In this document: piece by piece, positions 1 through 64,000 of the stretch | Position numbering within the stretch: position 1 is the stretch's first letter | How the letters are laid out: every line of letters begins with the position of its first letter | NCBI GenBank assembly: GCA_028284705.1 | Contig: JANQRE010000004.1 | Location: 62,001 to 126,000 of the forward strand | Length of the DNA: 64,000 nucleotides | DNA from: Paracoccaceae bacterium | Lineage (GTDB): Bacteria; Pseudomonadota; Alphaproteobacteria; Rhodobacterales; Rhodobacteraceae | Reading direction: 5' to 3' | Made by a program: the position numbers and the translations under genes | The notes under the pieces: generated by a model | What the model was told of the DNA's origin: nothing | Seen by the model: the letters and a program-made list of their open reading frames with translations, nothing else | The model's database searches: none

Positions 1-1
1 G

Positions 2-544
2 GATTTTCTGCGGGAAAAAGAGGGCTGGATTCGCAGGCATCTTGACGAGCGCCCGGAGATCGAATTGGCGGGCGTCGGGGCGCAGATCCCCGTCGAAGGC
101 GAGGCGCGCGAGGTCATCGAATATGGCGGCAAGCGGGTGTTGCTGCATCCCGGTGCGCTGCTGGTGCCGAAAGGTGCGGCGCGGGCGCCCTCCCGTGTGC
201 GGGCGTTTCTGAAAACCATGGCGCGGGATCGGTTGGCCGATGCCTCGGAGCGGTTCGCCGAGCCGATGCGGCTTGACTACAAGCGCCTGACGATCCGCGA
301 CACGCGCTCGCGCTGGGGGTCCTGCACCTCCGAAGGCAATCTGATGTATTCCTGGCGGCTGATCATGGCCCCGCCTGAGGTGCTGGATTATGTGGCTGCC
401 CATGAGGTGTCGCATCTTGCCTTCATGGACCACTCACCGCAGTTCTGGGCGACGGTGGAGCGGATGATGCCGGACTACAAAATCCACCGCAATTGGCTGC
501 GCGAGAATGGCGCGGCTCTGCATCGTTTCAAGTTTGAGGCTTGA
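2..544 (+). CDS. YgjP/SprT-like metal-dependent hydrolase (5' truncated)
   Basis: The frame is open from the first bases of the window, so the amino end lies outside it. A HEVSH zinc-binding signature (about 401-415) sits in the context AAHEVSHLAFMDHSPQFW, with a downstream His. The RDTRSRWGSCTSEGNLMYSWRLIMAP block before it is typical of the YgjP/DUF45 predicted metallopeptidase family. The two His and a further downstream His would hold the metal, with the Glu as base. Substrate is unknown for this family. The gene ends 31 bp before the start chosen for the GntR regulator. Confidence 0.85.
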   Translation, partial: DFLREKEGWIRRHLDERPEIELAGVGAQIPVEGEAREVIEYGGKRVLLHPGALLVPKGAARAPSRVRAFLKTMARDRLADASERFAEPMRLDYKRLTIRDTRSRWGSCTSEGNLMYSWRLIMAPPEVLDYVAAHEVSHLAFMDHSPQFWATVERMMPDYKIHRNWLRENGAALHRFKFEA

Positions 545-558
545 TGGTCGTGGTTTTT

Positions 559-568
559 GTGATCACAA
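559..568. promoter_or_regulatory. TGTGATCACA dyad before the GntR gene
   Basis: A perfect 10-bp palindrome, TGTGATCACA, lies 7 bp upstream of the GntR start codon. The same core occurs in pairs before sucC and before sdhC. The position, almost on the start codon, suits autoregulation of the regulator. The sequence is seen directly; protein binding is inferred. Confidence 0.55.
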
Positions 569-575
569 TCGCCCC

Positions 576-1241
576 ATGCTAATCCAGAACAAATCCTCCG
601 AAGGTGGTGGCGTCTCGGCCACGGGTGCGGCCAATGACATGGTCTATCGCCGCCTGCGGTCGCAGATCATGCACGGCGAGCTGCCGCCGGGAAAAGCCCT
701 GACATTACGGGGGATTGGCAAGGATTTCGACGTCTCAATGACGCCCGCGCGCGAGGCGGTGCGGCGCCTGGTGGCGGAGGGGGCGCTGTCGCTGTCCTCC
801 TCGGGGCGGATCACGACGCCGGAATTGTCGAATGACCGGATCGAGGAACTGGCCTCGATCCGCGCTTTGTTGGAACCGGAGCTTGCCGTGCGCGCCCTGC
901 CGCGGGCGCATATCGCTTTGATCGAGCGGTTACAGACGATCAACGGCACGATTGCGCAAGTGGTCGCGCGCAATGATGCGCAGGGCTATATCCGCGCCAA
1001 TCTGGAGTTCCACCGCACGCTTTATCTGCGCGCCCAGGCGCCGGCCATGCTGGCCATGGCCGAGACGGTCTGGCTGCAGATGGGACCCACCATGGCCTCG
1101 CTTTACGGCAAGCTGAAACGCACCGAAGTGCCGCGCCATCACAAGCTGATTGTGTCGGCTTTGAGGGCCGGGGATGAGCCGGGACTGCGCGTCTCGGTGC
1201 GGGCGGATGTCACGCATGGCTTGCGGATGCTGGCGACCTGA
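576..1241 (+). CDS. GntR/FadR-family transcriptional regulator (AkgR-like candidate)
   Basis: A 221-residue regulator. The amino-terminal winged helix begins at MVYRRLRSQIMHGELPPG, with the recognition region FDVSMTPAREAVRRLVAEGAL. A helical FCD-type ligand domain follows (IRALLEPELAVRAL, then LEFHRTLYLRA with metal-binding-type Asn/His). The ATG at 576 was preferred over an upstream frame opening at 507, because that one would overlap the preceding gene and add an atypical leader. In Rhodobacter sphaeroides the GntR protein AkgR is reported to activate TCA-cycle genes. Location beside lpdA and the shared dyad before this gene, sucC and sdhC make this its likely counterpart, but that is inference. 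Confidence 0.85.
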   Translation: MLIQNKSSEGGGVSATGAANDMVYRRLRSQIMHGELPPGKALTLRGIGKDFDVSMTPAREAVRRLVAEGALSLSSSGRITTPELSNDRIEELASIRALLEPELAVRALPRAHIALIERLQTINGTIAQVVARNDAQGYIRANLEFHRTLYLRAQAPAMLAMAETVWLQMGPTMASLYGKLKRTEVPRHHKLIVSALRAGDEPGLRVSVRADVTHGLRMLAT

Positions 1242-1282
1242 AACGGGGGCTTTCGGCCGCGCTGGCGCGAGGACCGACCCGG

Positions 1283-1341
1283 CTGGGGAGGGCCAGCCCT
1301 CCCCAGACCCCTCCCGAAGTATTTTCGAAACATGGGAAGGG
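1283..1341. repeat. Hairpin-plus-tail element at a convergent gene end (copy 1)
   Basis: A perfect stem CTGGGGAGGG / CCCTCCCCAG (1283-1292, 1297-1306, loop CCAG) is followed by a tail ending GAAACATGGGAAGGG. It lies between the ends of the GntR gene and lpdA, which converge. A second copy with a different stem but nearly the same tail lies at 33203-33260 between two other convergent genes. It probably acts as a bidirectional transcription terminator. Confidence 0.6.
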
Positions 1342-1342
1342 A

Positions 1343-2731
1343 TTAGGCGTGAATCGGGCCGTCTCCACAAGCCAAGGCTGCCTCCCTGACCGCCTCTGAA
1401 TAGGTCGGGTGGGCGTGGCAGGTGCGGGCGACATCTTCGGCCGCGGCCCCGAACTCCATGGCGATGCAGATCTCGTGGATCAGATCGCCCGCCATGGGCC
1501 CGATGATATGGGCGCCGAGGATACGATCCGTGGTCTTGTCAGCGAGGATCTTCACGAAACCATCGGCGGCGAAATTGGCTTTCGCGCGGCCATTGCCCAT
1601 GAAGGAGAACTTGCCGACTTTATAGTCGCGGCCTTGTTCTTTCAGTGTTTCTTCGGTTTCGCCGACACTCGCAACTTCCGGATGCGTGTAGATCACACCA
1701 GGAATAACCCCATAATTTATATGGGGTTTTTGGCCCGCGATGGTCTCGGCTACAGCCATGCCTTCGTCTTCGGCCTTATGGGCCAGCATCGGGCCGGTGA
1801 TGGCATCGCCGATGGCGTAGATGCCGGGCATGTTGGTTTGCCAATGAGCGTCGGTCTTGATCTGGCCGCGAGCTTCTATCTCGATCCCGAGGGTGTTGAG
1901 GCCAAGGCCTTCGGTGTAAGGTGAACGACCCGTGGCGACGAGGACGATATCGGCCTCTTCGGTATGTTCGCTGTCATCCTTGCGCAGTTTGTAGGTGACG
2001 GTGGCCTTCTTGTTCTTCACCGAGACGCCGGAGACGGCGGCACCGAGTTGGAACTCAAGTCCTTGTTTCTTTAGGGTTCTTTGGAAGATCTTCTGCACTT
2101 CGCCATCCTGGCCCGGGGTGATGGCGTTGAGGAATTCGATGACTTTCACCTCCGAACCGAGGCGGGAATAGACGCTTCCCAATTCCAGCCCGATCACGCC
2201 CGCACCGATGACGATCATGCGGTTAGGCACCTTGGTCAACGCGAGCGCGCCGGTGGAGGAAACAACCACGTTTTCGTCGATCTCGACACCGGGCAGGGAG
2301 GAGACCTCGGAGCCGGACGCGATGACGATATGCTTTGCTTCATGGGTTTCGTCGCCGACCTTTACCTTACCCGCCTCCGGGATCGACCCCCAACCTTTCA
2401 ACCAGTCTACCTTGTTCTTTTTAAAGAGGAATTCGATGCCTTTGGTGTTGGCCTCGATGGTCTCCTCTTTGTATTTCAGCATCTGTTTCCAGTCGACCGA
2501 GGGAGCCTTCCCTTTAAGGCCCATCTTGGCGAAATTATGCTCTGCTTCGTGCAGTTGATGGCTCGCATGCAGGAGCGCCTTGGAGGGGATACAGCCGACA
2601 TTCAGACAGGTGCCGCCGAGGGTCTCGCGACCCTCCACACAGGCGGTTTTCAGACCCAATTGAGCGCAGCGAATGGCGCAGACATAGCCCCCGGGGCCGG
2701 AGCCGATTACGATGACGTCATAGCTGGACAT
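1343..2731 (-). CDS. lpdA: Dihydrolipoamide dehydrogenase (E3)
   Basis: The E3 flavoprotein reoxidises dihydrolipoamide with NAD+, serving 2-oxoglutarate dehydrogenase here. The 462 residues are full length. The amino-terminal FAD-binding GSGPGG (10-15) is followed by the redox disulfide GGTCLNVGC (Cys42, Cys47). A second dinucleotide fold has [21 protein letters not shown]. The carboxy-terminal interface ends with HAHPTYSEA, which carries the catalytic His-Glu pair. A clear AAGGAG ribosome-binding site precedes the ATG. It is the last gene of the minus-strand odh cluster, but a repeat-bearing gap of about 120 bp suggests it may have its own promoter. Confidence 0.97.
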
Positions 2732-2768
2732 TTGGGTATCTCCTTACCTTTTTCGGCTGCCAGACGTG

Positions 2769-2808
2769 GTCTGGCAAGCGTATGGCTCGCGTATGGCAGG
2801 TGTATGGC
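2769..2808 (-). repeat. 11-bp-period GCCATAC repeat upstream of lpdA
   Basis: On the minus strand GCCATAC occurs three times at exact 11-bp steps (plus-strand GTATGGC at 2780-2786, 2791-2797, 2802-2808), and a variant GCCAGAC continues the phase at 2769-2775. The array lies in the gap before lpdA. A related 11-bp array is found at 39599-39642. Confidence 0.7.
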
Positions 2809-2851
2809 ACCTGCGAACGCTGCATGGTGAATATCTGGTTAACGCCGACCA

Positions 2852-3241
2852 TCAGAACAGCGCCGCGATCAGCATGATGATGGTCGCGAAAAAGCCCACG
2901 ATCCAGATTAGCGAGCGCCATGGCGCGAGGCCTTGGACATAGGCCGGGATGTAGAGCAGCCGGGCGATCAGGTAGATATGGGCGCAGGCTTGCGTGACCG
3001 GGGTCGACTGATCGGTGAGGGTGATCACGATGGCGGCGATTGCGAACATCACGAGGCCTTCGGTGTGGTTCTTGATCACCCGGTCGAGACGGCCTGAGGC
3101 GATGGGCAGTTTGCCGACATCATCACGGGGACCGAAGACGGTTTTGCGGTCGATCTGCATGTTGCCGACCACAGTAAAAAGCAGGATTTGCGCGACCTGC
3201 AGAAGGGCGGCGAGGGTGAGGATGTAAAGCTCGGTGGTCAT
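2852..3241 (-). CDS. MAPEG-family membrane protein
   Basis: A 129-residue integral membrane protein with about four hydrophobic segments. The MAPEG look is clear: an amino-terminal helix, then NMQIDRKTVFGPRDDVGKL, RLDRVIKNHTEGLVMF, and the pair RLLYIPAYVQGLAPWRSLIW. Families of this type include membrane glutathione transferases and related proteins of unknown substrate. The ATG at 3241 begins MTTELYILTLAALLQ; a longer frame upstream would read through the neighbouring zinc-ribbon gene. It lies 4 bp after that gene, and a paralog sits on its other side. Confidence 0.85.
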   Translation of the reverse strand: MTTELYILTLAALLQVAQILLFTVVGNMQIDRKTVFGPRDDVGKLPIASGRLDRVIKNHTEGLVMFAIAAIVITLTDQSTPVTQACAHIYLIARLLYIPAYVQGLAPWRSLIWIVGFFATIIMLIAALF

Positions 3242-3245
3242 GGGG

Positions 3246-3488
3246 TTACCAGATCCTCCTTTTGGCCAGATCGGCGAGCGTGGCGAATTCGGTCTCGCCA
3301 CAGGTCTTGCAGCTGACATATGGCTCGCCCTCGACCCGCGTCACCTCCCAGAGATCGCCGCCGAACATGGAATAGATCGGCGTGTCGCTGACCCGGCCAC
3401 CGGGCCCGACGGAACTGTCGGCGATGATCGTCTTCTCGGACGTGCCGCATTTCGGGCAGGTGATGGTGGTGCGGTTCGGGATCGCCAT
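3246..3488 (-). CDS. Small zinc-ribbon protein
   Basis: An 80-residue soluble protein with two Cys pairs, CPKC near residue 11 and CKTC near residue 60, which together would hold one zinc ion. Between them is a Gly/Ser-rich segment. No catalytic motif is visible. It is tightly packed between two MAPEG-family genes, with 4-bp gaps on both sides, so the three are almost certainly cotranscribed. It could be an assembly or regulatory partner of the membrane proteins. Its function is not recognised. Confidence 0.8.
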   Translation of the reverse strand: MAIPNRTTITCPKCGTSEKTIIADSSVGPGGRVSDTPIYSMFGGDLWEVTRVEGEPYVSCKTCGETEFATLADLAKRRIW

Positions 3489-3492
3489 GGGA

Positions 3493-3882
3493 TCAGAGCG
3501 CCATGAAGTAGAGCGCGATGGTGGCGAAGAAGCCGATGGTCCAGGCAAGCGAGCGGATGCCGGTGATCTTGAACGCGTAGGCGGGGAGGTAGACGACGCG
3601 GGCGGCGAGGAAGGCTTGGGCGGCGGTGAGGCTGGCGGCGCTCGATTGCTCGCGGAAGGCGATGATCAGCACCGCAGGCGCAAAGAGCGCCATGGCGGTG
3701 ACGGAGTTCGACAGCGCCCGGTCGAGCCGTGCGGCCATGCCCTGTGCCGTCAGCCCTTCGTCGCGGGAGGAGAGCAGGTAGCCCATGCCAAGCTGGTTCA
3801 TGGCGCCGGTGGCCTGCAGGACCAGCGTGATCGCGACGAGCAGGCCGTAAAGGGCGAGGATGGAGAGTTCGTCGGTGAGCAT
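3493..3882 (-). CDS. MAPEG-family membrane protein (paralog)
   Basis: A 129-residue membrane protein, the same length as the MAPEG gene at 2852 and clearly related: ARLDRALSNSVTAMALFAPAVLIIA corresponds to RLDRVIKNHTEG, and ARVVYLPAYAFKITGIRSLAW to RLLYIPAYVQGLAPWRSLIW. Four membrane segments are expected. First gene of a three-gene unit with the zinc-ribbon protein and the other MAPEG gene. The paralogs may form a heteromer, since MAPEG proteins are usually trimers; that is inference. Confidence 0.85.
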   Translation of the reverse strand: MLTDELSILALYGLLVAITLVLQATGAMNQLGMGYLLSSRDEGLTAQGMAARLDRALSNSVTAMALFAPAVLIIAFREQSSAASLTAAQAFLAARVVYLPAYAFKITGIRSLAWTIGFFATIALYFMAL

Positions 3883-3934
3883 TTTGTCCTCTTTGGTTGG
3901 GCGGGGTGGCTCCGGCCCTACATCTGGTTGTTTT

Positions 3935-3954
3935 GGTGGGCAGATTTGCCCACC
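3935..3954. terminator. GGTGGGCA/TGCCCACC hairpin
   Basis: A perfect 8-bp stem with loop GATT lies in the 90-bp gap between the MAPEG operon and the MtlR-like gene. Hairpins of this GGTGGGCA type recur in intergenic DNA of many proteobacteria, so it may be a dispersed repeat that also ends transcription. No strong U-tract follows on either strand. Confidence 0.4.
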
Positions 3955-3972
3955 CTACGATTGCTTGGATGG

Positions 3973-4481
3973 CTAAAGCTTCCAATTCTTGTCTTTGGTC
4001 GGGCTCTCTGCGACGTAGTGCGCGCGGTTGTAGAGTGCGTGGATGATTGAAACAGCCACCAGATTAAAACGTACCTGAGGTTCTTCGATCGAACTATCTT
4101 CTTTTTCGATTAGCTCCTTGAGCCCAAACGACATGCCCAAGACTCGTGTGCGAATTTTGTCATCATTCATGCTAATGGAGATCGAGTGAGCGAAATCATT
4201 TCGGATTTTCCGAATGAGCGAGATTTCTTCGAATTCCTCACTGTCAATTAGACCAAGCGCACGGCAAATATTGGCTTTGTTGAAGAACGAACTGAGGGCC
4301 GCATTCGGTCCGGAAAAAAGCGCGTCGGTTGCTGGATCACGTAAAAGAAAAGCCCTCAGTATTTCAGCTAGCATTTCGTCAACTTGCGCTGCTGCGACAA
4401 GAACTCTTCCTCGATCGGTCTCAGGATTGCTGGCCTTCAAATACCTAAGCAGTGGTTGATAGTACGGATCCGTAATTTCCA

Positions 4482-4482
<1 letters not shown>
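3973..4482 (-). CDS. MtlR/MltR-like protein
   Basis: A 169-residue helical protein. The segment NAALSSFFNKANICRALGLIDSEEFEEISLIRKIRNDFAHS resembles the mannitol-repressor (MtlR) core, where a helix pair ends in an R-N-x-x-A-H motif. The ATG at 4482 overlaps the odhB stop as TGATG, so translation is probably coupled; a GTG one codon upstream is also possible. Base composition is more AT-rich than the flanking enzymes, suggesting later acquisition. MtlR-type proteins lack an obvious DNA-binding helix, so calling it a transcription factor would be premature. Confidence 0.65.
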
Positions 4483-6062
<1,580 letters not shown>

Positions 6063-6065
6063 GGT

Positions 6066-9023
6066 TTACTTCCCTTCGATGGTCAGCGCGACATTCACCA
6101 GCGCTTCTTGTTCTGCTTTGTGACGAGAGGCCAACCCGGTGGCGGGCGAGGCGGAGGCGGAGCGACCGGCATAGCTGGGCCGTTTATGGGCGGCGTCGAT
6201 GCGGGTCAGGACCCATTCGATATTGGGCTCCATGAAGGTCCAGGCGCCCTGGTTCTTGGGTTCTTCCTGACACCAGACCATCTCGGCACTTTTGAAGCGT
6301 TCCAGTTCCTTCACCGCCGAGATCGCTGGGAAGGGATAGAACTGCTCGAACCGCATGATGTAGATGTCGTCGATGCCGCGGGCGTCGCGTTCCTCCAGCA
6401 GGTCGTAATAGACCTTACCCGAGCACATCACCACGCGTTTGATCTTGTCGTCCGCCACGAGTTTGGTCTCGGAATTGCCGTGCTGGGCGTCATCCCAGAG
6501 CACCCGGTGGAAGGAGGAGCCATTAGTGAATTCCTCCGCCTTCGAGATCGCGAGCTTGTGACGCAGCAGCGATTTCGGCGTCATCATGATGAGCGGTTTG
6601 CGGAAATCGCGGTGGATTTGCCGACGCAGGATGTGGAAGTAGTTCGCGGGGGTCGTGCAGTTCGCCACGATCCAGTTGTCGCCACCGCACATCTGCAGGA
6701 AGCGTTCCAGCCGAGCAGACGAGTGTTCCGGGCCTTGGCCTTCGAAGCCGTGCGGCAGCAGGCAGACAAGGCCCGACATGCGCAGCCATTTGCTCTCGCC
6801 CGAGGAGATGAACTGGTCGAACATGATTTGCGCGCCATTGGCGAAATCGCCGAACTGCGCTTCCCAGAGGGTGAGCGCGTTGGGTTCAGCCAGCGAGTAG
6901 CCGTATTCGAAGCCAAGGACCGCATATTCCGAGAGCATCGAGTCGATGACCTCGTATTGCGCCTGCCCGTCGCGGATGTGGTTAAGCGGGTAGAAGCGTT
7001 CCTCGGTGTTCTGATCCACAAGGCCGGAATGGCGCTGGCTGAACGTGCCGCGGGTGGAGTCCTGGCCCGCAAGGCGGACCTTGTGGCCCTCGGTCAGAAG
7101 CGATCCGAAGGCCAGCGCTTCGCCGGTAGCCCAGTCGAACCCTTCGCCGGTTTCAAACATCTTCTGTTTCGTTTCGAGCAGCCGCCCGACGGTCTTGTGC
7201 AGGGGGAAGCCCTCGGGCACGCGGGTCAGCGCGGCGCCAATCTCGGCCAGCGTCTCATCGGAGATCGCGGTCTTGCCGCGCTCGTAAGTCTCCTCATCAC
7301 GCTTATCGAGATGGGACCATTTGCCATCGAGCCAGTCGGCCTTGTTGGGGCGGTAATCCTTGCCAGCCTCGAACTCTTCATTCAGATGCGCCTGGAAGGC
7401 GGCTTTCATGTCCTCAATCTCGCCTTCGGGGATCAGCCCATCGGCGACGAGGCGTTCGGTATACAGCGTCAGGGTCGTCTTATGACCTTTGATCTTCTTG
7501 TACATGATCGGGTTGGTGAACATCGGCTCATCGCCTTCGTTATGCCCAAACCGGCGATAGCAGATGATGTCGAGCACCACGTCCTTCTTGAATTTCTGGC
7601 GGAACTCGGTGGCGACGCGGGCGGCGTGCACCACGGCTTCGGGGTCGTCGCCGTTCACGTGGAAGATCGGGGCTTCAACCATCAGGGCGATGTCGGTGGG
7701 GTAAGGTGAAGAGCGCGAGAAGTGGGGGGCCGTGGTGAAGCCGATCTGGTTGTTGACCACGATATGCATCGTGCCGCCGGTCTTGTGGCCGCGCAGACCG
7801 GAGAGGCCGAAGCCTTCGGCCACCACGCCCTGACCGGCAAACGCCGCATCGCCATGCAGCAGAATGCCCATCACCGCGGTGCGGTCGGTGTCGTTGAGCT
7901 GGTCCTGCTTGGCGCGCACCTTGCCAAGCACAACCGGGTTCACCGCCTCAAGGTGGGAGGGGTTCGCGGTCAGCGACAGGTGCACATTATTGCCGTCAAA
8001 CTCGCGGTCATGGGAGGCGCCGAGGTGGTATTTCACATCGCCCGAGCCGTCCACATCCTCGGGCTTGAAGCTGCCGCCCTGAAACTCGTTGAAGATCGCC
8101 TTGTAGGGCTTTCTCATCACATTGGCGAGTACCGAGAGGCGGCCCCGGTGCGGCATACCGACGACAATCTCCTGCAGGCCCAATTGCCCGCCGCGTTTGA
8201 TGATCTGCTCCATCGCCGGCACCAGCGCCTCGCCGCCGTCAAGGCCAAAGCGTTTGGTGCCCATGTATTTGACATGGAGGAACTTTTCGAAGCCTTCAGC
8301 TTCAACGAGGCTGTTGAGGATGGCCTTTCGGCCTTCGCGCGTGAAGGCGATTTCCTTGCCCAGACCTTCGATGCGTTCCTTCAGCCAGCCGGCCTGTTCG
8401 GGGTCGGAAATATGCATGTATTGCAGCGCGAAGGTACCGCAATAGGTGCGCTTCACGATGGCGAGGATTTCGCGCATCGAGGCCATTTCCAGGCCGAGAA
8501 CCTTGTCGATGAAAATCGGGCGGTCCATGTCGGCTTCGGTGAAGCCGTAGCTTTTTGGATCAAGCTCGGGATGCGGTGTCTGGTCGCGCATGCCAAGCGG
8601 GTCGAGATCGGCCACCAGATGTCCCCGGATCCGGTAGGCGCGGATGATCATTAGCGCGCGCAGGCTGTCGGTCACGGCACTCTGCACCGCATTGTCGGAG
8701 ACCTCGACGCCCTTTTCCGCTGCCTTGGCCTTGATCTTTTCGGCCGCCTTTTGCGGCTCGGCAGGCCATTGCCCATCCAGCGCGGCGGTAAGGTCGTCAT
8801 TGGGTTGCGGCGGCCAATCGGTGCGCGCCCAGCTTGGACCAGAGGCTTCCTTTTTGACATCCATCTCCGCATCGCCAAGCTGGCGGAAGAACTCCGCCCA
8901 GGCCGCATCGACCGCGTTTGGATCATTGGCGTAGCGGGCATAAAGCTGCTCCACATATTCCGCATTATGCCCCTGCAGGAAGGAGGAGGCATGGAACTGG
9001 TCGTTGGGAGATTGGTCGGTCAT
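6066..9023 (-). CDS. sucA: 2-oxoglutarate dehydrogenase E1
   Basis: The 985-residue thiamine-diphosphate enzyme decarboxylates 2-oxoglutarate and succinylates E2 lipoamide. An amino-terminal FLQGHNAEYVEQLYARY segment contacts the E2 core. Core signatures include VVGMPHRGRLSVLANV, GDVKYHLGAS, SLTANPSHLEAVNPVV, GDAAFAGQG and CYRRFGHNEGDEP. Length agrees with the family. The ATG overlaps the stop of the upstream DUF805 gene by 4 bp, and odhB follows 3 bp after the stop, so the three are one transcript. Confidence 0.97.
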   Translation of the reverse strand: MTDQSPNDQFHASSFLQGHNAEYVEQLYARYANDPNAVDAAWAEFFRQLGDAEMDVKKEASGPSWARTDWPPQPNDDLTAALDGQWPAEPQKAAEKIKAKAAEKGVEVSDNAVQSAVTDSLRALMIIRAYRIRGHLVADLDPLGMRDQTPHPELDPKSYGFTEADMDRPIFIDKVLGLEMASMREILAIVKRTYCGTFALQYMHISDPEQAGWLKERIEGLGKEIAFTREGRKAILNSLVEAEGFEKFLHVKYMGTKRFGLDGGEALVPAMEQIIKRGGQLGLQEIVVGMPHRGRLSVLANVMRKPYKAIFNEFQGGSFKPEDVDGSGDVKYHLGASHDREFDGNNVHLSLTANPSHLEAVNPVVLGKVRAKQDQLNDTDRTAVMGILLHGDAAFAGQGVVAEGFGLSGLRGHKTGGTMHIVVNNQIGFTTAPHFSRSSPYPTDIALMVEAPIFHVNGDDPEAVVHAARVATEFRQKFKKDVVLDIICYRRFGHNEGDEPMFTNPIMYKKIKGHKTTLTLYTERLVADGLIPEGEIEDMKAAFQAHLNEEFEAGKDYRPNKADWLDGKWSHLDKRDEETYERGKTAISDETLAEIGAALTRVPEGFPLHKTVGRLLETKQKMFETGEGFDWATGEALAFGSLLTEGHKVRLAGQDSTRGTFSQRHSGLVDQNTEERFYPLNHIRDGQAQYEVIDSMLSEYAVLGFEYGYSLAEPNALTLWEAQFGDFANGAQIMFDQFISSGESKWLRMSGLVCLLPHGFEGQGPEHSSARLERFLQMCGGDNWIVANCTTPANYFHILRRQIHRDFRKPLIMMTPKSLLRHKLAISKAEEFTNGSSFHRVLWDDAQHGNSETKLVADDKIKRVVMCSGKVYYDLLEERDARGIDDIYIMRFEQFYPFPAISAVKELERFKSAEMVWCQEEPKNQGAWTFMEPNIEWVLTRIDAAHKRPSYAGRSASASPATGLASRHKAEQEALVNVALTIEGK

Positions 9024-9574
9024 TGGGGGACCTCGTGGCTTTTCGGGGACGGTTTAGGTGGTTGATTTGGTTTGGCAGAAGCCCGCAATAAATTCGGCAA
9101 TGGCCACCCAAAAAGGACGACTAGGCCTATCGCCATGGCGAGGGCACTAGAGGGTGCGTTTTCCGGTTGGTTTGGGTTCAGCAGCACGGAAAGAAACATC
9201 ATCGGGCCGAATAGGAGCAACATGCCAACGCAGACGCACCCGCCTAAGCGGAAAACATCAAAAGTGTCATAAAAGGCAGGCTTTCCAATCCCGTAGAAAA
9301 TCAGAAATGAGACATTCGGAACTTGGGGGAATACATCGCGCTGCCTCCTTCGTGTGGCGCAAACGGCAGCCGGAAAGAAACACATCGCAACAAGGCCCGC
9401 CACAAGATAAGTATTACTGTCATTTTCGTGCATTGCGACCGCTTGAAAGTAACCGCAGATCGCCCCGACACAAAACAAGAACAGCACAAACCACCAAAAC
9501 TCGGGTCGCGTGGCGCGTCCAGACAGGGACCAAGTTCCTGTAAGTCCGGCATTTATGGCTTCAAGTGGCCCCAT
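9020..9574 (-). CDS. DUF805 family membrane protein
   Basis: A 184-residue membrane protein. The opening WSLSGRATRPEFWWFVLFLF matches the DUF805 signature (F/S-G-R-x-x-R-x-E-F-W) followed by the first membrane helix. Three more hydrophobic stretches follow, and the tail is Pro/Lys-rich (NQPPKPSPKSHEVPQ). MGPLEAIN at 9574 is the natural start. Its stop overlaps the sucA start as ATGA, so sucA is translationally coupled to it. The family function is unknown; nothing suggests a role in the dehydrogenase complex apart from position. Confidence 0.8.
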   Translation of the reverse strand: MGPLEAINAGLTGTWSLSGRATRPEFWWFVLFLFCVGAICGYFQAVAMHENDSNTYLVAGLVAMCFFPAAVCATRRRQRDVFPQVPNVSFLIFYGIGKPAFYDTFDVFRLGGCVCVGMLLLFGPMMFLSVLLNPNQPENAPSSALAMAIGLVVLFGWPLPNLLRASAKPNQPPKPSPKSHEVPQ

Positions 9575-9820
9575 CACACGCCTCCCGCCCGGAGGCAACG
9601 ACGGGCCGCGCCACGTCCGGCGCTCCGCGCGTTCGTGCCTGAAACCGTCCACTGGACGCTTTCCGAGGCGGCTCTCACCCTCCCCCCGGAGGGCGCGTTG
9701 GCGATGTCACTTACAGCCCGCGCGACATGGATGCTTTGGGGTACACACATAGAACATATTAAGCGAACGCCCTCCAGGTCGGGCGCGGCCCTCAGCGCAT
9801 ATGTCCGCGCGTTTCGCACT
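9575..9820 (-). other. Non-coding gap upstream of DUF805-sucA-odhB
   Basis: 246 bp between sucD and the DUF805 gene. The plus-strand segment around 9745-9765 is AT-rich (CATATTAAGC) in an otherwise GC-rich gap and is the best place for a promoter driving DUF805-sucA-odhB. No copy of the TGTGATCACA dyad, no strong terminator and no small gene were seen. Confidence 0.4.
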
Positions 9821-10702
9821 TTACCCAATCGCCTCCAGAACCGCTTCACCCAGACCGGCGGGGCTTTCGGAGACCACGATCCCGGCGGAGCGCATGGCTT
9901 CGATCTTGTCCTCGGCGCCACCCTTGCCGCCCGCAACGATTGCGCCGGCATGGCCCATGCGGCGGCCCGGAGGAGCGGTGCGACCGGCGATGAAACCGGC
10001 GGTGGGTTTGGAGCGGCCCTTCTTGGCCTCGTCTTTCAGGAACTGCGCGGCTTCTTCTTCGGCGGAGCCGCCGATCTCACCGATCATAATGATCGACTGG
10101 GTCTCGTCATCGGCGAGGAACCATTCCAGCACGTCGATATGCTCGGTCCCCTTGATCGGGTCGCCGCCGATACCCACGCAGGTCGACTGGCCAAGCCCCA
10201 CATCGGAGGTCTGTTTCACCGCCTCATAGGTCAGCGTGCCGGAGCGCGAGACAACGCCGCAGGAGCCACGCTTGTGGATGTGGCCGGGCATGATGCCGAT
10301 CTTGCAGGCATCCGGCGTGATGACACCGGGGCAGTTGGGGCCGATGAGCGTCGTGTCGGACCCTTCAAGGGCCCGCTTGACACGCATCATGTCGAGCACC
10401 GGAATGCCCTCGGTGATGGCCACGACCAGCGGGATTTCGGCGTCGATCGCCTCAAGGATCGAGTCCGCCGCAAAGGGGGGCGGCACATAGATCACGGAGG
10501 CATTGGCGCCGGTCTTGGCGACAGCCTCATGGCAGGAATTGAAGACCGGCAGGTCGAGATGTTCCTGCCCGCCTTTGCCGGGCGTCACACCGCCGACCAT
10601 CTTGGTGCCATAGGCAATCGCCTGTTCGGTGTGGAACGTGCCTTGGCTGCCGGTAAGGCCCTGACAGATGACTTTTGTGTTTTCGTCGATGAGTACGGCC
10701 AT
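9821..10702 (-). CDS. sucD: Succinate-CoA ligase alpha subunit
   Basis: The 293-residue alpha subunit carries the CoA-binding Rossmann domain ([22 protein letters not shown]) and the phosphorylated histidine in [14 protein letters not shown] (His251). It makes ATP or GTP from succinyl-CoA together with SucC. A GGAG site precedes the ATG. It is separated from sucC by a small exported-protein gene rather than directly adjoining it, which is unusual. A non-coding gap of 246 bp follows before the DUF805-sucA-odhB transcript. Confidence 0.97.
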
Positions 10703-10762
10703 GATGGCTCCTCTGATGTGTTTGCCGCAGGTGCAGCGCTTGTATTGGCGACGGGGGAGCCG

Positions 10763-11224
10763 TCAGAATTTCCCTTGATGCACGGCCTCGCCGACCGGGA
10801 CGGAGACGGGGCGGATGCCGCTGACGGTCTTGTCAGGCACATTCGCGGTGGAGTTTTCGATTTCGAGCGGCGCACCGGCGCTCGGGCCATTGATCACCGA
10901 AACCGTCAGAACGCGACGCTCGACGATATCAACCTCGCAGAGCATCAGCGCCGAAAGCGCACCGACGACGTTGAGTGTGCCGTCATCGTTGGCCGTGCCG
11001 AAGCGTTGCGTGATCGGCGGGCGGGCATAGACGGCATAGCGTTCCAGATTGGTCTCGCGTAGCTCAAATGGCTGCGCTTCGATGGGCTCAAAGACGAAGC
11101 CCTGGCGTTCCAGCGTGACCGGAACGTTGCGCGCGAAGAATGCGCAAGCCTCTTCCGCTGTGGGTTCGGCCTGAGCCGACACCGCCCAAATGCTGGACAT
11201 GAATGCCAATGAAAACAAACGCAT
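10763..11224 (-). CDS. Small exported protein between sucC and sucD
   Basis: A 153-residue protein with a signal peptide ([19 protein letters not shown], cleavage expected after AQA). The mature part has two cysteines spaced far apart (EEACAFF and LMLCEVD), which could form a disulfide. No known domain is recognised. The ATG at 11224 was chosen because the signal peptide starts there; a TTG three codons earlier would overlap sucC. It lies between sucC and sucD in the same direction, so it should be expressed with them. Likely periplasmic. Confidence 0.75.
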
Positions 11225-11229
11225 AGACC

Positions 11230-12423
11230 TCAACCCTTCACGGCGGCGACGATCTTCTCGGCACCGTCCTTCAGGTCATCGGCGGCGATACAATCCACAT
11301 CCGAATTGTTGATGATCGCCTTGCCTTCTTCGACATTCGTGCCTTCGAGCCGCACCACAAGCGGTACTTGCAAGCCCACTTCCTTCACGGCGGAGACGAC
11401 GCCCTCGGCGATGACGTCGCAGCGCATGATGCCGCCGAAGATGTTGACCAGAATGCCCTTCACCTGCGGATCGGAGGTGATGATCTTGAAGGCCTCGGTC
11501 ACCTTCTCCTTCGTGGCCCCGCCGCCGACATCGAGGAAGTTGGCGGGCTCCGAACCATAGAGCTTGATGATGTCCATCGTGGCCATCGCAAGGCCCGCAC
11601 CGTTCACCATGCAGCCGATCTCGCCATCGAGCGCGATGTAATTCAGGTCGTATTTCGAGGCGGCAAGCTCCTTGGGGTCTTCCTCGGTCGTGTCGCGCAG
11701 CTCGGCGATGTCGGGGTGGCGGTAGACCGCATTGCCGTCGAACCCCATCTTCGCGTCGAGACATTTCAGATCGCCCTCATCGGTGACGATCAGCGGGTTG
11801 ATCTCCAGCATCTCCATGTCTTTTTCGATGAAGAGCTTGTAGAGCGTGCCCATCAGCCCGACGCATTGCTTCACCTGCTTGCCGGTCAGGCCCAGCATGA
11901 AGGCGATGCGGCGCCCGTGATAGGCTTGGTAGCCGGTGGCGGGATCGACGGAGAAGGAAAGTATTTTCTCGGGCGTTTTCTCGGCGACTTCCTCGATATC
12001 CATGCCACCCTCGGTGGAGCAGACATAAGAGACGCGGGAGGTTTGCCGGTCGACCAGCAGGGCGAGATACATCTCGCTTTCGATGCCGGAGCCATCCTCA
12101 ATATAGATGCGATTGACTTGTTTCCCGGCCTCGCCGGTCTGCTTGGTCACGAGAGTCCGGCCAAGCATTTTCTTGGCCTCGGTGGCGGCCTCTTCCACGG
12201 ATTTGGCCAGGCGCACACCGCCAGCATCGCCCGCGTCGGCCTCTTTGAAGGTGCCCTTGCCGCGCCCACCTGCGTGAATTTGCGCTTTCACCACCCAAAG
12301 CGGGCCATCGAGTTCACCTGCGGCGGTTTTGGCTTCTTCGGAGCGCAACACGACGCGGCCATCGGAGACCGGAGCGCCATAGCTGCGCAGCAGCGCCTTG
12401 GCCTGGTATTCGTGGATGTTCAT
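11230..12423 (-). CDS. sucC: Succinate-CoA ligase beta subunit
   Basis: 397 residues, the usual length. The amino-terminal ATP-grasp fold starts [16 protein letters not shown] and has [15 protein letters not shown]. The carboxy-terminal CoA-ligase domain carries [19 protein letters not shown] and [16 protein letters not shown]. With SucD it performs substrate-level phosphorylation in the TCA cycle. Two TGTGATCAC dyads 102-133 bp upstream of its start mark a probable regulated promoter in the gap towards mdh. Confidence 0.97.
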
Positions 12424-12525
12424 GGGGAAATGGCCTTTCTGAGAGTGCAGCGTTCCGCTCAGCTAAGCCATGTATTGCTAGGGTTTAAAATGCCTTTTCG
12501 CCGCAGGTGCGGATTTTCCGACATT

Positions 12526-12556
12526 TGTGATCACACGAAAAAATTTTGTGATCACG
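12526..12556. promoter_or_regulatory. Paired TGTGATCAC operators upstream of sucC
   Basis: TGTGATCACA (12526-12535) and TGTGATCACG (12547-12556) have centres 21 bp apart, two helical turns. They lie about 100-130 bp before the sucC start on the minus strand, a position suited to activation from upstream. The same dyad pair occurs before sdhC and a single copy before the GntR gene at 576. Confidence 0.65.
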
Positions 12557-12612
12557 TCGATGTGAGGATGGGCTTGCGACCGGAATAAATTGAGGAATGT
12601 CGATTCGAAATG

Positions 12613-12644
12613 AAAAGGCCTGCCTCAATTGAGACAGGCCTTTT
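12613..12644 (-). terminator. Rho-independent terminator of mdh
   Basis: A 16-bp inverted repeat with one mismatch (left arm begins AAAAGGCCTG, right arm ends CAGGCCTTTT) lies 18 bp beyond the mdh stop. On the minus strand the stem is followed by a U-rich end. It separates mdh from the sucC promoter region. Confidence 0.75.
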
Positions 12645-12662
12645 GAGAGGTTTGGGATGCCG

Positions 12663-13664
<1,002 letters not shown>

Positions 13665-13791
13665 CTATCTGCTCTGGCCCCCTCACGCAAGCCTGCTGCG
13701 GTGCAGAAAAATGTCGCGGGGGCGGGCGGGCTGCGCTGCCCAAAAGGTTTACGCCTTGAAGCTTTTGACCTTTTTTCGGACGGTGCAGCGG

Positions 13792-14544
13792 ATGGAGCTT
13801 GATCTGACCTTTTTTCTTCTGGCGGTGCCTGCCGTGGTGATTGCTGGCATCTCGAAGGGGGGATTTGGTAGCGGTGCGGCTTTCGTGGCGGCCCCGATTC
13901 TCGCCATTCAGTACGAGCCGCAATTCGCGCTGGGCTTTCTGCTGCCGCTTCTGATGGTGATGGATTGCACCGCGCTGCGGCCCTATTGGGGCAAATGGGA
14001 CTGGCCCAATGCGAAGACATTGATCATTGGCGCGGCGGGTGGTGTGGCGCTGGCAGTGATCTTCTATCAGATGGCCGATGCGGACATGCTCAGGATCCTG
14101 ATCGGCGCTATTTCGATTGCCTTCGTCATCTATGATATGTCGCGCAAACTGGGGCTTCTGCGGGTGCCGCAGCTTGCTTTTCGAACATCGCTAGCGATGT
14201 TCACAGGCGTCGTCGCAGGGTTCACAAGCTTCGTCAGTCACGCGGGCGGGCCGCCGGTGGCGATGCATCTCTTAAGTCAGGGGATGAATAAGACGACCTA
14301 TCAGGCGACATCCGTGATCGTCTTCTGGGTCATCAATATCTTCAAGGCGGTGCCCTATGCCTTTCTGGGCATCTTCACGGCCGAGACACTGTTGGCTGAC
14401 CTGATCCTGGCACCCGTTGCAGTGATCTCGGCCATGTTGGGTGTTGCGGCACATCGGGTGGTGCCGGAACGTCTCTTTTTTGCGATCACCTACACGCTTC
14501 TCATGGGTGCGGGTGGCAAGCTTCTGTATGACGGGCTGACGTGA
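13792..14544 (+). CDS. TauE/SafE-family permease
   Basis: A 250-residue membrane protein with about seven to eight helices. The family halves are visible: VVIAGISKGGFGSGAAFVAAPILA near the amino end and GVVAGFTSFVSHAGGPPVAMHLLSQG in the middle. TauE/SafE proteins export sulfite or sulfoacetate-type anions or move related small anions. Start ATG 13792 gives a helix directly. It is divergent from mdh. The actual substrate cannot be told from sequence. Confidence 0.85.
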   Translation: MELDLTFFLLAVPAVVIAGISKGGFGSGAAFVAAPILAIQYEPQFALGFLLPLLMVMDCTALRPYWGKWDWPNAKTLIIGAAGGVALAVIFYQMADADMLRILIGAISIAFVIYDMSRKLGLLRVPQLAFRTSLAMFTGVVAGFTSFVSHAGGPPVAMHLLSQGMNKTTYQATSVIVFWVINIFKAVPYAFLGIFTAETLLADLILAPVAVISAMLGVAAHRVVPERLFFAITYTLLMGAGGKLLYDGLT

Positions 14545-14550
14545 GCTCGC

Positions 14551-14871
14551 TCAGGTGGGCGCGCCAAGCGCGGCAGGCAGTTCCTCGTCGATGGTCTCAA
14601 ACGAAGTGCCAGCAGCGACAAGGCAGGTGATGCCGTTGGGATGGGTCACCGTGATCGTCCACGAGCCGGTTTCGTCGGAGGCGTGCATTTCGACAATGCC
14701 GTTATTGGCCGCAAGCCCCATGGTTTTGCGGGTTTCGCCATATTTGCCGGTCAGCCGGTCAATGACGAGTGAACGTTCGGCACATTGCGCGCGTTGTTGA
14801 GCGGTGGCCATATCGGCGGCCAGAAGAAGAGCCGCGAACCCAAAGGACAGTCCAAACAATTGCTGTTTCAT
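14551..14871 (-). CDS. Small exported protein of unknown function
   Basis: A 106-residue protein with a signal peptide (MKQQLFGLSFGFAALLLAADMATAQQ, likely cut after ATA). The mature part has two cysteines (RAQCAERSLV and GITCLVAAG) and the phrase GSWTITVTHPNGITCLVAAG, seen in small periplasmic Roseobacter proteins. No function is recognised. It converges with the TauE-like gene, only 6 bp apart, with no terminator between them. Confidence 0.7.
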   Translation of the reverse strand: MKQQLFGLSFGFAALLLAADMATAQQRAQCAERSLVIDRLTGKYGETRKTMGLAANNGIVEMHASDETGSWTITVTHPNGITCLVAAGTSFETIDEELPAALGAPT

Positions 14872-15225
14872 TTCCGTTTCCTTTCCCACGTCGTGGCACA
14901 ACCTGACGGGCCGGCCCCAAGGGTCACCAATGGGGCACCAGATCGAGCGGGCGACTGGTTCAAATCTGCGCGGCGGCTCAAACACCCTTAGCTTTGTCCG
15001 GGGCCTGCACCTGAAACGTGCCGGAGCAGTGACGCGCATGGGGACACTGCGCCAGAAAGCTCAAAAATAAGGTTAATCGACCGTGCGCAGCTTCGGGAAT
15101 TTACGCAAAATTGTCGCTAATCCATTAACCGGCCCCGTGACGCTGCACCGCAGCACTAGGGGTTGCCTCGGGCCGCGTTTCCGCCCACAACGTTGCCGCA
15201 CGAATTTCAAACGACCCAGAGGCCC
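14872..15225. other. 354-bp divergent non-coding region before mcl2
   Basis: No gene is supported here. The left part is GC-rich. The AT-rich stretch 15060-15135 is the probable mcl2 promoter zone and contains inverted half-sites GGTTAAT (15071-15077) and ATTAACC (15124-15130). These are too far apart to be a CtrA site. No TGTGATCACA dyad and no terminator were seen. Confidence 0.5.
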
Positions 15226-16080
15226 ATGTCACAGACCATTCGCCCGTTTCGCTCGGTTCTCTACATCCCTGCGTCGAATGCCCGGGCGCTTGAAAAAGCG
15301 CAATCCCTTCAAGCGGATGCCATCATTTTCGACCTCGAAGATGCCGTCGCTCCAGCGGAAAAAACCGCCGCGCGTGACGTTTTGAAGGCCGCCCTGGCAG
15401 AGCGGGATTACGGCAAACGTTACCGCATTGTGCGGATCAACGGGTTCGACACGGAATGGGGGTCGGGCGATCTGGACATGCTTAAGACGGCGCGCTTCGA
15501 CGCGGTGTTGCTGCCCAAGCTCGAAACACCTGAGGCGGTAGACAAAGTTACCGATGCACTTGGCGCAGAGGCGAGTGTCTGGGCGATGATGGAGACGCCT
15601 GCGGGCATCCTGAACGCCGCGCAACTGGCGCAATTGCCCGCGCTCGAAGGGTTCGTGATGGGCACCAACGATCTCGCCAAGGAGTTGCGCTCCAACGGGC
15701 GCGAGGCGATGCGCACGAGCCTGCAACATTGTCTTCTGGCCGCGAGGGCTGCTGGGATCGTCTGTGTCGATGGCGTCTACAATGCCTTCAAGGATGCTGA
15801 GGGGCTGGAGGCGGAGTGCATTGAGGGGCGCAATTACGGCTTTGACGGCAAGACCCTGATCCATCCCGCCCAGCTTGAGATCGCCAATCGCATTTTTGCG
15901 CCGAGCTCTGATGATGCCGATCTCGCGCGGCGTCAGATCGAGGCTTACGAAGAGGCCATTGCCCGTGGCGAGGCGGTTGCGGTGGTCGATGGCCGTATCG
16001 TTGAAAACCTGCATGTGGAGACCGCCCGGCATCTGCTGGCGCAGGTTGAAGCGATTGAAGAAATGGAGGCTGCGGCATGA
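15226..16080 (+). CDS. mcl2: (3S)-malyl-CoA thioesterase (CitE-like)
   Basis: A 284-residue CitE-superfamily enzyme. The opening RPFRSVLYIPASNARALEKAQSLQADAIIFDLEDAVAPAEK carries the Mg-binding DLEDAV, followed by RINGFDT, LPKLETPE, MMETPAGI and GTNDLAKELR. Length and start match the Mcl2 thioesterase of Rhodobacter sphaeroides rather than the longer Mcl1 lyase. It hydrolyses malyl-CoA to malate in the ethylmalonyl-CoA pathway. ATG 15226 (MSQTIRPFRS) was chosen over an upstream in-frame start. The stop overlaps the NnrU start by 4 bp. Confidence 0.88.
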   Translation: MSQTIRPFRSVLYIPASNARALEKAQSLQADAIIFDLEDAVAPAEKTAARDVLKAALAERDYGKRYRIVRINGFDTEWGSGDLDMLKTARFDAVLLPKLETPEAVDKVTDALGAEASVWAMMETPAGILNAAQLAQLPALEGFVMGTNDLAKELRSNGREAMRTSLQHCLLAARAAGIVCVDGVYNAFKDAEGLEAECIEGRNYGFDGKTLIHPAQLEIANRIFAPSSDDADLARRQIEAYEEAIARGEAVAVVDGRIVENLHVETARHLLAQVEAIEEMEAAA

Positions 16081-16649
16081 CCCTTCTCGTCCTCGGATTG
16101 TTGCTCTGGGCCAGCGTGCATCTGATGAAACGCTTGGCACCGGGACTGCGCCAATCTCTGACCGACAGTTTGGGCGAGGGGTCCAAGGGCGTGATTGCGG
16201 TGCTGCTGGTCCTCTCCATCGTGCTGATGGTCATCGGCTATCGCGGCGCCGACTTCATTGCCGTCTGGTATCCGCCGAGCTTCATGGGCCACCTCAACAA
16301 CCTGTTGATGTTGCTGGCGTTCTACATCTTCGGCGCATCTGCGGCCAAGGATGCGAAGGTCTGGCTCGGCACGAAAATCCGCCACCCGCAGCTCACCGCG
16401 GTCAAGACCTGGGCCCTGGCGCATTTGCTTGCCAATGGCGATCTGGCCTCGAACATCCTCTTCGGCGGCATGCTCGCCTGGGCGGTCATCGAGGTGATCG
16501 TGATCAACAGGGCCGAGGGGCCCTGGACGCCACCGCCGCAAGCACCAGTGAAGAAAGAGATCACGCTGGTCGTGGTCACAGTTGTCCTTTTCGTAGTGGT
16601 CTCGATGATCCATCTCTGGCTCGGCGTGCCGCCCTTCGGAGGCGTCTAG
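16077..16649 (+). CDS. NnrU-family membrane protein
   Basis: A 190-residue protein with about five membrane helices and the NnrU pattern: LLLWASVHLMKRLAPGLRQSLTDSLGEGSKG near the start, then HPQLTAVKTWALAHLLANGDLASNILFGGMLAWAV. NnrU was named in nitric-oxide reductase gene clusters and resembles isoprenoid/carotenoid-related isomerases. No denitrification genes are near. It overlaps mcl2 by ATGA and touches the next gene (TAG-ATG), so it sits in the mcl2-mch operon. Confidence 0.85.
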   Translation: MTLLVLGLLLWASVHLMKRLAPGLRQSLTDSLGEGSKGVIAVLLVLSIVLMVIGYRGADFIAVWYPPSFMGHLNNLLMLLAFYIFGASAAKDAKVWLGTKIRHPQLTAVKTWALAHLLANGDLASNILFGGMLAWAVIEVIVINRAEGPWTPPPQAPVKKEITLVVVTVVLFVVVSMIHLWLGVPPFGGV

Positions 16650-16856
16650 ATGGCAATGCTCTACCGCCTACTGACGGAGGAGGACACATCCGCCTTTTGC
16701 CACAAGGTCTCCGACGCGCTCGCCAAGGGGTGGGAGCTTTATGGCGACCCGACCTATGCCTATGACCACGCCAATGGTGTGATGCGCTGCGGGCAGGCCG
16801 TGACAAAACAGGTCGATGCGCCATATAGCCCCGATATGAAACTCGGGAGCCAATGA
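16650..16856 (+). CDS. DUF1737 small protein
   Basis: A 68-residue protein. The core YRLLTEEDTSAFCHKVSDALAKGWELYGDPTYAYD is the DUF1737 pattern, with a helix followed by a G-W-x-L-x-G-x-P strand. It is cytoplasmic. The ATG directly follows the NnrU stop and mch starts 10 bp later. No activity is known. Confidence 0.85.
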   Translation: MAMLYRLLTEEDTSAFCHKVSDALAKGWELYGDPTYAYDHANGVMRCGQAVTKQVDAPYSPDMKLGSQ

Positions 16857-16866
16857 CGAGACGGCG

Positions 16867-17901
16867 ATGAGCAAGACCAATCCAGGACGATTTTTCGAAG
16901 ATTACGCTGTGGGCGACGTGATCGAGCACGCCGTGCCGCGCACCGTCTCGGGCGGGGAACGTGCGGTCTATCACGCGCTCTATCCGGCGCGCCATGCGCT
17001 CTATTCCTCCGACGAGTTCGCGCGCGATTGCGGGTTGCATGAGGCCCCGATGGATGACCTGATCGCCTTCCATTTGGTCTTCGGCAAAACCGTGCCCGAT
17101 ATCTCGCTCAACGCAGTCGCCAATCTGGGTTATGCGGAGGGGCGGTTTTTGAGGCCAGTTTTCCTCGGTGATACAATCCGCTCCCGCTCCGAAATCATTG
17201 GTGTCAAAGAAAATTCCAACGGCAAGACCGGGGTGGTTTATGTTCGTACCACCGGCAGCAACCAGATGGGCGAGGATGTTCTGACCTATGTGCGCTGGGT
17301 CATGGTGCGCAAGCGCGATGCGGCGTCTGCGGCCCCTGAGCCGATCGTGCCCGAACTAGCACGCGTCGTCGATCCCAAGGATCTGGTGCTGCCCGACGAT
17401 CTGCGCTTTGACCTCTACGATTTCACCCAAAGTGGGGAGCCGCATCGCTGGGGCGATTATGAGATCGGCGAGAAGATCGACCATGTGGATCGTGTGACGG
17501 TGGAAGAGGTCGATCACATGCTGGCCACCCGGCTCTGGCAGAACACCGCGAAGGTGCATTTTGACGTGACCGCCCGCGATGGCGCGCCGCGGCTGATCTA
17601 TGGCGGGCATGTGATCTCACTGGCCCGCACGCTCAGCTTCAACGGGCTCGCCAACGCCCAGATGATCCTCGGGCTGAATGCCGGTGCCCATGCCGCACCT
17701 TGCATGGCGGGCATGACGGTCGGGGCCTGGTCCGAAGTGCTCGACAAGGCAGACCTAAACCGCGAGGGCATGGCGGCGATCCGTCTGCGCCTTGTAGCCT
17801 ATGCCGATCCGGCGGTACCGTTCGATCTGACGGGCGAGGACGGCAAATACGCGCCCGGCGTGCTGCTTGATCTCGACTACTGGGCCCTGATGCCGACCTG
17901 A
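16867..17901 (+). CDS. mch: Mesaconyl-CoA hydratase (beta-methylmalyl-CoA dehydratase)
   Basis: A 344-residue double MaoC (hot-dog) protein, the length of the R. sphaeroides enzyme. First domain: GRFFEDYAVGDVIEHAVPRTVSGGERAVY and FGKTVPDISLNAVANLGYAEGRFLRPVFLGDTI. Second domain: WGDYEIGEKIDHVDRVTVEEVDHMLATRLWQNTAKVHFD followed by PRLIYGGHVISLA. It interconverts mesaconyl-C1-CoA and beta-methylmalyl-CoA in the ethylmalonyl-CoA pathway. Last gene of mcl2-NnrU-DUF1737-mch. Confidence 0.93.
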   Translation: MSKTNPGRFFEDYAVGDVIEHAVPRTVSGGERAVYHALYPARHALYSSDEFARDCGLHEAPMDDLIAFHLVFGKTVPDISLNAVANLGYAEGRFLRPVFLGDTIRSRSEIIGVKENSNGKTGVVYVRTTGSNQMGEDVLTYVRWVMVRKRDAASAAPEPIVPELARVVDPKDLVLPDDLRFDLYDFTQSGEPHRWGDYEIGEKIDHVDRVTVEEVDHMLATRLWQNTAKVHFDVTARDGAPRLIYGGHVISLARTLSFNGLANAQMILGLNAGAHAAPCMAGMTVGAWSEVLDKADLNREGMAAIRLRLVAYADPAVPFDLTGEDGKYAPGVLLDLDYWALMPT

Positions 17902-17975
17902 GATTTCCGCGAAATCGGCCGGAAGGCGCCACGCATTTGTCTAAAATCCAATCCAATCTCTCAAGGTGAGTAACG

Positions 17976-18074
17976 ATGCCGTCCAGGATTTCGGGCGGCC
18001 ATACTGAACCAAATTCAGGGCGCGGAAGACGTCCAGAGCAGATAGGATATGGATCAGATGAAACTGGTTTTTGA
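17976..18074 (+). CDS. Possible 32-codon leader ORF before the glycosyltransferase
   Basis: A short frame (MPSRISGGHTEPNSG...) starts 5 bp after a good AAGGTGAG ribosome-binding site and ends 17 bp inside the next gene if that gene starts at 18058. The next gene has only a weak site of its own (AGGA at 18044-18047), so coupled translation is possible. No similarity is recognised and it may be chance. Confidence 0.3.
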   Translation: MPSRISGGHTEPNSGRGRRPEQIGYGSDETGF

Positions 18075-18858
18075 GACGCGTTTTTCCTATATCGGCCACT
18101 CGGGCTGGAAATCCGAGGCGAGCAAGGATCCCGACCTTCTTTTTGCAGATGATCGTATGGCCTATCGCTTCGATCTTTTCTCCAAGATCACCTTGCCAAG
18201 CCTCGCCGAGCAAACCGATGAGGATTTTGATCTCCTGATCCTCACCTCGAAATTCATGCCGCAAAAACACAAGGAAGAACTGAGGCGCCTCTGTCACCGG
18301 TTCCTCGGGGAGGACCGCGTGCAAATCCTTGAGTTTGGCGCCTTCAAGGCGGGTCGTCTGTTCCGCAATCACGTCCGCGACACCTACGCCCAACACCCTT
18401 GGGTGGCTCAGGTGGTGCTGGACGATGACGATGCCGTCAGCGCGGATTTTGTCGAGGTCTGCAAGGCCGAGGCACGTAAGCTTGCAGCTTCGGAATATGA
18501 AGAGGATGACAGCCGTTTCCTCAGCTTTGCCCGCGGCTTCTCTTTGCAGGTCGAGAATGGGGTTCTGCAGAACCTCTCGCCCAAGCACTCACCTTACATC
18601 AATCTCGGTCTGACATTGGTGGCGCCGCCAACCACGTCGAAAAACCCGTTTCTCGTCAGCCATTTGGCGGTCGGTGAACGGCATCCGGGTTATGTCGTGA
18701 ACACGATCCGTCCGTTCTATCTGCGCACGGTGCATGATTTCAACGACAGCCGCACACCGCATAAGACAGCGTGGATTTCACCTGAGGAAATCGTGGAAGC
18801 CCAACGCTATTTCCCGTTCCTCAAAAATCACTTCAACACGCTGCCGATTGCGGCGTAA
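18058..18858 (+). CDS. Putative rhamnosyltransferase-type glycosyltransferase
   Basis: A 266-residue protein of the putative rhamnosyl transferase family. Seen are MKLVFETRFSYIG, then DRMAYRFDLFSKITLPSLAEQTDEDFDLLILTSKFMP (the GT-A-like opening), and VVLDDDDAVSADFV, an acidic cluster fitting a metal/nucleotide-sugar site. No membrane segment is visible. ATG 18058 has better spacing to AGGA than ATG 18049. It probably acts on envelope polysaccharide; the sugar is not known. Confidence 0.75.
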   Translation: MKLVFETRFSYIGHSGWKSEASKDPDLLFADDRMAYRFDLFSKITLPSLAEQTDEDFDLLILTSKFMPQKHKEELRRLCHRFLGEDRVQILEFGAFKAGRLFRNHVRDTYAQHPWVAQVVLDDDDAVSADFVEVCKAEARKLAASEYEEDDSRFLSFARGFSLQVENGVLQNLSPKHSPYINLGLTLVAPPTTSKNPFLVSHLAVGERHPGYVVNTIRPFYLRTVHDFNDSRTPHKTAWISPEEIVEAQRYFPFLKNHFNTLPIAA

Positions 18859-18949
18859 TCCGCGTCTGAGTCATCGCGCACCCACCTGCTGCGGCCAGAT
18901 CATCGGATTTTGAGGTTACATTCCGCGCGATCGGGCTAAAGTCGCGCCT

Positions 18950-19621
18950 ATGCGACTGATTTCCGCCGCCGTTTTTCTGGCGCTGACCCTGCCAACCCGA
19001 CTGCTCGCCTGCGATCTGGCCCTGATCCTGGCTGTGGATGTCTCGGGCTCCGTCGACAGTCGCGAATATCGCATCCAGATGGAGGGGCTGGCGGAAGCTT
19101 TGCGCGACGGTGCGATCTCCGAGGCGCTGGTGCGTGCCGAGGCCCATGTCATGCTGATGCAGTGGACGGGGTCTTCCCGCCAGCGGGTCTCGGTTCCCTG
19201 GACGCCGGTTGTCGATTTTGACATCGCCGACGCGCTGGCCGACCGGGTCGCGGCGACCCCCCGGGTCTGGCGCAACTTTTCCACGGCGATTGGCGAGGCG
19301 CTTCTGGTGGCACAGGAGGCTTTCACGGATGTCCCAAATTGCGAACGCCGCGTCATCGATGTTTCCGGCGACGGGTTCTCCAACGAAGGTGTGGAGCCGG
19401 ACGATGTGCGACTGACCCTTGGCGCTGGTGGGACCACCATCAACGCCTTGGTCATCGAAGAAAACGAGACCGGCCTCACGGAGTATTTCCGCACCAATGT
19501 GATCGTGGGCGCAGGCTCTTTCGCGGTGACGGCGGCTACGTTTGACGAATATCCCAAGCGGATTCGCCAGAAGCTTCTGCGGGAGATCACCGAGCAGGTC
19601 TCCTCCTTCGATTTGCCCTGA
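18950..19621 (+). CDS. DUF1194 exported von Willebrand factor A protein
   Basis: A 223-residue protein with a signal peptide (MRLISAAVFLALTLPTRLLA) followed by CDLALILAVDVSGSVDSREY, whose DxSxS is the metal-ion-dependent adhesion site of a vWA fold. CERRVIDVSGDGFSNEG forms the later metal loop. This matches DUF1194. It is periplasmic or secreted and of unknown partner. It ends at 19621, a few bases before the sdhC operator pair. Confidence 0.88.
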   Translation: MRLISAAVFLALTLPTRLLACDLALILAVDVSGSVDSREYRIQMEGLAEALRDGAISEALVRAEAHVMLMQWTGSSRQRVSVPWTPVVDFDIADALADRVAATPRVWRNFSTAIGEALLVAQEAFTDVPNCERRVIDVSGDGFSNEGVEPDDVRLTLGAGGTTINALVIEENETGLTEYFRTNVIVGAGSFAVTAATFDEYPKRIRQKLLREITEQVSSFDLP

Positions 19622-19623
19622 TT

Positions 19624-19653
19624 TGTGATCACGCTCCCCATGCCGTGATCACG
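19624..19653. promoter_or_regulatory. Paired TGTGATCAC operators upstream of sdhC
   Basis: TGTGATCACG (19624-19633) and CGTGATCACG (19644-19653) have centres 20 bp apart. A TTGACC hexamer at 19684-19689 may be the -35 element, though no good -10 follows. The layout copies the pair before sucC and suggests the same activator. Confidence 0.6.
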
Positions 19654-19780
19654 ATTTCCCGAATTTTCCGCAATTTGCGCCAATTGACCGCGCCTGTTTC
19701 CGCTCACATGGCGTGACACTCCCAAAATGCCGGGGCATAAAGGCATGAAAAATAACGGTAGCCAACGCCAAGGAGGCCGC

Positions 19781-20164
19781 ATGGCCGATGTTAACAGGGG
19801 CAATCGCCCGCTTAGCCCACATCTGCAGATTTATCGCCCGCAACTGACGTCCATGACGTCGATCCTGACCCGGATCACCGGCAACGCGCTTCTTGTGGCG
19901 GCGCTTTTGATCGTCTGGTGGTTTCTGGCGGCGAGTTACTCCGAGGAGTACTTCAACCTCGCCAATGCTGTGATCACGTCCTGGTTCGGCGATCTGGTGA
20001 TGTTCCTCTCGCTCTGGGCGATCTGGTACCACCTGCTCGCGGGGCTGCGGCATCTCTGGTGGGATTCAGGCCGCGGGCTGGAGTTGGAAGAGGCCGAGAA
20101 ACTCGGCTGGGTCGTTATCGGCGGATCGGTGGTTCTGACCATCCTGACCGCCTTGGCTTTGTGA
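19781..20164 (+). CDS. sdhC: Succinate dehydrogenase cytochrome b556 subunit
   Basis: A 127-residue membrane anchor with three helices. RPLSPHLQIYRPQLTSMTSILTRITG is the quinone-site opening, and YHLLAGLRHLWWDSG contains the heme-b-ligating His in the H-x-x-x-G-x-R-H-x-x-x-D pattern. An AGGAGG site precedes ATG 19781; an earlier in-frame ATG is less likely. First gene of sdhCDAB. A further TGTGATCACG copy lies inside the gene at 19969-19978. Confidence 0.95.
   Translation: MADVNRGNRPLSPHLQIYRPQLTSMTSILTRITGNALLVAALLIVWWFLAASYSEEYFNLANAVITSWFGDLVMFLSLWAIWYHLLAGLRHLWWDSGRGLELEEAEKLGWVVIGGSVVLTILTALAL
19969..19978. promoter_or_regulatory. Intragenic TGTGATCACG copy in sdhC
   Basis: An exact match to the operator core inside the sdhC coding sequence, about 320 bp after the upstream pair. 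It encodes Val-Ile-Thr in a membrane helix, so it may be chance or a secondary site. Confidence 0.3.
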
Positions 20165-20174
20165 GGAGCGCGCC

Positions 20175-20546
20175 ATGGCTTATCTGACCGACCGCAAACG
20201 CGCCGAGGGCATGGGCTCCGCCAAATCGGGGACGGAGCATCACTGGAACATGACGGTGTCCTCCGCGGCCTTGGTGATCCTGGTGCCGCTCTTCATCTTC
20301 ACCTTCGGGCGGATTTTGGGATCGTCTCACGCCGAAGTGCTCGCCTATTTCGCGCGGCCTTTCCCGGCGATCGTCGCAGGCCTCACCATCATCGTCGGTT
20401 TTTTGCATTTCAAAGGCGGTGTGCAGGTCCTGATCGAGGATTACGTGCACGGGACGCTTCGCAAACCGCTGATCATCGCGATGATCTGTCTTTCCTACGC
20501 TGCGGCGGGCACCGGGCTTTTCGCCATCGCCCGCATCGCGCTTTGA
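20175..20546 (+). CDS. sdhD: Succinate dehydrogenase membrane anchor subunit
   Basis: A 123-residue anchor with three helices. The start MAYLTDRKRAEGMGSAKSGTEHHWNMTVSSAALVILVPLF matches alphaproteobacterial SdhD. HFKGGVQVLIEDYVHG in the middle carries the D-Y pair that lines the quinone site. It starts 10 bp after sdhC with a GGAG-type site and is followed by sdhA. Confidence 0.93.
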   Translation: MAYLTDRKRAEGMGSAKSGTEHHWNMTVSSAALVILVPLFIFTFGRILGSSHAEVLAYFARPFPAIVAGLTIIVGFLHFKGGVQVLIEDYVHGTLRKPLIIAMICLSYAAAGTGLFAIARIAL

Positions 20547-20558
20547 TCGGAGGCCGAT

Positions 20559-22367
20559 ATGGCTGCTGAATACGAATATGAGACCCACGAATATGACGTG
20601 GTTGTGGTTGGCGCCGGTGGGGCTGGTCTTCGGGCGACGCTTGGCATGGCGGAGCAGGGGCTGCGCACGGCTTGCGTGACGAAGGTGTTCCCGACGCGCT
20701 CCCACACGGTGGCGGCGCAAGGGGGCATTGCGGCATCTCTGGGGAATATGGGCCCCGACAGTTGGCAGTGGCATATGTATGACACGGTCAAGGGCTCGGA
20801 TTGGCTGGGCGACACGGACGCGATGGAATATCTCGCCCGCGAAGCGCCCAAGGCGGTTTATGAACTAGAACATTACGGCGTGCCGTTTTCCCGCACGGAA
20901 GAAGGCAAGATCTACCAACGCCCCTTCGGTGGTCACACGACTGAGTTCGGTGAAGGCCCGCCCGTCCAGCGCACCTGCGCGGCAGCGGACCGGACCGGTC
21001 ACGCGATCCTGCACACGCTTTATGGTCAAAGCCTCAAGCAACAGGCTGAATTCTACATCGAATATTTCGCCATCGATCTGATCATGTCCGAGGACGGGCA
21101 ATGCACTGGCGTTCTCTGCTGGAAGCTCGATGACGGCACGCTGCATCTCTTCTCCGCTAAGATGGTCGTACTGGCCACGGGTGGCTATGGCCGGGCCTAT
21201 TTCTCGGCCACTTCGGCCCACACTTGCACCGGAGATGGCGGGGGGATGATTGCCCGCGCAGGGTTGCCGCTTCAGGACATGGAATTCGTGCAGTTCCACC
21301 CCACTGGTATCTACGGTGCGGGTTGCCTCATCACCGAAGGTGCACGGGGTGAAGGCGGTTACCTCACCAATTCCGAAGGCGAGCGCTTCATGGAGCGTTA
21401 TGCGCCGACCTACAAAGACCTCGCCTCCCGCGACGTGGTCTCGCGCTGCATGACGCTGGAAATCCGCGAAGGGCGCGGTGTCGGCGAGAATGGCGATCAC
21501 ATCCACCTTCACCTCAACCACCTGCCACCAGAGACATTGGCGCAGCGTTTGCCCGGTATCTCGGAAAGCGCGCGCATCTTCGCAGGCGTGGACCTCACCA
21601 AAGAGCCGATCCCGGTTCTGCCCACCGTGCACTACAACATGGGCGGCATCCCGACGAATTACTGGGGCGAGGTGCTGTCACCGACGAAATCCGATCCCGA
21701 CCGCGTCGCACCGGGCCTGATGGCCGTGGGCGAGGCCGGCTGTGCCTCCGTGCATGGTGCGAACCGACTGGGTTCAAACTCCCTGATCGACCTCGTGGTC
21801 TTCGGTCGCGCCGCGGCGATCCGCGCAGGGCAGATCGTCGATGCAGAAGCGCCGAATCCGCCGGTCAACCCGATCTCAGTCCAACGGGCCCTGGATCGCT
21901 TCGACAATCTCCGCCACGCAAAAGGCGCTGTACCAACCGCGGCGTTGCGTCTGGAAATGCAGCAGACCATGCAGGCCGATGCCGCTGTCTTCCGTACCGA
22001 TAAGACCCTCGCTGAGGGCGTGAAGAAAATGGACGGCGTCGCGGGCAAGATGGAGGACCTCGAAGTCACCGACCGCAGCCTCGTCTGGAACTCCGATCTG
22101 ATGGAGACGCTGGAACTCGCCAACCTCATGCCCAACGCGGTCGCCACCATCGTCGCCGCCGAGGCCCGCAAGGAAAGCCGCGGCGCGCATGCGCATGAGG
22201 ACTACCCCGACCGCGACGACAAAAACTGGCGCAAGCACTCGCTGACCTGGTTCAAGGGCATCAAACCCAAGCTCGACTATCGTGGCGTGCATCTCGATCC
22301 GCTCACCTCGCACAACGAGGGCGGCATCGATCTCAAAAAAATCGCCCCGAAAGCACGGGTCTATTGA
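20559..22367 (+). CDS. sdhA: Succinate dehydrogenase flavoprotein subunit
   Basis: 602 residues, full length. Covalent FAD is expected at the His of [16 protein letters not shown]. The FAD Rossmann loop is [20 protein letters not shown]. Substrate-site signatures are [23 protein letters not shown] and [22 protein letters not shown]. It oxidises succinate to fumarate and passes electrons to SdhB. Its TGA stop overlaps the start of the first lipoprotein gene (TGATG), so sdhB is not adjacent. Confidence 0.98.
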
Positions 22368-22687
22368 TGCGGAGTGGCGTTCTGACAGGAATCGTCTTTC
22401 TGGCCGGTTGCGCAACCGCGCCGTCCTCCGATCTGGAAGCCCCACAAGACGAGCCGACGCAAGCTGCAGAGCAGGCGCTGCGTGTCATGGCCGAGGCGCA
22501 GTTTCCGGGGCAGGATACAGGCGCGATTGCAAATTGCGGTATCCTCAACACCACAACGGAGGAGTTGCAGACCTTGGCGGGTTCGGCCACCGAAACCGAT
22601 GCATTCCTCGCGCGGGCAACCGCGGCGGGTGTGTTGTCCAAGCCCGAAACCCGCGCCTGCATGGCCTCAAACGGGATCGTCCTATGA
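22367..22687 (+). CDS. Small lipoprotein 1 of sdhA-sdhB insert
   Basis: A 106-residue lipoprotein: signal [15 protein letters not shown], with the lipidated Cys at residue 15. The mature part has AEQALRVMAEAQFPGQD, then NCGIL, and ends RACMASNGIVL, giving two extra cysteines. Three of the following genes share this plan. The start overlaps the sdhA stop and the end overlaps the next start by ATGA. Function unknown. Confidence 0.8.
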   Translation: MRSGVLTGIVFLAGCATAPSSDLEAPQDEPTQAAEQALRVMAEAQFPGQDTGAIANCGILNTTTEELQTLAGSATETDAFLARATAAGVLSKPETRACMASNGIVL

Positions 22688-22986
22688 GACCGCTCCTTGC
22701 GATAGCCATTTTGGCGTTAGCAGCCTGTGCCACTCCGTACCCGCCTATACAGACGGAATCACCAACTGTAACGGCTGAACAGGTTCTTATGTTTGTCGCA
22801 GAAGTTGAATATCCCGAAAGCGATGTTTGGGCATTTGCGGCATGTGGCGGCACTAGTCTATCGAGCGAGGAACGTTCGCGCTTGGAAGCCGTAAATACCG
22901 AGACAGAGGCGCGTGTTCTCGCTTTGGACGTAATCAATAAGCCGGATACAATTATGTGTCTTTCTAAGGAAGGGATCACATTATGA
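22684..22986 (+). CDS. Small lipoprotein 2 of sdhA-sdhB insert
   Basis: A 100-residue lipoprotein: MRPLLAIAILALAAC, with lipidated Cys15. Mature part: TAEQVLMFVAEVEYPESD, then ACGGT, ending IMCLSKEGITL, the same two-cysteine plan as lipoproteins 1, 3 and 5 but quite diverged. Base composition is more AT-rich than its neighbours. ATGA overlaps occur on both sides. Confidence 0.78.
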   Translation: MRPLLAIAILALAACATPYPPIQTESPTVTAEQVLMFVAEVEYPESDVWAFAACGGTSLSSEERSRLEAVNTETEARVLALDVINKPDTIMCLSKEGITL

Positions 22987-23330
22987 GACCGCTCCTCACC
23001 CTATCGATCCTGACCCTCGCCGCTTGCGAACCGACCACGCCGACCGTCTCTGACGTTCCAGGACCGGTTGTCGCCGACACCTATGTGGCACCGACCGACC
23101 CTGTCAGCCGTCAGGCCGAACAAACTCTGCGCGCCATCGCGGCCGCAAAATATCCCGGACAGGACGCCAGGGTGATCGGCAATTGCGGTATCCTCATCGC
23201 CAACGTGACAGAGATCGAAACCCTCGCCTCAGCCGGACCCGGTGTGCCGTCCTCCATCGCCATTGCCGATGCGGTCTTCGCCCGCAAGGAGGCGCAGGCC
23301 TGTATGAGCAGAAACGGGGTCACGTTGTGA
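22983..23330 (+). CDS. Small lipoprotein 3 of sdhA-sdhB insert
   Basis: A 115-residue lipoprotein: MRPLLTLSILTLAAC, lipidated Cys15. The first seven bases of the reading (ATGAGACCG) repeat those of lipoprotein 2, as in a duplication. The mature part has AEQTLRAIAAAKYPGQD, NCGIL and QACMSRNGVTL, closest to lipoprotein 1. It overlaps both neighbours by 4 bp. Confidence 0.8.
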   Translation: MRPLLTLSILTLAACEPTTPTVSDVPGPVVADTYVAPTDPVSRQAEQTLRAIAAAKYPGQDARVIGNCGILIANVTEIETLASAGPGVPSSIAIADAVFARKEAQACMSRNGVTL

Positions 23331-23626
23331 GATCGACCGCGCTCATATTGCTCCTGACGCTCGCGGCCTGCGCCCCGGTCCCGGTGACCCGCGACAAAGC
23401 CGAGGCGCTGTGTCTTGATGAGGTGCGTCAGGCCGATGGCGTCTCCGGCACGGTTGGTGTCGGCGTCGGTACGGGCGGGGCGAAAGCCAAGGGCTCGATC
23501 ACCGTGACCGACCGTGTGTTCAACCCGCAGACGGAAGAGGAATTCCTGGCCGAGTGCATCGACCGCCGGGTCAGCGGCAAACCGGCGCCGACCACTGTGG
23601 GCATCACCATCGGGGCCAAGACATGA
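23327..23626 (+). CDS. Small lipoprotein 4 of sdhA-sdhB insert
   Basis: A 99-residue lipoprotein starting with GTG inside the stop overlap GTGA. The signal RSTALILLLTLAAC places the Cys at residue 15. The mature part differs from the other four: VTRDKAEALCLDEVRQADGVSGTVGVGVGTGG, then ECIDRRVSGKPAPTTVGITIG. It has its own two cysteines and a Gly-rich strand region. No family recognised. Confidence 0.75.
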   Translation: MRSTALILLLTLAACAPVPVTRDKAEALCLDEVRQADGVSGTVGVGVGTGGAKAKGSITVTDRVFNPQTEEEFLAECIDRRVSGKPAPTTVGITIGAKT

Positions 23627-23937
23627 GACACCTGCTCCTCCTGATCCCCTTCGCCCTTGCCGCCTGCGACACGCCGCTTGCCGATCAGATCGCCCGCGAT
23701 CAGGCAAAGAAGGCGGTGAACCCCGTGCTCGCGCAACGCTTCCCCGGCGTGCCGCTGGAGCCCGCCACAAACTGCGTGATCGACAATGCCAGCGCGTCGG
23801 AAATTATCCAACTTGCCAAAGCCGGGACGACGACCGTCAGCCAGACGGATGTCAACCTGATCATCGAGATCGCGACCCGTCCCGACACCATCACATGTCT
23901 GCTTGAGGACGGCATCACGCCGTTCCTGAACGCTTAA
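23623..23937 (+). CDS. Small lipoprotein 5 of sdhA-sdhB insert
   Basis: A 104-residue lipoprotein: MRHLLLLIPFALAAC, lipidated Cys15. The mature part (AKKAVNPVLAQRFPGVPLEPATNCVID, ending ITCLLEDGITPFLNA) again follows the plan of lipoproteins 1-3. It overlaps lipoprotein 4 by ATGA and ends 12 bp before sdhB, whose own site follows, so the series is cotranscribed with sdhB. Confidence 0.8.
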   Translation: MRHLLLLIPFALAACDTPLADQIARDQAKKAVNPVLAQRFPGVPLEPATNCVIDNASASEIIQLAKAGTTTVSQTDVNLIIEIATRPDTITCLLEDGITPFLNA

Positions 23938-23949
23938 GGAGCCTCATCC

Positions 23950-24729
23950 ATGGTTCAACTGACCCTGCCAAAAAACTCCCGCATCCAGACCGGGAAAACC
24001 TGGCCCAAGCCTGAGGGCGCCACGAATGTGCGCAAGTTCCAGATCTATCGCTGGAACCCCGATGACGGGAAGAACCCGCAGGTCGACACCTATTTCGTCG
24101 ATCTCGACAAATGCGGGCCGATGATCCTCGATGCGCTGATCAAGATCAAAAACGAGATCGACCCGACGCTGACCTTCCGCCGCTCCTGCCGCGAAGGCAT
24201 CTGCGGCTCCTGTGCGATGAATATCGACGGGATCAACACGCTGGCTTGCATCTATGGCATGGATGAAATCCAAGGTGATGTGAAGATTTACCCGCTGCCG
24301 CATATGCCGGTGGTCAAGGACCTGATCCCCGATCTCACCCATTTCTACGCCCAGCACGCGTCGATCATGCCGTGGCTGGAAACGAAGACGAACCGTCCGC
24401 AAAAGGAATGGAAGCAGTCGATTGAGGACCGCGAAAAGCTCGACGGGCTTTATGAATGCGTGATGTGTGCGTCCTGCTCCACCTCCTGCCCGTCCTACTG
24501 GTGGAACGGTGACAAATATCTCGGCCCCGCCGCGCTTCTGCACGCCTATCGCTGGATCATCGACAGCCGCGACGAGGCCACGGGCGAACGGCTCGATGAC
24601 CTCGAAGACCCGTTCAAGCTCTACCGCTGCCACACCATCATGAACTGCACGAAGACCTGTCCGAAGGGGCTCAACCCCGCCAAGGCGATTGCGCAGATCA
24701 AGAAGATGATGGTGGAACGGGTGGTTTAG
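23950..24729 (+). CDS. sdhB: Succinate dehydrogenase iron-sulfur subunit
   Basis: 259 residues, full length. The [2Fe-2S] ligands are in [15 protein letters not shown], the [4Fe-4S] and [3Fe-4S] ligands in [16 protein letters not shown] and [21 protein letters not shown]. It carries electrons from SdhA to the quinone site. A GGAG site precedes ATG 23950. It ends the operon and is followed by a large palindromic element. Confidence 0.98.
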
Positions 24730-24732
24730 AGC

Positions 24733-24824
24733 GAAATCGGTTTACCCTGCAACAGGATGCATCGCTTAACGCGTTGAAATCTATGATTTCAGGCAGCGTT
24801 AAGTGATTCAGGTTTACCGATTTC
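24733..24824. repeat. Nested palindromic element after sdhB
   Basis: Outer arms GAAATCGGTTTACC (24733-24746) and GGTTTACCGATTTC (24811-24824) are inverted with two mismatches. Inner arms GCTTAACGC (24764-24772) and GCGTTAAG pair next, and a central TGAAATC/GATTTCA hairpin (24775-24791) closes the structure. It lies between two convergent genes and may be a dispersed palindromic repeat serving as a terminator. Confidence 0.65.
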
Positions 24825-24841
24825 TGCTTTAGACCCGTCTT

Positions 24842-25390
24842 TCAGTCCTCGAAAATCCCGGTCGGCTTGCCGTCGATTGTCTCGGTGTTCTTGCGCCGCC
24901 AATAGTCGCGCACGCCGTCCTCGCCCATCTCCGCGTAGAAGGGTTCCAACTCGACCTCACCCCGCGCCCGCTTGAATTCCATGATCGGCACGCCGGACCC
25001 GCAGGAGGTTTGCACCAGGTCGATCTCCAGGTCGAAAATCTGCCGACTGCCCGCGAGTTTCGGAAACTGGCCGATCATCTCACCCCATGCCGCATCGCGC
25101 GGATGGATGACGCGGGCCTGACCGTAGACCCGCAAGATGCGCGCATCACCTTCGAAGGCGCAGAACATCAAGGTCATGCGCCCAGTGGCCTGCACATGTG
25201 CGGCGGTTTCATTGCCACTGCCACTGAGGCTCAGCCAGGTGATCCGGTTGTCATCGATGATCCGCAGGGTATCGAGGCCCTTGGGCGAGACATTGACCCG
25301 GCCCGTTCGGTCCGCTGTGGCCACGAAGAACATCGGCTGCTCTTCGATGAAACGCTTCAAGGTTCCGTTCAGTTTCGACCCGGTTGCCAT
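24842..25390 (-). CDS. Pyridoxamine 5'-phosphate oxidase-like flavin protein
   Basis: A 182-residue split-barrel protein. The amino part FIEEQPMFFVATADRTGRVNVSPKGLDTLRI and WLSLSGSGNETAAHVQATGRMTLMF is the FMN-binding half of the PNPOx-like fold. EGDARILRVYGQARVI completes the barrel. Such proteins bind FMN, F420 or heme; which one cannot be told. It converges with sdhB. Confidence 0.85.
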   Translation of the reverse strand: MATGSKLNGTLKRFIEEQPMFFVATADRTGRVNVSPKGLDTLRIIDDNRITWLSLSGSGNETAAHVQATGRMTLMFCAFEGDARILRVYGQARVIHPRDAAWGEMIGQFPKLAGSRQIFDLEIDLVQTSCGSGVPIMEFKRARGEVELEPFYAEMGEDGVRDYWRRKNTETIDGKPTGIFED

Positions 25391-25439
25391 GGGAAATCCT
25401 CACAAATTGTCAGCGCATTTGATGGCGCTTTCCACGAGC

Positions 25440-25685
25440 TTACCAATTGCAGGACCGAAGGTGGATAGATGTCGCGGCGTGATGTGATGTCGGCACCTGC
25501 TGGGCGTCGTGCCGCGTCAGGCCGATGTCTTTGAGGTCCCGATCCGAAAGCCCCGCGAGCTTTGCTCGAGTGGCCGCCGCACCCATGGCCGCGGTCACGC
25601 GTGTATGCAAGGCTGCGATGTGAGGGACGATGCCCGCTGAGAAGCTGCCAAACCCGGTCGTGGTATTTTGTGCGATGTACGTCAT
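25440..25685 (-). CDS. DUF1127 small protein
   Basis: An 81-residue protein with the DUF1127 signature LAGLSDRDLKDIGLTRHDAQ. The GGAG site at 25693-25696 favours ATG 25685. DUF1127 proteins are common in Alphaproteobacteria, and some are linked to RNA turnover and phosphate or C/N metabolism. It is divergent from the HxlR regulator. Confidence 0.8.
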   Translation of the reverse strand: MTYIAQNTTTGFGSFSAGIVPHIAALHTRVTAAMGAAATRAKLAGLSDRDLKDIGLTRHDAQQVPTSHHAATSIHLRSCNW

Positions 25686-25858
25686 GATCAATCTCCTGTG
25701 TCAGACTGTGAATTCGTCTGATGCAAACCTGCCATGCGCGCTGACCGGGGACGTAGTGTAGAAAATGAACCGCCGCCGATACAGTTTCTGTACTAGGTCT
25801 GTCTCGCTTCCCTGAGCTATGATGGACCCGAAGTCCCCCGAGCGAGGAGATCGACCCC

Positions 25859-26563
25859 ATGTCCGCAAAACCCTATGGGCTTTATTGTCCCACCTCGAAG
25901 GCCTGCGAGATCCTGATGCCGCGTTGGACCATTCAGATTCTGGGCGAGCTTTGGGGCGGCTCGTCGCGGTTCAACGAAATCAAACGCGGCCTGCCCGGTA
26001 TCTCGCCAACGCTTTTGACGAAACGTTTGAAAGACATGCAGGCGCAAGGCTTGCTGGAACGGGTCGAGGATAAGGCGACCGGCGCAATCGACTATTTTCG
26101 CACCGAAAAGGCAGCGGAACTGGATGATATCATGATTGCTCTGGCGAAATGGGCGCAGAAACACGTGCAAGCCGAGGTCGCGCTCGAGGATCGCGATGCC
26201 GATCTTCTGATGTGGAACATTCGGCGTCAGATCAACGTGGCGAAGCTTCCCGCCCGGCGCAACGTGATCCGCTTCAACTTCTCGGATGCGACCTCGCCCG
26301 CATCGACCTATTGGGTCATCACCAAACCGGGGGAGGAGGTCGAGCTTTGCGCCAGCGACCCGGGCTTTGACGTCGACCTCTTTGTCGAGACCACCGTGCG
26401 CGTGTTCACCGGCATCTATCTGGGACGTATTTCCTTTGAGTGCCAGATCGACGAAGGCACGTTATTTCTCAGCGGCGACAAACGGCTCATCAGGACCTTC
26501 CGCGAGTGGCTCGTCTTCAGCATGCATTCCGGCTATGAGGCCATCGCTGCCGTACCTGCCTGA
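25859..26563 (+). CDS. HxlR-family regulator with SCP2-like tail
   Basis: A 234-residue regulator. Residues 1-100 are an HxlR winged helix (CPTSKACEILMPRWTIQILGELWGGSSRFNEIKRGLPGISPTLLTKRLKDM). The rest, about 105-230, resembles a SCP2 sterol-binding-type fold (VIRFNFSD, WVITKPGEEVELCASDPGFDVDLFVETTVRVFTGIYLG). A GAGGAG site precedes ATG 25859. It likely controls the divergent DUF1127 gene or itself; the signal is unknown. Confidence 0.85.
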   Translation: MSAKPYGLYCPTSKACEILMPRWTIQILGELWGGSSRFNEIKRGLPGISPTLLTKRLKDMQAQGLLERVEDKATGAIDYFRTEKAAELDDIMIALAKWAQKHVQAEVALEDRDADLLMWNIRRQINVAKLPARRNVIRFNFSDATSPASTYWVITKPGEEVELCASDPGFDVDLFVETTVRVFTGIYLGRISFECQIDEGTLFLSGDKRLIRTFREWLVFSMHSGYEAIAAVPA

Positions 26564-26677
26564 TCGGGCGCGCGGCTCAGCCTTTACGCCGGCTGCACAG
26601 TTCCTGCACACCCTCTCCGCGATCTCCTGCACAAAACCATGGTCTGACCTCTGACAACAATAACAGAGGTGACTGTG

Positions 26678-28093
26678 ATGAAATCTATCGGCTTCCGCTT
26701 CCTGATGGTCGGTCTGATGACCGTTCTGATGTTTATTCCCTTGTTTCTGGCGGGCGAAGTGATCGATGATCGTGCGGATTACAGCCGCGAGACCATCCGC
26801 ACGCTTGGTGAAGAATGGGGCGGGGCGCAGCTCATCTCCGGGCCCCAGATCGTCATCCCCGTGAAAGGCCCGGTCACCCGCACTGAAAAACGCGAAGTGG
26901 TGGTGCGAGAGAACGGGCAGAACGTCACCAAATTGCAGGATGTGGAAGTGACGCGGGTAGAGCGGAAATCGCCCATCTATGCCTATCCGGATGCATTTCA
27001 GATGGCGCTCACCACCACCAGCGAAGAACGCGCGCGGGGGATTTTCAACGTCCCTGTATTCGTGGCCGAGGCGGACATCTCGGCCCGGTTCGATTTCGAG
27101 GCCATTGCAGAAGCCGCCCATTCTGACGAGACGATCCTCTGGGACGAGGCGCAACTGCGTGTCACCCTGCGCTCCAACAAAGCGCTGCGCGGTGCGGCTG
27201 AATTGCGCGCCGATGGGCGGCGTGTGCCGATGGAGCCCCTGACCACCACCCATCAGGCGGGCATCCGCGCTGATCTCGGTGATCCGCGGGAAATCTCGAA
27301 TTTCGCCCTGACGCTCGGATTTAATGGCGCGGGCCGCTTTGAGGTGACACCCGTGGGCCGCGACACCACGCTGGAAATGGCCAGCGACTGGCCGCATCCC
27401 AGCTTCTCCGGCACCTTCCTGCCGACCGAGCGGGAGGTGCGTGAGGACGGGTTCACCGCCTCGTGGACGATCCCGCATCTGGCCCGCGCTCTGCCGCAGA
27501 TCGCCCGCCACGATGCCGATCCAGAGGCGCGCAATCTCAGCGCGTTCGGCGTGACCTTCTACCAGCCGAATGATTTCTACCAGAAGGCTTACCGCGCCGC
27601 CTCCCACGGCATTCTCTTCATCGCGCTGACCTTCCTGACAGTGCTTTTGATCGAGGATCGCACCGGTCGCGGCACCCATCCGGTGCAGTACATCTTCATC
27701 GGTCTGGCGCAGTCGATCTTCGTGCTTCTTATGGTCGCCTATGCCGAGCAGATCGGCTTCGGCGCGGCCTATGCGATCTCAGCGGGCGCGACCATCGCGC
27801 TGCTCACAGCCTTTGGCTATATGGGCCTGAAACTGGGCCTACGCTCACTGGTCCTGGGTGTGATGCTGATCGTGCTCTACGCCGTACTCTACCTGATCCT
27901 GCGCAGCACTGACTATGCGCTGATCGCCGGCGCAACCCTCGCCTTCGCAGCACTTGCTGGCACGATGTACCTGACCCGCAACGAGAACTGGTACGGCGAG
28001 CCCGGCAGCACGCTTATCGACTGGCTGAACGGTACAACGAACCCCAAACCTGCCATCCCTCCCCAAGAGGCAGGACCCCAGGGGGCCACGTAA
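26678..28093 (+). CDS. creD: Inner membrane protein CreD
   Basis: A 471-residue protein with one amino-terminal helix, a large periplasmic part and five to six carboxy-terminal helices (SHGILFIALTFLTVLLIEDRTGRGTHPVQYIFIGLAQSIF, then others). KRAASHGILF-like and HPVQY-IFIG-LAQ motifs are typical of CreD. ATG 26678 lies 9 bp after AGAGG. CreD expression responds to envelope stress or beta-lactams in other bacteria through CreBC; no creBC genes are nearby. Confidence 0.92.
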   Translation: MKSIGFRFLMVGLMTVLMFIPLFLAGEVIDDRADYSRETIRTLGEEWGGAQLISGPQIVIPVKGPVTRTEKREVVVRENGQNVTKLQDVEVTRVERKSPIYAYPDAFQMALTTTSEERARGIFNVPVFVAEADISARFDFEAIAEAAHSDETILWDEAQLRVTLRSNKALRGAAELRADGRRVPMEPLTTTHQAGIRADLGDPREISNFALTLGFNGAGRFEVTPVGRDTTLEMASDWPHPSFSGTFLPTEREVREDGFTASWTIPHLARALPQIARHDADPEARNLSAFGVTFYQPNDFYQKAYRAASHGILFIALTFLTVLLIEDRTGRGTHPVQYIFIGLAQSIFVLLMVAYAEQIGFGAAYAISAGATIALLTAFGYMGLKLGLRSLVLGVMLIVLYAVLYLILRSTDYALIAGATLAFAALAGTMYLTRNENWYGEPGSTLIDWLNGTTNPKPAIPPQEAGPQGAT

Positions 28094-28241
28094 GCCTCGT
28101 CCCGGGCTTGACGTGACCTGACCCCCCTGGTACCGGCGCCGGTCCGCATCGCAGTTCATCTCTCCCCAGAGGATGCTGCGGTGCGGGCCGGCAATCTCTT
28201 TTGCACTGAAAAGGCTGGGGCAGCAGGCGCGCTTCTGTTTC

Positions 28242-29855
28242 CTACTGACAGCGTTTCACGAATAGTGTGCAGATCTTGCAGGCTCTGGTGTTGCGCCAGG
28301 ACAGGCCACTGTTTCCAACCCGACATTCGGACGTCGCGCATTGCCGATTGGACGCGCAGAACTGCTTGTATTTCGCATCGGGTTTCTTGACGGTCGTGGT
28401 CGTTTGCTTTGGCGGCGCGCTCGGTTTCTTCGCGGTCGCTGCTGGCTTGGTTGTCGTCTTGGGCTTTGCTGCCGTTTTCGGCCGGGTCGGGGTTGTCTTC
28501 TTGGGCTGAACACGGGCGGCCTGCTTTGCCTGCCAACTCTTCAATTCCGTTTCCGAAACCCGCTCTCGCAGAACTTCTAAAACCACCACTGTGGCCAGCC
28601 CTGCGACGGCCATGTTTTCGGATGTCTCGAAGGCGCGAATGGCAGCTTCGGTGCGGCTGCCCGCGATGCCATCCGCGCGCCCGAGCTCGTGACCCAAAAC
28701 CGACAACCGTTGCTGAAGTTCGACCAGTTCCGCACGGGTCAGAGCGCGGGTCTCCTCGGCCTTCTGGACCTGCACACTGGGAACCCTCTCGGGTTCAACA
28801 GATGCAATCGCTTCCCCGCGCGGCACGGCATCCTCGGCCTCTCGCAGCCGCGCCCGGGCGGTCTCGGCAAAGAACCCATCAGGATAAAGCTCGAGATAGG
28901 CTTTCAAATCCGCGACCTCAGAGGTTTCCGAGATCGACTTCCAGAACAGGATTTCCGATGCACTTGCCTGAGGGACATCAACCAAAGCGCCATCGGTCGA
29001 GACGATCTCTGGTGGGCCAGAGGGCGGATTGCGTGTGTCATTCAGGAAGATCTGATCCGCCGAGAGCGAGCCATAGACAAACGGCTCCTGCTTGCCGCCG
29101 GTCGTCTTGAGCACATCATCGCGCACACGGCGCATCATCAGGCCGACCTCCAGGCCGGGTTCCCTGAGAGACGCAATCAACGCATTGGCATAGGGGCTGT
29201 TCCGACCGGTCCCGTCGAAGGCGACCGTCCCTTCCTTCGCGGCATAGGCCACCAGCGTGTTGCGTGTCGGCTCGACCGCGCGCAATCCCTGCCCAATCGA
29301 GCGGCTCGCATTGCCGCGCTTCATCGAGGTTGCAAAGGGATTGTCCCGGCAGGCATCCACGATGATCATGCTGAGGCGGGCGGCACCGCTCGCCGCGAAG
29401 ATCATGGTTTCCAGCTTCACCGCTTCGAAATTGATATCTGTGTCACGTTCCAGCACGGCATCGACGGGAAGAAGATAGTTCTGACGATCAATCTCGATCC
29501 CATGTCCCGCGAAATAGATGAGCGCAATCTCGGCCCCATCAGCACTTCGGCGAAAGCTCCGCAATGTATCGAGCATGACGCTTTGGGACAGGTCGGTCTG
29601 AAGCAGAACCCCGAACCCGACATCCGATAGGGCCGCGGCCACATCTGCGGCGTCGTTTTTGGGATTGTTCAGACCCGGCGCATTTTCATATGCGCCATTT
29701 CCGATCACCAACGCCACGCGCTTCTGTGCCGCTTCCTGCGCGTGCAGTGGAGTCATCATCAATGCAGCCAGAAAAACAGCGAGCAAAGCGCACAAAATCA
29801 GGGTTCTGTTGATGAACCCAATAGGCCGTTCCAAAGAGCGCGTGCGACCGGTCAT
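28242..29855 (-). CDS. Exported caspase-like (peptidase C14) protein with peptidoglycan-binding domain
   Basis: A 537-residue protein. Signal or anchor at residues 17-38; caspase-like domain about 45-275 with catalytic His118 (YFAGHG) and Cys169 (IIVDACRDNPF). A PG_binding_1-type domain follows at 375-430 (ELVELQQRLSVLGHELGRADGIAGSRTEAAIRAFE), then a Lys/Pro/Thr linker (450-492) and a tail with six cysteines (500-536). It is probably periplasmic and cell-wall linked. Start ATG 29855 was chosen because the upstream extension is not protein-like. It converges with creD. Substrate unknown. Confidence 0.88.
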   Translation of the reverse strand: MTGRTRSLERPIGFINRTLILCALLAVFLAALMMTPLHAQEAAQKRVALVIGNGAYENAPGLNNPKNDAADVAAALSDVGFGVLLQTDLSQSVMLDTLRSFRRSADGAEIALIYFAGHGIEIDRQNYLLPVDAVLERDTDINFEAVKLETMIFAASGAARLSMIIVDACRDNPFATSMKRGNASRSIGQGLRAVEPTRNTLVAYAAKEGTVAFDGTGRNSPYANALIASLREPGLEVGLMMRRVRDDVLKTTGGKQEPFVYGSLSADQIFLNDTRNPPSGPPEIVSTDGALVDVPQASASEILFWKSISETSEVADLKAYLELYPDGFFAETARARLREAEDAVPRGEAIASVEPERVPSVQVQKAEETRALTRAELVELQQRLSVLGHELGRADGIAGSRTEAAIRAFETSENMAVAGLATVVVLEVLRERVSETELKSWQAKQAARVQPKKTTPTRPKTAAKPKTTTKPAATAKKPSAPPKQTTTTVKKPDAKYKQFCASNRQCATSECRVGNSGLSWRNTRACKICTLFVKRCQ

Positions 29856-30008
29856 CTTCGAACGGTAACATGGCGCGCACGATTCCAACAACTGCAGGCC
29901 CGAGCCTCGGTCTGACGTCGGCAAAGACAGGCGCGCCTGCGTCCCAACCCTGCCAACTGTGTTGCTTTGCGCTTTTGTGCTACGATCAGCCCAAATCGGG
30001 AGTCCGCT

Positions 30009-31142
30009 ATGCCCAGCACAACCGTCCTCATCGGCACCACCAAAGGCGCTTTTCTGCTCAAACCCAACGGCAAGGATTGGTCGGTTTCCGGCCCCCATTG
30101 CGACGGCTGGGGCATCAACCATGTCATCGGCGATCCCGAAACCGGAACACTTTGGGCCGGGGGCGGCGGCGACTGGCCGGGCGCGGGTGTCTGGCGCTCA
30201 GAGGATGGCGAGAGTTGGGAGCTTTCCAAACTGTCCAAGGGGCAGATCGATGAGTGGGCGGCCTCCGATCCCGACACAGCCGCGTTTTTCGACTGGAAGC
30301 CGGTGGATGCGCCCTTTGAGGACATGAAATCCGTCTGGTCTCTGCACCACGCCCATGGGGTTCTCCATGCGGGCACCAACCCCGGCAATCTGATCACCAG
30401 CAAAGATGGCGGTCAGTCGTGGGAAAAGAACGCCGCACTCGAAAACCACCCCTCCCGCGAGACATGGAACCCTGGCGCGGCGGGGCTGGTGCTGCACACG
30501 CTGGTCTCCGATCCGGATGACCCGAACAAATTCTGGCTCGCGATTTCTGCGGCGGGGGTCTTTGCCACCGAGGATGGCGGGAAAAGCTGGGAACGGCGCA
30601 ATCGCCTTTCCAATGACAGCCCTTGCGGCGAGCATCATCACCCCGCCGCGCCCCGCGACGGCGATACGGGCCACTGCGTGCACAATATGCAGCGGGGCCC
30701 GGGGGACTTGCTTTATCAGCAGAACCACCACGGCACCTATCGTAGCCCTGATGGCGGGCGCACCTGGACCGATATCACCGAAGGTCTGCCCTCGACTTTC
30801 GGCTTCCCCATCGCGCTCCATCCCGACAACAGCCAAATGATCTGGGTTCTGCCCTTGAACGGTGATGCCGCAGGGCGCTACCCGCCCGATGCCTCCGCTG
30901 CGGTGTGGAAGTCCTCCGACGGCGGTGAAACATGGGAGGCCAAGCGCGACGGGCTGCCACAAGGCAGTTGCTTCTTCACCGTGCTCCGGCAGGCCATGGC
31001 CACCGATGATGATGCCGCGATCTATTTCGGCACCAATACCGGGTCGATCTTCGCCAGCTTTGACGAGGGCGAAAGCTGGTCGGAAATCGCCCGCCACCTG
31101 CCGACGGTGCTGTCCGTTGAGACCCTCACAAGGAGCGCATGA
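30009..31142 (+). CDS. BNR-repeat (sialidase-like beta-propeller) protein
   Basis: A 377-residue beta-propeller with repeated Asp-box motifs: SEDGESW, SKDGGQSWE, TEDGGKSWE, SPDGGRTWT, SSDGGETWE and SFDEGESW. There is no signal peptide, so it looks cytoplasmic, unlike true sialidases. The opening TVLIGTTKGAFLLK is the usual start for this family of exo-alpha-sialidase-like proteins. It starts at ATG 30009. Function unknown. Confidence 0.85.
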   Translation: MPSTTVLIGTTKGAFLLKPNGKDWSVSGPHCDGWGINHVIGDPETGTLWAGGGGDWPGAGVWRSEDGESWELSKLSKGQIDEWAASDPDTAAFFDWKPVDAPFEDMKSVWSLHHAHGVLHAGTNPGNLITSKDGGQSWEKNAALENHPSRETWNPGAAGLVLHTLVSDPDDPNKFWLAISAAGVFATEDGGKSWERRNRLSNDSPCGEHHHPAAPRDGDTGHCVHNMQRGPGDLLYQQNHHGTYRSPDGGRTWTDITEGLPSTFGFPIALHPDNSQMIWVLPLNGDAAGRYPPDASAAVWKSSDGGETWEAKRDGLPQGSCFFTVLRQAMATDDDAAIYFGTNTGSIFASFDEGESWSEIARHLPTVLSVETLTRSA

Positions 31143-31145
31143 CCC

Positions 31146-31493
31146 ATGGCCCGTGACCGCTTCGACCGCAACGATCCCGTTGATCGCAAAATGGCCAGCG
31201 ATCACGCCGCGCAACGCCACCGCACCGCGACCTCCGCCGGGGGATACAAGTCGGGTCCGCAGTTTTCCGATGCCAGTATCACGCCCAGCTCGACGCCAAC
31301 CGCGCCAAAACCGGAAGTCTACGACCCCGATCGCTACGCCTGGATGAGCGATGAGAAGGCGCTGGAAGAATACAAAAAAGTTCAGGTCGATTTGGAGGCT
31401 GCTAAGGACGATCCGGTGCGCGGGGTAAGATTAATCGAACGTCAGATGTATCTCATGTTCCTTCTGATGGATCGGGGCCTGACGCCGGAGTGA
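31146..31493 (+). CDS. Conserved hypothetical protein with disordered amino half
   Basis: 115 residues. The first 60 are polar and low complexity (RDRFDRNDPVDRKMASDHAAQRHRTATS, PSSTPTAPKP). The rest is a helical segment, WMSDEKALEEYKKVQVDLEAAKDDPVRGVRLIERQMYLMFLLMDRGL. It starts 3 bp after the BNR gene and is likely cotranscribed with it. No family recognised. Confidence 0.65.
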   Translation: MARDRFDRNDPVDRKMASDHAAQRHRTATSAGGYKSGPQFSDASITPSSTPTAPKPEVYDPDRYAWMSDEKALEEYKKVQVDLEAAKDDPVRGVRLIERQMYLMFLLMDRGLTPE

Positions 31494-31541
31494 CGCAACG
31501 CTGCGGCTGGTCAACGCGGCGAAATCCTGCAATTTGACACC

Positions 31542-33173
31542 ATGGAACAGGATGTCATCATCGTCGGCGGTGGGCTCGCCGGGCTTGTCGCCGCTTATGA
31601 GGCGGCTGAGCGGGGTAGACAGGTTCTGCTTCTCGACATGGAAGGCCCGCAATCCCTAGGCGGGCAGGCCTGGTGGTCGCTCGGTGGGCTTTTCATGGTT
31701 GATACGCCCGAGCAACGCCGTTTGCGCATTCGCGACTCGCTGGAGCTGGCGCGCAGCGATTGGATGGGCTCCGCGCAGTTCGACCGGCCCGAGGACGAAA
31801 ATCCCCGCAAAGTCGCCGAGGCCTATCTGCACTTCGCCGCCGGTGAGATGCGCGACTACCTCTCCGGCTTCGGCATGCGCTGGTTCCCTGTGGTGGGTTG
31901 GGCCGAACGCGGCGGGGCAGGCGCCGATGGCCATGGCAACTCCGTGCCACGCTTCCACATCACCTGGGGCACCGGCACCGGTGTCGTGAAACCTTTTGCC
32001 GCCCGCGTCACCGAGCACTCCAACATCACGTGCAAATTCCGCCACCGCGTCACCGATCTCATCGTCGAAAACGGCGCTGTCACCGGCGTGCGCGGCGAGA
32101 CCCTCGCCGAGGACACCGCCGAGCGTGGTGCCTCGACCAATCGCGATGTCACCGGCGATTTCGAGGCCCGCGCCGAGGCCGTTGTCCTGACCACAGGCGG
32201 GATCGGCGGCAATCACGATCTGGTCCGCAAGGCCTGGCCGACAGACCGCCTCGGCCCTGCGCCGCAGACCATGGTCTCGGGCGTGCCGGATTACGTCGAT
32301 GGGCAGGGACAGGAAATGGCTATCGCTGCAGGGGCAGGGGCCATCAATGGCGACCGCATGTGGCATTATTGCGAGGGGCTGCAGAACTGGAACCCGATCT
32401 GGCCCAATCACGGCATTCGCATCCTGCCGGGCCCGTCCTCGATCTGGCTCGACGGCAATGGCGACCGGATGGAGGCGCCCTGTTTGCCCGGCTTCGACAC
32501 GCTGGCGACGCTGAAGCGCATCCTGGTCGCGGGGCATGAACATTCCTGGTTCATCCTCACCCAGAAGATCATCGAAAAGGAGTTCGCGCTCTCAGGCTCC
32601 GAACAAAACCCCGATCTGACCTCCGGCCAATGGGGCGCGGTGCTGAAAGAACGCCTCGGCAAAGGCGCCACCGCGGCGGTCGAGGCCTTCAAGGAGAAGG
32701 GCGCGGATTTTGTCGTGGCCGACGATCTGCAATCGCTGGTGACCGGCATGAACGCGATCACGCCTGACGCGCCTCTGAAAGCCTCCCATATCCGCGCCCA
32801 GATCGCCGCACGGGATGCCCAGATCGACAATCCATATGCGAAAGACGCGCAAATCACCGCGATCCGCGGCGCGCGGAACTATCTCGGCGACAAACTGATC
32901 CGCACCGCCAAACCGCACCGCATTCTTGACCCGGCCAACGGTCCACTGATTGCGGTTCGCCTGAATATCCTGACCCGCAAAAGCCTCGGCGGGCTGCACA
33001 CCGATCTCGACGGTCAGGTCCTTCGGCCCGATGGATCACCTTTCACCGGTCTCTATGCCGCAGGCGAAGTGGCAGGTTTCGGCGGCGGCGGCTATCACGG
33101 CTACAACGCGCTGGAAGGCACGTTCCTGGGCGGATGCATCTTTTTAGGCCGAGGCGTGGGGCGGGTGGTTTAG
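31542..33173 (+). CDS. FAD-dependent dehydrogenase (KstD/fumarate-reductase-like)
   Basis: A 543-residue flavoprotein. The amino-terminal dinucleotide loop is VIIVGGGLAGLVAAYEAAERG. LTTGGIGGNHDLVRK and the carboxy-terminal FTGLYAAGEVAGFGGGGYHGYNALEGTFLGGCIFLGR are typical of the 3-ketosteroid-dehydrogenase/flavocytochrome-c group. No signal or heme motifs are seen. Substrate not assignable. It converges with deoD at a repeat element. Confidence 0.85.
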   Translation: MEQDVIIVGGGLAGLVAAYEAAERGRQVLLLDMEGPQSLGGQAWWSLGGLFMVDTPEQRRLRIRDSLELARSDWMGSAQFDRPEDENPRKVAEAYLHFAAGEMRDYLSGFGMRWFPVVGWAERGGAGADGHGNSVPRFHITWGTGTGVVKPFAARVTEHSNITCKFRHRVTDLIVENGAVTGVRGETLAEDTAERGASTNRDVTGDFEARAEAVVLTTGGIGGNHDLVRKAWPTDRLGPAPQTMVSGVPDYVDGQGQEMAIAAGAGAINGDRMWHYCEGLQNWNPIWPNHGIRILPGPSSIWLDGNGDRMEAPCLPGFDTLATLKRILVAGHEHSWFILTQKIIEKEFALSGSEQNPDLTSGQWGAVLKERLGKGATAAVEAFKEKGADFVVADDLQSLVTGMNAITPDAPLKASHIRAQIAARDAQIDNPYAKDAQITAIRGARNYLGDKLIRTAKPHRILDPANGPLIAVRLNILTRKSLGGLHTDLDGQVLRPDGSPFTGLYAAGEVAGFGGGGYHGYNALEGTFLGGCIFLGRGVGRVV

Positions 33174-33179
33174 TTTCGA

Positions 33180-33194
33180 ATTGGCTTTGCCAAT
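33180..33194. terminator. ATTGGC/GCCAAT hairpin
   Basis: A perfect 6-bp stem with loop TTT just past the FAD-dehydrogenase stop; it adjoins the larger hairpin element at 33203. It probably adds to termination. Confidence 0.4.
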
Positions 33195-33202
33195 CCGACC
33201 GG

Positions 33203-33260
33203 CCGGGGGATTTTGCATCCCCCGGACCCCCTGCAAAGTATTTTTGAAACATGGGAAGGG
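33203..33260. repeat. Hairpin-plus-tail element at a convergent gene end (copy 2)
   Basis: Stem CCGGGGGAT / ATCCCCCGG (33203-33211, 33217-33225), loop TTTGC, then a tail ending GAAACATGGGAAGGG as in the copy at 1283-1341. It lies between the convergent FAD dehydrogenase and deoD genes. Confidence 0.6.
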
Positions 33261-33278
33261 GTGCGAGGGGCGTATCGC

Positions 33279-33983
33279 TCAGGCGAAAGCCGCCTCCAGC
33301 GCGATCTCGACCATTTCGCCAAAACTCTTTTCGCGGTCTTCCGAGGGTAAGGCTTCCCCGGTTTGAAGATGGTCCGACACCGTGAGCGCCGCCAAGGCGC
33401 GCCGGTCATACCGTGCGGCCAGCGTATAAAGCTCCGCTGCTTCCATTTCGACGGCCAGGATACCGTGACGCGTCATCTGCTCGTTCAGATCGGGCCGTTC
33501 GTCATAGAACACATCCGACGAATAAATGCCGCCCACATGGGTTGTCACACCCTTCGCTTCCGCCGCGTGAAACGCCTTGTGCAGAAGTCCGAAATCGGCC
33601 GTGGGCGCGAAATTCAGCTCTTTGAAGATGCCTCGTGAGGGCGTCGAAAGCGTCGAGGAGGTCGAGGCCAAGATCACGTCACGCAGGCTCACCTTCTCCT
33701 GCATCGCGCCGGTGGAACCGATGCGGATCAGCGTCTGCGCATCATAGTCCTTGATCAGCTCATTCACATAGATCGACAAAGACGGCATCCCCATACCGCT
33801 CCCATGGATCGTCACCCGGTTTCCCTTCCAGGTCCCCGTGAAGCCCAGCATACCGCGAACTTCATTGACGAGTTTCACATGGTCCAGAAACGTCTCCGCC
33901 GCCCATTTCGCGCGATAGGGATCGCCGGGCAGAAGAACGGTTTCGGCAATCTCACCGGGTTTGGCACCGATATGAATGGTCAT
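33279..33983 (-). CDS. deoD: Purine-nucleoside phosphorylase, DeoD type
   Basis: A 234-residue hexameric-type purine nucleoside phosphorylase. Seen are [17 protein letters not shown] (phosphate loop), [43 protein letters not shown] and the catalytic Asp in LTVSDHL. It splits purine nucleosides to base and ribose-1-phosphate. A nucleoside-type BMP ABC transporter lies about 16 kb away. Confidence 0.95.
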
Positions 33984-34029
33984 GGGGCAGCTCCTGAAGT
34001 CATGTCCCCCATGCCTATCATGTAGCCGC

Positions 34030-35517
34030 TTAGTTACGCACGCCGTAAAAGGTGAGTTTGCCCTTTTGCGTCCAGGCCCCGGGTTTGGCGTTTTTCAGAT
34101 CGTAGAACTGGCCGGAATATTCGCCCTTCTCGTTGCGCGTCCACGGGTAGAAGCCGACCCATTTGTCGAGCGACCCGGTCAGCGGTTTCGTTGGCGCATA
34201 GAATTTGGCAATCGATGTCCAGCCCGACGGCACTTTTTGCACGATCTTGTGGTAGTAAAACTCTTCTTTCTTGAACATGCCGGTCTTCATCTTCACTTTC
34301 TTGCGCACGCAATGGAACTCGGCGCAGCCGATGCGCGGCTCTTTGTAGACATGAGCGAGAACCTTTTGCCGTTTCCATGGCTTTGACGCTTTGTAGCTGG
34401 GGTTGGTTGTGAAGAACCACCGGCGCAGATCGTAGGATGTCCAGTCTCTATAGGCATAAAGCGGCACCAGAAACGGGTCGTGAAAGGCATAGGTTTTCTC
34501 CCGCTCCTTGGCGTAGCTGAAAAACGCATCCCGGATCACGTCGCTGCGTGCCGTGTCCTCCACCAGGCTCCAGACCGGCTGGCAGCCTTTCGCTTCATCA
34601 CTGTCGGAAAACCCGATCAGGCGCGGATCGTCCATGATCGAGTTCAACCACGCGTCCTGACTGTCCACATTGGCGAATTTCGGGACCACGGTTCCGCCAT
34701 CGGCGTAGATGATGGTTTGTGTGTGCTCCGTGAAGGCCTCATGCTTTTTCTGATTGGCGTGGCTGGCGGAGCCCGAAACATCCCCAATGCCAAACTCGTA
34801 TGACGCCCGCATCGATACCGAAAACGCGCTGTTGCTCATGGTCGAGGTCGCTTTGCGGATTTTCGTGTAATGGATATAGCCGCCGAAAAAGCCGCTATGC
34901 AGGTAGTAGCCGCCATAGCGCGGGAAGAAATCCGATTTCAGTTTCCCGGCATCCCAGGTGTCGAGCGCCTCTCGCACATCTTCTTTCAGCAGATCGCGCA
35001 AGCCCTCTTGGGGGTCGAGCGTCAGACGGTATTTGGGAAACATCCCGTGATACGTGCAAAAGAAGGAGGAGACGGATTTGGCATCGTCAAAATTCGCAAT
35101 GCCGTCCACCTGTCCCGAGAAGCCTTTGTAGGAGCCTTCGATGGAGGCGCTGTTCTGCACGCTCTCCTGCATCTTCGCAAAGGATGAGCCGGACCAAAAA
35201 TGTTGTTTTGAGCGTCCGACACGCTCGGGCCGCACCGCGCGCAACCCCCATGTCTCCTGTCCGTAATTGCGCAGGAATTCCGCATAGGCATTCGCCAGAT
35301 CGCGATCCTCTTCGTCGTCGCTGGTGATGCGGTCGGTGATGTCAAAGAGATTGCGCCGCAGACTTTCGCCAACCCCGTAAGGCTGGTTCACAACGTCGAT
35401 GCCCTTCCCGATGTCGGTGAAGCCCGGCAGCGGCATCGGCCCCGACGCACCCGCCGTCATCAATGGCGTGGATTTGTCCTTTTTCAGAAAGGGAATGTCT
35501 GTGTCTTTGGTCAGCAC
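34030..35517 (-). CDS. MACPF (perforin-like) domain protein
   Basis: A 495-residue protein. After [28 protein letters not shown] (residues 32-59) comes a membrane-attack-complex/perforin signature: [15 protein letters not shown] at 200-214, in the form Y-G-x-x-Y-x6-G-G, flanked by transmembrane-hairpin-like strands. The carboxy part carries a basic, aromatic domain ([19 protein letters not shown]). No signal peptide is seen. The start is GTG 35517, 9 bp after GGAG. It may form pores, but the target and export route are unknown. Confidence 0.7.
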
Positions 35518-35600
35518 AATGGGAGCTCCTGAATTGGCGGTCGTAAAATACCGCCCAAGCTAATCGCAAGTTGCTGATTTTCCCAAGAGAAATCTGAAAA

Positions 35601-36635
35601 CTACTCTGCGGGCACAACCGCCTCCGGCCCGCGCCCATAGATCGCGTGGGCCTGGCGGAAGCTGAGAATCCGCCCCAGCCGTTCATCCCAAAGATGGAAA
35701 TGCACGCATTTCAGCGAGTCCCAGAAATTCATCCGATTGGTCTCCGCAAAAACCGGGTAATCGCGGATGACTTCCGGCAGGCGGTAGAACGGGATTTTCG
35801 CATAGAGGTGATGCACATGGTGGATGCCGATATTGGCGGTGAACCAGGCAAACCAGGCGGGCAGCTCCACATAGGACGAGCCATAAAGGGCCGCGTCATG
35901 CACTTGCCAATCGGGGGGTCGCGACCAGGCGGTGTCCTCGAATTGGTGCTGCACGTAGAAGGTCCAGACGCCGGCCAAGGCGCCCAAAAGAACAGAGGGC
36001 ACGAAGATCACGAGGATCGGTGCCCAGCCCTTCGCCACGAACATCGCCCCAAGGATCAGGGCCAGAACGACATTCAGGCTTATCGCCGACACCCAGTATT
36101 TCCGCTCATGCCACAGGCCCACCGGCAACCGGTATTGCAGGAAAAACAGCAGCGCCGGGGCGACACCGAACAAAAACAGGCCGGAGCGATAGACGCGATA
36201 GGCAAACCGCCCCCAAACCCCGCGCGCGTAGTATTCCTCCACCGTCAGCGTGCGCACATCGCCCATCTCACGCCGCTCCAGATTGCCATGGGTCTCGTGA
36301 TGCACCGCATGCATCTTGCGCCACACCGCATAAGGCGTGATCGTGAAGATTGAGCACAGCCTTCCCAGCCAGTCATTCGCCCGCTTCGAGCGAAACAGTG
36401 CCCCATGCCCCGCATCATGCTGCAAACAAAAGGTGCGCATCAGGAAGAACCCGATGACAATCGCGCAGGCTAAACTGATCCAATAGCTCACATCCAGCGC
36501 CCACCACGCCACCGCCCAAAGCGCGACCACCGGGACCAGCGTGTTGAGGATCACCCACCACGTGCGCAGCAGATCGGGCTCGCGATATTTGGCGAGGACA
36601 CGGATCCAGTCGCGGGTCTCTTGAGGATGGGACAT
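35601..36635 (-). CDS. Membrane fatty acid desaturase
   Basis: A 344-residue di-iron membrane desaturase with three His boxes: HDAGH (near 74), HAVHHETHG (near 109) and HHVHH (near 272). Four or more helices lie between them. It introduces a double bond into an acyl chain; position and substrate are not clear. The MACPF gene follows 83 bp downstream with a weak hairpin between. Confidence 0.9.
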   Translation of the reverse strand: MSHPQETRDWIRVLAKYREPDLLRTWWVILNTLVPVVALWAVAWWALDVSYWISLACAIVIGFFLMRTFCLQHDAGHGALFRSKRANDWLGRLCSIFTITPYAVWRKMHAVHHETHGNLERREMGDVRTLTVEEYYARGVWGRFAYRVYRSGLFLFGVAPALLFFLQYRLPVGLWHERKYWVSAISLNVVLALILGAMFVAKGWAPILVIFVPSVLLGALAGVWTFYVQHQFEDTAWSRPPDWQVHDAALYGSSYVELPAWFAWFTANIGIHHVHHLYAKIPFYRLPEVIRDYPVFAETNRMNFWDSLKCVHFHLWDERLGRILSFRQAHAIYGRGPEAVVPAE

Positions 36636-36690
36636 GACGGCTCGATGTCTGGTTACGGTGAAAAGCGAGAAACCTTAAGAAACGCGGGCA

Positions 36691-36720
36691 TTTATAGCCC
36701 CTCGGTCAGTCGGGCAGCAA
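36691..36720 (-). promoter_or_regulatory. Candidate promoter of the desaturase
   Basis: On the minus strand TTGCTG (36715-36720) is followed after 18 bp by TATAAA (36691-36696). It ends about 55 bp before the desaturase start. Inferred from consensus only. Confidence 0.4.
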
Positions 36721-36809
36721 GTCGGAAATCAGCAGACATTTCTGGGCTGGAACCGTTCCCACTCTGTCAGTAGGCTGGCCAGCGAAGGGAATGTTTTGAG
36801 TGCCTAAGC

Positions 36810-37790
36810 ATGAATAAATGGACGGAACTAAGCATCACCGGTGGTGTTGGGCTGGCGGCTGCGATCTTGGGCTTTGTTGGCGCGCAATTGACGACCGGAC
36901 AACAGGCCGATCTCAATGACAATCAATATGTCGAACGCATCAATACGCTGGAACATCAACGCACTGCGCAGTTGGCCGACATCGAAAGCTTGCGCGTAAG
37001 CCTGGCCAGCGCCGAAAAAACACTGTCTGAACTGCAGGCACAAGTCGGTGATCTCTCCGCAAGCGATCCGGTCGATGAGCTGACTTTCCTTGGCGAGCAG
37101 CTAGAGGACCTCAGGTCCAAAGTCGAAGAATTGTCCTCGCGTCCATTGGCTGGCGCAGAGGCTCCAGATATTGCGGAACTTGCAGCGACCTTGGTCCGCG
37201 ACCACGCGGAGGCGCTTCGCGGTCCGGCCGGGGAACCCGGAGCAGATGGTGCCCGCTCTGACACACAGGTTCCAACGGCGGAAGAAATCGCCGCTCTCGT
37301 GGTTTCGCGATATGGCGACCAACTTCGCGGTGCACCGGGGCGCGACGGCGCGGACGGCAAAAGCGTGGATATGACGAAGCTGCTCGACGGCATGAAAGAG
37401 CAGATCGCAGCAGCGGTCAGCCAGATGCAGCGATCACAAGCAGCGGTCGCTCCCACGACACCGCCTGCACCTGCCCTCACCTATGTCAAAAGCGGTGCAT
37501 GCCTGCCGATACAGGACGGAAACCCTGCCATGACCGGGATCACGTTTGAAAGCGGTGCGCTCCTCTGTGCAGGCGAGGTGCCGCGCTACACGTTAAAGTG
37601 CGCCGATATCAATCCCGCCTCTTGCATGGTCGAACTCAGCAATATCGCCGGAAAACGCGTTGCCTCCTTTAACTTGAGCAGCACCGGGTCCTTCGTGCTT
37701 CAGGACATCGGAAATTACAGTTTCTATTTCACTGGTCACACGAGCGACGAACAGCCACGGAAGATTTTCGGCGGTGTTTCGCAGCAATAG
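36810..37790 (+). CDS. Membrane-anchored coiled-coil protein with collagen-like repeats
   Basis: A 326-residue protein: membrane helix at residues 10-28, a coiled coil at about 40-110, then two copies of a module, each a helix followed by a short collagen-like stretch. The copies are AELAATLVRDHAEALRGPAGEPGADGAR (about 121-149) and AEEIAALVVSRYGDQLRGAPGRDGADGKS (about 157-185). A Cys-containing globular domain (about 225-326) ends it. It is probably an envelope protein. The start ATG 36810 has a weak ribosome-binding site. No family is recognised. Confidence 0.7.
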   Translation: MNKWTELSITGGVGLAAAILGFVGAQLTTGQQADLNDNQYVERINTLEHQRTAQLADIESLRVSLASAEKTLSELQAQVGDLSASDPVDELTFLGEQLEDLRSKVEELSSRPLAGAEAPDIAELAATLVRDHAEALRGPAGEPGADGARSDTQVPTAEEIAALVVSRYGDQLRGAPGRDGADGKSVDMTKLLDGMKEQIAAAVSQMQRSQAAVAPTTPPAPALTYVKSGACLPIQDGNPAMTGITFESGALLCAGEVPRYTLKCADINPASCMVELSNIAGKRVASFNLSSTGSFVLQDIGNYSFYFTGHTSDEQPRKIFGGVSQQ

Positions 37791-37886
37791 GATGGTATCC
37801 TGACATCACACCGCTGAGATGCGCCAGCATTTGGCGATTTGCAGATCAGAACAGCACCACCGCCGTCAGAAAGGGGAGGCGATCCA

Positions 37887-38729
37887 ATGCTCTGCAAAAT
37901 TGGTGACGTAGAAGTCTGGCGCATCCTCGAGATCAACGGCCCCTTTCGACCGCCGGAGATGCTCTATCCGACGGCCGGGCCTGAGGTTGCCAAGATCATC
38001 GAGGCCCATGCGCCGGGCAGCATCTGCCAAGCGACCGGAAACCTGATCCTGCCGATCCAGGGGTTCCTCTTGAAGACGCCGAAACTCATAATTCTTGTCG
38101 ATGCCTGCGTCGGGAATGACAAGACCAACCCCACCACGCCGGAATGGGCCGGGCGCTCCTCAGGTCGTTTCATGTCCGCATTGACCGCCGCGGGTGTCGG
38201 ACCGGGCGATGTCGATTACGTGCTCTGCACCCACCTCCACAACGACCATATTGGCTGGAACACGATGCTGGTCGATGGGCGCTGGGTGCCGACCTTCCCG
38301 AACGCGCGCTACATCCTGCCCGCTGCCGATGAGGTGGAATTCCGAGGCCGCGAGACACAAAACGAAAGTGTTTTGCCGATCATCGAAGCCGGTCAGGCCG
38401 AGCTTGCCGGATCAGATCACAAACTCGGCGACGAGGTCTCTCTGATCCCGACGCCAGGTCACACACCGGGCCATGTCTCGGTCCTGATTCAGAGCAGCGG
38501 GGCAGAGGCGGTGATCACCGGCGATGCGCTGCACTCCACGGCGCAGTGTTGGCACCCCGACTGGCACTTCACGTTCGACAGCGATCCGGTGGAGGCGGTC
38601 ACCTCCCGCATTGCGCTCTTGGGCGATGCTGCGAACGCGAACCGCCGGGTGCTTGGCTCGCATTTCCTTCTTCCGTCCATCGGGCGTGTGCGAGAGGAGG
38701 GTGAGGCCTTCCGCTGGGAGCAGGATTGA
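37887..38729 (+). CDS. Metallo-beta-lactamase-fold hydrolase
   Basis: A 280-residue MBL-fold enzyme. The HxHxDH motif is THLHNDHIGW, with further metal ligands at PGHTPGHVS and ITGDALH. FRPPEMLYPTAGP and a long lid are seen in lactonase-like members. Start ATG 37887 follows AGGGGAGG. It is cytoplasmic. A lactonase role near a luxI system is possible, but the two loci are about 8 kb apart. Confidence 0.85.
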   Translation: MLCKIGDVEVWRILEINGPFRPPEMLYPTAGPEVAKIIEAHAPGSICQATGNLILPIQGFLLKTPKLIILVDACVGNDKTNPTTPEWAGRSSGRFMSALTAAGVGPGDVDYVLCTHLHNDHIGWNTMLVDGRWVPTFPNARYILPAADEVEFRGRETQNESVLPIIEAGQAELAGSDHKLGDEVSLIPTPGHTPGHVSVLIQSSGAEAVITGDALHSTAQCWHPDWHFTFDSDPVEAVTSRIALLGDAANANRRVLGSHFLLPSIGRVREEGEAFRWEQD

Positions 38730-38779
38730 TCGAAACGCCGGACGGCTCGCGCGAACCAACCCCAAGAGGAGATGCAGCG

Positions 38780-39565
38780 ATGCACTGGCTGCTGCAAGAG
38801 TTTGAAGACACTCACAAACTGGCGGAGGCCCTCGACCAGCTCGGGTATCCCTACAGTTGGCACAAAGTCATTCCGTTCGTCGGAGACCTCTCGCCCGCGC
38901 CGGAGGTCGACGATGGCGACCCCGTAATCCTGTTCGGCTCTTATACGTTGTGGAAATACTCTGCGGCCAAAGGGTTTAAGCCGGGAGTCTTCCGGATCAA
39001 GCCGTTCATCGACGAGGCGGTGTGGCATCCATTTTTGGTGAATGGAAGTGATGCGCGCCTACTGACGTTGCGCGACATCCCAGACCACCTCCCGCGTGAT
39101 GACCGGCACTGGTTCATGCGCCCCGTGGATGACAGCAAGGCGGTGCCGGGGCGGGTTCATTCTGCGAAAGACATCCATCAGATGGCTGGCAAAGTGCTTG
39201 CACTGGATGAGGACGAAATTCCCGGCGGGTCATTGCGGCATGATACGCAACTGATGCTGTCAGACCCGGTCCGCATCGAACGTGAGTGGCGGCTCTGGGT
39301 GGTTGATGGCGAGGTCGTAACATATTCCCTCTACAAAGAAGGGCGGCGCGTCGTCTATCGTCACGAGATCGAACCCGAGGCGCTGACCTTCGCCCAGGAA
39401 CTCGCGCGGCTGAACCCGGGCTACGCGCCGGCTTATGTCTTGGATATTTGCCGCACTGCGGAGGGGCTCCGAATGCTGGAAACAAACTGCATCAATGCTG
39501 CGGGTTTTTACGCCGCAGACATGCTTGTTTTGGCGCGAGCCCTGAACGGCCTTTCGAAGGGATAG
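38780..39565 (+). CDS. ATP-grasp (DUF4343-like) protein
   Basis: A 261-residue protein with an ATP-grasp-type core. VIREWRLWVVDGEVVTYSLYKEGRRVVYRHE-like residues (near 170-200) and LDICRTAEGLRMLETNCINAAGFYAAD hold the Mg/ATP site. Start ATG 38780 follows AAGAGGAG. It lies in the same direction as the metallo-hydrolase, 50 bp after it. Substrate unknown. Confidence 0.75.
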   Translation: MHWLLQEFEDTHKLAEALDQLGYPYSWHKVIPFVGDLSPAPEVDDGDPVILFGSYTLWKYSAAKGFKPGVFRIKPFIDEAVWHPFLVNGSDARLLTLRDIPDHLPRDDRHWFMRPVDDSKAVPGRVHSAKDIHQMAGKVLALDEDEIPGGSLRHDTQLMLSDPVRIEREWRLWVVDGEVVTYSLYKEGRRVVYRHEIEPEALTFAQELARLNPGYAPAYVLDICRTAEGLRMLETNCINAAGFYAADMLVLARALNGLSKG

Positions 39566-39598
39566 GGCGGGTTTTAAATCCCAAGTTCCGACACGTGT

Positions 39599-39642
39599 CG
39601 GGACGGATGCCATACGGATGCTGTACGGAAACCATACGGCGG
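39599..39642 (+). repeat. 11-bp-period CCATACGGATG repeat after ecm
   Basis: Four contiguous 11-bp units, CGGGACGGATG, CCATACGGATG, CTGTACGGAAA and CCATACGGCGG, fill the gap between the convergent ATP-grasp gene and ecm. The unit relates to the GCCATAC array before lpdA. Confidence 0.7.
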
Positions 39643-39649
39643 TTTTCGG

Positions 39650-41629
39650 CTATTCCGCGGCCACCGCCTTGGGGTCCACAAGCTCGACCAGATCAAGCAT
39701 GATCCGGTTCAATTCGAAGTCTTTCGGCGTGTAGACCTTCGCCACGCCCATGGCTCGCAATCTGGCCGCATCGTCATCCGGAATAATACCGCCTGCGACC
39801 ACAGGAATATGGCCCAGACCGGCCTCATTCAAACGGGTCATAAGGTCCTCGATCAAGGGCATGTGAGAACCGGAAAGGATCGACAAACCAATGACATGCG
39901 CCTCTTCGTTCAACGCGGCATCGACGATCTCAGCAGGCGTCAGGCGAATGCCCTCATAGGCGATATCCATCCCGCAATCGCGGGCGCGGGCGGCGATCTG
40001 CTCAGCACCATTGGAATGGCCGTCAAGTCCGGGTTTTCCAACGAGAAATTTCAATCGGCGCCCCAGTTTGTCCGACACTGCATCGACGGCGGAGCGGATA
40101 TCATCGAGCCCTTCCGTGCGGTTCGACGGGCTGGGCGAAACCCCCGTCGGCGCACGATACTGACCGAAGACAGACCGGATCACATCGCCCCATTCGCCCG
40201 TCGTCGCACCAGCTTTCGCAGCGGCAATCGTGGCGGGCATGATGTTGCCGCCCGACCGGGCTACCTCTTTGATATCATTGAGTGCTTTTGTGACCGCCGT
40301 CTGATCGCGGGCCTCCCTCCACGCGACCAGACGGGCGATCTGGTCGGCTTCCGCGTCCGCGTCCGCGACCATGATGGCGTCGTCCCCAGCTGTTAGCGGG
40401 CTGGCTTCGCCGCCGGTATATCGATTGACCCCAACAACGGTGGTCTCTCCCGTTTCGATGCCGACTATACGAGTTGAATTACTCTCCACAAGTCTCGATT
40501 TCATATACTCAATTGCGTTCACGGCCCCGCCCATCCCGTCGATCTGGGCAAGCTCCGCACGGGCACCTTCTTTCAGCGCCTCGACCTTCTTTTCGACGGC
40601 AGGGTTGCCCTCAAAAAGGTCTTCATATTCAAGCAGATCGGTCTCAAAGGCCATAATCTGTTGCATCCTCAGCGACCATTGTTGATCCCAGGGTCGCGGC
40701 AGTCCGAGCGCCTCGTTCCAAGCAGGCAATTGCACCGCGCGGGCGCGGGCTTTCTTCGACAAGGTCACCGCCAGCATTTCGATCAGAATGCGGTAGACAT
40801 TGTTCTCCGGCTGCTGCTCGGTCAGACCGAGGGAGTTCACTTGAACGCCGTAGCGGAAGCGTCTGAATTTCGGGTCTTCCACGCCATAGCGCTCGCGGCA
40901 AATCTCGTCCCACAGCTCCACGAAAGCGCGCATCTTGCACATCTCGGTGACAAACCGGATGCCCGCGTTTACGAAGAACGAAATCCGGCCCACCATGGCC
41001 GGGAATTTGTCTTCGGGCACCTTGTTTTTCAGGTCATCGAGCACGGCGGTGGCGGTGGCAAGTGCGTAGGCCAGTTCCTGTTCCGGCGTCGCGCCCGCCT
41101 CTTGCAGATGGTAGGAACAGACATTCATCGGGTTCCATTTCGGCAGGTGCTCGCGGGTGTAAGCGGCGACATCGGTGATCATGCGCAGCGAGGGTTTTGG
41201 CGGGCAGACATAAGTGCCGCGCGACAGATATTCCTTGATGATGTCGTTCTGCACCGTGCCTTGCAGCTTTGTGATATCCGCGCCTTGCTCCTCAGCCACC
41301 GCGATGTAGAGCGCCAACAGCCATGGGGCTGTGGCGTTGATCGTCATCGATGTGTTCATTTCTTCCAGCGGGATCTGGTCAAAGAGCGTGCGCATATCGC
41401 CCAGATGGGCGATCGGCACGCCGACCTTGCCGACCTCGCCGCGGGAGAGTTCGTGGTCGCTGTCATACCCCGTCTGGGTCGGCAGATCGAACGCCACAGA
41501 GAGCCCCGTCTGACCTTTCGCGAGATTGCCCCGATAGAGCTCATTGGAGGCCATCGCCGTCGAATGCCCGGCATAAGTTCGAAACAGCCAGGGACGGTCC
41601 TTTTTCGGCGCAGTTTCGGTCTCGGACAT
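39650..41629 (-). CDS. ecm: Ethylmalonyl-CoA mutase
   Basis: A 659-residue B12-dependent mutase. The catalytic (beta/alpha) barrel carries RPWLFRTYAGHSTA, GQTGLSVAFDLPTQTGYDSDH and TINATAPWLLALYIA. The carboxy-terminal cobalamin domain has GKPGLDGHSNGAEQIA (DxHxxG) and ILSGSHMPL. It converts (2R)-ethylmalonyl-CoA to methylsuccinyl-CoA. The chaperone gene meaB lies in this window about 20 kb away and ccr nearby. Confidence 0.96.
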   Translation of the reverse strand: MSETETAPKKDRPWLFRTYAGHSTAMASNELYRGNLAKGQTGLSVAFDLPTQTGYDSDHELSRGEVGKVGVPIAHLGDMRTLFDQIPLEEMNTSMTINATAPWLLALYIAVAEEQGADITKLQGTVQNDIIKEYLSRGTYVCPPKPSLRMITDVAAYTREHLPKWNPMNVCSYHLQEAGATPEQELAYALATATAVLDDLKNKVPEDKFPAMVGRISFFVNAGIRFVTEMCKMRAFVELWDEICRERYGVEDPKFRRFRYGVQVNSLGLTEQQPENNVYRILIEMLAVTLSKKARARAVQLPAWNEALGLPRPWDQQWSLRMQQIMAFETDLLEYEDLFEGNPAVEKKVEALKEGARAELAQIDGMGGAVNAIEYMKSRLVESNSTRIVGIETGETTVVGVNRYTGGEASPLTAGDDAIMVADADAEADQIARLVAWREARDQTAVTKALNDIKEVARSGGNIMPATIAAAKAGATTGEWGDVIRSVFGQYRAPTGVSPSPSNRTEGLDDIRSAVDAVSDKLGRRLKFLVGKPGLDGHSNGAEQIAARARDCGMDIAYEGIRLTPAEIVDAALNEEAHVIGLSILSGSHMPLIEDLMTRLNEAGLGHIPVVAGGIIPDDDAARLRAMGVAKVYTPKDFELNRIMLDLVELVDPKAVAAE

Positions 41630-41689
41630 GAGTGGCCTCGTGAATCGGTTGGCGTAATTTTATTTCGCGTGACGGTAGATAGGCGGAAC

Positions 41690-41698
41690 ATTATACCA
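41690..41698 (-). promoter_or_regulatory. Candidate extended -10 promoter of ecm
   Basis: TGGTATAAT on the minus strand is a perfect extended -10 (TGn-TATAAT) about 60 bp before the ecm start. It sits in the inverted repeat ACATT-ATACC-AATGT (41688-41702), which could be an operator. No -35 at normal spacing is clear. Confidence 0.45.
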
Positions 41699-41724
41699 AT
41701 GTCAATTCGCTGCAACGCAGAAAT

Positions 41725-41818
41725 CAAACCGCTTCGAAGCGGTTTGGCCCATGCGATTTCGAAAACGCATGAAAAGCACATTTCAATGTGCTTTTTCCAA
41801 GCGGCTTCGAAGCCGCTT
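41725..41818. repeat. Array of four palindromes between ecm and acyltransferase
   Basis: Four palindromes of 20-24 bp lie in succession: 41725-41746 (CAAACCGCTTC core), 41750-41771 (one mismatch), 41772-41795 (arms AAAAGCACATT/AATGTGCTTTT) and 41799-41818 (AAGCGGCTTCGAAGCCGCTT). Centres are 25, 23 and 25 bp apart. The first and last share GCTTCGAAGC. The block lies upstream of both flanking divergent genes. Confidence 0.75.
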
Positions 41819-41852
41819 TTCCCCGCGACTATTCTTTGTAAGGGTCGGGTTT

Positions 41853-43247
41853 ATGTTCCAAACGGTCGAACTGCCCATCTGGGCGTTGGTTCTCATCTGC
41901 CTTCTGGCCGCCGTTACCGCGGCCTCGCATTTGCTTTTCCCTTCAGTGCGTTGGTTCTTCCGCAGGCGGGCCGAACGTGTGGTTGCACGCCTGAATGAAC
42001 GGCTGACCCGTCCGATCCAGCCGTTCAAGCTGGCGCGGCGCCACGACATGATCCAGCAGATCCTCTACGACCCCGAGGTGATCCGCGCGGTCAATGAATA
42101 TGCCGATGAAAATGGCGTGCCCGACAATGTCGCCTTCGAGACTGCCGAGCGCTACGCACGCGAAATTGTGCCAGCCTTCTCGGCCTCCGTCTATTACGGG
42201 TTCGGGGCGCGGGCGGCCCGATGGCTGGCAACTGCCTTCTATCGTGTCCGCGTGGTGAACCAAGACCGCAACATCATCCGTGAGATCGATCCCGACGCGA
42301 CGGTGGTCGCGATCATGAACCACCGCTCGAATATGGATTATGTGCTGGTCACCTACCTGGTGGCGGGGGACACACCACTCTCCTATGCTGTCGGTGAATG
42401 GGCGCGGCGTTGGCCCCTAAGACCGCTCATCAAGATGATGGGCGGCTATTTCATCCGTCGCAAATCCCTCAACCCGCTCTATCGCAAAGTGCTGGCCCGC
42501 TATGTGCAACTGGCCACGAAAGAAGGGGTTGTGCAGGCGGTCTTCCCGGAAGGCGGGCTCAGCCGCACCGGTGGGTTGATCGCGCCGAAGCTTGGCATTC
42601 TCTCTTACATCACCAACGGGTTCGACCCCGACGGCCCGCGCGACATCGTGTTTCTCCCGGTGGGTCTCAACTATGATCGGGTGCTGGAGGACCGCACGCT
42701 GATCGCGGCTGCGGGGAACGGAAAGGCGCGGTTCCGGTTCCGCTGGATCACCGTCATTCGCTATATCGGTCGTCACCTGCTGCAGCGGGTTTCGGGCCGG
42801 TTCCATCGCCTTGGCTTTGCTGCCGTTTCTTTTGGCGAGCCGGTCTCGCTCAAGGCCTTTGTGGCTGAACATGGCGGCAGTGACCCAGAGCAGCTTGCGG
42901 CTCATTTGATGCATGAGGTCGGGCGTGCCGTGCCGATCCTGCCCGTGCCCCTGATCGCGCGGCATCTGGTGCTGAGTGACGGAGAGGCCTCTCTGCAGGA
43001 ACTCCGCGTGGCCTTCACGCAGGATGTTAAGGGTGCGGAGAAGGCAGCCTCCGAGGTGCATCTGCCCGTTGATGGTCCGGCAAAGCCAATGCACGACGCG
43101 CTGCGCATGCTGGAGGTGCGCGGCGTCGTGCAGATTGAAGGCGACCGGATCACCGTGCCGGAAACCTTCATGCCGCTGATGAATTACTACGCCGCCTCAA
43201 TCGCGCATGTACCACAGAATGTGCTGCAAAAATTCTCTGCGACATAA
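41853..43247 (+). CDS. PlsC/PlsB-like acyltransferase
   Basis: A 464-residue protein with an amino-terminal membrane helix and a glycerol-phosphate-acyltransferase domain: IMNHRSNMDYVLV (HX4D motif), GGYFIRRKSLNPLY, and FPEGGLSRTGGL. It probably transfers acyl groups to glycerol phosphates or lysolipids. Start ATG 41853 follows TAAGGG. It lies between ecm and ccr and could be read with ccr. Confidence 0.8.
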   Translation: MFQTVELPIWALVLICLLAAVTAASHLLFPSVRWFFRRRAERVVARLNERLTRPIQPFKLARRHDMIQQILYDPEVIRAVNEYADENGVPDNVAFETAERYAREIVPAFSASVYYGFGARAARWLATAFYRVRVVNQDRNIIREIDPDATVVAIMNHRSNMDYVLVTYLVAGDTPLSYAVGEWARRWPLRPLIKMMGGYFIRRKSLNPLYRKVLARYVQLATKEGVVQAVFPEGGLSRTGGLIAPKLGILSYITNGFDPDGPRDIVFLPVGLNYDRVLEDRTLIAAAGNGKARFRFRWITVIRYIGRHLLQRVSGRFHRLGFAAVSFGEPVSLKAFVAEHGGSDPEQLAAHLMHEVGRAVPILPVPLIARHLVLSDGEASLQELRVAFTQDVKGAEKAASEVHLPVDGPAKPMHDALRMLEVRGVVQIEGDRITVPETFMPLMNYYAASIAHVPQNVLQKFSAT

Positions 43248-43293
43248 AATTACAAAAATGACCCAAATAGGGTTGTAATCTTACTTTCCGGTC

Positions 43294-43337
43294 TATATCG
43301 ACACGTTATTGCAGCGCAGAATGTGATTCTGCGTTGC
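43294..43337 (+). promoter_or_regulatory. ccr upstream region with 12-bp hairpin
   Basis: A stem of 12 bp, GCAGCGCAGAAT paired to ATTCTGCGTTGC with loop GTG (43311-43337), lies 41 bp before ccr. A possible -10 (TATATC at 43294-43299) with TTGTAA at 43273-43278 lies just upstream, spaced 15 bp, so the hairpin may sit at the transcript start. Roles as operator or 5' stabiliser are both possible. Confidence 0.4.
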
Positions 43338-43377
43338 GGCGAGATAGAAACGCGGAAAGACTGCCAAGGAGACAGGC

Positions 43378-44670
43378 ATGGCACTGGATACGAGAGACAG
43401 CGTGATGGACTACAACGCCGAAGAAAAAGACCTCTATGAACTGGGTGAAATCCCGCCGCTCGGCCATGTGCCGAAGCAAATGTATGCCTGGGCCATTCGC
43501 CGCGAGCGCCATGGCGAGCCGGAGGAAAGCTTCCAGCAGGAAGTGGTGGATGTGAAACAGCCCGACAGCAACGAGGTGGTCGTGCTCGTGATGGCCGCTG
43601 GCGTGAACTATAACGGCGTCTGGGCGGGTCTCGGCGTGCCGATCTCGCCCTTCGATGTACATGGTGCGCCTTATCACATCGCAGGCTCCGACGCGTCTGG
43701 CATCGTCTGGGCGGTCGGTGAGAAGGTCACCCGCTGGAAGGTCGGCGATGAGGTGGTCATCCACTGCAACCAGGACGATGGCGATGATGAGGAATGCAAC
43801 GGCGGCGACCCGATGTATTCGAACTCGCAGCGGATCTGGGGTTACGAGACGCCGGACGGGTCCTTTGCGCAATTTACAACCGTGCAATCTCAACAACTTA
43901 TGCCACGTCCCAAACATCTGAGCTGGGAAGAAGCGGCCTGCTATACGCTGACGCTGGCCACCGCTTATCGCATGCTCTTCGGCCATCACCCGCATGAGCT
44001 GAAACCCGGTCAGAACGTTCTGGTCTGGGGCGCCTCGGGTGGTCTTGGCTCCTACGCCATCCAGCTTGCCAACACGGCGGGTGCGAACGCAATTGGTGTG
44101 ATTTCCGACGAGGACAAGCGCGACTTCGTGCTCGGTCTCGGTGCGAAAGGCGTGATCAACCGCAAAGACTTCAAATGCTGGGGTCAGCTGCCTAAGGTGA
44201 ACAGCCCCGAATACAAGGAATGGTTTGCCGAGGTCCGCAAATTCGGCAAGGCGATCTGGGACATCACCGGTAAAGGTGTGAATGTCGACATGGTCTTCGA
44301 GCATCCCGGCGAGGCGACCTTCCCGGTCTCCACCTTCGTCTGCAAGAAGGGCGGTATGGTCGTGATCTGTGCGGGTACCACGGGCTACAACCTGACGATG
44401 GATGCCCGTTACGTCTGGATGCACCAGAAACGTGTGCAGGGCTCTCACTTCGCGCATCTCAAACAGGCGTCGGCTGCTAACCAATTGATGGTGGAGCGCC
44501 GTCTGGACCCTTGCATGTCGGAAGTGTTCCCCTGGACCGAAATCCCGCAGGCGCACACCAAGATGATGAAAAACGAGCACAAGCCGGGAAATATGGCGGT
44601 GCTGGTGACCGCACCCCGTACGGGCCTCTCAACCTTTGAAGATACTCTGGAAGCGAGCCGTCAGGCGTAA
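43378..44670 (+). CDS. ccr: Crotonyl-CoA carboxylase/reductase
   Basis: A 430-residue medium-chain dehydrogenase-type enzyme that reductively carboxylates crotonyl-CoA to ethylmalonyl-CoA using NADPH. Seen are GAPYHIAGSDASGIVWAVG, the NADPH fold VWGASGGLGSYAIQLAN, and the CO2-site-associated ETPDGSFAQF and HFAHLKQASAAN. A GGAG-type site precedes ATG 43378. It is the defining enzyme of the ethylmalonyl-CoA pathway. Confidence 0.97.
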   Translation: MALDTRDSVMDYNAEEKDLYELGEIPPLGHVPKQMYAWAIRRERHGEPEESFQQEVVDVKQPDSNEVVVLVMAAGVNYNGVWAGLGVPISPFDVHGAPYHIAGSDASGIVWAVGEKVTRWKVGDEVVIHCNQDDGDDEECNGGDPMYSNSQRIWGYETPDGSFAQFTTVQSQQLMPRPKHLSWEEAACYTLTLATAYRMLFGHHPHELKPGQNVLVWGASGGLGSYAIQLANTAGANAIGVISDEDKRDFVLGLGAKGVINRKDFKCWGQLPKVNSPEYKEWFAEVRKFGKAIWDITGKGVNVDMVFEHPGEATFPVSTFVCKKGGMVVICAGTTGYNLTMDARYVWMHQKRVQGSHFAHLKQASAANQLMVERRLDPCMSEVFPWTEIPQAHTKMMKNEHKPGNMAVLVTAPRTGLSTFEDTLEASRQA

Positions 44671-44689
44671 ATCTTAACGGGTTAAGATT
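44670..44689 (+). terminator. Hairpin at the ccr stop
   Basis: AATCTTAAC/GTTAAGATT with loop GG starts on the last base of the ccr stop codon and ends in a short T run. It is the likely ccr terminator. Confidence 0.55.
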
Positions 44690-44726
44690 TCCCTACCTGA
44701 CAAGTGCACAAAATTCGGCGTTGACG

Positions 44727-44756
44727 CACCCTGCGATCCAAGTGATTCGCAGGGTG
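44727..44756 (+). terminator. Strong Rho-independent terminator, 57 bp past ccr
   Basis: A perfect 10-bp stem CACCCTGCGA / TCGCAGGGTG, loop TCCAAGTGAT, then TTTT (44757-44760). As ccr already has a hairpin at its stop, this one may end read-through or a short separate RNA starting between 44690 and 44727. Confidence 0.65.
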
Positions 44757-44811
44757 TTTTCGTTAAAGACAAGTCCCGCCCGCCATCAAAACAGCAGCTT
44801 AGAAAACGGGA

Positions 44812-44831
44812 CCTCACCATTTTGGGTGAGG
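44812..44831. promoter_or_regulatory. 20-bp dyad upstream of the luxR locus
   Basis: CCTCACC and GGTGAGG (44812-44818, 44825-44831) flank ATTTTG, giving an exact 20-bp dyad, the length of a lux box. It lies about 85 bp before the first gene of the quorum-sensing locus. It differs in sequence from the dyad before luxI. Confidence 0.35.
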
Positions 44832-44873
44832 GTAATGCCGTGAATATTTTTTAAACCCCCGCTCTGTTAGACT

Positions 44874-44895
44874 GTTGATTAACGGTTGATTAACC
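44874..44895 (+). promoter_or_regulatory. Tandem GTTGATTAAC repeat forming a CtrA-type site
   Basis: GTTGATTAACG and GTTGATTAACC stand in tandem, which creates TTAA-N7-TTAA at 44879-44893, the CtrA consensus. It ends 22 bp before the small gene at 44916. CtrA control of quorum sensing is known in Rhodobacteraceae; binding here is inferred. Confidence 0.5.
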
Positions 44896-44915
44896 ATTTG
44901 GGAAGGAAACTGCCG

Positions 44916-45128
44916 ATGACGAATGACTGGATTATCGACGTCCTGATGGATTTGAAAAAATTCTCGGTCAAAAATCGGATGGATCATCTGGCCGAGCATT
45001 TGGAAGACACGATCATGGTGGCCACCACCGAATTGTCTCCCCAAGTTCCTCTGCGGCGCCCAATGGCAGGTGAACTTGAACAAACTCGTCGACATGCAGG
45101 AGGTCCTGTCTCAAGCAACAACGCTTGA
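44916..45128 (+). CDS. Small protein upstream of luxR
   Basis: A 70-residue protein (MTNDWIIDVLMDLKKFSVKNRMDHLAEHLEDTIMVATTELS...). The first 45 residues look like two helices; the rest is polar. GGAAGG precedes ATG 44916. Its end overlaps the luxR start by 59 bp in another frame. Small proteins with this D-W-I-x-D-V-L-x-D-L start appear ahead of LuxR genes in Roseobacters, as I recall. Function unknown. Confidence 0.6.
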   Translation: MTNDWIIDVLMDLKKFSVKNRMDHLAEHLEDTIMVATTELSPQVPLRRPMAGELEQTRRHAGGPVSSNNA

Positions 45129-45786
45129 GGGGCTACAGGACTTTGTCGAAAACCTGCGCGATGTCTATGACATCGAACATCTGGTCTACCATTCCGTCAA
45201 TTCCAAAGGGGGACAATACGCGGCGCTGACCTACGATCCAAGCTGGGTGGATCGTTATCTTGAAAAGGATTATGCGCGCATCGATCCGGTGGTCCAAGGC
45301 GCCTATCGCCGGTTTCATCCCGTCGACTGGAAAGCGCTTGATTGGTCGGCCAAGGCGACCAGCAGTTTCTTGGGGGAAGCGATTGATAACGGGTTGGGAA
45401 ATCAGGGATTTTCGATCCCGATCCGGGGGCCGAGCGGCCAGTTCGCGCTGTTTTCGGCCAATCAGAAATGCCAGGATGAGGCTTGGGCCAATTACACATC
45501 GGAGCGGTCAGCCGATCTTATCCTGATCGCCCATTATCTGAACGAAAAAGCTCTGGAGATTGAGGGCGCGACAGAAAGGGGACCGGTTCGCGCGCTTAGC
45601 CCCAGAGAGAAGGACACACTCACGCTGCTCGCGGTTGGACATAACCGCGCCGCCATCGCGGAACAACTCAACATCTCGGAGAACACGCTCCGGGTTTATA
45701 TCGAAAGCGCGCGCTTCAAATTGGGCGCCGCAAACACCACTCACGCCGTTGCTATGGCCCTCATTCACGGGCTGATCGTCGTCTAA
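45070..45786 (+). CDS. luxR: LuxR-type autoinducer-binding regulator
   Basis: A 238-residue regulator. The autoinducer domain (about 1-165) keeps the conserved residues: Trp and Tyr in DPSWVDRYLEKDYARIDPVV, the Asp-Pro that follows, Trp in PVDWKALDW and Gly in GLGNQGFSIPIRG. The carboxy-terminal helix-turn-helix is LSPREKDTLTLLAVGHNRAAIAEQLNISENTLRVYIESARFKLG. GTG 45070 is assumed; ATG 45094 is an alternative. It pairs with the downstream luxI. Confidence 0.9.
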   Translation: MNLNKLVDMQEVLSQATTLEGLQDFVENLRDVYDIEHLVYHSVNSKGGQYAALTYDPSWVDRYLEKDYARIDPVVQGAYRRFHPVDWKALDWSAKATSSFLGEAIDNGLGNQGFSIPIRGPSGQFALFSANQKCQDEAWANYTSERSADLILIAHYLNEKALEIEGATERGPVRALSPREKDTLTLLAVGHNRAAIAEQLNISENTLRVYIESARFKLGAANTTHAVAMALIHGLIVV

Positions 45787-45794
45787 CGCGCGTT

Positions 45795-45814
45795 GCGCCA
45801 GGGCGATATGGCGC
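45795..45814. promoter_or_regulatory. 20-bp dyad between luxR and luxI
   Basis: GCGCCA and TGGCGC (45795-45800, 45809-45814) enclose 8 bp, giving a 20-bp dyad 72 bp before luxI. It could be the lux box or the luxR terminator; no T run follows. Confidence 0.35.
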
Positions 45815-45857
45815 GCGCGCGTCGTTTCCGAGCTGTTAACCAAGGCATGAAAGCAGG

Positions 45858-45880
45858 CCCTCCGTCATTTTGATGGAGGG
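45858..45880 (+). promoter_or_regulatory. Hairpin masking the luxI ribosome-binding site
   Basis: CCCTCCGTCA (45858-45867) pairs with TGATGGAGGG (45871-45880) around a TTT loop, with a single non-Watson-Crick (C-A) position in DNA terms. The right arm contains GGAGGG, the luxI ribosome-binding site 5 bp before ATG 45886. The stem would block ribosome entry. Confidence 0.5.
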
Positions 45881-45885
45881 ACCTG

Positions 45886-46527
45886 ATGATCAGATATCTG
45901 TATGCCGACCAACTCGACGCATTTCCAAAACTCCGCGATACCATGCTGCGCGACCGCGCCACGCAGTTTCATGCGCGCCTGAAATGGGATGTTTCGGTGG
46001 ATGAAAACGGCTTCGAACGCGACCAATATGATGCTTTGAACCCGCTTTATGTCATTTGGGAAACCCAGATGGGGCGCCATGGCGGCTCGATGCGGTTTCT
46101 GCCGACGACCGGCGATACGATGGTGAACGATCATTTCGAACACCTGACAGGCGGTGGCGCCATTTGTGCCCCGACGATCTGGGAGACGACGCGGTTCTGT
46201 ATCTCTCCCGATGCGCCCGATGGCGGCAAGATCGCCGCGCATCTGATGCTGGCGGGCGCGGAATTAGGCGTCGGATTTGGCCTCAGCCACGCGATTGGCG
46301 TCTTCGATGCCCGCATGGTGCGCATCTACCGCAAGCTCGGCTGGGAGCCCGATATTCTGGGCACCGACGGCACGGGTCGCGAGGCGATCAGCGCCGGGCT
46401 TTGGGAGTTTGGCGGCGAGATCCGTCTGAAAATGGCCGGTCGCGCCGGGATCAGCCCGGAGCTTTCCCGCCACTGGTTCTTGCGTGCTTTCGGTGCACCG
46501 GCACAAGAAATTGCGTCTGCCGCTTAA
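45886..46527 (+). CDS. luxI: Acyl-homoserine-lactone synthase
   Basis: A 213-residue LuxI synthase. Conserved points are F and W in FHARLKWDV, D-Q-Y-D, RFLPT and E-T-T-R-F near residue 103, which form the SAM and acyl-ACP site. It makes an N-acyl-homoserine lactone sensed by the adjacent LuxR; chain length cannot be predicted. The start ATG 45886 has a GGAGGG site. Confidence 0.93.
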   Translation: MIRYLYADQLDAFPKLRDTMLRDRATQFHARLKWDVSVDENGFERDQYDALNPLYVIWETQMGRHGGSMRFLPTTGDTMVNDHFEHLTGGGAICAPTIWETTRFCISPDAPDGGKIAAHLMLAGAELGVGFGLSHAIGVFDARMVRIYRKLGWEPDILGTDGTGREAISAGLWEFGGEIRLKMAGRAGISPELSRHWFLRAFGAPAQEIASAA

Positions 46528-46569
46528 GCGGCGCTGGAAGGACCTGCATGGGCAAGTTAGTGTCGGGCC

Positions 46570-48093
46570 ATGAGCCCGGTGACCTTTTCCGACGATCAGG
46601 CAGAAGCCTACGATGCCTTGACGGATCTTCTGGCGCGGGCGGGCATCGATCTGATGAACAGCACACTCTTGCCCCTGCAAGAGGACCGCTCCCAGGTGAT
46701 GGCGATTGTCGGCAAAGCGGGGTCTGGCAAGACGTTGCTGCTGGCAAAAATGGTCGAGGCGTTGGAGGCCGCAGGCGTCGATCTGATCTCCGGCGATTAC
46801 GAGGGCCGGGCGCGCAAGGATCGCCGTACTCTGGCGGTACTCGCCCCGACCAACAAAGCAGCGAGCGTGCTCAGAACTCGTGGTGTGCCGGCGACCACGA
46901 TCCATCGGATCATCTACACGCCGATGTACGATCCCGAATACGAAAAGATCGCCGATTGGCTGGTCGGCACCGGCGACCGGCCAGAGGTCGAGGGGCTCAC
47001 CGATGCGGCGCTGGACCGGGCCAAAGCCTTCTACGACGCCCACAAATCCATCCCCGGCGCCCTGGCCGCCGCAGGCCTCAAGGGCTCCGATTTCATCCAG
47101 GGCTGGAAGCGCCGCGAAGACCCGTTAGATATTGGTTTTGTTGATGAATCTTCGATGCTGGATGAGAAGCAGTACGAGGATTTGCGCGATATCTTCTCAA
47201 CGCTTGTGCTCTTCGGAGACCCCGCACAACTCGCTCCCGTGGGCCAATCCGGCAAGATGGTTTTCGACACGCTGAAAGACGGGCGCAAACTGGAGCTCAG
47301 CCGCGTGCACCGGCAGGAGCAGGACAATCCGATCCTTGATCTCGCCCATGCCCTGTCCGACCCGGCGCTGTCCTTCGAAGCTTTCGAACGGTTGGTGGAA
47401 GAGAAGGCGCGCGACGACGACCGCGTGGTCTATGCGGGTCGGGTCGAGGCCGCTCTGATGGCGCGCTCGCCCGTACTCGTCTGGCGCAATGTCACGCGCA
47501 TCCGCCTCATTCAGGCCTGGCGCGCAGCTTACGGCGCGACGGTGGAGACGCTTCTGGAAGGCGAACCACTGATCTGTGACGGCATCGAACTGCCGCTGAA
47601 ACACCGCAAGAAACGCATCGATCTTGAGGCCCGCGGTCTCATCAAGGGCGCGCAGGTGATCTATCTTGGTCCCGGGAAACGCCCTGGGTTCTCCCGGTTG
47701 CATGTGATGGGCGCCGAGGACCCGCAGGTCTCCGCCGCCTCGATCATCAAGATTGAAGCGCCCGATGAGGAAGAGCCCTTCATTCCATTCGCTGCCCATA
47801 TGGGGGCAACGTTCCTGCATGGGTCTGCCGTGACAATCCACAAAGCCCAAGGATCTCAATGGGATACGGTGCAGGTCTTCGCACCCGACCTCTATGCCGC
47901 CGCGCGCTCGGGGCGGGAGGAGGCGGGCACACCGTTGTGGAAGCGCCTCGCCTATGTGGCGATCACGCGAGCCGAGAACCGGCTGCTCTGGGTGACACGC
48001 GCACGGCTGGCGCGCCCCTCGGGGCCATTGATCACGGATGATCTGCGCACGGCCCCGGCACAGTTGAAACTGGAAACCGAGACCGACGGCTAG
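46570..48093 (+). CDS. RecD-like ATP-dependent DNA helicase
   Basis: A 507-residue superfamily-1 helicase. Walker A GKAGSGKT (48-55), then APTNKAASVLRTRG (Ia), DIGFVDESSMLD (DE box), LFGDPAQLAPVG (III), and the carboxy-terminal VTIHKAQGSQWDTV with YVAITRAENRLLWVT. It resembles RecD/UvrD_C_2-type proteins. It lies 42 bp after luxI. Its stop shares the palindrome CTAG with the convergent gene's stop. Confidence 0.85.
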   Translation: MSPVTFSDDQAEAYDALTDLLARAGIDLMNSTLLPLQEDRSQVMAIVGKAGSGKTLLLAKMVEALEAAGVDLISGDYEGRARKDRRTLAVLAPTNKAASVLRTRGVPATTIHRIIYTPMYDPEYEKIADWLVGTGDRPEVEGLTDAALDRAKAFYDAHKSIPGALAAAGLKGSDFIQGWKRREDPLDIGFVDESSMLDEKQYEDLRDIFSTLVLFGDPAQLAPVGQSGKMVFDTLKDGRKLELSRVHRQEQDNPILDLAHALSDPALSFEAFERLVEEKARDDDRVVYAGRVEAALMARSPVLVWRNVTRIRLIQAWRAAYGATVETLLEGEPLICDGIELPLKHRKKRIDLEARGLIKGAQVIYLGPGKRPGFSRLHVMGAEDPQVSAASIIKIEAPDEEEPFIPFAAHMGATFLHGSAVTIHKAQGSQWDTVQVFAPDLYAAARSGREEAGTPLWKRLAYVAITRAENRLLWVTRARLARPSGPLITDDLRTAPAQLKLETETDG

Positions 48094-48845
48094 ACGCGGA
48101 TCACGCGGAACATGGCGGAGGCCAGCCAGCCCGCCGCAATCGCGATGAACAGCGACAAGAGCCCGTACACCAACGGTCGGTCATGGGCGAGGTCGTAAAT
48201 CCAGCGCTCCAGCCCGACCTTGTTGACGTCGATCACCGTATCAAACCGGTCCACAACCTCGCCGCCGCGGGTCAGGAAAATCCGCGTCTCATAGGGCCCC
48301 TCGACGAGGTTGGCGGGCAGGTCGATATGGGTCGAAAACAGCGTCTGGTCGCGCAGATCGACATCGCTGTTCAGGTACTGATAGAGGTTCTTGTCGCCGC
48401 GAATGCGGATCAGCGCCTTGGTGAAATCGACCGGTTCTTCGACCTCTTCAGCCACGCCAACCGCGCGGATCGCGCGCGGGATCGACACGTGATGGCGCAA
48501 ATCCTCCGTGTGGCTGAGGATGTCCGGCAGGGGGGCCGTGGTGGCAACGGCATAGAAACTCGGGGCCAGGTCCACTGCCGCGGCCTCGGTATTCACCCAG
48601 ATGCCGAACCGCCGATCCTTTTTGCGCACCGTGACCGGCTGACGTGGGCCCGAGACGGTGATAATCACCTCAAGCTCTTCGCTCGATGGCAACTCGGTTT
48701 CGCGTTTCACCGCGCCATAGATCAGGATGTCGGAGCCATCGAAATTCGCCGTGATCGCCACTTCGTCGCGCGACAGCCCAGCGACGACTTGCTCCGCAAA
48801 AGCGGGCGTCGCCAAGGTCAAAAGGAGGAGCAAAACCCGGATCAA
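48090..48845 (-). CDS. TIGR02186 membrane protein
   Basis: A 251-residue protein with a signal sequence (MIRVLLLLLTLATPAFA), a beta-rich periplasmic part (VVAGLSRDEVAITANFDGSDILIYGAVKRE) and one carboxy-terminal helix (LVYGLLSLFIAIAAGWLASAMF). This is the TIGR02186 pattern, typically next to TauE-like permeases. Its ATG overlaps the TauE stop. Function unknown. Confidence 0.85.
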   Translation of the reverse strand: MIRVLLLLLTLATPAFAEQVVAGLSRDEVAITANFDGSDILIYGAVKRETELPSSEELEVIITVSGPRQPVTVRKKDRRFGIWVNTEAAAVDLAPSFYAVATTAPLPDILSHTEDLRHHVSIPRAIRAVGVAEEVEEPVDFTKALIRIRGDKNLYQYLNSDVDLRDQTLFSTHIDLPANLVEGPYETRIFLTRGGEVVDRFDTVIDVNKVGLERWIYDLAHDRPLVYGLLSLFIAIAAGWLASAMFRVIRV

Positions 48846-49759
48846 TGGCCCGCTCCTGCACCCAGAGAGTAGAGCTCCGAGGGCATGATCAGAAGATCAA
48901 GCGCCAGTTTGAAGCAGACGGCCAGCACCATCAGCGAGAGCAAAATCCGCAACTGCTCAGCCTTCATCCGGGTGCCGATCCGCGTGCCAATTTGCGCACC
49001 GATCACGCCGCCAACCAAAAGCAAAACCGCCAGCGCCATATCGACCGTGTAGTTCGTCGTGGCATGCATCAGCGTCGTGAAGCCGGTGACGAAAATGATC
49101 TGGAACAGCGAGGTGCCAACCACAACTTTCGTTGGCATTCCAAGGAGATAGATCATGGCGGGCACCATGATGAAGCCACCACCAACCCCCATGATCGCGG
49201 CTAGAATGCCGACAAACACGCCCACCAGAACCGGTGGTACGACCGAGATATAAAGCCCCGAGGTGCGGAACTTCATCTTCAGCGGCAGCGCATGCACCCA
49301 GGTGTGTTTCTTGCGTGGAGCCGGGGCGCCCTGCACCTTCGACCGGCGGATTGCGCGGTAGCTTTCCAGAAACATCAGCCCACCGATAATGCCGAGGAAA
49401 ACGACATAACAAAGCCGCACCAGCAGATCGACCTGACCGATCTCCCGCAGGGCGGCGAAAATCTGCACGCCAAGCGCGGCGCCCACCAGACCACCGATCA
49501 AGAGAACGGTGCCCATTTTCAGGTCAACCGTTTTGCGTTTCAGATGCGCTAAAACGCCCGAGAAGGAGGATGCGACAATCTGATTGGCCTCCGTCGCGAC
49601 GGCCACCGCAGGCGGAATGCCGATGAAAAACAGAAGCGGCGTCATCAGGAACCCGCCGCCCACGCCGAACATGCCCGAGAGCACGCCAACAAGCCCGCCT
49701 AGCCCGAGCAGGAGGAAGGCGTTCACGGAAACTTCGGCGATGGGCAGGTAGATTTGCAT
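48842..49759 (-). CDS. TauE/SafE-family permease
   Basis: A 305-residue membrane protein with about eight helices and the doubled motif LSGMFGVGGGFLMTPLLFFIGIPP and LAAIMGVGGGFIMVPAMIYLLGMP. MQIYLPIAEVSV at 49759 is the natural start. It overlaps the TIGR02186 gene by 4 bp, a pairing frequent in Rhodobacteraceae, so the two likely act together. Substrate may be sulfite or a related anion. Confidence 0.9.
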   Translation of the reverse strand: MQIYLPIAEVSVNAFLLLGLGGLVGVLSGMFGVGGGFLMTPLLFFIGIPPAVAVATEANQIVASSFSGVLAHLKRKTVDLKMGTVLLIGGLVGAALGVQIFAALREIGQVDLLVRLCYVVFLGIIGGLMFLESYRAIRRSKVQGAPAPRKKHTWVHALPLKMKFRTSGLYISVVPPVLVGVFVGILAAIMGVGGGFIMVPAMIYLLGMPTKVVVGTSLFQIIFVTGFTTLMHATTNYTVDMALAVLLLVGGVIGAQIGTRIGTRMKAEQLRILLSLMVLAVCFKLALDLLIMPSELYSLGAGAGH

Positions 49760-49896
49760 GGCAGCCGCGCTACGCCTGTTTCGCCGCGCCTGCAACGGCC
49801 AATTGCTGCAGCTGCATAAGGCCAGATGCGACAAATCGGAGCGACGCCCACGCGCCTGTGGCGAGGCGGGCCCGCAAAGGCGCGATGAGCCGCCGC

Positions 49897-50865
49897 CTAG
49901 CGCTCCTTGACGTAAGGCTCACCGCCGGCGCGGGGTGGAATCGCTTTGCCCACAAAGCCCGCGAGGATCACCACGGTCATGATATAGGGCAGGGCGCCCA
50001 GAAGCTGGACCTGCACCTTCACGCCGATCAGCGCCTCAATCACATCCGGTCGTGTCTCGATGGCCGAGAACAGACCGAACAGAAGGCACGCCCAAAGCGC
50101 ATACCAGGGCCGCCATTTGGCGAAGATCAGCGCAGCGAGCGCGATGAAGCCGCGGCCCGCGCTCATGTCTTTCACGAAACCCGCCTGCAGTCCGGTGGCA
50201 AGGTAAGCCCCTGCAATCCCGCACAAAACGCCGCAGATCGCCACGGCGGCATAGCGCAGCCCGACAACGCTGACACCCGCGGTATCAACCGCTGCCGGGT
50301 TCTCACCGACCGCGCGCAGACGCAGGCCAAACCGGGTGCGAAACAGAACATACCAAGTGAAAGGAACGGCTAGGAGCGCGACGTAGACAAGCGGCGTATG
50401 GCCCGAGATCAGCTCTTTGTAGATCGGCCCGAGTATCGGGATCGGCTCCAGCGTGTTCGCGAGCGGCAGGGTCCAGCTTTCGAACCGCGCCGGACCCTCC
50501 AGCGACGGCGTTCGCCCTCCCTGTTTGAACCAGCTCTGGCTGACCAGAACTGTGATGCCCGCTGCCAGGAAATTGATCGCGACGCCGGAGATCAGCTGGT
50601 TGCCACGGAAGGTGATCGAGGCCAGCCCATGGATGATCGACAGGGCCATCGAGGCCGCGATGCCAGCCAGAAGCCCGACCCAGACATTGCCCGAAACGGC
50701 GGCAACGGCGGCTGACAGGAAGGCGGCAGCGAGCATTTTGCCCTCCAGCCCGATGTCGAAAATGCCGGCTCGTTCGGAGAAAAGCCCCGCCAGACAGGCC
50801 AGCAGCAGAGGTGTGGCCAGCCGCAGGGTCGAGTCGAGGATTTGCAGGAGGGTGACGAAATCCAT
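49897..50865 (-). CDS. BMP-type nucleoside ABC transporter permease 2
   Basis: A 322-residue permease with about nine helices. LLLACLAGLFSERAGIFDIGLEGKML is the usual opening, and RFGLRLRAVGENPAAVDTAGVSV the coupling loop with EAA-like motif. Last gene of BMP-NTF2-ATPase-permease-permease. Confidence 0.92.
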   Translation of the reverse strand: MDFVTLLQILDSTLRLATPLLLACLAGLFSERAGIFDIGLEGKMLAAAFLSAAVAAVSGNVWVGLLAGIAASMALSIIHGLASITFRGNQLISGVAINFLAAGITVLVSQSWFKQGGRTPSLEGPARFESWTLPLANTLEPIPILGPIYKELISGHTPLVYVALLAVPFTWYVLFRTRFGLRLRAVGENPAAVDTAGVSVVGLRYAAVAICGVLCGIAGAYLATGLQAGFVKDMSAGRGFIALAALIFAKWRPWYALWACLLFGLFSAIETRPDVIEALIGVKVQVQLLGALPYIMTVVILAGFVGKAIPPRAGGEPYVKER

Positions 50866-50866
50866 C

Positions 50867-51964
50867 TCAGCCCTCCTTCCGGCGCATCGCGAGGAACATG
50901 CGCTCGACCGGGGCGCGGACCATGCCGTCCAAAGCGCCGGTGAACAGGATCACAAGCGCCTGGATCACGACGATGAGTTCGCGCGGGATCGTCGTCCAGA
51001 GCGCCAGTTCGGCCCCGCCCTGATAGAGAAACCCGAACAGCAGCGCGGCCAGCAACACACCAAACGGATGCGAGCGCCCCATCAGCGCTACTGCGATGCC
51101 GATGAACCCGGCACCCTCGGTGGAGTTCAGCACCAGCCGCTCCGCCTCGCCCATCACATTATTGATCGCCATCATCCCGGCCAGCGCCCCGGAGATCATC
51201 ATCGAGATCATGATGATCCGCGTCGGCGAGATGCCAGCATAGATCGCCGCCGGTTCGGATTTGCCGAAGGCGCGAATCTGATAGCCAAGCCGCGTGCGCC
51301 AGATCAAAAGGTAGACCAACACACAGGCGGCAAGCGCGATGAACAGCGTGACATTGGCGGGTGTGCGTTCGGCAAAGGGAATGCCGATGCCGTTCAGAAT
51401 GTCGGAGAGAGAGGGCAGGTGGGTCGGCTCAGGAAACTTCGCCGTCGCGGGGTCCATCGCCCCCTTGGGCCGCAAGTTGTTGACCAACACATAGTTCAGC
51501 AGAGAGGCCGCGATGAAGTTGAACATGATCGTCGTGATCACGATATGGCTGCCGCGTTTCGCTTGCAGATAAGCGGGCACGGCGGCCCAGAGCGCGCCGA
51601 ACATGGCTGCCGAAAACATCGCGCCGATGATCGCGAGGCTCCAATGCGGCCAGGGCACGAAGAGACAGACCAAGGCCACACCAAGCCCGCCCAGCATAGC
51701 CTGTCCCTCGCCGCCGATATTGAACATCGCGGCGTGGAAGGCGACGGCGACGGCGAGCCCTGTGAAGATGAAATTCGTCGCGTAATAGAGCGTGAACCCC
51801 CAGCCATAGGTCGACATCACCGAGCCTTCGACCATCAGCTTCAACGCCGCGATCGGGTCCTCCCCGATGGCTAGAATGACGAGGCCGGAGATGATGAAGG
51901 CGAGGATCAGGTTGATGATGGGGATCAGGAAAAGATCGGCCCATTTCGGCATCTTGTCCATCAA
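50867..51964 (-). CDS. BMP-type nucleoside ABC transporter permease 1
   Basis: A 365-residue permease with about nine helices. FTGLAVAVAFHAAMFNIGGEGQAMLGGLG and TRLGYQIRAFGKSEPAAIYAGI are the matching landmarks of the pair. It begins within 4 bp of the end of the ATPase gene and its stop directly abuts the next permease, so all are one transcript. Confidence 0.92.
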   Translation of the reverse strand: MMDKMPKWADLFLIPIINLILAFIISGLVILAIGEDPIAALKLMVEGSVMSTYGWGFTLYYATNFIFTGLAVAVAFHAAMFNIGGEGQAMLGGLGVALVCLFVPWPHWSLAIIGAMFSAAMFGALWAAVPAYLQAKRGSHIVITTIMFNFIAASLLNYVLVNNLRPKGAMDPATAKFPEPTHLPSLSDILNGIGIPFAERTPANVTLFIALAACVLVYLLIWRTRLGYQIRAFGKSEPAAIYAGISPTRIIMISMMISGALAGMMAINNVMGEAERLVLNSTEGAGFIGIAVALMGRSHPFGVLLAALLFGFLYQGGAELALWTTIPRELIVVIQALVILFTGALDGMVRAPVERMFLAMRRKEG

Positions 51965-53547
51965 TGCACCTCCCCGGCGGCCTCAGCCAGGTTGGCTTCG
52001 ATCTCCTCAATCGAATGCTCATGTTCTGTGTCAGTGATCCCAGCCATGAGCAGCCCCAGCTCTTTCTCATCGGTCTCGGCGGGCAGGCGTTCGCCCATGA
52101 TGTGGCCGTCAAAAATCACGGCAATCCGGTCGCTTAGGGACAGAATCTCATCCAATTCGACCGAGACCAGAAGGATCGCTTTACCGGCGTCCCGCAACTC
52201 GACAATGCGTTGGTGAATGAACTCAATCGCACCGATATCCACCCCGCGGGTCGGCTGACCGACCAGCAGCAGATCGGGATTGCGCTCGATCTCCCGCGCC
52301 AGCACGATCTTCTGTTGATTGCCACCGGAGAAGCTTTTCGCCTCCAACAGAGGATTGGCCGGGCGCACGTCGAACCGCTCGATCTTGCCTTCCGTATCCG
52401 CCCTGATCGCGGCGTTGTTCATCAAGAGGCCGGACTGATAGGCCGGGTCGTGGTGGTAGCCGAAAGCGGAGTTCTCCCAGGCTCTGAAATCCATGATCAG
52501 GCCTTCGCGCTGCCGATCCTCGGGCACATGGGCGATGCCGCGTTCACGCCGCGACCGTCCATCCGAATATTTCCCAGACAGATCAATCTCCTGGCCGTTG
52601 ATCTTGATGCTGCCCGTGGCGGTGCGGATGCCGCCCAGGACTTCGAGCAGTTCCGACTGACCATTGCCCGCAACGCCGGCAATACCGAGGATTTCGCCAG
52701 CTCGGACATTTAAGGAAACGCCCTTCAGGCGCTGCACACCCTTCTCATCGACGACCTGAAGGTTGTTCACTTCCAGCACCGGCGCGCCAGGCTCCGCAGG
52801 CTTTTTATCCACCCGCAACAAGACCTTACGGCCCACCATTAACTCCGCAAGTTCCTCAGGCGAGGTCTCGGAGGTCTTCACCGTATCGGTCATCTCCCCG
52901 CGCCGCATCACGGAGACACTGTCGGTCACATCCATGATCTCGCGCAGCTTGTGGGTGATCAGAATGATCGTCTTGCCCTGCTCCTTCAGCCCCTCAAGGA
53001 TGCGGAACAGGTGGTCTGCTTCGGCAGGGGTCAACACGCCAGTCGGTTCGTCGAGGATCAGGATTTCCGCCTCGCGATAAAGCGCCTTCAAAATCTCGAC
53101 CCGCTGCTGCATGCCGACGCCGATCTCTTCAATCAGCGCGTCGGGGTCGACATTCAGCTCATATTCCTTGGCGAGATGCACCAGCTGTTCGCGTGCTTTC
53201 GCAAGGGACGGTCCAAGGCGTGCCCCGTCTTCGGCGCCCAGCACGACATTCTCCAGAACCGTGAAGTTTTCCACTAGTTTGAAATGCTGGAACACCATAC
53301 CGATCCCCGCCGCGATAGCGGCTTGAGAATCGGGGATTTCCGTCTTGTTTCCATTGATAAAAATCTCGCCGCGATCCGCTTTGTAGAACCCGTAGAGGAT
53401 CGACATCAGCGTGGACTTTCCAGCGCCGTTTTCGCCGATGATCCCGTGGATCGTGCCCGGCATGACGCGGATCGAGATGTCCTTATTGGCCTGCACCGGC
53501 CCGAAGGCCTTGGAAATGCCTTTCAGCTCAATCGCCGGAGCCGTCAT
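51961..53547 (-). CDS. BMP-type nucleoside ABC transporter ATPase
   Basis: A 528-residue protein with two ABC domains. First: Walker A GENGAGKSTL, signature GVGMQQRVEIL, Walker B LILDEPTGVL. Second: GVAGNGQSELL, then FSGGNQQKIVLAREI and LLLVGQPTRGVD. The doubled layout is typical of the sugar/nucleoside (carbohydrate-uptake-2) family. It starts inside the stop of the NTF2-like gene (ATGA). Confidence 0.95.
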   Translation of the reverse strand: MTAPAIELKGISKAFGPVQANKDISIRVMPGTIHGIIGENGAGKSTLMSILYGFYKADRGEIFINGNKTEIPDSQAAIAAGIGMVFQHFKLVENFTVLENVVLGAEDGARLGPSLAKAREQLVHLAKEYELNVDPDALIEEIGVGMQQRVEILKALYREAEILILDEPTGVLTPAEADHLFRILEGLKEQGKTIILITHKLREIMDVTDSVSVMRRGEMTDTVKTSETSPEELAELMVGRKVLLRVDKKPAEPGAPVLEVNNLQVVDEKGVQRLKGVSLNVRAGEILGIAGVAGNGQSELLEVLGGIRTATGSIKINGQEIDLSGKYSDGRSRRERGIAHVPEDRQREGLIMDFRAWENSAFGYHHDPAYQSGLLMNNAAIRADTEGKIERFDVRPANPLLEAKSFSGGNQQKIVLAREIERNPDLLLVGQPTRGVDIGAIEFIHQRIVELRDAGKAILLVSVELDEILSLSDRIAVIFDGHIMGERLPAETDEKELGLLMAGITDTEHEHSIEEIEANLAEAAGEVH

Positions 53548-53909
53548 TCAGGTGCTCCAGTGCCGACAAAACCCACCATGCGGGTGATTTTGTTGCCGTC
53601 GAGGTCGGCTACGTATTGGCCGTGCTGAACCATCTCGTTGCCATCTGGCCCCGTGCCGCCGAACGCAACGGTTGCCCGGATCACGCCTGCGACCGTGTCA
53701 GATTTCACGACTTTCGCGGTCCAGCCGGGGGCATTTTCGCTGAACATGTTCACATATTCCGCGATAGCCGCAGGGCCGGTCAGGACATCCGGCGAACGCG
53801 GATCGGCATAGGTGCCATCATCCGCATAAACCGAAGCAATCGCCACGGCGCGGGCTACGTCGTCCGCCATGCCCCAGGCCTCAAAAAATGTCTCAATGGA
53901 ATTGGCCAT
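53544..53909 (-). CDS. NTF2/SnoaL-like protein
   Basis: A 121-residue cone-fold protein: FFEAWGMADDVARAVAIASVYADDGTYADPRSPDVLTGPAAIAEYVNMF is the SnoaL-like motif. It may bind a small ligand or act as an isomerase. It overlaps the ATPase start and lies between the ATPase and the binding protein gene, an unusual insertion for this operon type. Confidence 0.8.
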   Translation of the reverse strand: MANSIETFFEAWGMADDVARAVAIASVYADDGTYADPRSPDVLTGPAAIAEYVNMFSENAPGWTAKVVKSDTVAGVIRATVAFGGTGPDGNEMVQHGQYVADLDGNKITRMVGFVGTGAPE

Positions 53910-53935
53910 GTCTGTCCCCCGAATTCAGACATAGA

Positions 53936-53955
53936 CGCGCCGACCTATCGGCGCG
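53936..53955. terminator. GC-rich hairpin after the BMP gene
   Basis: CGCGCCGA / TCGGCGCG with loop CCTA lies between the BMP gene and the NTF2-like gene. The T run follows on the plus strand; on the transcript side it would be only a partial block, allowing lower expression of the membrane genes. Confidence 0.45.
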
Positions 53956-53973
53956 CCTTTTCTCTTGCGCTGC

Positions 53974-54969
53974 TTAGAAGCTCAGGGCCGGGCAGCTTTC
54001 ATCGGACATGTAGTCATGCACGGTGATTTCGCCGGAGATGATCTTCTGAGCCGCGTCATCCACGGCGGCCTTCATCTCGTCAGAGACCAGAGCCGCGTTG
54101 TTTTCATCCAGCGCATAGCCGACGCCTTCATTGGCGAGCCCCATGACGTTGAAGCCGGTGGACAGGCCCGGGCCGTCCTTGAACGCGTTGTAAACAGCGT
54201 TGTCGACGCGCTTCATCATCGAGGTCAGGACCTTGCCCGGATGCAGGTAGTTCTGGTTGCTGTCCACACCGATGGAGAGGATGCCCTCGTCGGCTGCGGT
54301 TTGCAGAACACCCACACCGGTGCCGCCAGCCGCCGCATAGACCACATCAGCGCCTTGGCTGATCTGCGCGCGGGTCAACTCGCCACCCTTCACCGGGTCG
54401 TTCCAGGCTGCGGGCGTCGTGCCGGTCATATTGGCCACCACGGTCGCATCTGGATTAGCCGCTTTCACGCCCTGTGCGTAGCCGCAGGCGAATTTGCGGA
54501 TCAACGGAATGTCCATGCCGCCGATGAAGCCGACGGTGTTCGACTCCGACGCCATCGCCGCCATTTTTCCGACGAGGTAGGAGCCTTCATGCTCGTTGAA
54601 CACAACCGAACGCACGTTCGGCGCATCCACCACCATGTCGATGATCACGAAGGACGTGTCGGGATAATCGCCCGCCACCTCACCAAGGGCCGAGGCAAAG
54701 GCAAAGCCTGCCATCACGATCGGGTTGGCCCCGGCTTCCGCGAAGCGACGCAGCGCCTGTTCGCGTTGGGCGTCTGATTGCAGTTCGATCTCGCGGAACT
54801 GTTCGCCGGTCTCTTCGGCCCAACGGGTGGCGCCGTTGTAGGCAGCTTCGTTGAAGCTCTTGTCGAACTTGCCGCCGAGATCAAAAATGATGGCGGGCTC
54901 AGCCGCTGCAGCGCCTGCGCTCAGTGCCAGACCAGCAGCTGCGCCCAGAAATTTCTGCATGAGTGTCAT
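53974..54969 (-). CDS. BMP-family nucleoside-binding periplasmic protein
   Basis: A 331-residue exported binding protein. The signal peptide MTLMQKFLGAAAGLALSAGAAAA is followed by PAIIFDLGGKFDKSFNEAAYNGATRWAEE and, later, VVYAAAGGTGVGVLQTA, as in BMP/Med proteins. It probably binds purine or other nucleosides. It is first in the transporter operon, with a 181-bp upstream gap holding a TTGAG/CTCAA dyad around AGAGATCTCT (55039-55048). Confidence 0.93.
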   Translation of the reverse strand: MTLMQKFLGAAAGLALSAGAAAAEPAIIFDLGGKFDKSFNEAAYNGATRWAEETGEQFREIELQSDAQREQALRRFAEAGANPIVMAGFAFASALGEVAGDYPDTSFVIIDMVVDAPNVRSVVFNEHEGSYLVGKMAAMASESNTVGFIGGMDIPLIRKFACGYAQGVKAANPDATVVANMTGTTPAAWNDPVKGGELTRAQISQGADVVYAAAGGTGVGVLQTAADEGILSIGVDSNQNYLHPGKVLTSMMKRVDNAVYNAFKDGPGLSTGFNVMGLANEGVGYALDENNAALVSDEMKAAVDDAAQKIISGEITVHDYMSDESCPALSF

Positions 54970-55150
54970 GAATAGTCTCCCAGTTGTTTGTCGAGGGGCT
55001 CTTCCCCCGCCGAACCGCGCCTGCGGGTCGGGTTGAGCAGAGATCTCTCAAAAGATCATCGTCTATTAAGGGCGGCAAGCGCAGGGAGGGTCAACCGATT
55101 CTTCCGCGAATTGGGCCCTCGGTGCAGTCAAATCAGGCGGTTACGCCGGG

Positions 55151-55579
55151 TCACGCCGGATTTGCAGGCGAAACCGAGCGGCTGAGAAGGATCGCATCGA
55201 CCCGACCGCCCTCCGGTGTGCGGTAATAGTCCGGACGACGGCCCGTCTCGACAAAGTCGAATTTGGCGTAAAGGGCGCGGGCCGGTTTGTTGGTCTGCGC
55301 GACCTCTAGGAAGACCGATTGTGCGCCCCGATCCGCCGCCTCAGTCAGGAAGCTCTGCACCAGCCGCGCGGCGATCCCGCGACGCTGCCGGTTGGGATGC
55401 ACCGCCATGGTCAGAAGCTCTGCCTCATCGGCGGCGACACGCCCCAACAGGAAGCCGTGCTCCTCCGTCAGCAGTACCGCGCCCGGGCCATCCAGCAAAC
55501 CCGCAAAAGCTTTTGGCGACCACGGTTTGGGCGTTGTGAAGCACAACTCATGCAGGGCGGAGAGCGCTTCAGGCGTCAT
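55151..55579 (-). CDS. rimI: Ribosomal-protein-S18-alanine N-acetyltransferase-like
   Basis: A 142-residue GNAT acetyltransferase. LLTMAVHPNRQRRGIAARLVQSFL is the acetyl-CoA pyrophosphate loop (Q/R-x-x-G-x-A), and ALYAKFDFVETGRRPDYYR the carboxy-terminal motif. It overlaps tsaB by about 11 bp, the common rimI-tsaB pairing. ATG 55579 is assumed. Confidence 0.88.
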   Translation of the reverse strand: MTPEALSALHELCFTTPKPWSPKAFAGLLDGPGAVLLTEEHGFLLGRVAADEAELLTMAVHPNRQRRGIAARLVQSFLTEAADRGAQSVFLEVAQTNKPARALYAKFDFVETGRRPDYYRTPEGGRVDAILLSRSVSPANPA

Positions 55580-56255
55580 CAAGGATCACCGGCGCGGGGT
55601 CACGCGGCGGAGCCGCATCGGCAGGTCGCACATAGAGCGGGGCCGGGCGGAGAATCTCGCCACCTGCCTGCAAGCGCGCCTCTGTGATCCGCGCGATGCG
55701 GGGACCGATCTCCTCCAGCGCGGCTTCGGATGCCTCCGCTTCGCAGGGCCGCGCAATTTCCGCGGCGCGAAAACCACGCACCCGCATATTCGTAGGCAAG
55801 CGTAGGTCCTCAGGCGGTGCGGCAGGGTCAATCACGCGCGGCGCGCCTTGCGCGACACCATAGCGAAACGCCTGCACATAGGCCTGACCGCGCGGCGCAG
55901 GCACCGCGACGATCTCGGCAGGATAGGCCGCCAACCCATTGGGATCGCGCATAATTTCAAAAGTGGAGACACCAATCGCCGGGATGCCAAGCGACAGCGC
56001 GAGCCCCCGCGCGGCAGAGACCGAAATGCGGATACCGGTGAAATTTCCTGGCCCAATCCCGACGCCAATCGCGTCCAGGTCCTGAAAGCTCTTGCTTTTG
56101 GCCGCGAGGGTATCTTCCAGAACGCCCACGAGCGCTTCTGCTTGCCCCTTCACCATCGTCACCTGCGCTTCACCATAAATGGCGTCCTCACACAGCAAGG
56201 CTGCGGCACAATGGGGCCCGGAGGTATCAAAAGCCAGAATGGTCGGATCGCTCAT
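55569..56255 (-). CDS. tsaB: tRNA t6A threonylcarbamoyltransferase partner
   Basis: A 228-residue ASKHA-fold protein. LAFDTSGPHCAAALL, then GVGIGPGNFTGIRISVSAARGLALSL are TsaB signatures. With TsaD and TsaE it forms N6-threonylcarbamoyladenosine on tRNA. Only tsaB is in the window. Confidence 0.92.
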   Translation of the reverse strand: MSDPTILAFDTSGPHCAAALLCEDAIYGEAQVTMVKGQAEALVGVLEDTLAAKSKSFQDLDAIGVGIGPGNFTGIRISVSAARGLALSLGIPAIGVSTFEIMRDPNGLAAYPAEIVAVPAPRGQAYVQAFRYGVAQGAPRVIDPAAPPEDLRLPTNMRVRGFRAAEIARPCEAEASEAALEEIGPRIARITEARLQAGGEILRPAPLYVRPADAAPPRDPAPVILDDA

Positions 56256-56320
56256 GGCCGGGGTTTAGGCTGCCGCCTCGCGGACCTCAACCCGCATCTG
56301 CAGGCAGCGCTCCGAACCGA

Positions 56321-56881
56321 TCAGGCGGCGACGGGGCGCACCTCAACCACTTCGGGAATGTAATGGCGCAGCAGGTTCTCAATGCCCATCTTCAGCGTGA
56401 GTGTTGAGGAGGGGCAGCCCGCGCAGGCGCCTTGCATGTGCAGATAGACAACGCCGCGATCAAAACCGTGGAAAGTGATGTCCCCGCCATCTTGCGCCAC
56501 GGCGGGGCGCACGCGCGTGTCAAGCAGTTCCTTGATTTGCCCAACGATTTCAGCATCTTCGCCGTCGTGCTCTGCATGACCCGACGCCTCGGCTTCGCCT
56601 TCAAGCGCAGGCTGCCCGGACTGAAAATGCTCCATGATCGCGCCCAGGATCGCTGGCTTGATGTGGTCCCATTCGGTCGCATCCGCCTTGGTCACCGTCA
56701 CGAAATCGCTGCCCAGAAACACGCCTGTCACGCCTTCAACGCCGAAGACCCGTGAGGCGAGGGGTGATTTGTCCGCCGTGTCCGAGCTTGGGAAATCCGC
56801 GGTGCCGGTGCCCAGAACGCTCTGGCCCGGAAGGAACTTCAATGTGGCCGGGTTCGGGGTGCTTTCGGTCTGGATGAACAT
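56321..56881 (-). CDS. nfuA: NfuA-type iron-sulfur carrier
   Basis: A 186-residue protein with two domains: an amino-terminal Nfu_N-type domain (FIQTESTPNPATLKFLPGQ) and a carboxy-terminal NifU-like domain with GACAGCPSSTLTLKMGIE, whose CxxC binds the cluster. It carries Fe-S clusters to target proteins. ATG 56881 matches family starts. An Irr-like control element lies 63 bp upstream. Confidence 0.92.
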   Translation of the reverse strand: MFIQTESTPNPATLKFLPGQSVLGTGTADFPSSDTADKSPLASRVFGVEGVTGVFLGSDFVTVTKADATEWDHIKPAILGAIMEHFQSGQPALEGEAEASGHAEHDGEDAEIVGQIKELLDTRVRPAVAQDGGDITFHGFDRGVVYLHMQGACAGCPSSTLTLKMGIENLLRHYIPEVVEVRPVAA

Positions 56882-56943
56882 GAGAAGTCGACCTTTCTGA
56901 TCAGGATTAGCTTCAATATGGCAACCCACCCCGGAAAGGTCAA

Positions 56944-56966
56944 TGATTTAGAACTATTCTAAATCA
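56944..56966. promoter_or_regulatory. Irr-type iron-control element upstream of nfuA
   Basis: TTTAGAA and TTCTAAA are inverted around CTA, extending to perfect 10-bp arms (TGATTTAGAA / TTCTAAATCA). This is the arrangement reported for the Irr-bound iron-control element of Alphaproteobacteria. It stands 63 bp before nfuA. Confidence 0.6.
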
Positions 56967-56979
56967 ATCCCATCGCTGC

Positions 56980-57435
56980 TCAGCTGATCGCCTCAAGCCG
57001 TTCCTTAGATAAATCCCCCGGCACAATCGTGATCGGCATAGGCAAGGTACCGGAACTCCGCGTCAATTGCGTCACCAATGGCCCCGGCCCACCGGAGCCC
57101 GTGCCCGCCCCCAGTACCAGCACGCCAACCTCCGGGTCATCGGAAACCTGTGCCAGGATTTCCGCCACCGGCTCGCCCTCACGGATCACCAGTTCCGGGT
57201 CGATATTCTCCTTGTCGCGCATCCACTTGGCGAAGACTTCGAAATGCGCTTCGATCCGCTCCCGCGCCTCGGCCCGCATAATATCTCCGACCCCGATCCA
57301 GTGTTGAAACTCCTCGGGTGGAATGACCGCCAACACCTCCACACCGCCGCCGGTTTTGGCAGCCCGCATCGCTGCAAAGCGCATGGCGTTGAGGCATTCT
57401 TTGCTGTCATCCAGCACCACCATGAATTTGCGCAT
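56980..57435 (-). CDS. Universal stress protein (UspA family)
   Basis: A 151-residue single-domain USP. KFMVVLDDSKECLNAMRFA is the first strand-loop and VLVLGAGTGSGGPGPLVTQL contains the G-x-x-G-x9-G-type nucleotide loop. Its gene is preceded by the iron element on one side and diverges from the Tat hydrolase. Confidence 0.9.
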   Translation of the reverse strand: MRKFMVVLDDSKECLNAMRFAAMRAAKTGGGVEVLAVIPPEEFQHWIGVGDIMRAEARERIEAHFEVFAKWMRDKENIDPELVIREGEPVAEILAQVSDDPEVGVLVLGAGTGSGGPGPLVTQLTRSSGTLPMPITIVPGDLSKERLEAIS

Positions 57436-57534
57436 CGGCGCGTCTCCCTCGTCCTTTTTGCCTCAAGAATGTGATTTCACGAGGCCGGTCTCGCCCGCTA
57501 CTCTCGCGGAAAAGACCGGGAGGGACCAGAGACA

Positions 57535-58476
57535 ATGCACATCACACGCCGCGACATGCTGGCGGGGCTCGCCAGCACCGTTTTCCTGCCCTCAGGTCCA
57601 GCCACGGCCGCTGGAATGATGCCCATGCGCGCCATTCGCCAGTTTCCCTTGGGAGATATGAGCATCACCGTAATCGACGATGGCAGCTTCTCGATGGGCG
57701 TGGGGATGTTTGCCTCTAACGCCAAGGCGGAGATCGGCCCCTATCTGGAGAGCTATGGGCTCGACGGCAAGATGGCCGAAATCCCGTTGCAGGTGATGCT
57801 GGTCGAGACCGAAGGCACCCGCGTGCTGATCGATACAGGCATGGGCGATGTCACCTTCCATGGCAATGAGGAGGATTCGGGGCGCTTGGTGCGTTCACTT
57901 GAAAGTATCGGCCTAAGCCCCCGGGATATAGACATTCTTATTCTCACCCATGGTCACCCGGACCATGTCGGCGGGTTGACGATCGGTGGCGAGCGGGTCT
58001 TCACCGCCGCCGACCACTACATCCCCGACATCGAGTTCAAGTTCTGGACGCAATCACCTGACCGCGCCCCCGAAGGCCTGCGCGAGATGATCAAGGAATG
58101 CCGCCGTCACCTGTTGCCCGTTGCCCACGGGATCAAAAGCTATGCGGATGAGCAGGAGATTGCACCCGGGGTCTTCGCTGTGTCAGCACCGGGTCACACC
58201 CATGGGCATTTTGCGGTACGACTTGAAAGTCGGGGACAAAAGCTCCTGCATCTGGTCGATACCGCGGTGCATTACATCGCCGGGCTCGAACATCCCGAAT
58301 GGACGGTGGGGGCCGATCTCGACAAACCGCGGGCGGTAGAGACCCGGCGTCGGCTTCTCAGTCAGGCGGTTGAGGAACGGCTTCTAATCGCCGGATATCA
58401 CTTCCCTTTCCCCGGCGTGGGTCGGGTCATGCGCTATGGTGAGGGGTTCCGCTACGTCCCCGTCCCGCTGGTCTGA
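57535..58476 (+). CDS. Tat-exported metallo-beta-lactamase-fold hydrolase
   Basis: A 313-residue protein. MHITRRDMLAGLASTVFLPSGPATAA is a twin-arginine signal (T-R-R-D-M-L). The mature MBL domain has THGHPDHVGGL, then SAPGHTHGH and LVDTAVH. It is folded and metal-loaded before export to the periplasm. Its end overlaps the convergent DUF2235 gene by 25 bp. Substrate unknown. Confidence 0.88.
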   Translation: MHITRRDMLAGLASTVFLPSGPATAAGMMPMRAIRQFPLGDMSITVIDDGSFSMGVGMFASNAKAEIGPYLESYGLDGKMAEIPLQVMLVETEGTRVLIDTGMGDVTFHGNEEDSGRLVRSLESIGLSPRDIDILILTHGHPDHVGGLTIGGERVFTAADHYIPDIEFKFWTQSPDRAPEGLREMIKECRRHLLPVAHGIKSYADEQEIAPGVFAVSAPGHTHGHFAVRLESRGQKLLHLVDTAVHYIAGLEHPEWTVGADLDKPRAVETRRRLLSQAVEERLLIAGYHFPFPGVGRVMRYGEGFRYVPVPLV

Positions 58477-59573
58477 GTCCAACGAAACCGCTCGCCGACG
58501 GTTTGCCGCCAGGATCGGCGTTTCTTGACCGAGCTGTGAATGCGCTCCGACGGATCGCGCCCGATGACACGACGACGGCGCAGCAGAAACAATTTGCCCC
58601 AGCCCCGGTTCATCCCCACGGACGGCGCCTCCGCGTCCGTTTCAAAATGTGCCCGCCAATTCATCGGCAGGGGAAGGCCCACAGTCTCGGCCTTGTCGAG
58701 CATCCAGACAAGCGAGAGGTTCGCCAGCGGGCGTGCTGCCTCGAACCCCAGCAGGTGACCACCTACATCGCCATGGGTGCCGCGAAACCACACCTGTTCC
58801 AGATCGCCCTCATAGCCCGCACGCGTTTGCCAGAGCACCGGCTCAAAGGCGCGCCGCATCTCGTCATGGGCAATCGCGTGATAGCCGTGGCGCACATGAC
58901 AGCCGAGCTGATGGTTGTGAAACTCATGCTCAACCGGCGAGAAGCGCCAGAAAACCGGCGCGCGGAAGCCAAGCGCCCGCACCGTGTCCCAGACCCCGAT
59001 CATGTCGATATTGGTTTCCTTGTGGCAATGCGCATCGTGAAATTCCCGTGCCGCGGGGCTGTCAGGGCCACGCCGGTAATGCCGATAGGCGAGCCGCACA
59101 TAGCGCTCCGTCGCGCAATCCGCTTTCAGAAGCCCGATCCGGTCAATCACGCCTGCGAGCGAGCGCACCGCGTAAGCGCCACGGGAATAGCCGAAAAGGA
59201 AGATGCGGTCGCCGGGGCGGTAACGCGACGCGATCACCCCATAGGCCCGGCGGATTTGCCGATTGATCCCCACACCGGCCATCACATCGACCGCGCGCCT
59301 GAGGCCCTGCCACTGAATACCGGCCTCATAATGCAGCGATATCGGGTGTTTACGGGCCACTTCTTGCATCAAGCGAAAAGTCTTGCCCGCATGGGTCTCC
59401 AGACCCTCTTCCAACGTCGACATGGTCCCATCGAGGATCACCACATGGGTCACCGGACCCCGGGCCCGCGTTGTTGAAATGGTGGTGGGAGCCGGGCCGA
59501 ACCCGGCCAGTTGCCGCAAGCGAGAGGTCATCTCGCTCGCGTATCGGCGCAGGTTTGACACTTTGTTACTCAT
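58452..59573 (-). CDS. DUF2235 (T6SS Tle1-like) alpha/beta hydrolase
   Basis: A 373-residue protein of the DUF2235 family. The nucleophile elbow is LFGYSRGAYAVRSLAG (G-x-S-x-G), with NIDMIGVWDTV and WFRGTHGDVGGH providing the Asp and His. Members include phospholipase effectors of type VI secretion as well as housekeeping hydrolases. No T6SS genes are present, so the role is open. Start ATG 59573. Confidence 0.85.
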   Translation of the reverse strand: MSNKVSNLRRYASEMTSRLRQLAGFGPAPTTISTTRARGPVTHVVILDGTMSTLEEGLETHAGKTFRLMQEVARKHPISLHYEAGIQWQGLRRAVDVMAGVGINRQIRRAYGVIASRYRPGDRIFLFGYSRGAYAVRSLAGVIDRIGLLKADCATERYVRLAYRHYRRGPDSPAAREFHDAHCHKETNIDMIGVWDTVRALGFRAPVFWRFSPVEHEFHNHQLGCHVRHGYHAIAHDEMRRAFEPVLWQTRAGYEGDLEQVWFRGTHGDVGGHLLGFEAARPLANLSLVWMLDKAETVGLPLPMNWRAHFETDAEAPSVGMNRGWGKLFLLRRRRVIGRDPSERIHSSVKKRRSWRQTVGERFRWTQTSGTGT

Positions 59574-59686
59574 GCGAGCGTTGCCCTTCGTCACGCCCCC
59601 TCAAAACGCAACATACCCGAAGGACGCGCGTTTTGGCATCAAACTACAGTCACAGTTCTGAAACAATTCTAAATGGCGCATTAAAA

Positions 59687-59706
59687 AACCGGCCCTGAGG
59701 CCGGTT
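59687..59706 (-). terminator. Rho-independent terminator of rpmB
   Basis: AACCGGCC / GGCCGGTT with loop CTGA on the plus strand; on the minus strand it ends in a TTTTTTAA run, 27 bp past the rpmB stop. Confidence 0.8.
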
Positions 59707-59732
59707 CTTTGGAAACTCAAGACTGCCAGCGG

Positions 59733-60020
59733 TCAAGCGCTGGCTTGCGCTTTCGCGATGTCTTTCTTCACTTTCAGCGCTTTGGCGGACAGCTCGCTGT
59801 CCTTGGCTTTCGCCATGAAGCCGTCGAGCCCACCGCGATGATCCACCGTCCGCAGGGCGGCGGCAGAGATGCGAAACTTGAAGGACTGACCCAGAGTGTC
59901 GGAGGTCAGCGTGACATCATTGAGGTTCGGCAAGAACCGGCGCTTGGTCTTGTTGTTTGCGTGGCTGACATTGTTGCCAACCATCGGGCCTTTGCCCGTA
60001 AGTTCACAGACGCGCGACAT
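59733..60020 (-). CDS. rpmB: 50S ribosomal protein L28
   Basis: A 95-residue L28: [38 protein letters not shown] is the family opening, and [20 protein letters not shown] follows. GAGGA precedes the ATG. It is monocistronic with its own terminator and a good promoter. Confidence 0.97.
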
Positions 60021-60088
60021 GGGTCCATTCCTCGTGCTTAAAACATGAAAGGCACCGCGTCGGCAGTGCCCTCGAAATCCGTTCGCGC

Positions 60089-60117
60089 GGTTTAGTAGGA
60101 GATTCTGCGACCGTCAA
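60089..60117 (-). promoter_or_regulatory. Candidate rpmB promoter
   Basis: On the minus strand TTGACG (60112-60117), 17-bp spacing, and TAAACC (60089-60094). Consensus -35, weak -10, as is common in Rhodobacteraceae. Confidence 0.45.
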
Positions 60118-60130
60118 GGCCAAGATGGCG

Positions 60131-61099
60131 CTATTTCAGTGCGTCGAGCACCCGTGCCGCCGCGGCATCCGGCGAGGTGGTGCCAGAGGACACCGCGTCC
60201 GTTTCAGCCCGTTTCGCATCTTGCGCCGCATCCGAGGCTTCAAGCCGTGCCATCAGCCCGATCTTCACCGCTTCCTCGAACCAATGCACCGCCTGATCGG
60301 CGCGGTTTTTCTGCCAGTGACCTTCGGCTTTGCGCCACTCCGACAGCTCCACCATCGCTGCCCAGGCCGCATCCAGCCCGTCCTGCTCGGTGGCCGACAC
60401 CATCATCGCCTTGGGAAACAAATCCGGGTCCTGCGGGCGTTTTCGCAACAGCCTGAGCGCACCGGCATAATCCCCGCAGGTGCGCGTCGCCGCGGCCTTC
60501 AACTCGCCATCCGCCTTGTTCACCAGGATCAGATCGGCGATCTCCATGATCCCGCGCTTCACGCCCTGCAACTCATCGCCGCCCGCAGGGGCGATCAGCA
60601 GCGTGAAAATGTCCGACATCGAGGCCACCATGGTCTCCGACTGGCCCACGCCCACGGTTTCGATCAGCACCACATCGAACCCGGCGGCCTCGCAGACCGC
60701 CACCGCCTCCCGCGTTCGCCGGGCGACACCGCCAAGCTGGGTGTTCGACGGGCTCGGGCGGATGAAGGCGTTCGGGTTGCGCGACAGCTGCTCCATCCGA
60801 GTCTTGTCGCCCAGGATCGAGCCGCCCGACCGCGTCGAACTCGGGTCAATCGCCAAAACAGCCACTTTCAACCCCTGGTCGGTCAGAAACGTCCCGAACG
60901 CTTCGATAAAGGTCGATTTGCCAACCCCTGGCGTGCCAGAAAGCCCGATACGTAAGGCCTCGCGCCCGCTTGTCCGCAGCGCATCCAGCAGCGCCAGAGC
61001 GTCTTGCCTGTGATCCGCGCGTTGGCTCTCAACAAGCGTGATCCCGCGCGCCAAGGCCCGCCGGTCGCCTGCGATGATCTTTTGAGCCAACTCGGTCAT
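60131..61099 (-). CDS. meaB: Mutase-associated GTPase MeaB
   Basis: A 322-residue G3E GTPase. Walker A GLSGTPGVGKSTFIEAFG, then VLAIDPSSTRSGGSILGDKTRM and IETVGVGQSE, with NKAD base specificity. It loads and protects B12 in acyl-CoA mutases; ecm in this window is a probable client. ATG 61099 (MTELAQKIIAG) was chosen. Confidence 0.95.
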   Translation of the reverse strand: MTELAQKIIAGDRRALARGITLVESQRADHRQDALALLDALRTSGREALRIGLSGTPGVGKSTFIEAFGTFLTDQGLKVAVLAIDPSSTRSGGSILGDKTRMEQLSRNPNAFIRPSPSNTQLGGVARRTREAVAVCEAAGFDVVLIETVGVGQSETMVASMSDIFTLLIAPAGGDELQGVKRGIMEIADLILVNKADGELKAAATRTCGDYAGALRLLRKRPQDPDLFPKAMMVSATEQDGLDAAWAAMVELSEWRKAEGHWQKNRADQAVHWFEEAVKIGLMARLEASDAAQDAKRAETDAVSSGTTSPDAAAARVLDALK

Positions 61100-61197
61100 A
61101 TCAGCCCTTATGGCGCAGCGTTTTCGGGGTGGCAATCGGTGCATCCCTTTCGATCAAGGGCTGGCAGGCAACGCGGCAACGCAGTAAGCCCGTCGCG

Positions 61198-63609
61198 ATG
61201 GAGCGCTTGCCGATAGAAGACGTGCTGGAGGAGGTGATCGCCGCCATGGCGGGCGGTGTCGCCGTGCTGCAGGCGCCGCCCGGGGCGGGCAAAACCACGC
61301 GCGTGCCCCTGGCGCTTCTGAAGGCGGGCGCGTTTGAGGGCCGCCTGGTGATGCTCGAACCCCGTCGTCTGGCTGCCCGCGCCGCCGCCGAGCGCATGGC
61401 CGAGATGCTTGGCGAAAAGCCCGGCAAAACAGTGGGCTACCGGATGCGTGGCGAGAGCGTGGTGAGTGCGGCCACCCGCATCGAGGTCGTCACCGAAGGC
61501 ATCCTGACCCGGATGATCCAGAGCGACCCGGCGCTGTCCGGCATCGGCTGCGTGGTCTTTGACGAGTTTCACGAGCGTTCCCTGAACGGCGATCTGGGTC
61601 TCGCATTGGTGCAGGAGGTGCGCGCCGCTCTGCGCACTGACCTCAAACTGCTGGTGATGTCGGCCACCCTGGACGCAGACCCGGTGGCCGCGCTTTTGGG
61701 CGCGCCGATCGTCACGTCCGAGGGCCGCGCTTTCCCGGTGGAGACCCGCTGGCTGGATCGCCCCTTGGGCAAGACCCGGTTCGAGACCGCCGCCGCCGAT
61801 CTGATCACCAAAGCGGCGACGGAAGAAGAGGGCGGGGTGCTCGTCTTCCTGCCGGGCGAGGGCGAAATCCGGCGCGTGGCGGCTCTCCTTAACCTGCCCG
61901 GCACCGACATCCGCCCGCTTTACGGCGCGCTGCCGTTCAAGGAGCAACGCGCCGCCATCGCACCCTCACAATCCCGCAAAGTGGTGCTTGCCACATCCAT
62001 CGCCGAAACTTCGCTCACCATCGAGGACATACGCGTCGTGGTCGATGCCGGTCGCGCCCGCCGCGCGCGGTTTGATCCCGCCGCGGGCATGACCCGGCTC
62101 ATCACCGAGCCGGTCTCCCGTGCCGAGGCCAATCAGCGCCGGGGCCGGGCGGGTCGTGTGGCGCCGGGGGTCTGTTACCGGATGTGGGCCAAGGCACAAG
62201 AGGGCGCGCTGCCCGCCTTCCCGCCGACCGAGATCGAGGCGGCGGACCTCACCGGGCTGGCCCTCGAACTCGCGGCCTGGGGCGCGAAACCCGCCGATCT
62301 GAGCTTCCTGACACCGCCGCCGGACCAGGCGCTAGCGGAGGCGGAGAACCTCCTGACTGCACTGGGCGCGCTGAAAGATGGGCGGATCACCAATCATGGA
62401 AAACGCCTCGCGACCATGCCGACTCACCCACGCTTGGCGCATATGCTCAGCCTTTCTGGGAAGCGAGCGGCCGAGGTTGCCGCAATCCTTGGTGAACGCG
62501 ATCCTTTGCCGCGCAGCGCGGGCGCCGACCTAAACTTGCGCCTCAAGGCCCTGAAACACCCGCCAGAGACCGCCAATCGCGGCGTGCTCGCCCGCATCCG
62601 GCAGGAGGCCAAACGTCTGCAGCGCTTCTGCGCTGGCCCGACCCGCTCCCTTGGTGAGATGGCGGCGCTGGCCTATCCCGACCGCGTGGGTCTCCGGCGC
62701 AAGGGCAGCGAACCGCGCTATGTGCTGTCCGGCGGCAAAGGCGCGGCGCTCACTGCCGACGATCCGCTCGCCGCGCAGCGCCTCATCGTCGCGCTCGATC
62801 TCGGCGGTGAGGGGCGGGACGCGCGCTGTCGTCTCGCCGCGCCGCTCACCGAAAGCGAGCTGCGTGGGCTTTACGGCCACCAGATCACATGGGTTGAAAC
62901 ATGCCATTGGTCGAAACGCGACCGTAAGGTCGCCGCGCGGCGGCAGGAATGTTTCGGCGCCCTGATCCTCAAGGACGAGATCTGGCGCGACGCGACACCT
63001 GACGCGCTCGCCGCCGCAGCACTTGAGGGCGTGCGTGACCTCGGCATTTCGGCCCTCAATTGGAGCAAAGCCGCCCGGCTCCTGCGCGCCCGCGTCGAAA
63101 CCCTGCGCGCCCAAGGGGTTACGCTGCCCGATTGGTCCGATGACGGCCTGACCGCGCGGCTCGAAGACTGGCTTCTGCCCTTTCTCACCGGGATCAAGGA
63201 CGCCGCCGGGATCAAGGCGCTCGACCCACATGAGGCTCTCAAAGCCGGTCTCGGCTGGAACAAACTGGCCGAGCTGGACCGCCTCGCCCCGCCCAAGATC
63301 ACCACGCCCTTGGGCCGCGATCTGGCGCTCGATTATTCCGGCGACACCCCCGCCATCGCGGTCCGTCTGCAGGAGATGTTCGGCACCACCACGCACCCCA
63401 CCATCGGCCCTGAACGCCTGCCGGTGCAGATCACGCTCCTCTCCCCCGCGCAACGCCCCGTCCAGGTCACCACCGATCTGCCCGGTTTCTGGGCCGGCTC
63501 CTACGCCGATGTGCGCAAGGACATGAAGGCCCGCTACCCCAAACATCCTTGGCCCGAGGACCCCACTCAGGCCGACCCGACCCTGCGCGCCAAACCGCGC
63601 AAACCCTAG
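61198..63609 (+). CDS. hrpB: ATP-dependent helicase HrpB
   Basis: An 803-residue DExH helicase. QAPPGAGKTTRVPLALL (motif I), MLEPRRLAARAAAERM (Ia), VVFDEFHERSLNGDLGLAL (II), MSATLDADPVA (III), TSIAETSLTIEDIRVVVDAG and QRRGRAGRVAPGVCYR (V, VI). The carboxy part is the HrpB-specific extension. Start ATG 61198. It is divergent from meaB. RNA- or DNA-related role not settled. Confidence 0.95.
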   Translation: MERLPIEDVLEEVIAAMAGGVAVLQAPPGAGKTTRVPLALLKAGAFEGRLVMLEPRRLAARAAAERMAEMLGEKPGKTVGYRMRGESVVSAATRIEVVTEGILTRMIQSDPALSGIGCVVFDEFHERSLNGDLGLALVQEVRAALRTDLKLLVMSATLDADPVAALLGAPIVTSEGRAFPVETRWLDRPLGKTRFETAAADLITKAATEEEGGVLVFLPGEGEIRRVAALLNLPGTDIRPLYGALPFKEQRAAIAPSQSRKVVLATSIAETSLTIEDIRVVVDAGRARRARFDPAAGMTRLITEPVSRAEANQRRGRAGRVAPGVCYRMWAKAQEGALPAFPPTEIEAADLTGLALELAAWGAKPADLSFLTPPPDQALAEAENLLTALGALKDGRITNHGKRLATMPTHPRLAHMLSLSGKRAAEVAAILGERDPLPRSAGADLNLRLKALKHPPETANRGVLARIRQEAKRLQRFCAGPTRSLGEMAALAYPDRVGLRRKGSEPRYVLSGGKGAALTADDPLAAQRLIVALDLGGEGRDARCRLAAPLTESELRGLYGHQITWVETCHWSKRDRKVAARRQECFGALILKDEIWRDATPDALAAAALEGVRDLGISALNWSKAARLLRARVETLRAQGVTLPDWSDDGLTARLEDWLLPFLTGIKDAAGIKALDPHEALKAGLGWNKLAELDRLAPPKITTPLGRDLALDYSGDTPAIAVRLQEMFGTTTHPTIGPERLPVQITLLSPAQRPVQVTTDLPGFWAGSYADVRKDMKARYPKHPWPEDPTQADPTLRAKPRKP

Positions 63610-63668
63610 GCTCTGGACAGTGCGCGTCACGCCGCTAGTGTCACCCCAAGACAGCGCAGGAGCACGCG

Positions 63669-64000
63669 ATGAACACCCAATCGAAATTCGGCACCTCTCA
63701 ACCGGTCCTGCGCAAGGAGGATGACCGTTTCCTCAAAGGCACCGGTGAATATGTCGAGGATGCCACGCCCAAAGGCGCGCTTTTCGGCTATATGTTCCGC
63801 TCATCCGTCGCTCATGGGGAAATCAGCGAACTCGATGTCGATGACGCGCGCGAAATGGACGGCGTGCATCTGATCCTGACCGCCGCTGACCTCGACGAGG
63901 CGGGCGTGAAGAACGCCATGGGCGCCTCGATCATCGACAACCGCGATGGCACGAAGGGTGCAGCTCCCGTCCGCCCGATCCTCGCCACCACCCGGGTTCG
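63669..64000 (+). CDS. Xanthine-dehydrogenase-type molybdopterin-binding subunit (3' truncated)
   Basis: The first 110 codons only. MNTQSKFGTSQPVLRKEDDRFLKGTGEYVEDATPKGALFGYMFRSSVAHGEISELDVDDAREMDGVHLILTAADL is the amino end of the CoxL/aldehyde-oxidase large subunit family. The Mo-cofactor region lies outside the window. It could be a purine or an aromatic/CO-type hydroxylase. Confidence 0.85.
   Translation, partial: MNTQSKFGTSQPVLRKEDDRFLKGTGEYVEDATPKGALFGYMFRSSVAHGEISELDVDDAREMDGVHLILTAADLDEAGVKNAMGASIIDNRDGTKGAAPVRPILATTRV

Follow-up and report, generated by a model that had tools for sequence, protein, structure and literature searches.

Core respiratory operons are not expected to change, and the sdhCDAB operon in the window (the whole 64,000-nucleotide stretch of Paracoccaceae bacterium DNA analysed here) raises the question of why five small lipoprotein genes should stand between sdhA and sdhB (Table 1). 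Their arrangement is as the initial annotation described it. All five lie on the + strand and are joined by stop/start overlaps: the sdhA stop (22365-22367) shares 1 nt with the gene 1 ATG, and the four further junctions are 4-nt ATGA/GTGA overlaps. The gene 5 stop and the sdhB ATG (23950) are 12 nt apart. The predicted lipidation cysteine is residue 15 in all five proteins, directly preceded by LAG or LAA; this position is no family rule, as the cysteine of relatives falls at residues 11-36, mostly 14-17. No terminator-like site is found on the + strand of the sdhA-sdhB gap. Promoter-like matches number three, not clearly above the shuffled mean of 1.5 (sd 1.2); as two of these are on the + strand inside the gap, internal promoters may exist there.

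Table 1. Features of the sdh locus (positions in the window).
Feature	Position	Strand	Remarks
sdhC	19727..20164	+	coordinates of the listed ORF, whose true start probably lies further inside; identity presumed from gene order and recall
sdhD	20175..20546	+	identity presumed from gene order and recall
sdhA	20559..22367	+	602 aa
gene 1	22367..22687	+	family A lipoprotein, 106 aa, Cys15
gene 2	22684..22986	+	family A lipoprotein, 100 aa, Cys15, GC 49.8%
14-nt repeat	22684..22697	+	ATGAGACCGCTCCT, start of gene 2
gene 3	22983..23330	+	family A lipoprotein, 115 aa, Cys15
14-nt repeat, second copy	22983..22996	+	start of gene 3
gene 4	23327..23626	+	family B lipoprotein, 99 aa, GTG start, Cys15
gene 5	23623..23937	+	family A lipoprotein, 104 aa, Cys15
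sdhB	23950..24729	+	259 aa

The five genes belong to two families defined in this analysis: family A (genes 1, 2, 3 and 5) and family B (gene 4). A family A profile of 76 sequences, none from the window or L006, recovers the full proteins of genes 5, 1, 3 and 2 at E 5e-38, 1e-16, 2e-13 and 1e-12, respectively. For the mature parts alone the values are, in the same order, 4e-32, 6e-14, 4e-11 and 5e-7 (E-values here and for family B are set for 10000 sequences). The kinship of these four genes is thus beyond chance. Of the single plan that had been proposed for them, two motifs do not extend to gene 5, which carries AKK in place of the AEQ of genes 1-3 and ends in GITPFLNA instead of GITL. Gene 4, which had been called unrelated, scores E 0.07 against this profile. 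The family B profile, built from 56 sequences with none from the window, picks up gene 4 at E 8e-30, its mature part at 8e-23, and gene 2 at 0.012. A single superfamily of A and B is unsupported: although profile comparison gives a probability of 94%, the match spans just 34 columns, covering the signal peptide and the residues immediately following, and the remainder does not align.

The assignment of these proteins as lipoproteins is supported by the lipobox, which 79 of the 82 A genes and all 57 B genes carry; these counts lean high because the start chooser preferred lipoboxes. Two further conserved cysteines are present in 77 of the 79 lipobox-bearing A proteins and in 56/57 of family B; the family A pair is invariant in a 50-row alignment. 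Asp directly follows the lipidated cysteine (+2), a signal for inner-membrane retention in E. coli, in 14 of the 79 A proteins, gene 5 included, and in 2 of the 57 B proteins.

Comparison to known families gives little guidance on function. None of the five window proteins has a Pfam or NCBIfam match reaching a curated cutoff; at E 0.01, 50 A members give single-member matches only (two Pfam and four NCBIfam families), and 46 B members give none. Gene 1 scores weakly against NF040598, the Lpp/OprI alanine-zipper lipoprotein, at E 0.0004 (21 bits, below the 43-bit curated cutoff) and is likewise a small Ala-rich lipoprotein. Lpp/OprI is one long zipper helix, whereas family A in the window has the conserved cysteine pair and, in the model of gene 5, five helices in the mature part. 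That structure prediction, a check suggested by the initial annotation, is confident (pLDDT 84.8) and is without a clear PDB match. Phage or defence genes were considered and rejected: no PHROGs match is better than E 0.006, and PADLOC gives none at E 0.1.

The second suggested check, a survey of sdhA-sdhB gaps in one genome per genus of the window's bacterial family (Rhodobacteraceae), shows this junction to be a frequent home of envelope and sugar-modifying genes. A gap of 250 nt or more separates the two genes in 111 of 139 stretches, so that the junction is open in about four-fifths of the sampled genera. As controls, sdhD-sdhA exceeds 150 nt in 4/133 and sdhC-sdhD in 0/130. Among 136 genus representatives, A is present in 60 (absent from 76) and B in 50 (absent from 86), and the junction is empty in 26. 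In other bacterial families, 17 of 19 measurable loci are without an insert at sdhA-sdhB (gaps of 11-57 nt), and in a class-wide sample A and B are confined to the window's own bacterial family. All 82 A and 57 B genes in the stretches, a set that includes ten loci fetched for encoding gene 5, lie within the sdhA-sdhB gap, in the same direction as sdh, and genome-wide matches are located there in 69 of 70 cases for A and 50 of 53 for B. The sucC-sucD frames of 20 genomes, another TCA gap, contain neither. In 52 loci, the gene directly following sdhA belongs to A or B; it overlaps the sdhA stop by 1 nt in 36 of these and by 4 nt in seven, and stop/start overlap is thus kept in 43.

Other genes occupy the same position. 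A Pfam scan of 79 other inserts finds, as the most frequent families, methyltransferases (10), sulfotransferases (6), polysaccharide pyruvyl transferases (3) and FkbM methyltransferases (3), along with several glycosyltransferases. Mapped onto the sdhA tree, large inserts (n=42) take 38 changes, much as when labels are shuffled (mean 35.7). A (n=60) takes 32, fewer than the 44.6 of shuffled labels, and B (n=50) takes 29, fewer than 40.7. The sulfo-, glycosyl- and methyltransferase inserts turn over quickly at this junction. The 14 genome matches of one sulfotransferase subfamily, unlike those of A and B, are divided between the junction (6) and other places (8). Enzyme cargo has no association with A or B (Fisher p 0.58 and 0.12). 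Mosaic operons, in which genes are inserted or displaced, similarly hold foreign or unrelated genes in a conserved operon; here, in contrast, one junction is reused family-wide, and two families stay while others turn over.

Insertions in sdhCDAB are a known phenomenon. In its main text, Christie-Oleza et al. 2012 (PMC3305630) reports non-conserved genes in TCA operons of Roseobacter members, SPO_PG016 in sdhCDAB and SPO_PG006 in sucCD, and says that such inserts are absent from other bacteria. The R. pomeroyi sdhCDAB insert was found by proteogenomics and, by RT-PCR, is co-transcribed with SPO0360 and SPO0361 (PMC3305630). The initial annotation named no described system of this kind, but this paper had already reported such inserts. 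The window genes resemble these inserts in lying inside sdhCDAB in the direction of sdh; they differ in that the word "lipoprotein" is absent from the paper's main text, which gives the breadth of sdh insertion one sentence. Beyond that main text, the present analysis adds the two lipoprotein families A and B and how closely they keep to the site, along with the enzyme cargo, how common the inserts are among genera, and the comparison with the other sdh junctions as a control. The overlaps suggest that the window inserts are also co-transcribed with sdh; the RT-PCR result is for R. pomeroyi (PMC3305630).

In combination, the data make it probable that sdhA-sdhB is a passenger site, whose genes ride on sdh transcription and translational coupling and perform an envelope service, not SDH catalysis. 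The observations behind this proposal include the following: gaps open here and nearly never at the control junctions; unrelated gene kinds occupy the position; overlaps with sdhA are common, with no + strand terminator-like site in the gap; and the R. pomeroyi insert is co-transcribed (PMC3305630). Genes lodged here would be transcribed together with sdhCDAB, and stop/start coupling would have them translated without sdhB being cut off by the genes ahead of it. A and B would be long-term residents, represented in the window by gene 4 and by gene 5, an old A copy, and the transferase genes would be transient. Genes 1-3 would stem from a recent expansion of a second A type. After export and lipidation at Cys15, the products would sit anchored in the envelope, family A as a small all-helical domain whose two conserved cysteines could form a disulfide, and family B likewise with two conserved cysteines. 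Both may do work for the envelope that keeps pace with growth on respired carbon. Against a passenger site stand the near-absence of A and B from other places, where a truly free passenger would at times be expected, the co-occurrence of A and B, the two + strand promoter-like matches, and the failure of A and B distances to follow those of sdhA. A and B share 31 loci, above expectation (Fisher p 0.002), and are adjacent in 29 of these; in relationship-corrected pairs, the co-occurrence is not significant. Inter-genus distances do not track sdhA (Spearman 0.05 for A and 0.18 for B, within permutations), and nearest neighbours match those of sdhA above chance (18/60 for A and 16/50 for B, about 3 expected). 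Open in most sampled genera and with stop/start overlaps mostly kept, the junction is a natural experiment in how operons take up foreign genes; it gives two uncharacterised lipoprotein families a testable home, and it cautions against reading function off operon neighbourhood.

Median dN/dS is 0.215 for gene 5 orthologues (82/190 pairs usable) and 0.245 for gene 4 (68/136), as compared to 0.063 for sdhA (143/190); the values are rough because dS is near saturation. They argue, as a rough estimate, for purifying selection on genes 4 and 5. Spurious ORFs, also considered, are rejected on these ratios and on the held-out profiles of both families. A gene-5-type copy is present in 19/19 genus relatives and B in 16/19, and other inserts are variable. 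The duplication that had been proposed holds for genes 1-3, grouped in a single clade (96/94) together with the first copy from one of the genus relatives, but not as a single event: a recent tandem burst giving rise to all four A copies is rejected (one-clade tree, p-AU 1e-80), and there are therefore two ages of duplication. From these sequence comparisons, gene 5 is the genus's old copy and genes 1-3 are younger duplicates.

Alternatively, A and B could act as accessory proteins for complex II or for the respiratory membrane where a lineage requires them, for example docking on the periplasmic side of SdhCD or helping the heme or quinone site. This is unlikely, although several results fit it: near-exclusive location at sdhA-sdhB, which favours an sdh link or strong positional constraint and argues against a free passenger; the overlaps with sdhA; the gene-5-type copy kept under purifying selection throughout the genus relatives; and Asp at +2 in some A proteins, including gene 5. 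That Asp is, however, a minority feature, most genus representatives lack A and most lack B, some have nothing at the junction, and unrelated enzymes use the same site. Lipoproteins also stand across the membrane from SdhAB. SdhE and the mitochondrial SDHAF factors are likewise small proteins tied to complex II; as generally described, these are soluble and act on the SdhA/SdhB side, whereas A and B carry lipoprotein signal peptides. The near-universal co-occurrence with sdh expected of a complex II subunit or factor is not what is seen, and a lineage-specific factor would be compatible with the observed presence. An envelope role tied to respiration, as originally suggested, is a conjecture with arguments on both sides: the many absences, the unrelated genes at the same spot and the insert-free loci of other bacterial families speak against the link, and the scarcity of A and B elsewhere speaks for it.

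It is rather unlikely that the junction is a family-wide cassette-exchange site, at which flank recombination swaps envelope-glycan genes around site-bound A and B proteins working with the respiratory membrane. Gene transfer agents are known from this order, and conserved flanks in relatives could permit homologous recombination through them, for example, with swapped genes entering a strongly expressed, coupled position. TCA operons would then be a shared expression locus for surface traits.

More doubtful is that the small genes are stowaways of little benefit to the cell, protected by their core neighbours because losses and frameshifts would often disturb sdhB. The overlaps with sdh genes, the scattered occurrence, which takes many changes on the tree, and the rapid divergence of genes 1-3 on long branches are consistent with this, but clean loss is possible, as the empty junctions attest, and both the dN/dS of about 0.2 for genes 4 and 5 and the conserved cysteine pairs argue for a selected function.

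Of the younger copies in the window, gene 1 has an orthologue in 1/19 genus relatives (L168, same genome as L006) and gene 2 has none seen in the genus. Gene 2 has a GC3 of 0.45 versus 0.70-0.82 in the other four genes, and it and gene 3 lie on long branches; we regard gene 2 as a much-changed duplicate or an import. A codon-bias gene caller overlooked it. That genes 1-3 are decaying or spurious frames, with only genes 4 and 5 functional, is very improbable: the GC3 and weakest family score of gene 2, the long branches of genes 2 and 3, and a dN/dS computable for genes 4 and 5 but not genes 1-3 would fit, yet genes 1-3 keep an open frame, a lipobox and both cysteines, are found by a profile holding no window sequence, and include gene 1 with its orthologue.

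The repeated start ATGAGACCG, which had been taken as a sign of duplication, is exact in genes 2 and 3 and not in the others. The first 15 nt of these two genes agree at 14 positions; such likeness occurs in a fraction of 0.0002 of between-locus pairs. Across all 41 neighbouring A/B pairs, likeness of the starts within a locus is only slightly raised, at 7.5 versus 6.6 of 15.

The window contains sdhC, sdhD, sdhA and sdhB, in this order, on the + strand of a 4.04 Mb genome; the identities of sdhC and sdhD are ones we assume from gene order. Five small genes (genes 1-5, see table) separate sdhA from sdhB. The sdhA stop overlaps the gene 1 start by 1 base, each of the next four junctions is a 4-base overlap, and sdhB starts 12 nt past the gene 5 stop. 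All five products carry a predicted lipoprotein signal peptide with the cysteine at residue 15. Together, the reading frames, junctions and N-termini bear out the initial annotation of five small overlapping genes at this position with Cys15.

Coordinates of the genes discussed
Feature	Stretch	Positions	Strand	Remarks
Two proteins of the MAPEG family; HEPN-like frame, below cutoff	window	2852-4485	-	between sucB and lpd
DUF805 protein	window	9020-9652	-	between sucD and sucA; further lodger in TCA cluster
156-aa protein, signal-like N-terminus	window	10763-11233	-	between sucC and sucD
Putative rhamnosyl transferase (PF11316) and DUF1194 protein	window	18049-19621	+	directly upstream of sdhC
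Five-ORF block, genes 1-5	window	22367-23937	+	between sdhA and sdhB; 106, 100, 115, 99, 104 codons
Gene 2	window	22684-22983	+	within the block
Gene of 261 codons	L198 (other-family locus)	223-1008	- (= sdh strand)	within the 1477-nt sdhA-sdhB gap

A profile of 76 sequences, window excluded, matches genes 1, 2, 3 and 5, their mature parts included. Gene 4 reaches E 0.07 against this profile and E 8e-30 against a second one of 56 sequences. By sequence, genes 1, 2, 3 and 5 are one family (A) and gene 4 a different one (B), in agreement with the earlier description of four genes on one plan and an unrelated fourth. The two families align with each other over 34 columns only, which cover the signal peptide and the residues just after it (probability 94%). 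Exactly two further cysteines follow the lipidated one in 77 of 79 proteins of family A and in 56 of 57 of family B. The five window proteins have no match at cutoff in Pfam or NCBIfam; at E 0.01, the aligned relatives that were scanned, 50 of the 82 copies of A and 46 of the 57 of B, gave only single-member matches for A and none for B. A literature search covering few subscription journals found no description of either family. Judged by their signal peptides, both may have an envelope role.

A survey of sdhA-sdhB gaps, which the initial annotation had proposed, drew on one genome per genus of the family, with sdhB found in 145 of 150, the window's included. Upstream stretches were taken from 140 of the other 144 (G013, G016, G049 and G083 were left out); with L140 and L150 unmeasurable and the window counted in, 139 were measured, and two second sdhB-like matches lay outside the survey. 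The gap is at least 250 nt in 111 of the 139, 150-250 nt in one and below 150 nt in 27, with a maximum of 4422 nt. Across these stretches, sdhD-sdhA is longer than 150 nt in 4 of 133 (418-450 nt in L042, L102, L112 and L122) and sdhC-sdhD in 0 of 130; a single junction of the operon is therefore the one that opens. From other families, 20 of 41 available loci were taken; among the 19 that could be measured, the gap is 11-57 nt in 17, 131 nt in one and 1477 nt in one. The last contains a different gene, whose product is putatively a ClpP-class protein.

Families A and B are closely tied to this site, as judged by comparing match positions with sdhB by eye. The A profile gave 70 matches in 60 of the 150 family genomes, 69 of them just upstream of sdhB; the other is in G120, a genome with no sdhB match. 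The B profile gave 53 matches in 52 genomes, 50 at the site, one in G120 and two weak fragments elsewhere in the genome G029. Among the matches listed for 241 genomes across the class, A occurs in 3 and B in 2, all of them genomes from the same family as the window; judging from how the list is ordered (23 and 22 rows), the 237 genomes of other families carry neither.

This near-absence elsewhere is the strongest point for regarding A and B as succinate dehydrogenase accessory proteins, a reading we nevertheless consider unlikely. The preference for a single junction, the retained overlaps, the unrelated kinds of lodger and the patchy occurrence of the residents are together better explained if the sdhA-sdhB junction is a passenger site, where extra genes lodge, which we regard as probable.

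Locus states were counted for 136 of the 139 loci (L088, L123 and L128, with short sdhA, were dropped): 26 are empty, 24 have A and B, 19 have A alone, 15 have B alone, 21 have large inserts only (frames of at least 180 aa), 21 have large inserts mixed with A and/or B, and 10 have something else. A Pfam scan covered 79 of the 84 other inserts. Methyltransferases (10) and sulfotransferases (6) lead its matches, followed by polysaccharide pyruvyl transferase (3) and FkbM methyltransferase (3); glycosyltransferase families and an O-antigen ligase domain turned up once or twice each. One sulfotransferase subfamily has 6 of its 14 matches at sdhA-sdhB and 8 elsewhere (positions compared by eye). 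On the sdhA tree, large inserts do not cluster (38 changes against a shuffled mean of 35.7; 180 of 200 shuffles as low), empty loci cluster weakly (21 against 24.1; 6 of 200), and A and B each cluster (0 of 200). The clustered, site-tied A and B and the scattered large inserts therefore behave differently, as residents and visitors. In GC, large inserts average 3.3 points less than the local sdhA (59 inserts, sd 4.9), and A and B average 1-2 points more.

Within the genus, a gene-5-type copy is present in 19 of 19 relatives with an sdhB match, and B in 16 of these. A tree built from 45 copies of A places gene 5 among copies from the genus (97/97 for the nine-row set that includes it) and groups genes 1-3 with copy 1 of L168, a genus relative (96/94); a single clade of the four window copies was rejected in a tree test. 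The proposed duplication is therefore supported for genes 1-3, which group with the L168 copy, and not as a single tandem burst of all four; because of long branches, the order in which genes 1-3 arose is uncertain. At the 5' end, genes 2 and 3 match at 14 of their first 15 nt, the same 14 nt opening both. Gene 2 has 49.8% GC and a GC3 of 0.45, against 62-67% GC in the other four, and could be a duplicate that has diverged greatly or else a gene imported via the short repeat. Further short lipoprotein-like frames (88, 89, 137 and 141 aa) occur in the sdhA-sdhB gaps of six genus relatives (L161, L162, L166, L173, L174, L178), some of which also have a putative FkbM-type methyltransferase frame lodged between the lipoprotein genes.

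Christie-Oleza et al. (2012, PMC3305630) had reported non-conserved genes inside sdhCDAB of Roseobacter members, SPO_PG016 among them, and inserts in sucCD too. Consistent with this, the sucC-sucD gap exceeds 150 nt in 11 of 20 family genomes; none of these gaps in the 20 holds A or B. In a 2014 reannotation (PMC4334477), SPO0360a is a new hypothetical ORF, which we infer to be the same gene as SPO_PG016. Several sucC-sucD gaps encode small proteins that look secreted and have no match to A or B.

Follow-up and report, generated by a model that had tools for sequence, protein, structure and literature searches.

The junction between sdhA and sdhB in the Rhodobacteraceae (in the GTDB sense) appears to be an insertion hot spot for envelope genes, a reading to which we give a probability of about 0.5 and which is favoured over the view that the genes found there encode lipid-anchored accessory proteins of succinate dehydrogenase (SDH), the textbook four-subunit enzyme. 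In the window, by which is meant the whole stretch of 64,000 nucleotides that was analysed, the sdhA-sdhB interval measures 1.58 kb and is filled by five open reading frames (ORFs), o1 to o5, lying inside sdhCDAB on the same strand as the sdh genes. The window derives from a marine bacterium. Its relevant features are listed below; sdhC and sdhD are taken to be such from position and sequence type rather than from a family search.

19781..20164, plus strand: presumed sdhC, membrane anchor, translated ORF of 127 codons with its ATG at 19781
20175..20546, plus strand: presumed sdhD, membrane anchor, ORF of 123 codons
20559..22367, plus strand: sdhA, flavoprotein (FAD_binding_2, 1e-125; Succ_DH_flav_C, 2.7e-43)
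22367..22687, plus strand: o1, predicted lipoprotein of family A (divergent subfamily), 106 codons, Cys15, overlapping the sdhA stop by 1 bp
22684..22986, plus strand: o2, predicted lipoprotein of family A (divergent subfamily), 100 codons, Cys15, low GC3
22983..23330, plus strand: o3, predicted lipoprotein of family A (divergent subfamily), 115 codons, Cys15
23327..23626, plus strand: o4, predicted lipoprotein of family B, GTG start, 99 codons, Cys15
23623..23937, plus strand: o5, predicted core lipoprotein of family A, 104 codons, Cys15
23936..23949, plus strand: AAGGAG (23936-23941, across the o5 stop) and the remaining spacer before sdhB
23950..24729, plus strand: sdhB, iron-sulfur subunit (Fer2_3, 2.7e-33)

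The earlier note had described five ORFs between sdhA and sdhB, joined by stop/start overlaps and each with Cys at residue 15, and this arrangement is borne out: the ORFs have 106, 100, 115, 99 and 104 codons, the sdhA/o1 overlap is 1 bp (TGATG), those at o1/o2, o2/o3, o3/o4 and o4/o5 are 4 bp (ATGA or GTGA), and Cys15 lies in a lipobox in all five proteins. o5 ends 12 bp before sdhB. The overlaps would fit co-transcription of o1 to o5 with sdhA and sdhB. A consensus scan of 22000-24100 returned three promoter-like matches (shuffle mean 0.7), candidates by consensus only, of which two lie on the plus strand inside the o1-o5 array; no plus-strand terminator-like site was found in the same scan. 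The composition of o2 differs from that of o1, o3, o4 and o5, with GC 0.50 and GC3 0.45 versus 0.62-0.67 and 0.69-0.81, respectively.

Judged by alignment, o1, o2, o3 and o5 are homologous and constitute family A. Identity is 38% between o1 and o3 (E 1e-20), 39% between o1 and o2 (E 1e-16) and 28% between o2 and o3 (E 6e-11); these three form a divergent subfamily, to which o5 is related at 28-29% identity (E 1e-7 to 1e-8). In the common plan previously proposed for the four genes, the AEQ and G-[IV]-[TV]-L signature does not extend beyond o1-o3, since o5 has RDQ where the others have AEQ and ends in GITPFLNA. Tandem duplication of the four is supported because of their homology, although the repeated ATGAGACCG start that had been cited for it is confined to o2 and o3. 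o4 gave no alignment with o1, o2, o3 or o5 and was rightly called unrelated within the window; beyond it, profile comparison indicates that o4 is a member of a second recurrent and widespread family, B, with a match in 40 of 120 genomes. The family A profile (alignment A1), which includes o1, o2, o3 and o5 themselves, matches these four in their own genome at E 3.5e-19 to 2.2e-40, and that of family B (alignment A2), which likewise includes o4, matches o4 at E 3.5e-29. C15, A28, C51 and C92 are invariant in 39/39 rows of A1, and C15, C29, A36 and C77 in 35/35 rows of A2, so that two further Cys beyond Cys15 are found in each of the five proteins. Across the two families a lipobox start was present in 139/141 gene calls, under a start rule that itself seeks a lipobox and does not always place the start correctly, giving lengths of 41 and 62 aa for two A calls; a lipobox start is lacking in L057 (A) and L141 (B, with the Cys outside the pattern of the rule). 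Because lipoboxes occur in both families, the envelope location suggested earlier for these proteins is supported. Eight of 41 family B places run over one stop codon in the profile search, suggesting shorter C-termini.

No known family fits o1-o5. Pfam gave nothing convincing for the five proteins and no match for the 35 members of A2; single matches among the 39 members of A1 to CENP-W and to DUF7434 were taken as spurious. NCBIfam gave nothing above cut-off, PADLOC nothing at E <= 0.1 for o1-o5, and Rfam nothing in 19500-25000. In PHROGs, o4 matched phrog_22293 (0.006) and o3 matched phrog_31763 (0.09), both of unknown function. Neither the A nor the B profile matched PDB chains at E below 0.1. 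The predicted model of o5 is all-helical, with several helices (pLDDT 88.3). 'Succinate dehydrogenase' is the database name of some proteins of family A, a label that neither sequence nor model was found to support.

The survey of Rhodobacteraceae sdhA-sdhB gaps that the earlier note had suggested was made in 120 same-family genomes, each of a different genus. By profile search A or B is present in 61 of them, and 59 have no match; family A occurs in 42 and family B in 40. A and B are encoded with the SDH genes: all 48 places of A and 39 of the 41 places of B are beside sdhB, and each of the 78 named A loci adjoins sdhA, sdhB or both. Neither A, extra A copies nor B was found away from this junction in the 120 genomes, the one exception being a doubtful B match in G034 that is split; extra copies stay inside the gap. 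With starts chosen by our own rule, 43/78 A genes and 35/61 B genes start with a 1-4 bp overlap on the stop of a preceding sdhA, A or B gene. In the laboratory species Cereibacter/Rhodobacter sphaeroides, RSP_0976 (sdhA) and RSP_0979 (sdhB) leave two locus-tag numbers in between (PMC8920488).

The gap itself is highly variable, which supports the hot-spot reading. Among the 114 scorable same-family genomes the smallest gap is 9 bp and the largest 4.4 kb, with 22 of less than 200 bp (17 of these 9-15 bp); of the 92 larger ones, 26 contain no A or B gene recognised by profile. Twenty long gap ORFs were picked by hand for Pfam search and 11 had a match, nine having none. The matches were to polysaccharide pyruvyl transferases (three) and an O-antigen ligase, together with three glycosyltransferases (one just under cut-off), two sulfotransferases (one under cut-off) and two methyltransferases. 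A hand-made pattern picked out a further recurrent group of secreted proteins, the third, at five loci. In other families of the class, where 28 of 88 genomes were examined, the gap is 11-192 bp in all 26 scorable loci. Presumed suc genes in the same window also have coupled extra ORFs, which again speaks for a hot spot, as do the variable inserts reported in sdhCDAB and sucCD of roseobacters in one paper (PMC3305630, section 11).

Purifying selection acts on families A and B within the genus: the median dN/dS is 0.19 for o4 orthologues and 0.15 for those of o5, and therefore o4 and o5 are backed as real genes. On the sdhA+sdhB tree the short gaps are scattered (20 changes for 22 rows), and A and B need 25 and 23 changes, a pattern in keeping with a hot spot, although the tree is weak (57/130 inner branches under 80) and cannot tell gain from loss. 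The loci that split first, L112, L113, L117 and L118, carry B and not A, which also favours that reading, but the midpoint root is arbitrary and L112 and L113 were flagged for long branches. Distances correlate with those of sdhAB at r 0.21 for A and 0.25 for B (38 loci each, outside the genus set), compared with 0.34 between sdhA and sdhB, and values at least as high arose in 2 and 5 of 300 shuffles, respectively; the congruence is weak and compatible with vertical descent.

As a hot spot, the junction would lie inside a TCA operon that is presumably strongly and steadily expressed, and would be occupied mostly by envelope genes read by translational coupling, with A and B as its most frequent occupants. 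Of the two, at least B may have been there ancestrally; both families would have come and gone many times, loss being the simplest route, and family A would have expanded to four copies in this genome. The proteins would be exported, lipidated at Cys15 and positioned at the periplasmic face of a membrane as small, putatively disulfide-stapled domains, and it is proposed that the location of their genes keeps their synthesis in step with that of SDH; they need not touch SDH. Pure parking, however, predicts some A or B genes elsewhere unless descent is strictly vertical, and only the doubtful G034 match was found; moreover, the orders A-B and B-A both occur, inside the gap. If the genes are only parked, a central metabolic operon repeatedly gains and loses envelope genes in one family, at a junction that is plain in the sampled loci of other families.

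The closest contender, less probable though a serious one, is that A and B are lipid-anchored periplasmic SDH accessory proteins, translated next to sdhA and sdhB, that dock on the periplasmic SdhCD face and aid assembly, stability or quinone-site function; they would be dispensable and therefore often lost. The position beside sdhB, the retention of extra copies in the gap, the short overlaps and the purifying selection all argue for this, and lipidated respiratory accessory subunits have a precedent in P29 and ThiX of the Corynebacterium bcc-aa3 supercomplex, as described in PMC8795186. The near-exclusive position, however, would also be expected if an old insert had been inherited vertically and lost repeatedly. 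The genomes with no A or B match, the gaps under 200 bp and the unrelated genes at the junction in other genomes count against an accessory role, as does the failure of sequence and fold to link A or B to a solved respiratory subunit. Association of presence with SDH residues is mixed, with too few informative phylogenetic pairs (8 on starred branches): for A the mean z is 0.62 for SdhC (79 loci), 1.08 for SdhD (81 loci), -0.09 for sdhA and 0.14 for sdhB (114 loci each), and for B it is highest for sdhA, at 1.67. The fuller claim, that many Rhodobacteraceae build a modified complex II with A, B or both as lipid-anchored, disulfide-stapled accessory proteins of the periplasm, their genes lying within the sdh operon (amplified to five here) and having been lost many times, is slightly less probable again. 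If true, succinate dehydrogenase would exist there in a form that bears a layer of lipoproteins on its outer face, and if the whole family adds lipoproteins to SDH, models of complex II assembly and of respiration-envelope contact need an extra layer.

It is improbable that o1-o3 are decaying duplicates without function and that only o4 and o5 matter. The low GC and GC3 of o2 would suit decay, as would the higher dN/dS (0.42, with saturated pS) of divergent A-type copies and their patchy occurrence in the genus, where, of 19 congener gaps, one (L134) has a likely o1 orthologue and others have less closely related A-type copies. Nevertheless, none of the five frames is broken and each encodes a lipobox, o1-o3 keep the family A Cys pair, o1 and its likely orthologue in L134 show a dN/dS of 0.14, and two relatives of o3, 76-79% identical to it, lie on short contigs. 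Least probable is that A and B are surface-variation or phage-blocking factors, cassettes exchanged when the conserved flanking genes sdhA and sdhB recombine, since the surface-polysaccharide enzymes at the same junction in other genomes are outweighed by the lack of PADLOC matches, by the purifying selection on A and B, and by distances that follow sdhAB weakly, as for slow vertical descent.

Among known systems, the Lpp/OprI alanine-zipper lipoproteins (NF040598) resemble o1 alone, by an NCBIfam match of 21 bits that is far below the 43-bit cut-off and is not listed for o2, o3, o4 or o5; the family A model (o5), moreover, has several helices. In actinobacterial bcc-aa3 supercomplexes, P29, whose counterpart is LpqE, and ThiX are lipid-anchored accessory proteins of a respiratory complex, according to PMC8795186, as A and B may putatively be, although the complex and the phylum are different. 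The nearest likeness is with roseobacters, and makes the earlier claim that no such system was known partly wrong. In Ruegeria pomeroyi, a gene inserted in sdhCDAB, SPO_PG016 (93 aa), was found to be co-transcribed with its neighbours by RT-PCR, and two of its peptides were detected (Christie-Oleza et al. 2012, PMC3305630). Such small inserts, with similar ones in the suc operon, are described there as common among roseobacters, and the word 'lipoprotein' does not occur in the main text. The inserts in that report are, however, called non-conserved, whereas A, in 42 of the 120 genomes, and B, in 40, are conserved lipoprotein families that recur across many genera.

On the forward strand of the window the order is sdhC-sdhD-sdhA-(o1-o2-o3-o4-o5)-sdhB, sdhC and sdhD being what we take the first two genes to be. 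The five lipoprotein ORFs, o1 to o5, comprise 106, 100, 115, 99 and 104 codons. The array described in the earlier note is real: neighbouring ORFs overlap by 4 bp, the overlap with sdhA is 1 bp, and the lipobox cysteine is residue 15 in all five. The description of tandem copies with an unrelated fourth gene holds in part, as o1, o2, o3 and o5 are mutually homologous (E 1e-7 to 1e-20) and no alignment of o4 with any of them was obtained, but o4 belongs to a recurrent family of its own (family B; the other four belong to family A). The finding is sharper than first described, namely two conserved families in one bacterial family and at one place. In the window's genome (4.04 Mb, 50 contigs), o3 as query matched only o3, o1 and o2, and the family A profile gained o5 and nothing further. 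The o2 ORF (22684-22986) has a GC of 0.50 and a GC3 of 0.45, both well under its neighbours (GC3 0.69-0.81 in the other four ORFs), which may reflect recent import, relaxed selection or decay.

The survey of sdhA-sdhB gaps in Rhodobacteraceae proposed earlier was carried out on 120 same-family genomes, each from a different genus. A match to sdhB at E <= 1e-80 was present in 116, and the gap could be scored, with both ends visible, in 114; G054, in whose retrieved 14.6 kb no sdhA was found, and G028, where the contig ends, were left out. Gaps measured 9-15 bp in 17 genomes, 45-169 bp in five and 291-4422 bp in 92. Families A and B were built as groups of recurrent gap genes with iterated profiles, by which A and/or B occurred in 66 of the 114 gaps, all among the 92 large ones (64 of 92 with a 45-bit score floor). 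Raw gene patterns in the 66 gaps were A (20), B (20), AB (14), BA (6) and ABA (3), with AA, BBA and AAABA once each. In L050, L072 and L110 the extra A was a 13-15 bit cross-match on the B gene itself, and its removal gave B 22, AB 12, ABA 2 and BA 7. The window's AAABA is the highest copy number among the 114 gaps. An additional same-family draw gave 27 new loci, 10 of them without sdhA within 1.5 kb; of the 17 scorable, five had gaps of 12-33 bp, 11 carried A and/or B (one, L229, duplicating a genus genome) and one (L232) had neither.

Whole-genome profile searches, in which about 40 first-look candidates were scored per genome so that further copies elsewhere may be missed, gave 48 places for A, in 42 of the 120 genomes, and 41 for B, in 40 genomes. 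Every one of the 48 A places, and 39 of those for B, is no more than 3.5 kb from sdhB; the two exceptions are fragments of a single 481-codon frame in G034. Without G034 for B, A or B occurs in 61 genomes (both 20, A only 22, B only 19), and by inspection neither list contains any of the 22 genomes with gaps under 200 bp. Eight of the 41 B places extend across a stop codon, which we read as shorter C-termini. Among 78 named family A loci found by close alignment (Litoreibacter, Jannaschia, Marivita, Roseinatronobacter, Silicimonas, Falsirhodobacter and others), 74 are preceded by sdhA and followed by sdhB; at the remaining four, each at a contig end, one of the two is present. Across 289 genomes of the class, with scoring limited to 16-17 candidates in each genome, A was found in three and B in two, all from the window's own family. 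A draw of 115 genomes gave sdhB in 88 of other families, and the best-scoring 28 were examined; A and B were absent from all 26 scorable loci, with gaps of 11-192 bp (the two unscorable loci were L259, lacking sdhA within 1.5 kb, and L281, at a contig end). The lipoprotein insert is therefore, as far as sampled, a trait of the window's family.

The genus set comprised 20 gaps (the window's own and 19 others), sdhB being present in 20 of 21 genomes of the genus, named Litoreibacter among database records. An o5-type A gene was present in all 20 gaps and a B gene in 17 (none in L129 and L133, a 15-bit match only in L127), and additional A-type copies were patchy. For the mature part, 20 o5-type sequences gave a median dN/dS of 0.15 (165 of 190 pairs usable) and 16 B sequences one of 0.19 (108 of 120 pairs usable); A and B are therefore maintained as proteins, yet evolve faster than succinate dehydrogenase (SDH; 0.03 for sdhB, 0.08 for the sdhA C-terminus). 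Divergent A-type copies gave 0.42 with saturated pS (40 of 78 pairs usable).

The structure prediction suggested earlier gave a poor model for family B and, for o5, an all-helical domain after the lipobox (pLDDT 88.3; helices at residues 18-39, 45-55, 58-69, 74-84 and 87-97). C51 and C92 are invariant in 39 of 39 aligned family A rows, and C29, A36 and C77 in 35 of 35 family B rows; a periplasmic disulfide is likely in both families because each keeps two cysteines besides the lipidated one. Sequence-profile searches of the PDB found no relative of A or B below E 0.1, and fold comparison none that was convincing for A. Protein-collection matches at E <= 0.001 numbered at least 264 for A and at least 536 for B, the best 120 of each being listed. 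Among the database names of family A proteins P0005, P0007, P0026 and P0031 are 'succinate dehydrogenase' and also 'Ankyrin repeat protein', for which neither sequence nor model gave support.

Longer genes are present in large gaps free of A and B, and sometimes also beside A or B. Twenty ORFs were hand-picked from 190 mechanical gap ORFs for a Pfam search; 11 had matches and nine had none.

Pfam matches of gap ORFs at sdh loci
Polysaccharide pyruvyl transferase: L120, L116, L034
Glycosyltransferases: L073 (two ORFs); L045 (just under cut-off)
Sulfotransferase: L121; L091 (under cut-off)
Methyltransferases: L137 (congener), L071
Wzy_C O-antigen ligase: L064

These matches show that the junction accepts envelope-type genes besides lipoproteins. 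Surface-polysaccharide or sulfotransferase genes occupy it in other genera at L120, L121, L073, L045, L034, L064 and L116. A third recurrent secreted group, with a C-terminal motif of about LW.SLT....A..F(I/L)..G, lies in the gaps of L036, L050, L055, L068 and L078.

We favour, at a probability of about 0.5, the junction being an insertion hot spot for envelope genes. That A and B are SDH accessory proteins is a more tentative proposal, to which their near-exclusive position, the duplicates retained in place and the translational overlaps lend weight; their repeated absence and the unrelated genes in their place speak instead for a junction that is permissive and well expressed. Where the genes lie does not settle the matter by itself, because an old insert that was only ever lost would show the same pattern. 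On a weakly resolved sdhA+sdhB tree (133 rows), on which gain and loss are indistinguishable, the short gap, present in 22 rows, requires 20 changes, A (62 rows) 25 and B (58 rows) 23. The suc operon of the window, whose genes we take to be sucC, sucD, sucA, sucB and lpd, likewise has coupled extra ORFs at 9020-12423 (minus strand), with more extra ORFs between sucB and lpd (2852-4485, minus strand), and this similarity again favours a permissive junction over an SDH link:

10763-11233, minus strand: 156-codon ORF with a Sec-like signal and no Pfam match, between sucC and sucD, overlapping the sucC stop
9020-9652, minus strand: DUF805 ORF, overlapping the sucA start
3973-4485, minus strand: ORF with weak HEPN-like matches below cut-off, overlapping the sucB stop
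3493-3882 and 2852-3319, minus strand: two MAPEG-family ORFs, between sucB and lpd

The remaining weight goes to other readings.

No account of SDH lipoproteins of this kind was found among the papers listed from the open-licence PubMed Central literature, an absence that is weak evidence. In Rhodobacter sphaeroides, PMC8920488 gives sdhA as RSP_0976 and sdhB as RSP_0979, so that two tag numbers fall between the genes. According to Christie-Oleza et al. (2012; PMC3305630), sdhCDAB of Ruegeria pomeroyi contains the inserted SPO_PG016, a 93-residue protein detected by two peptides and co-transcribed with SPO0360 and SPO0361 by RT-PCR. The same authors describe non-conserved genes in sdhCDAB as common in roseobacters and not in other bacteria, and report variable inserts in roseobacter sucCD as well.
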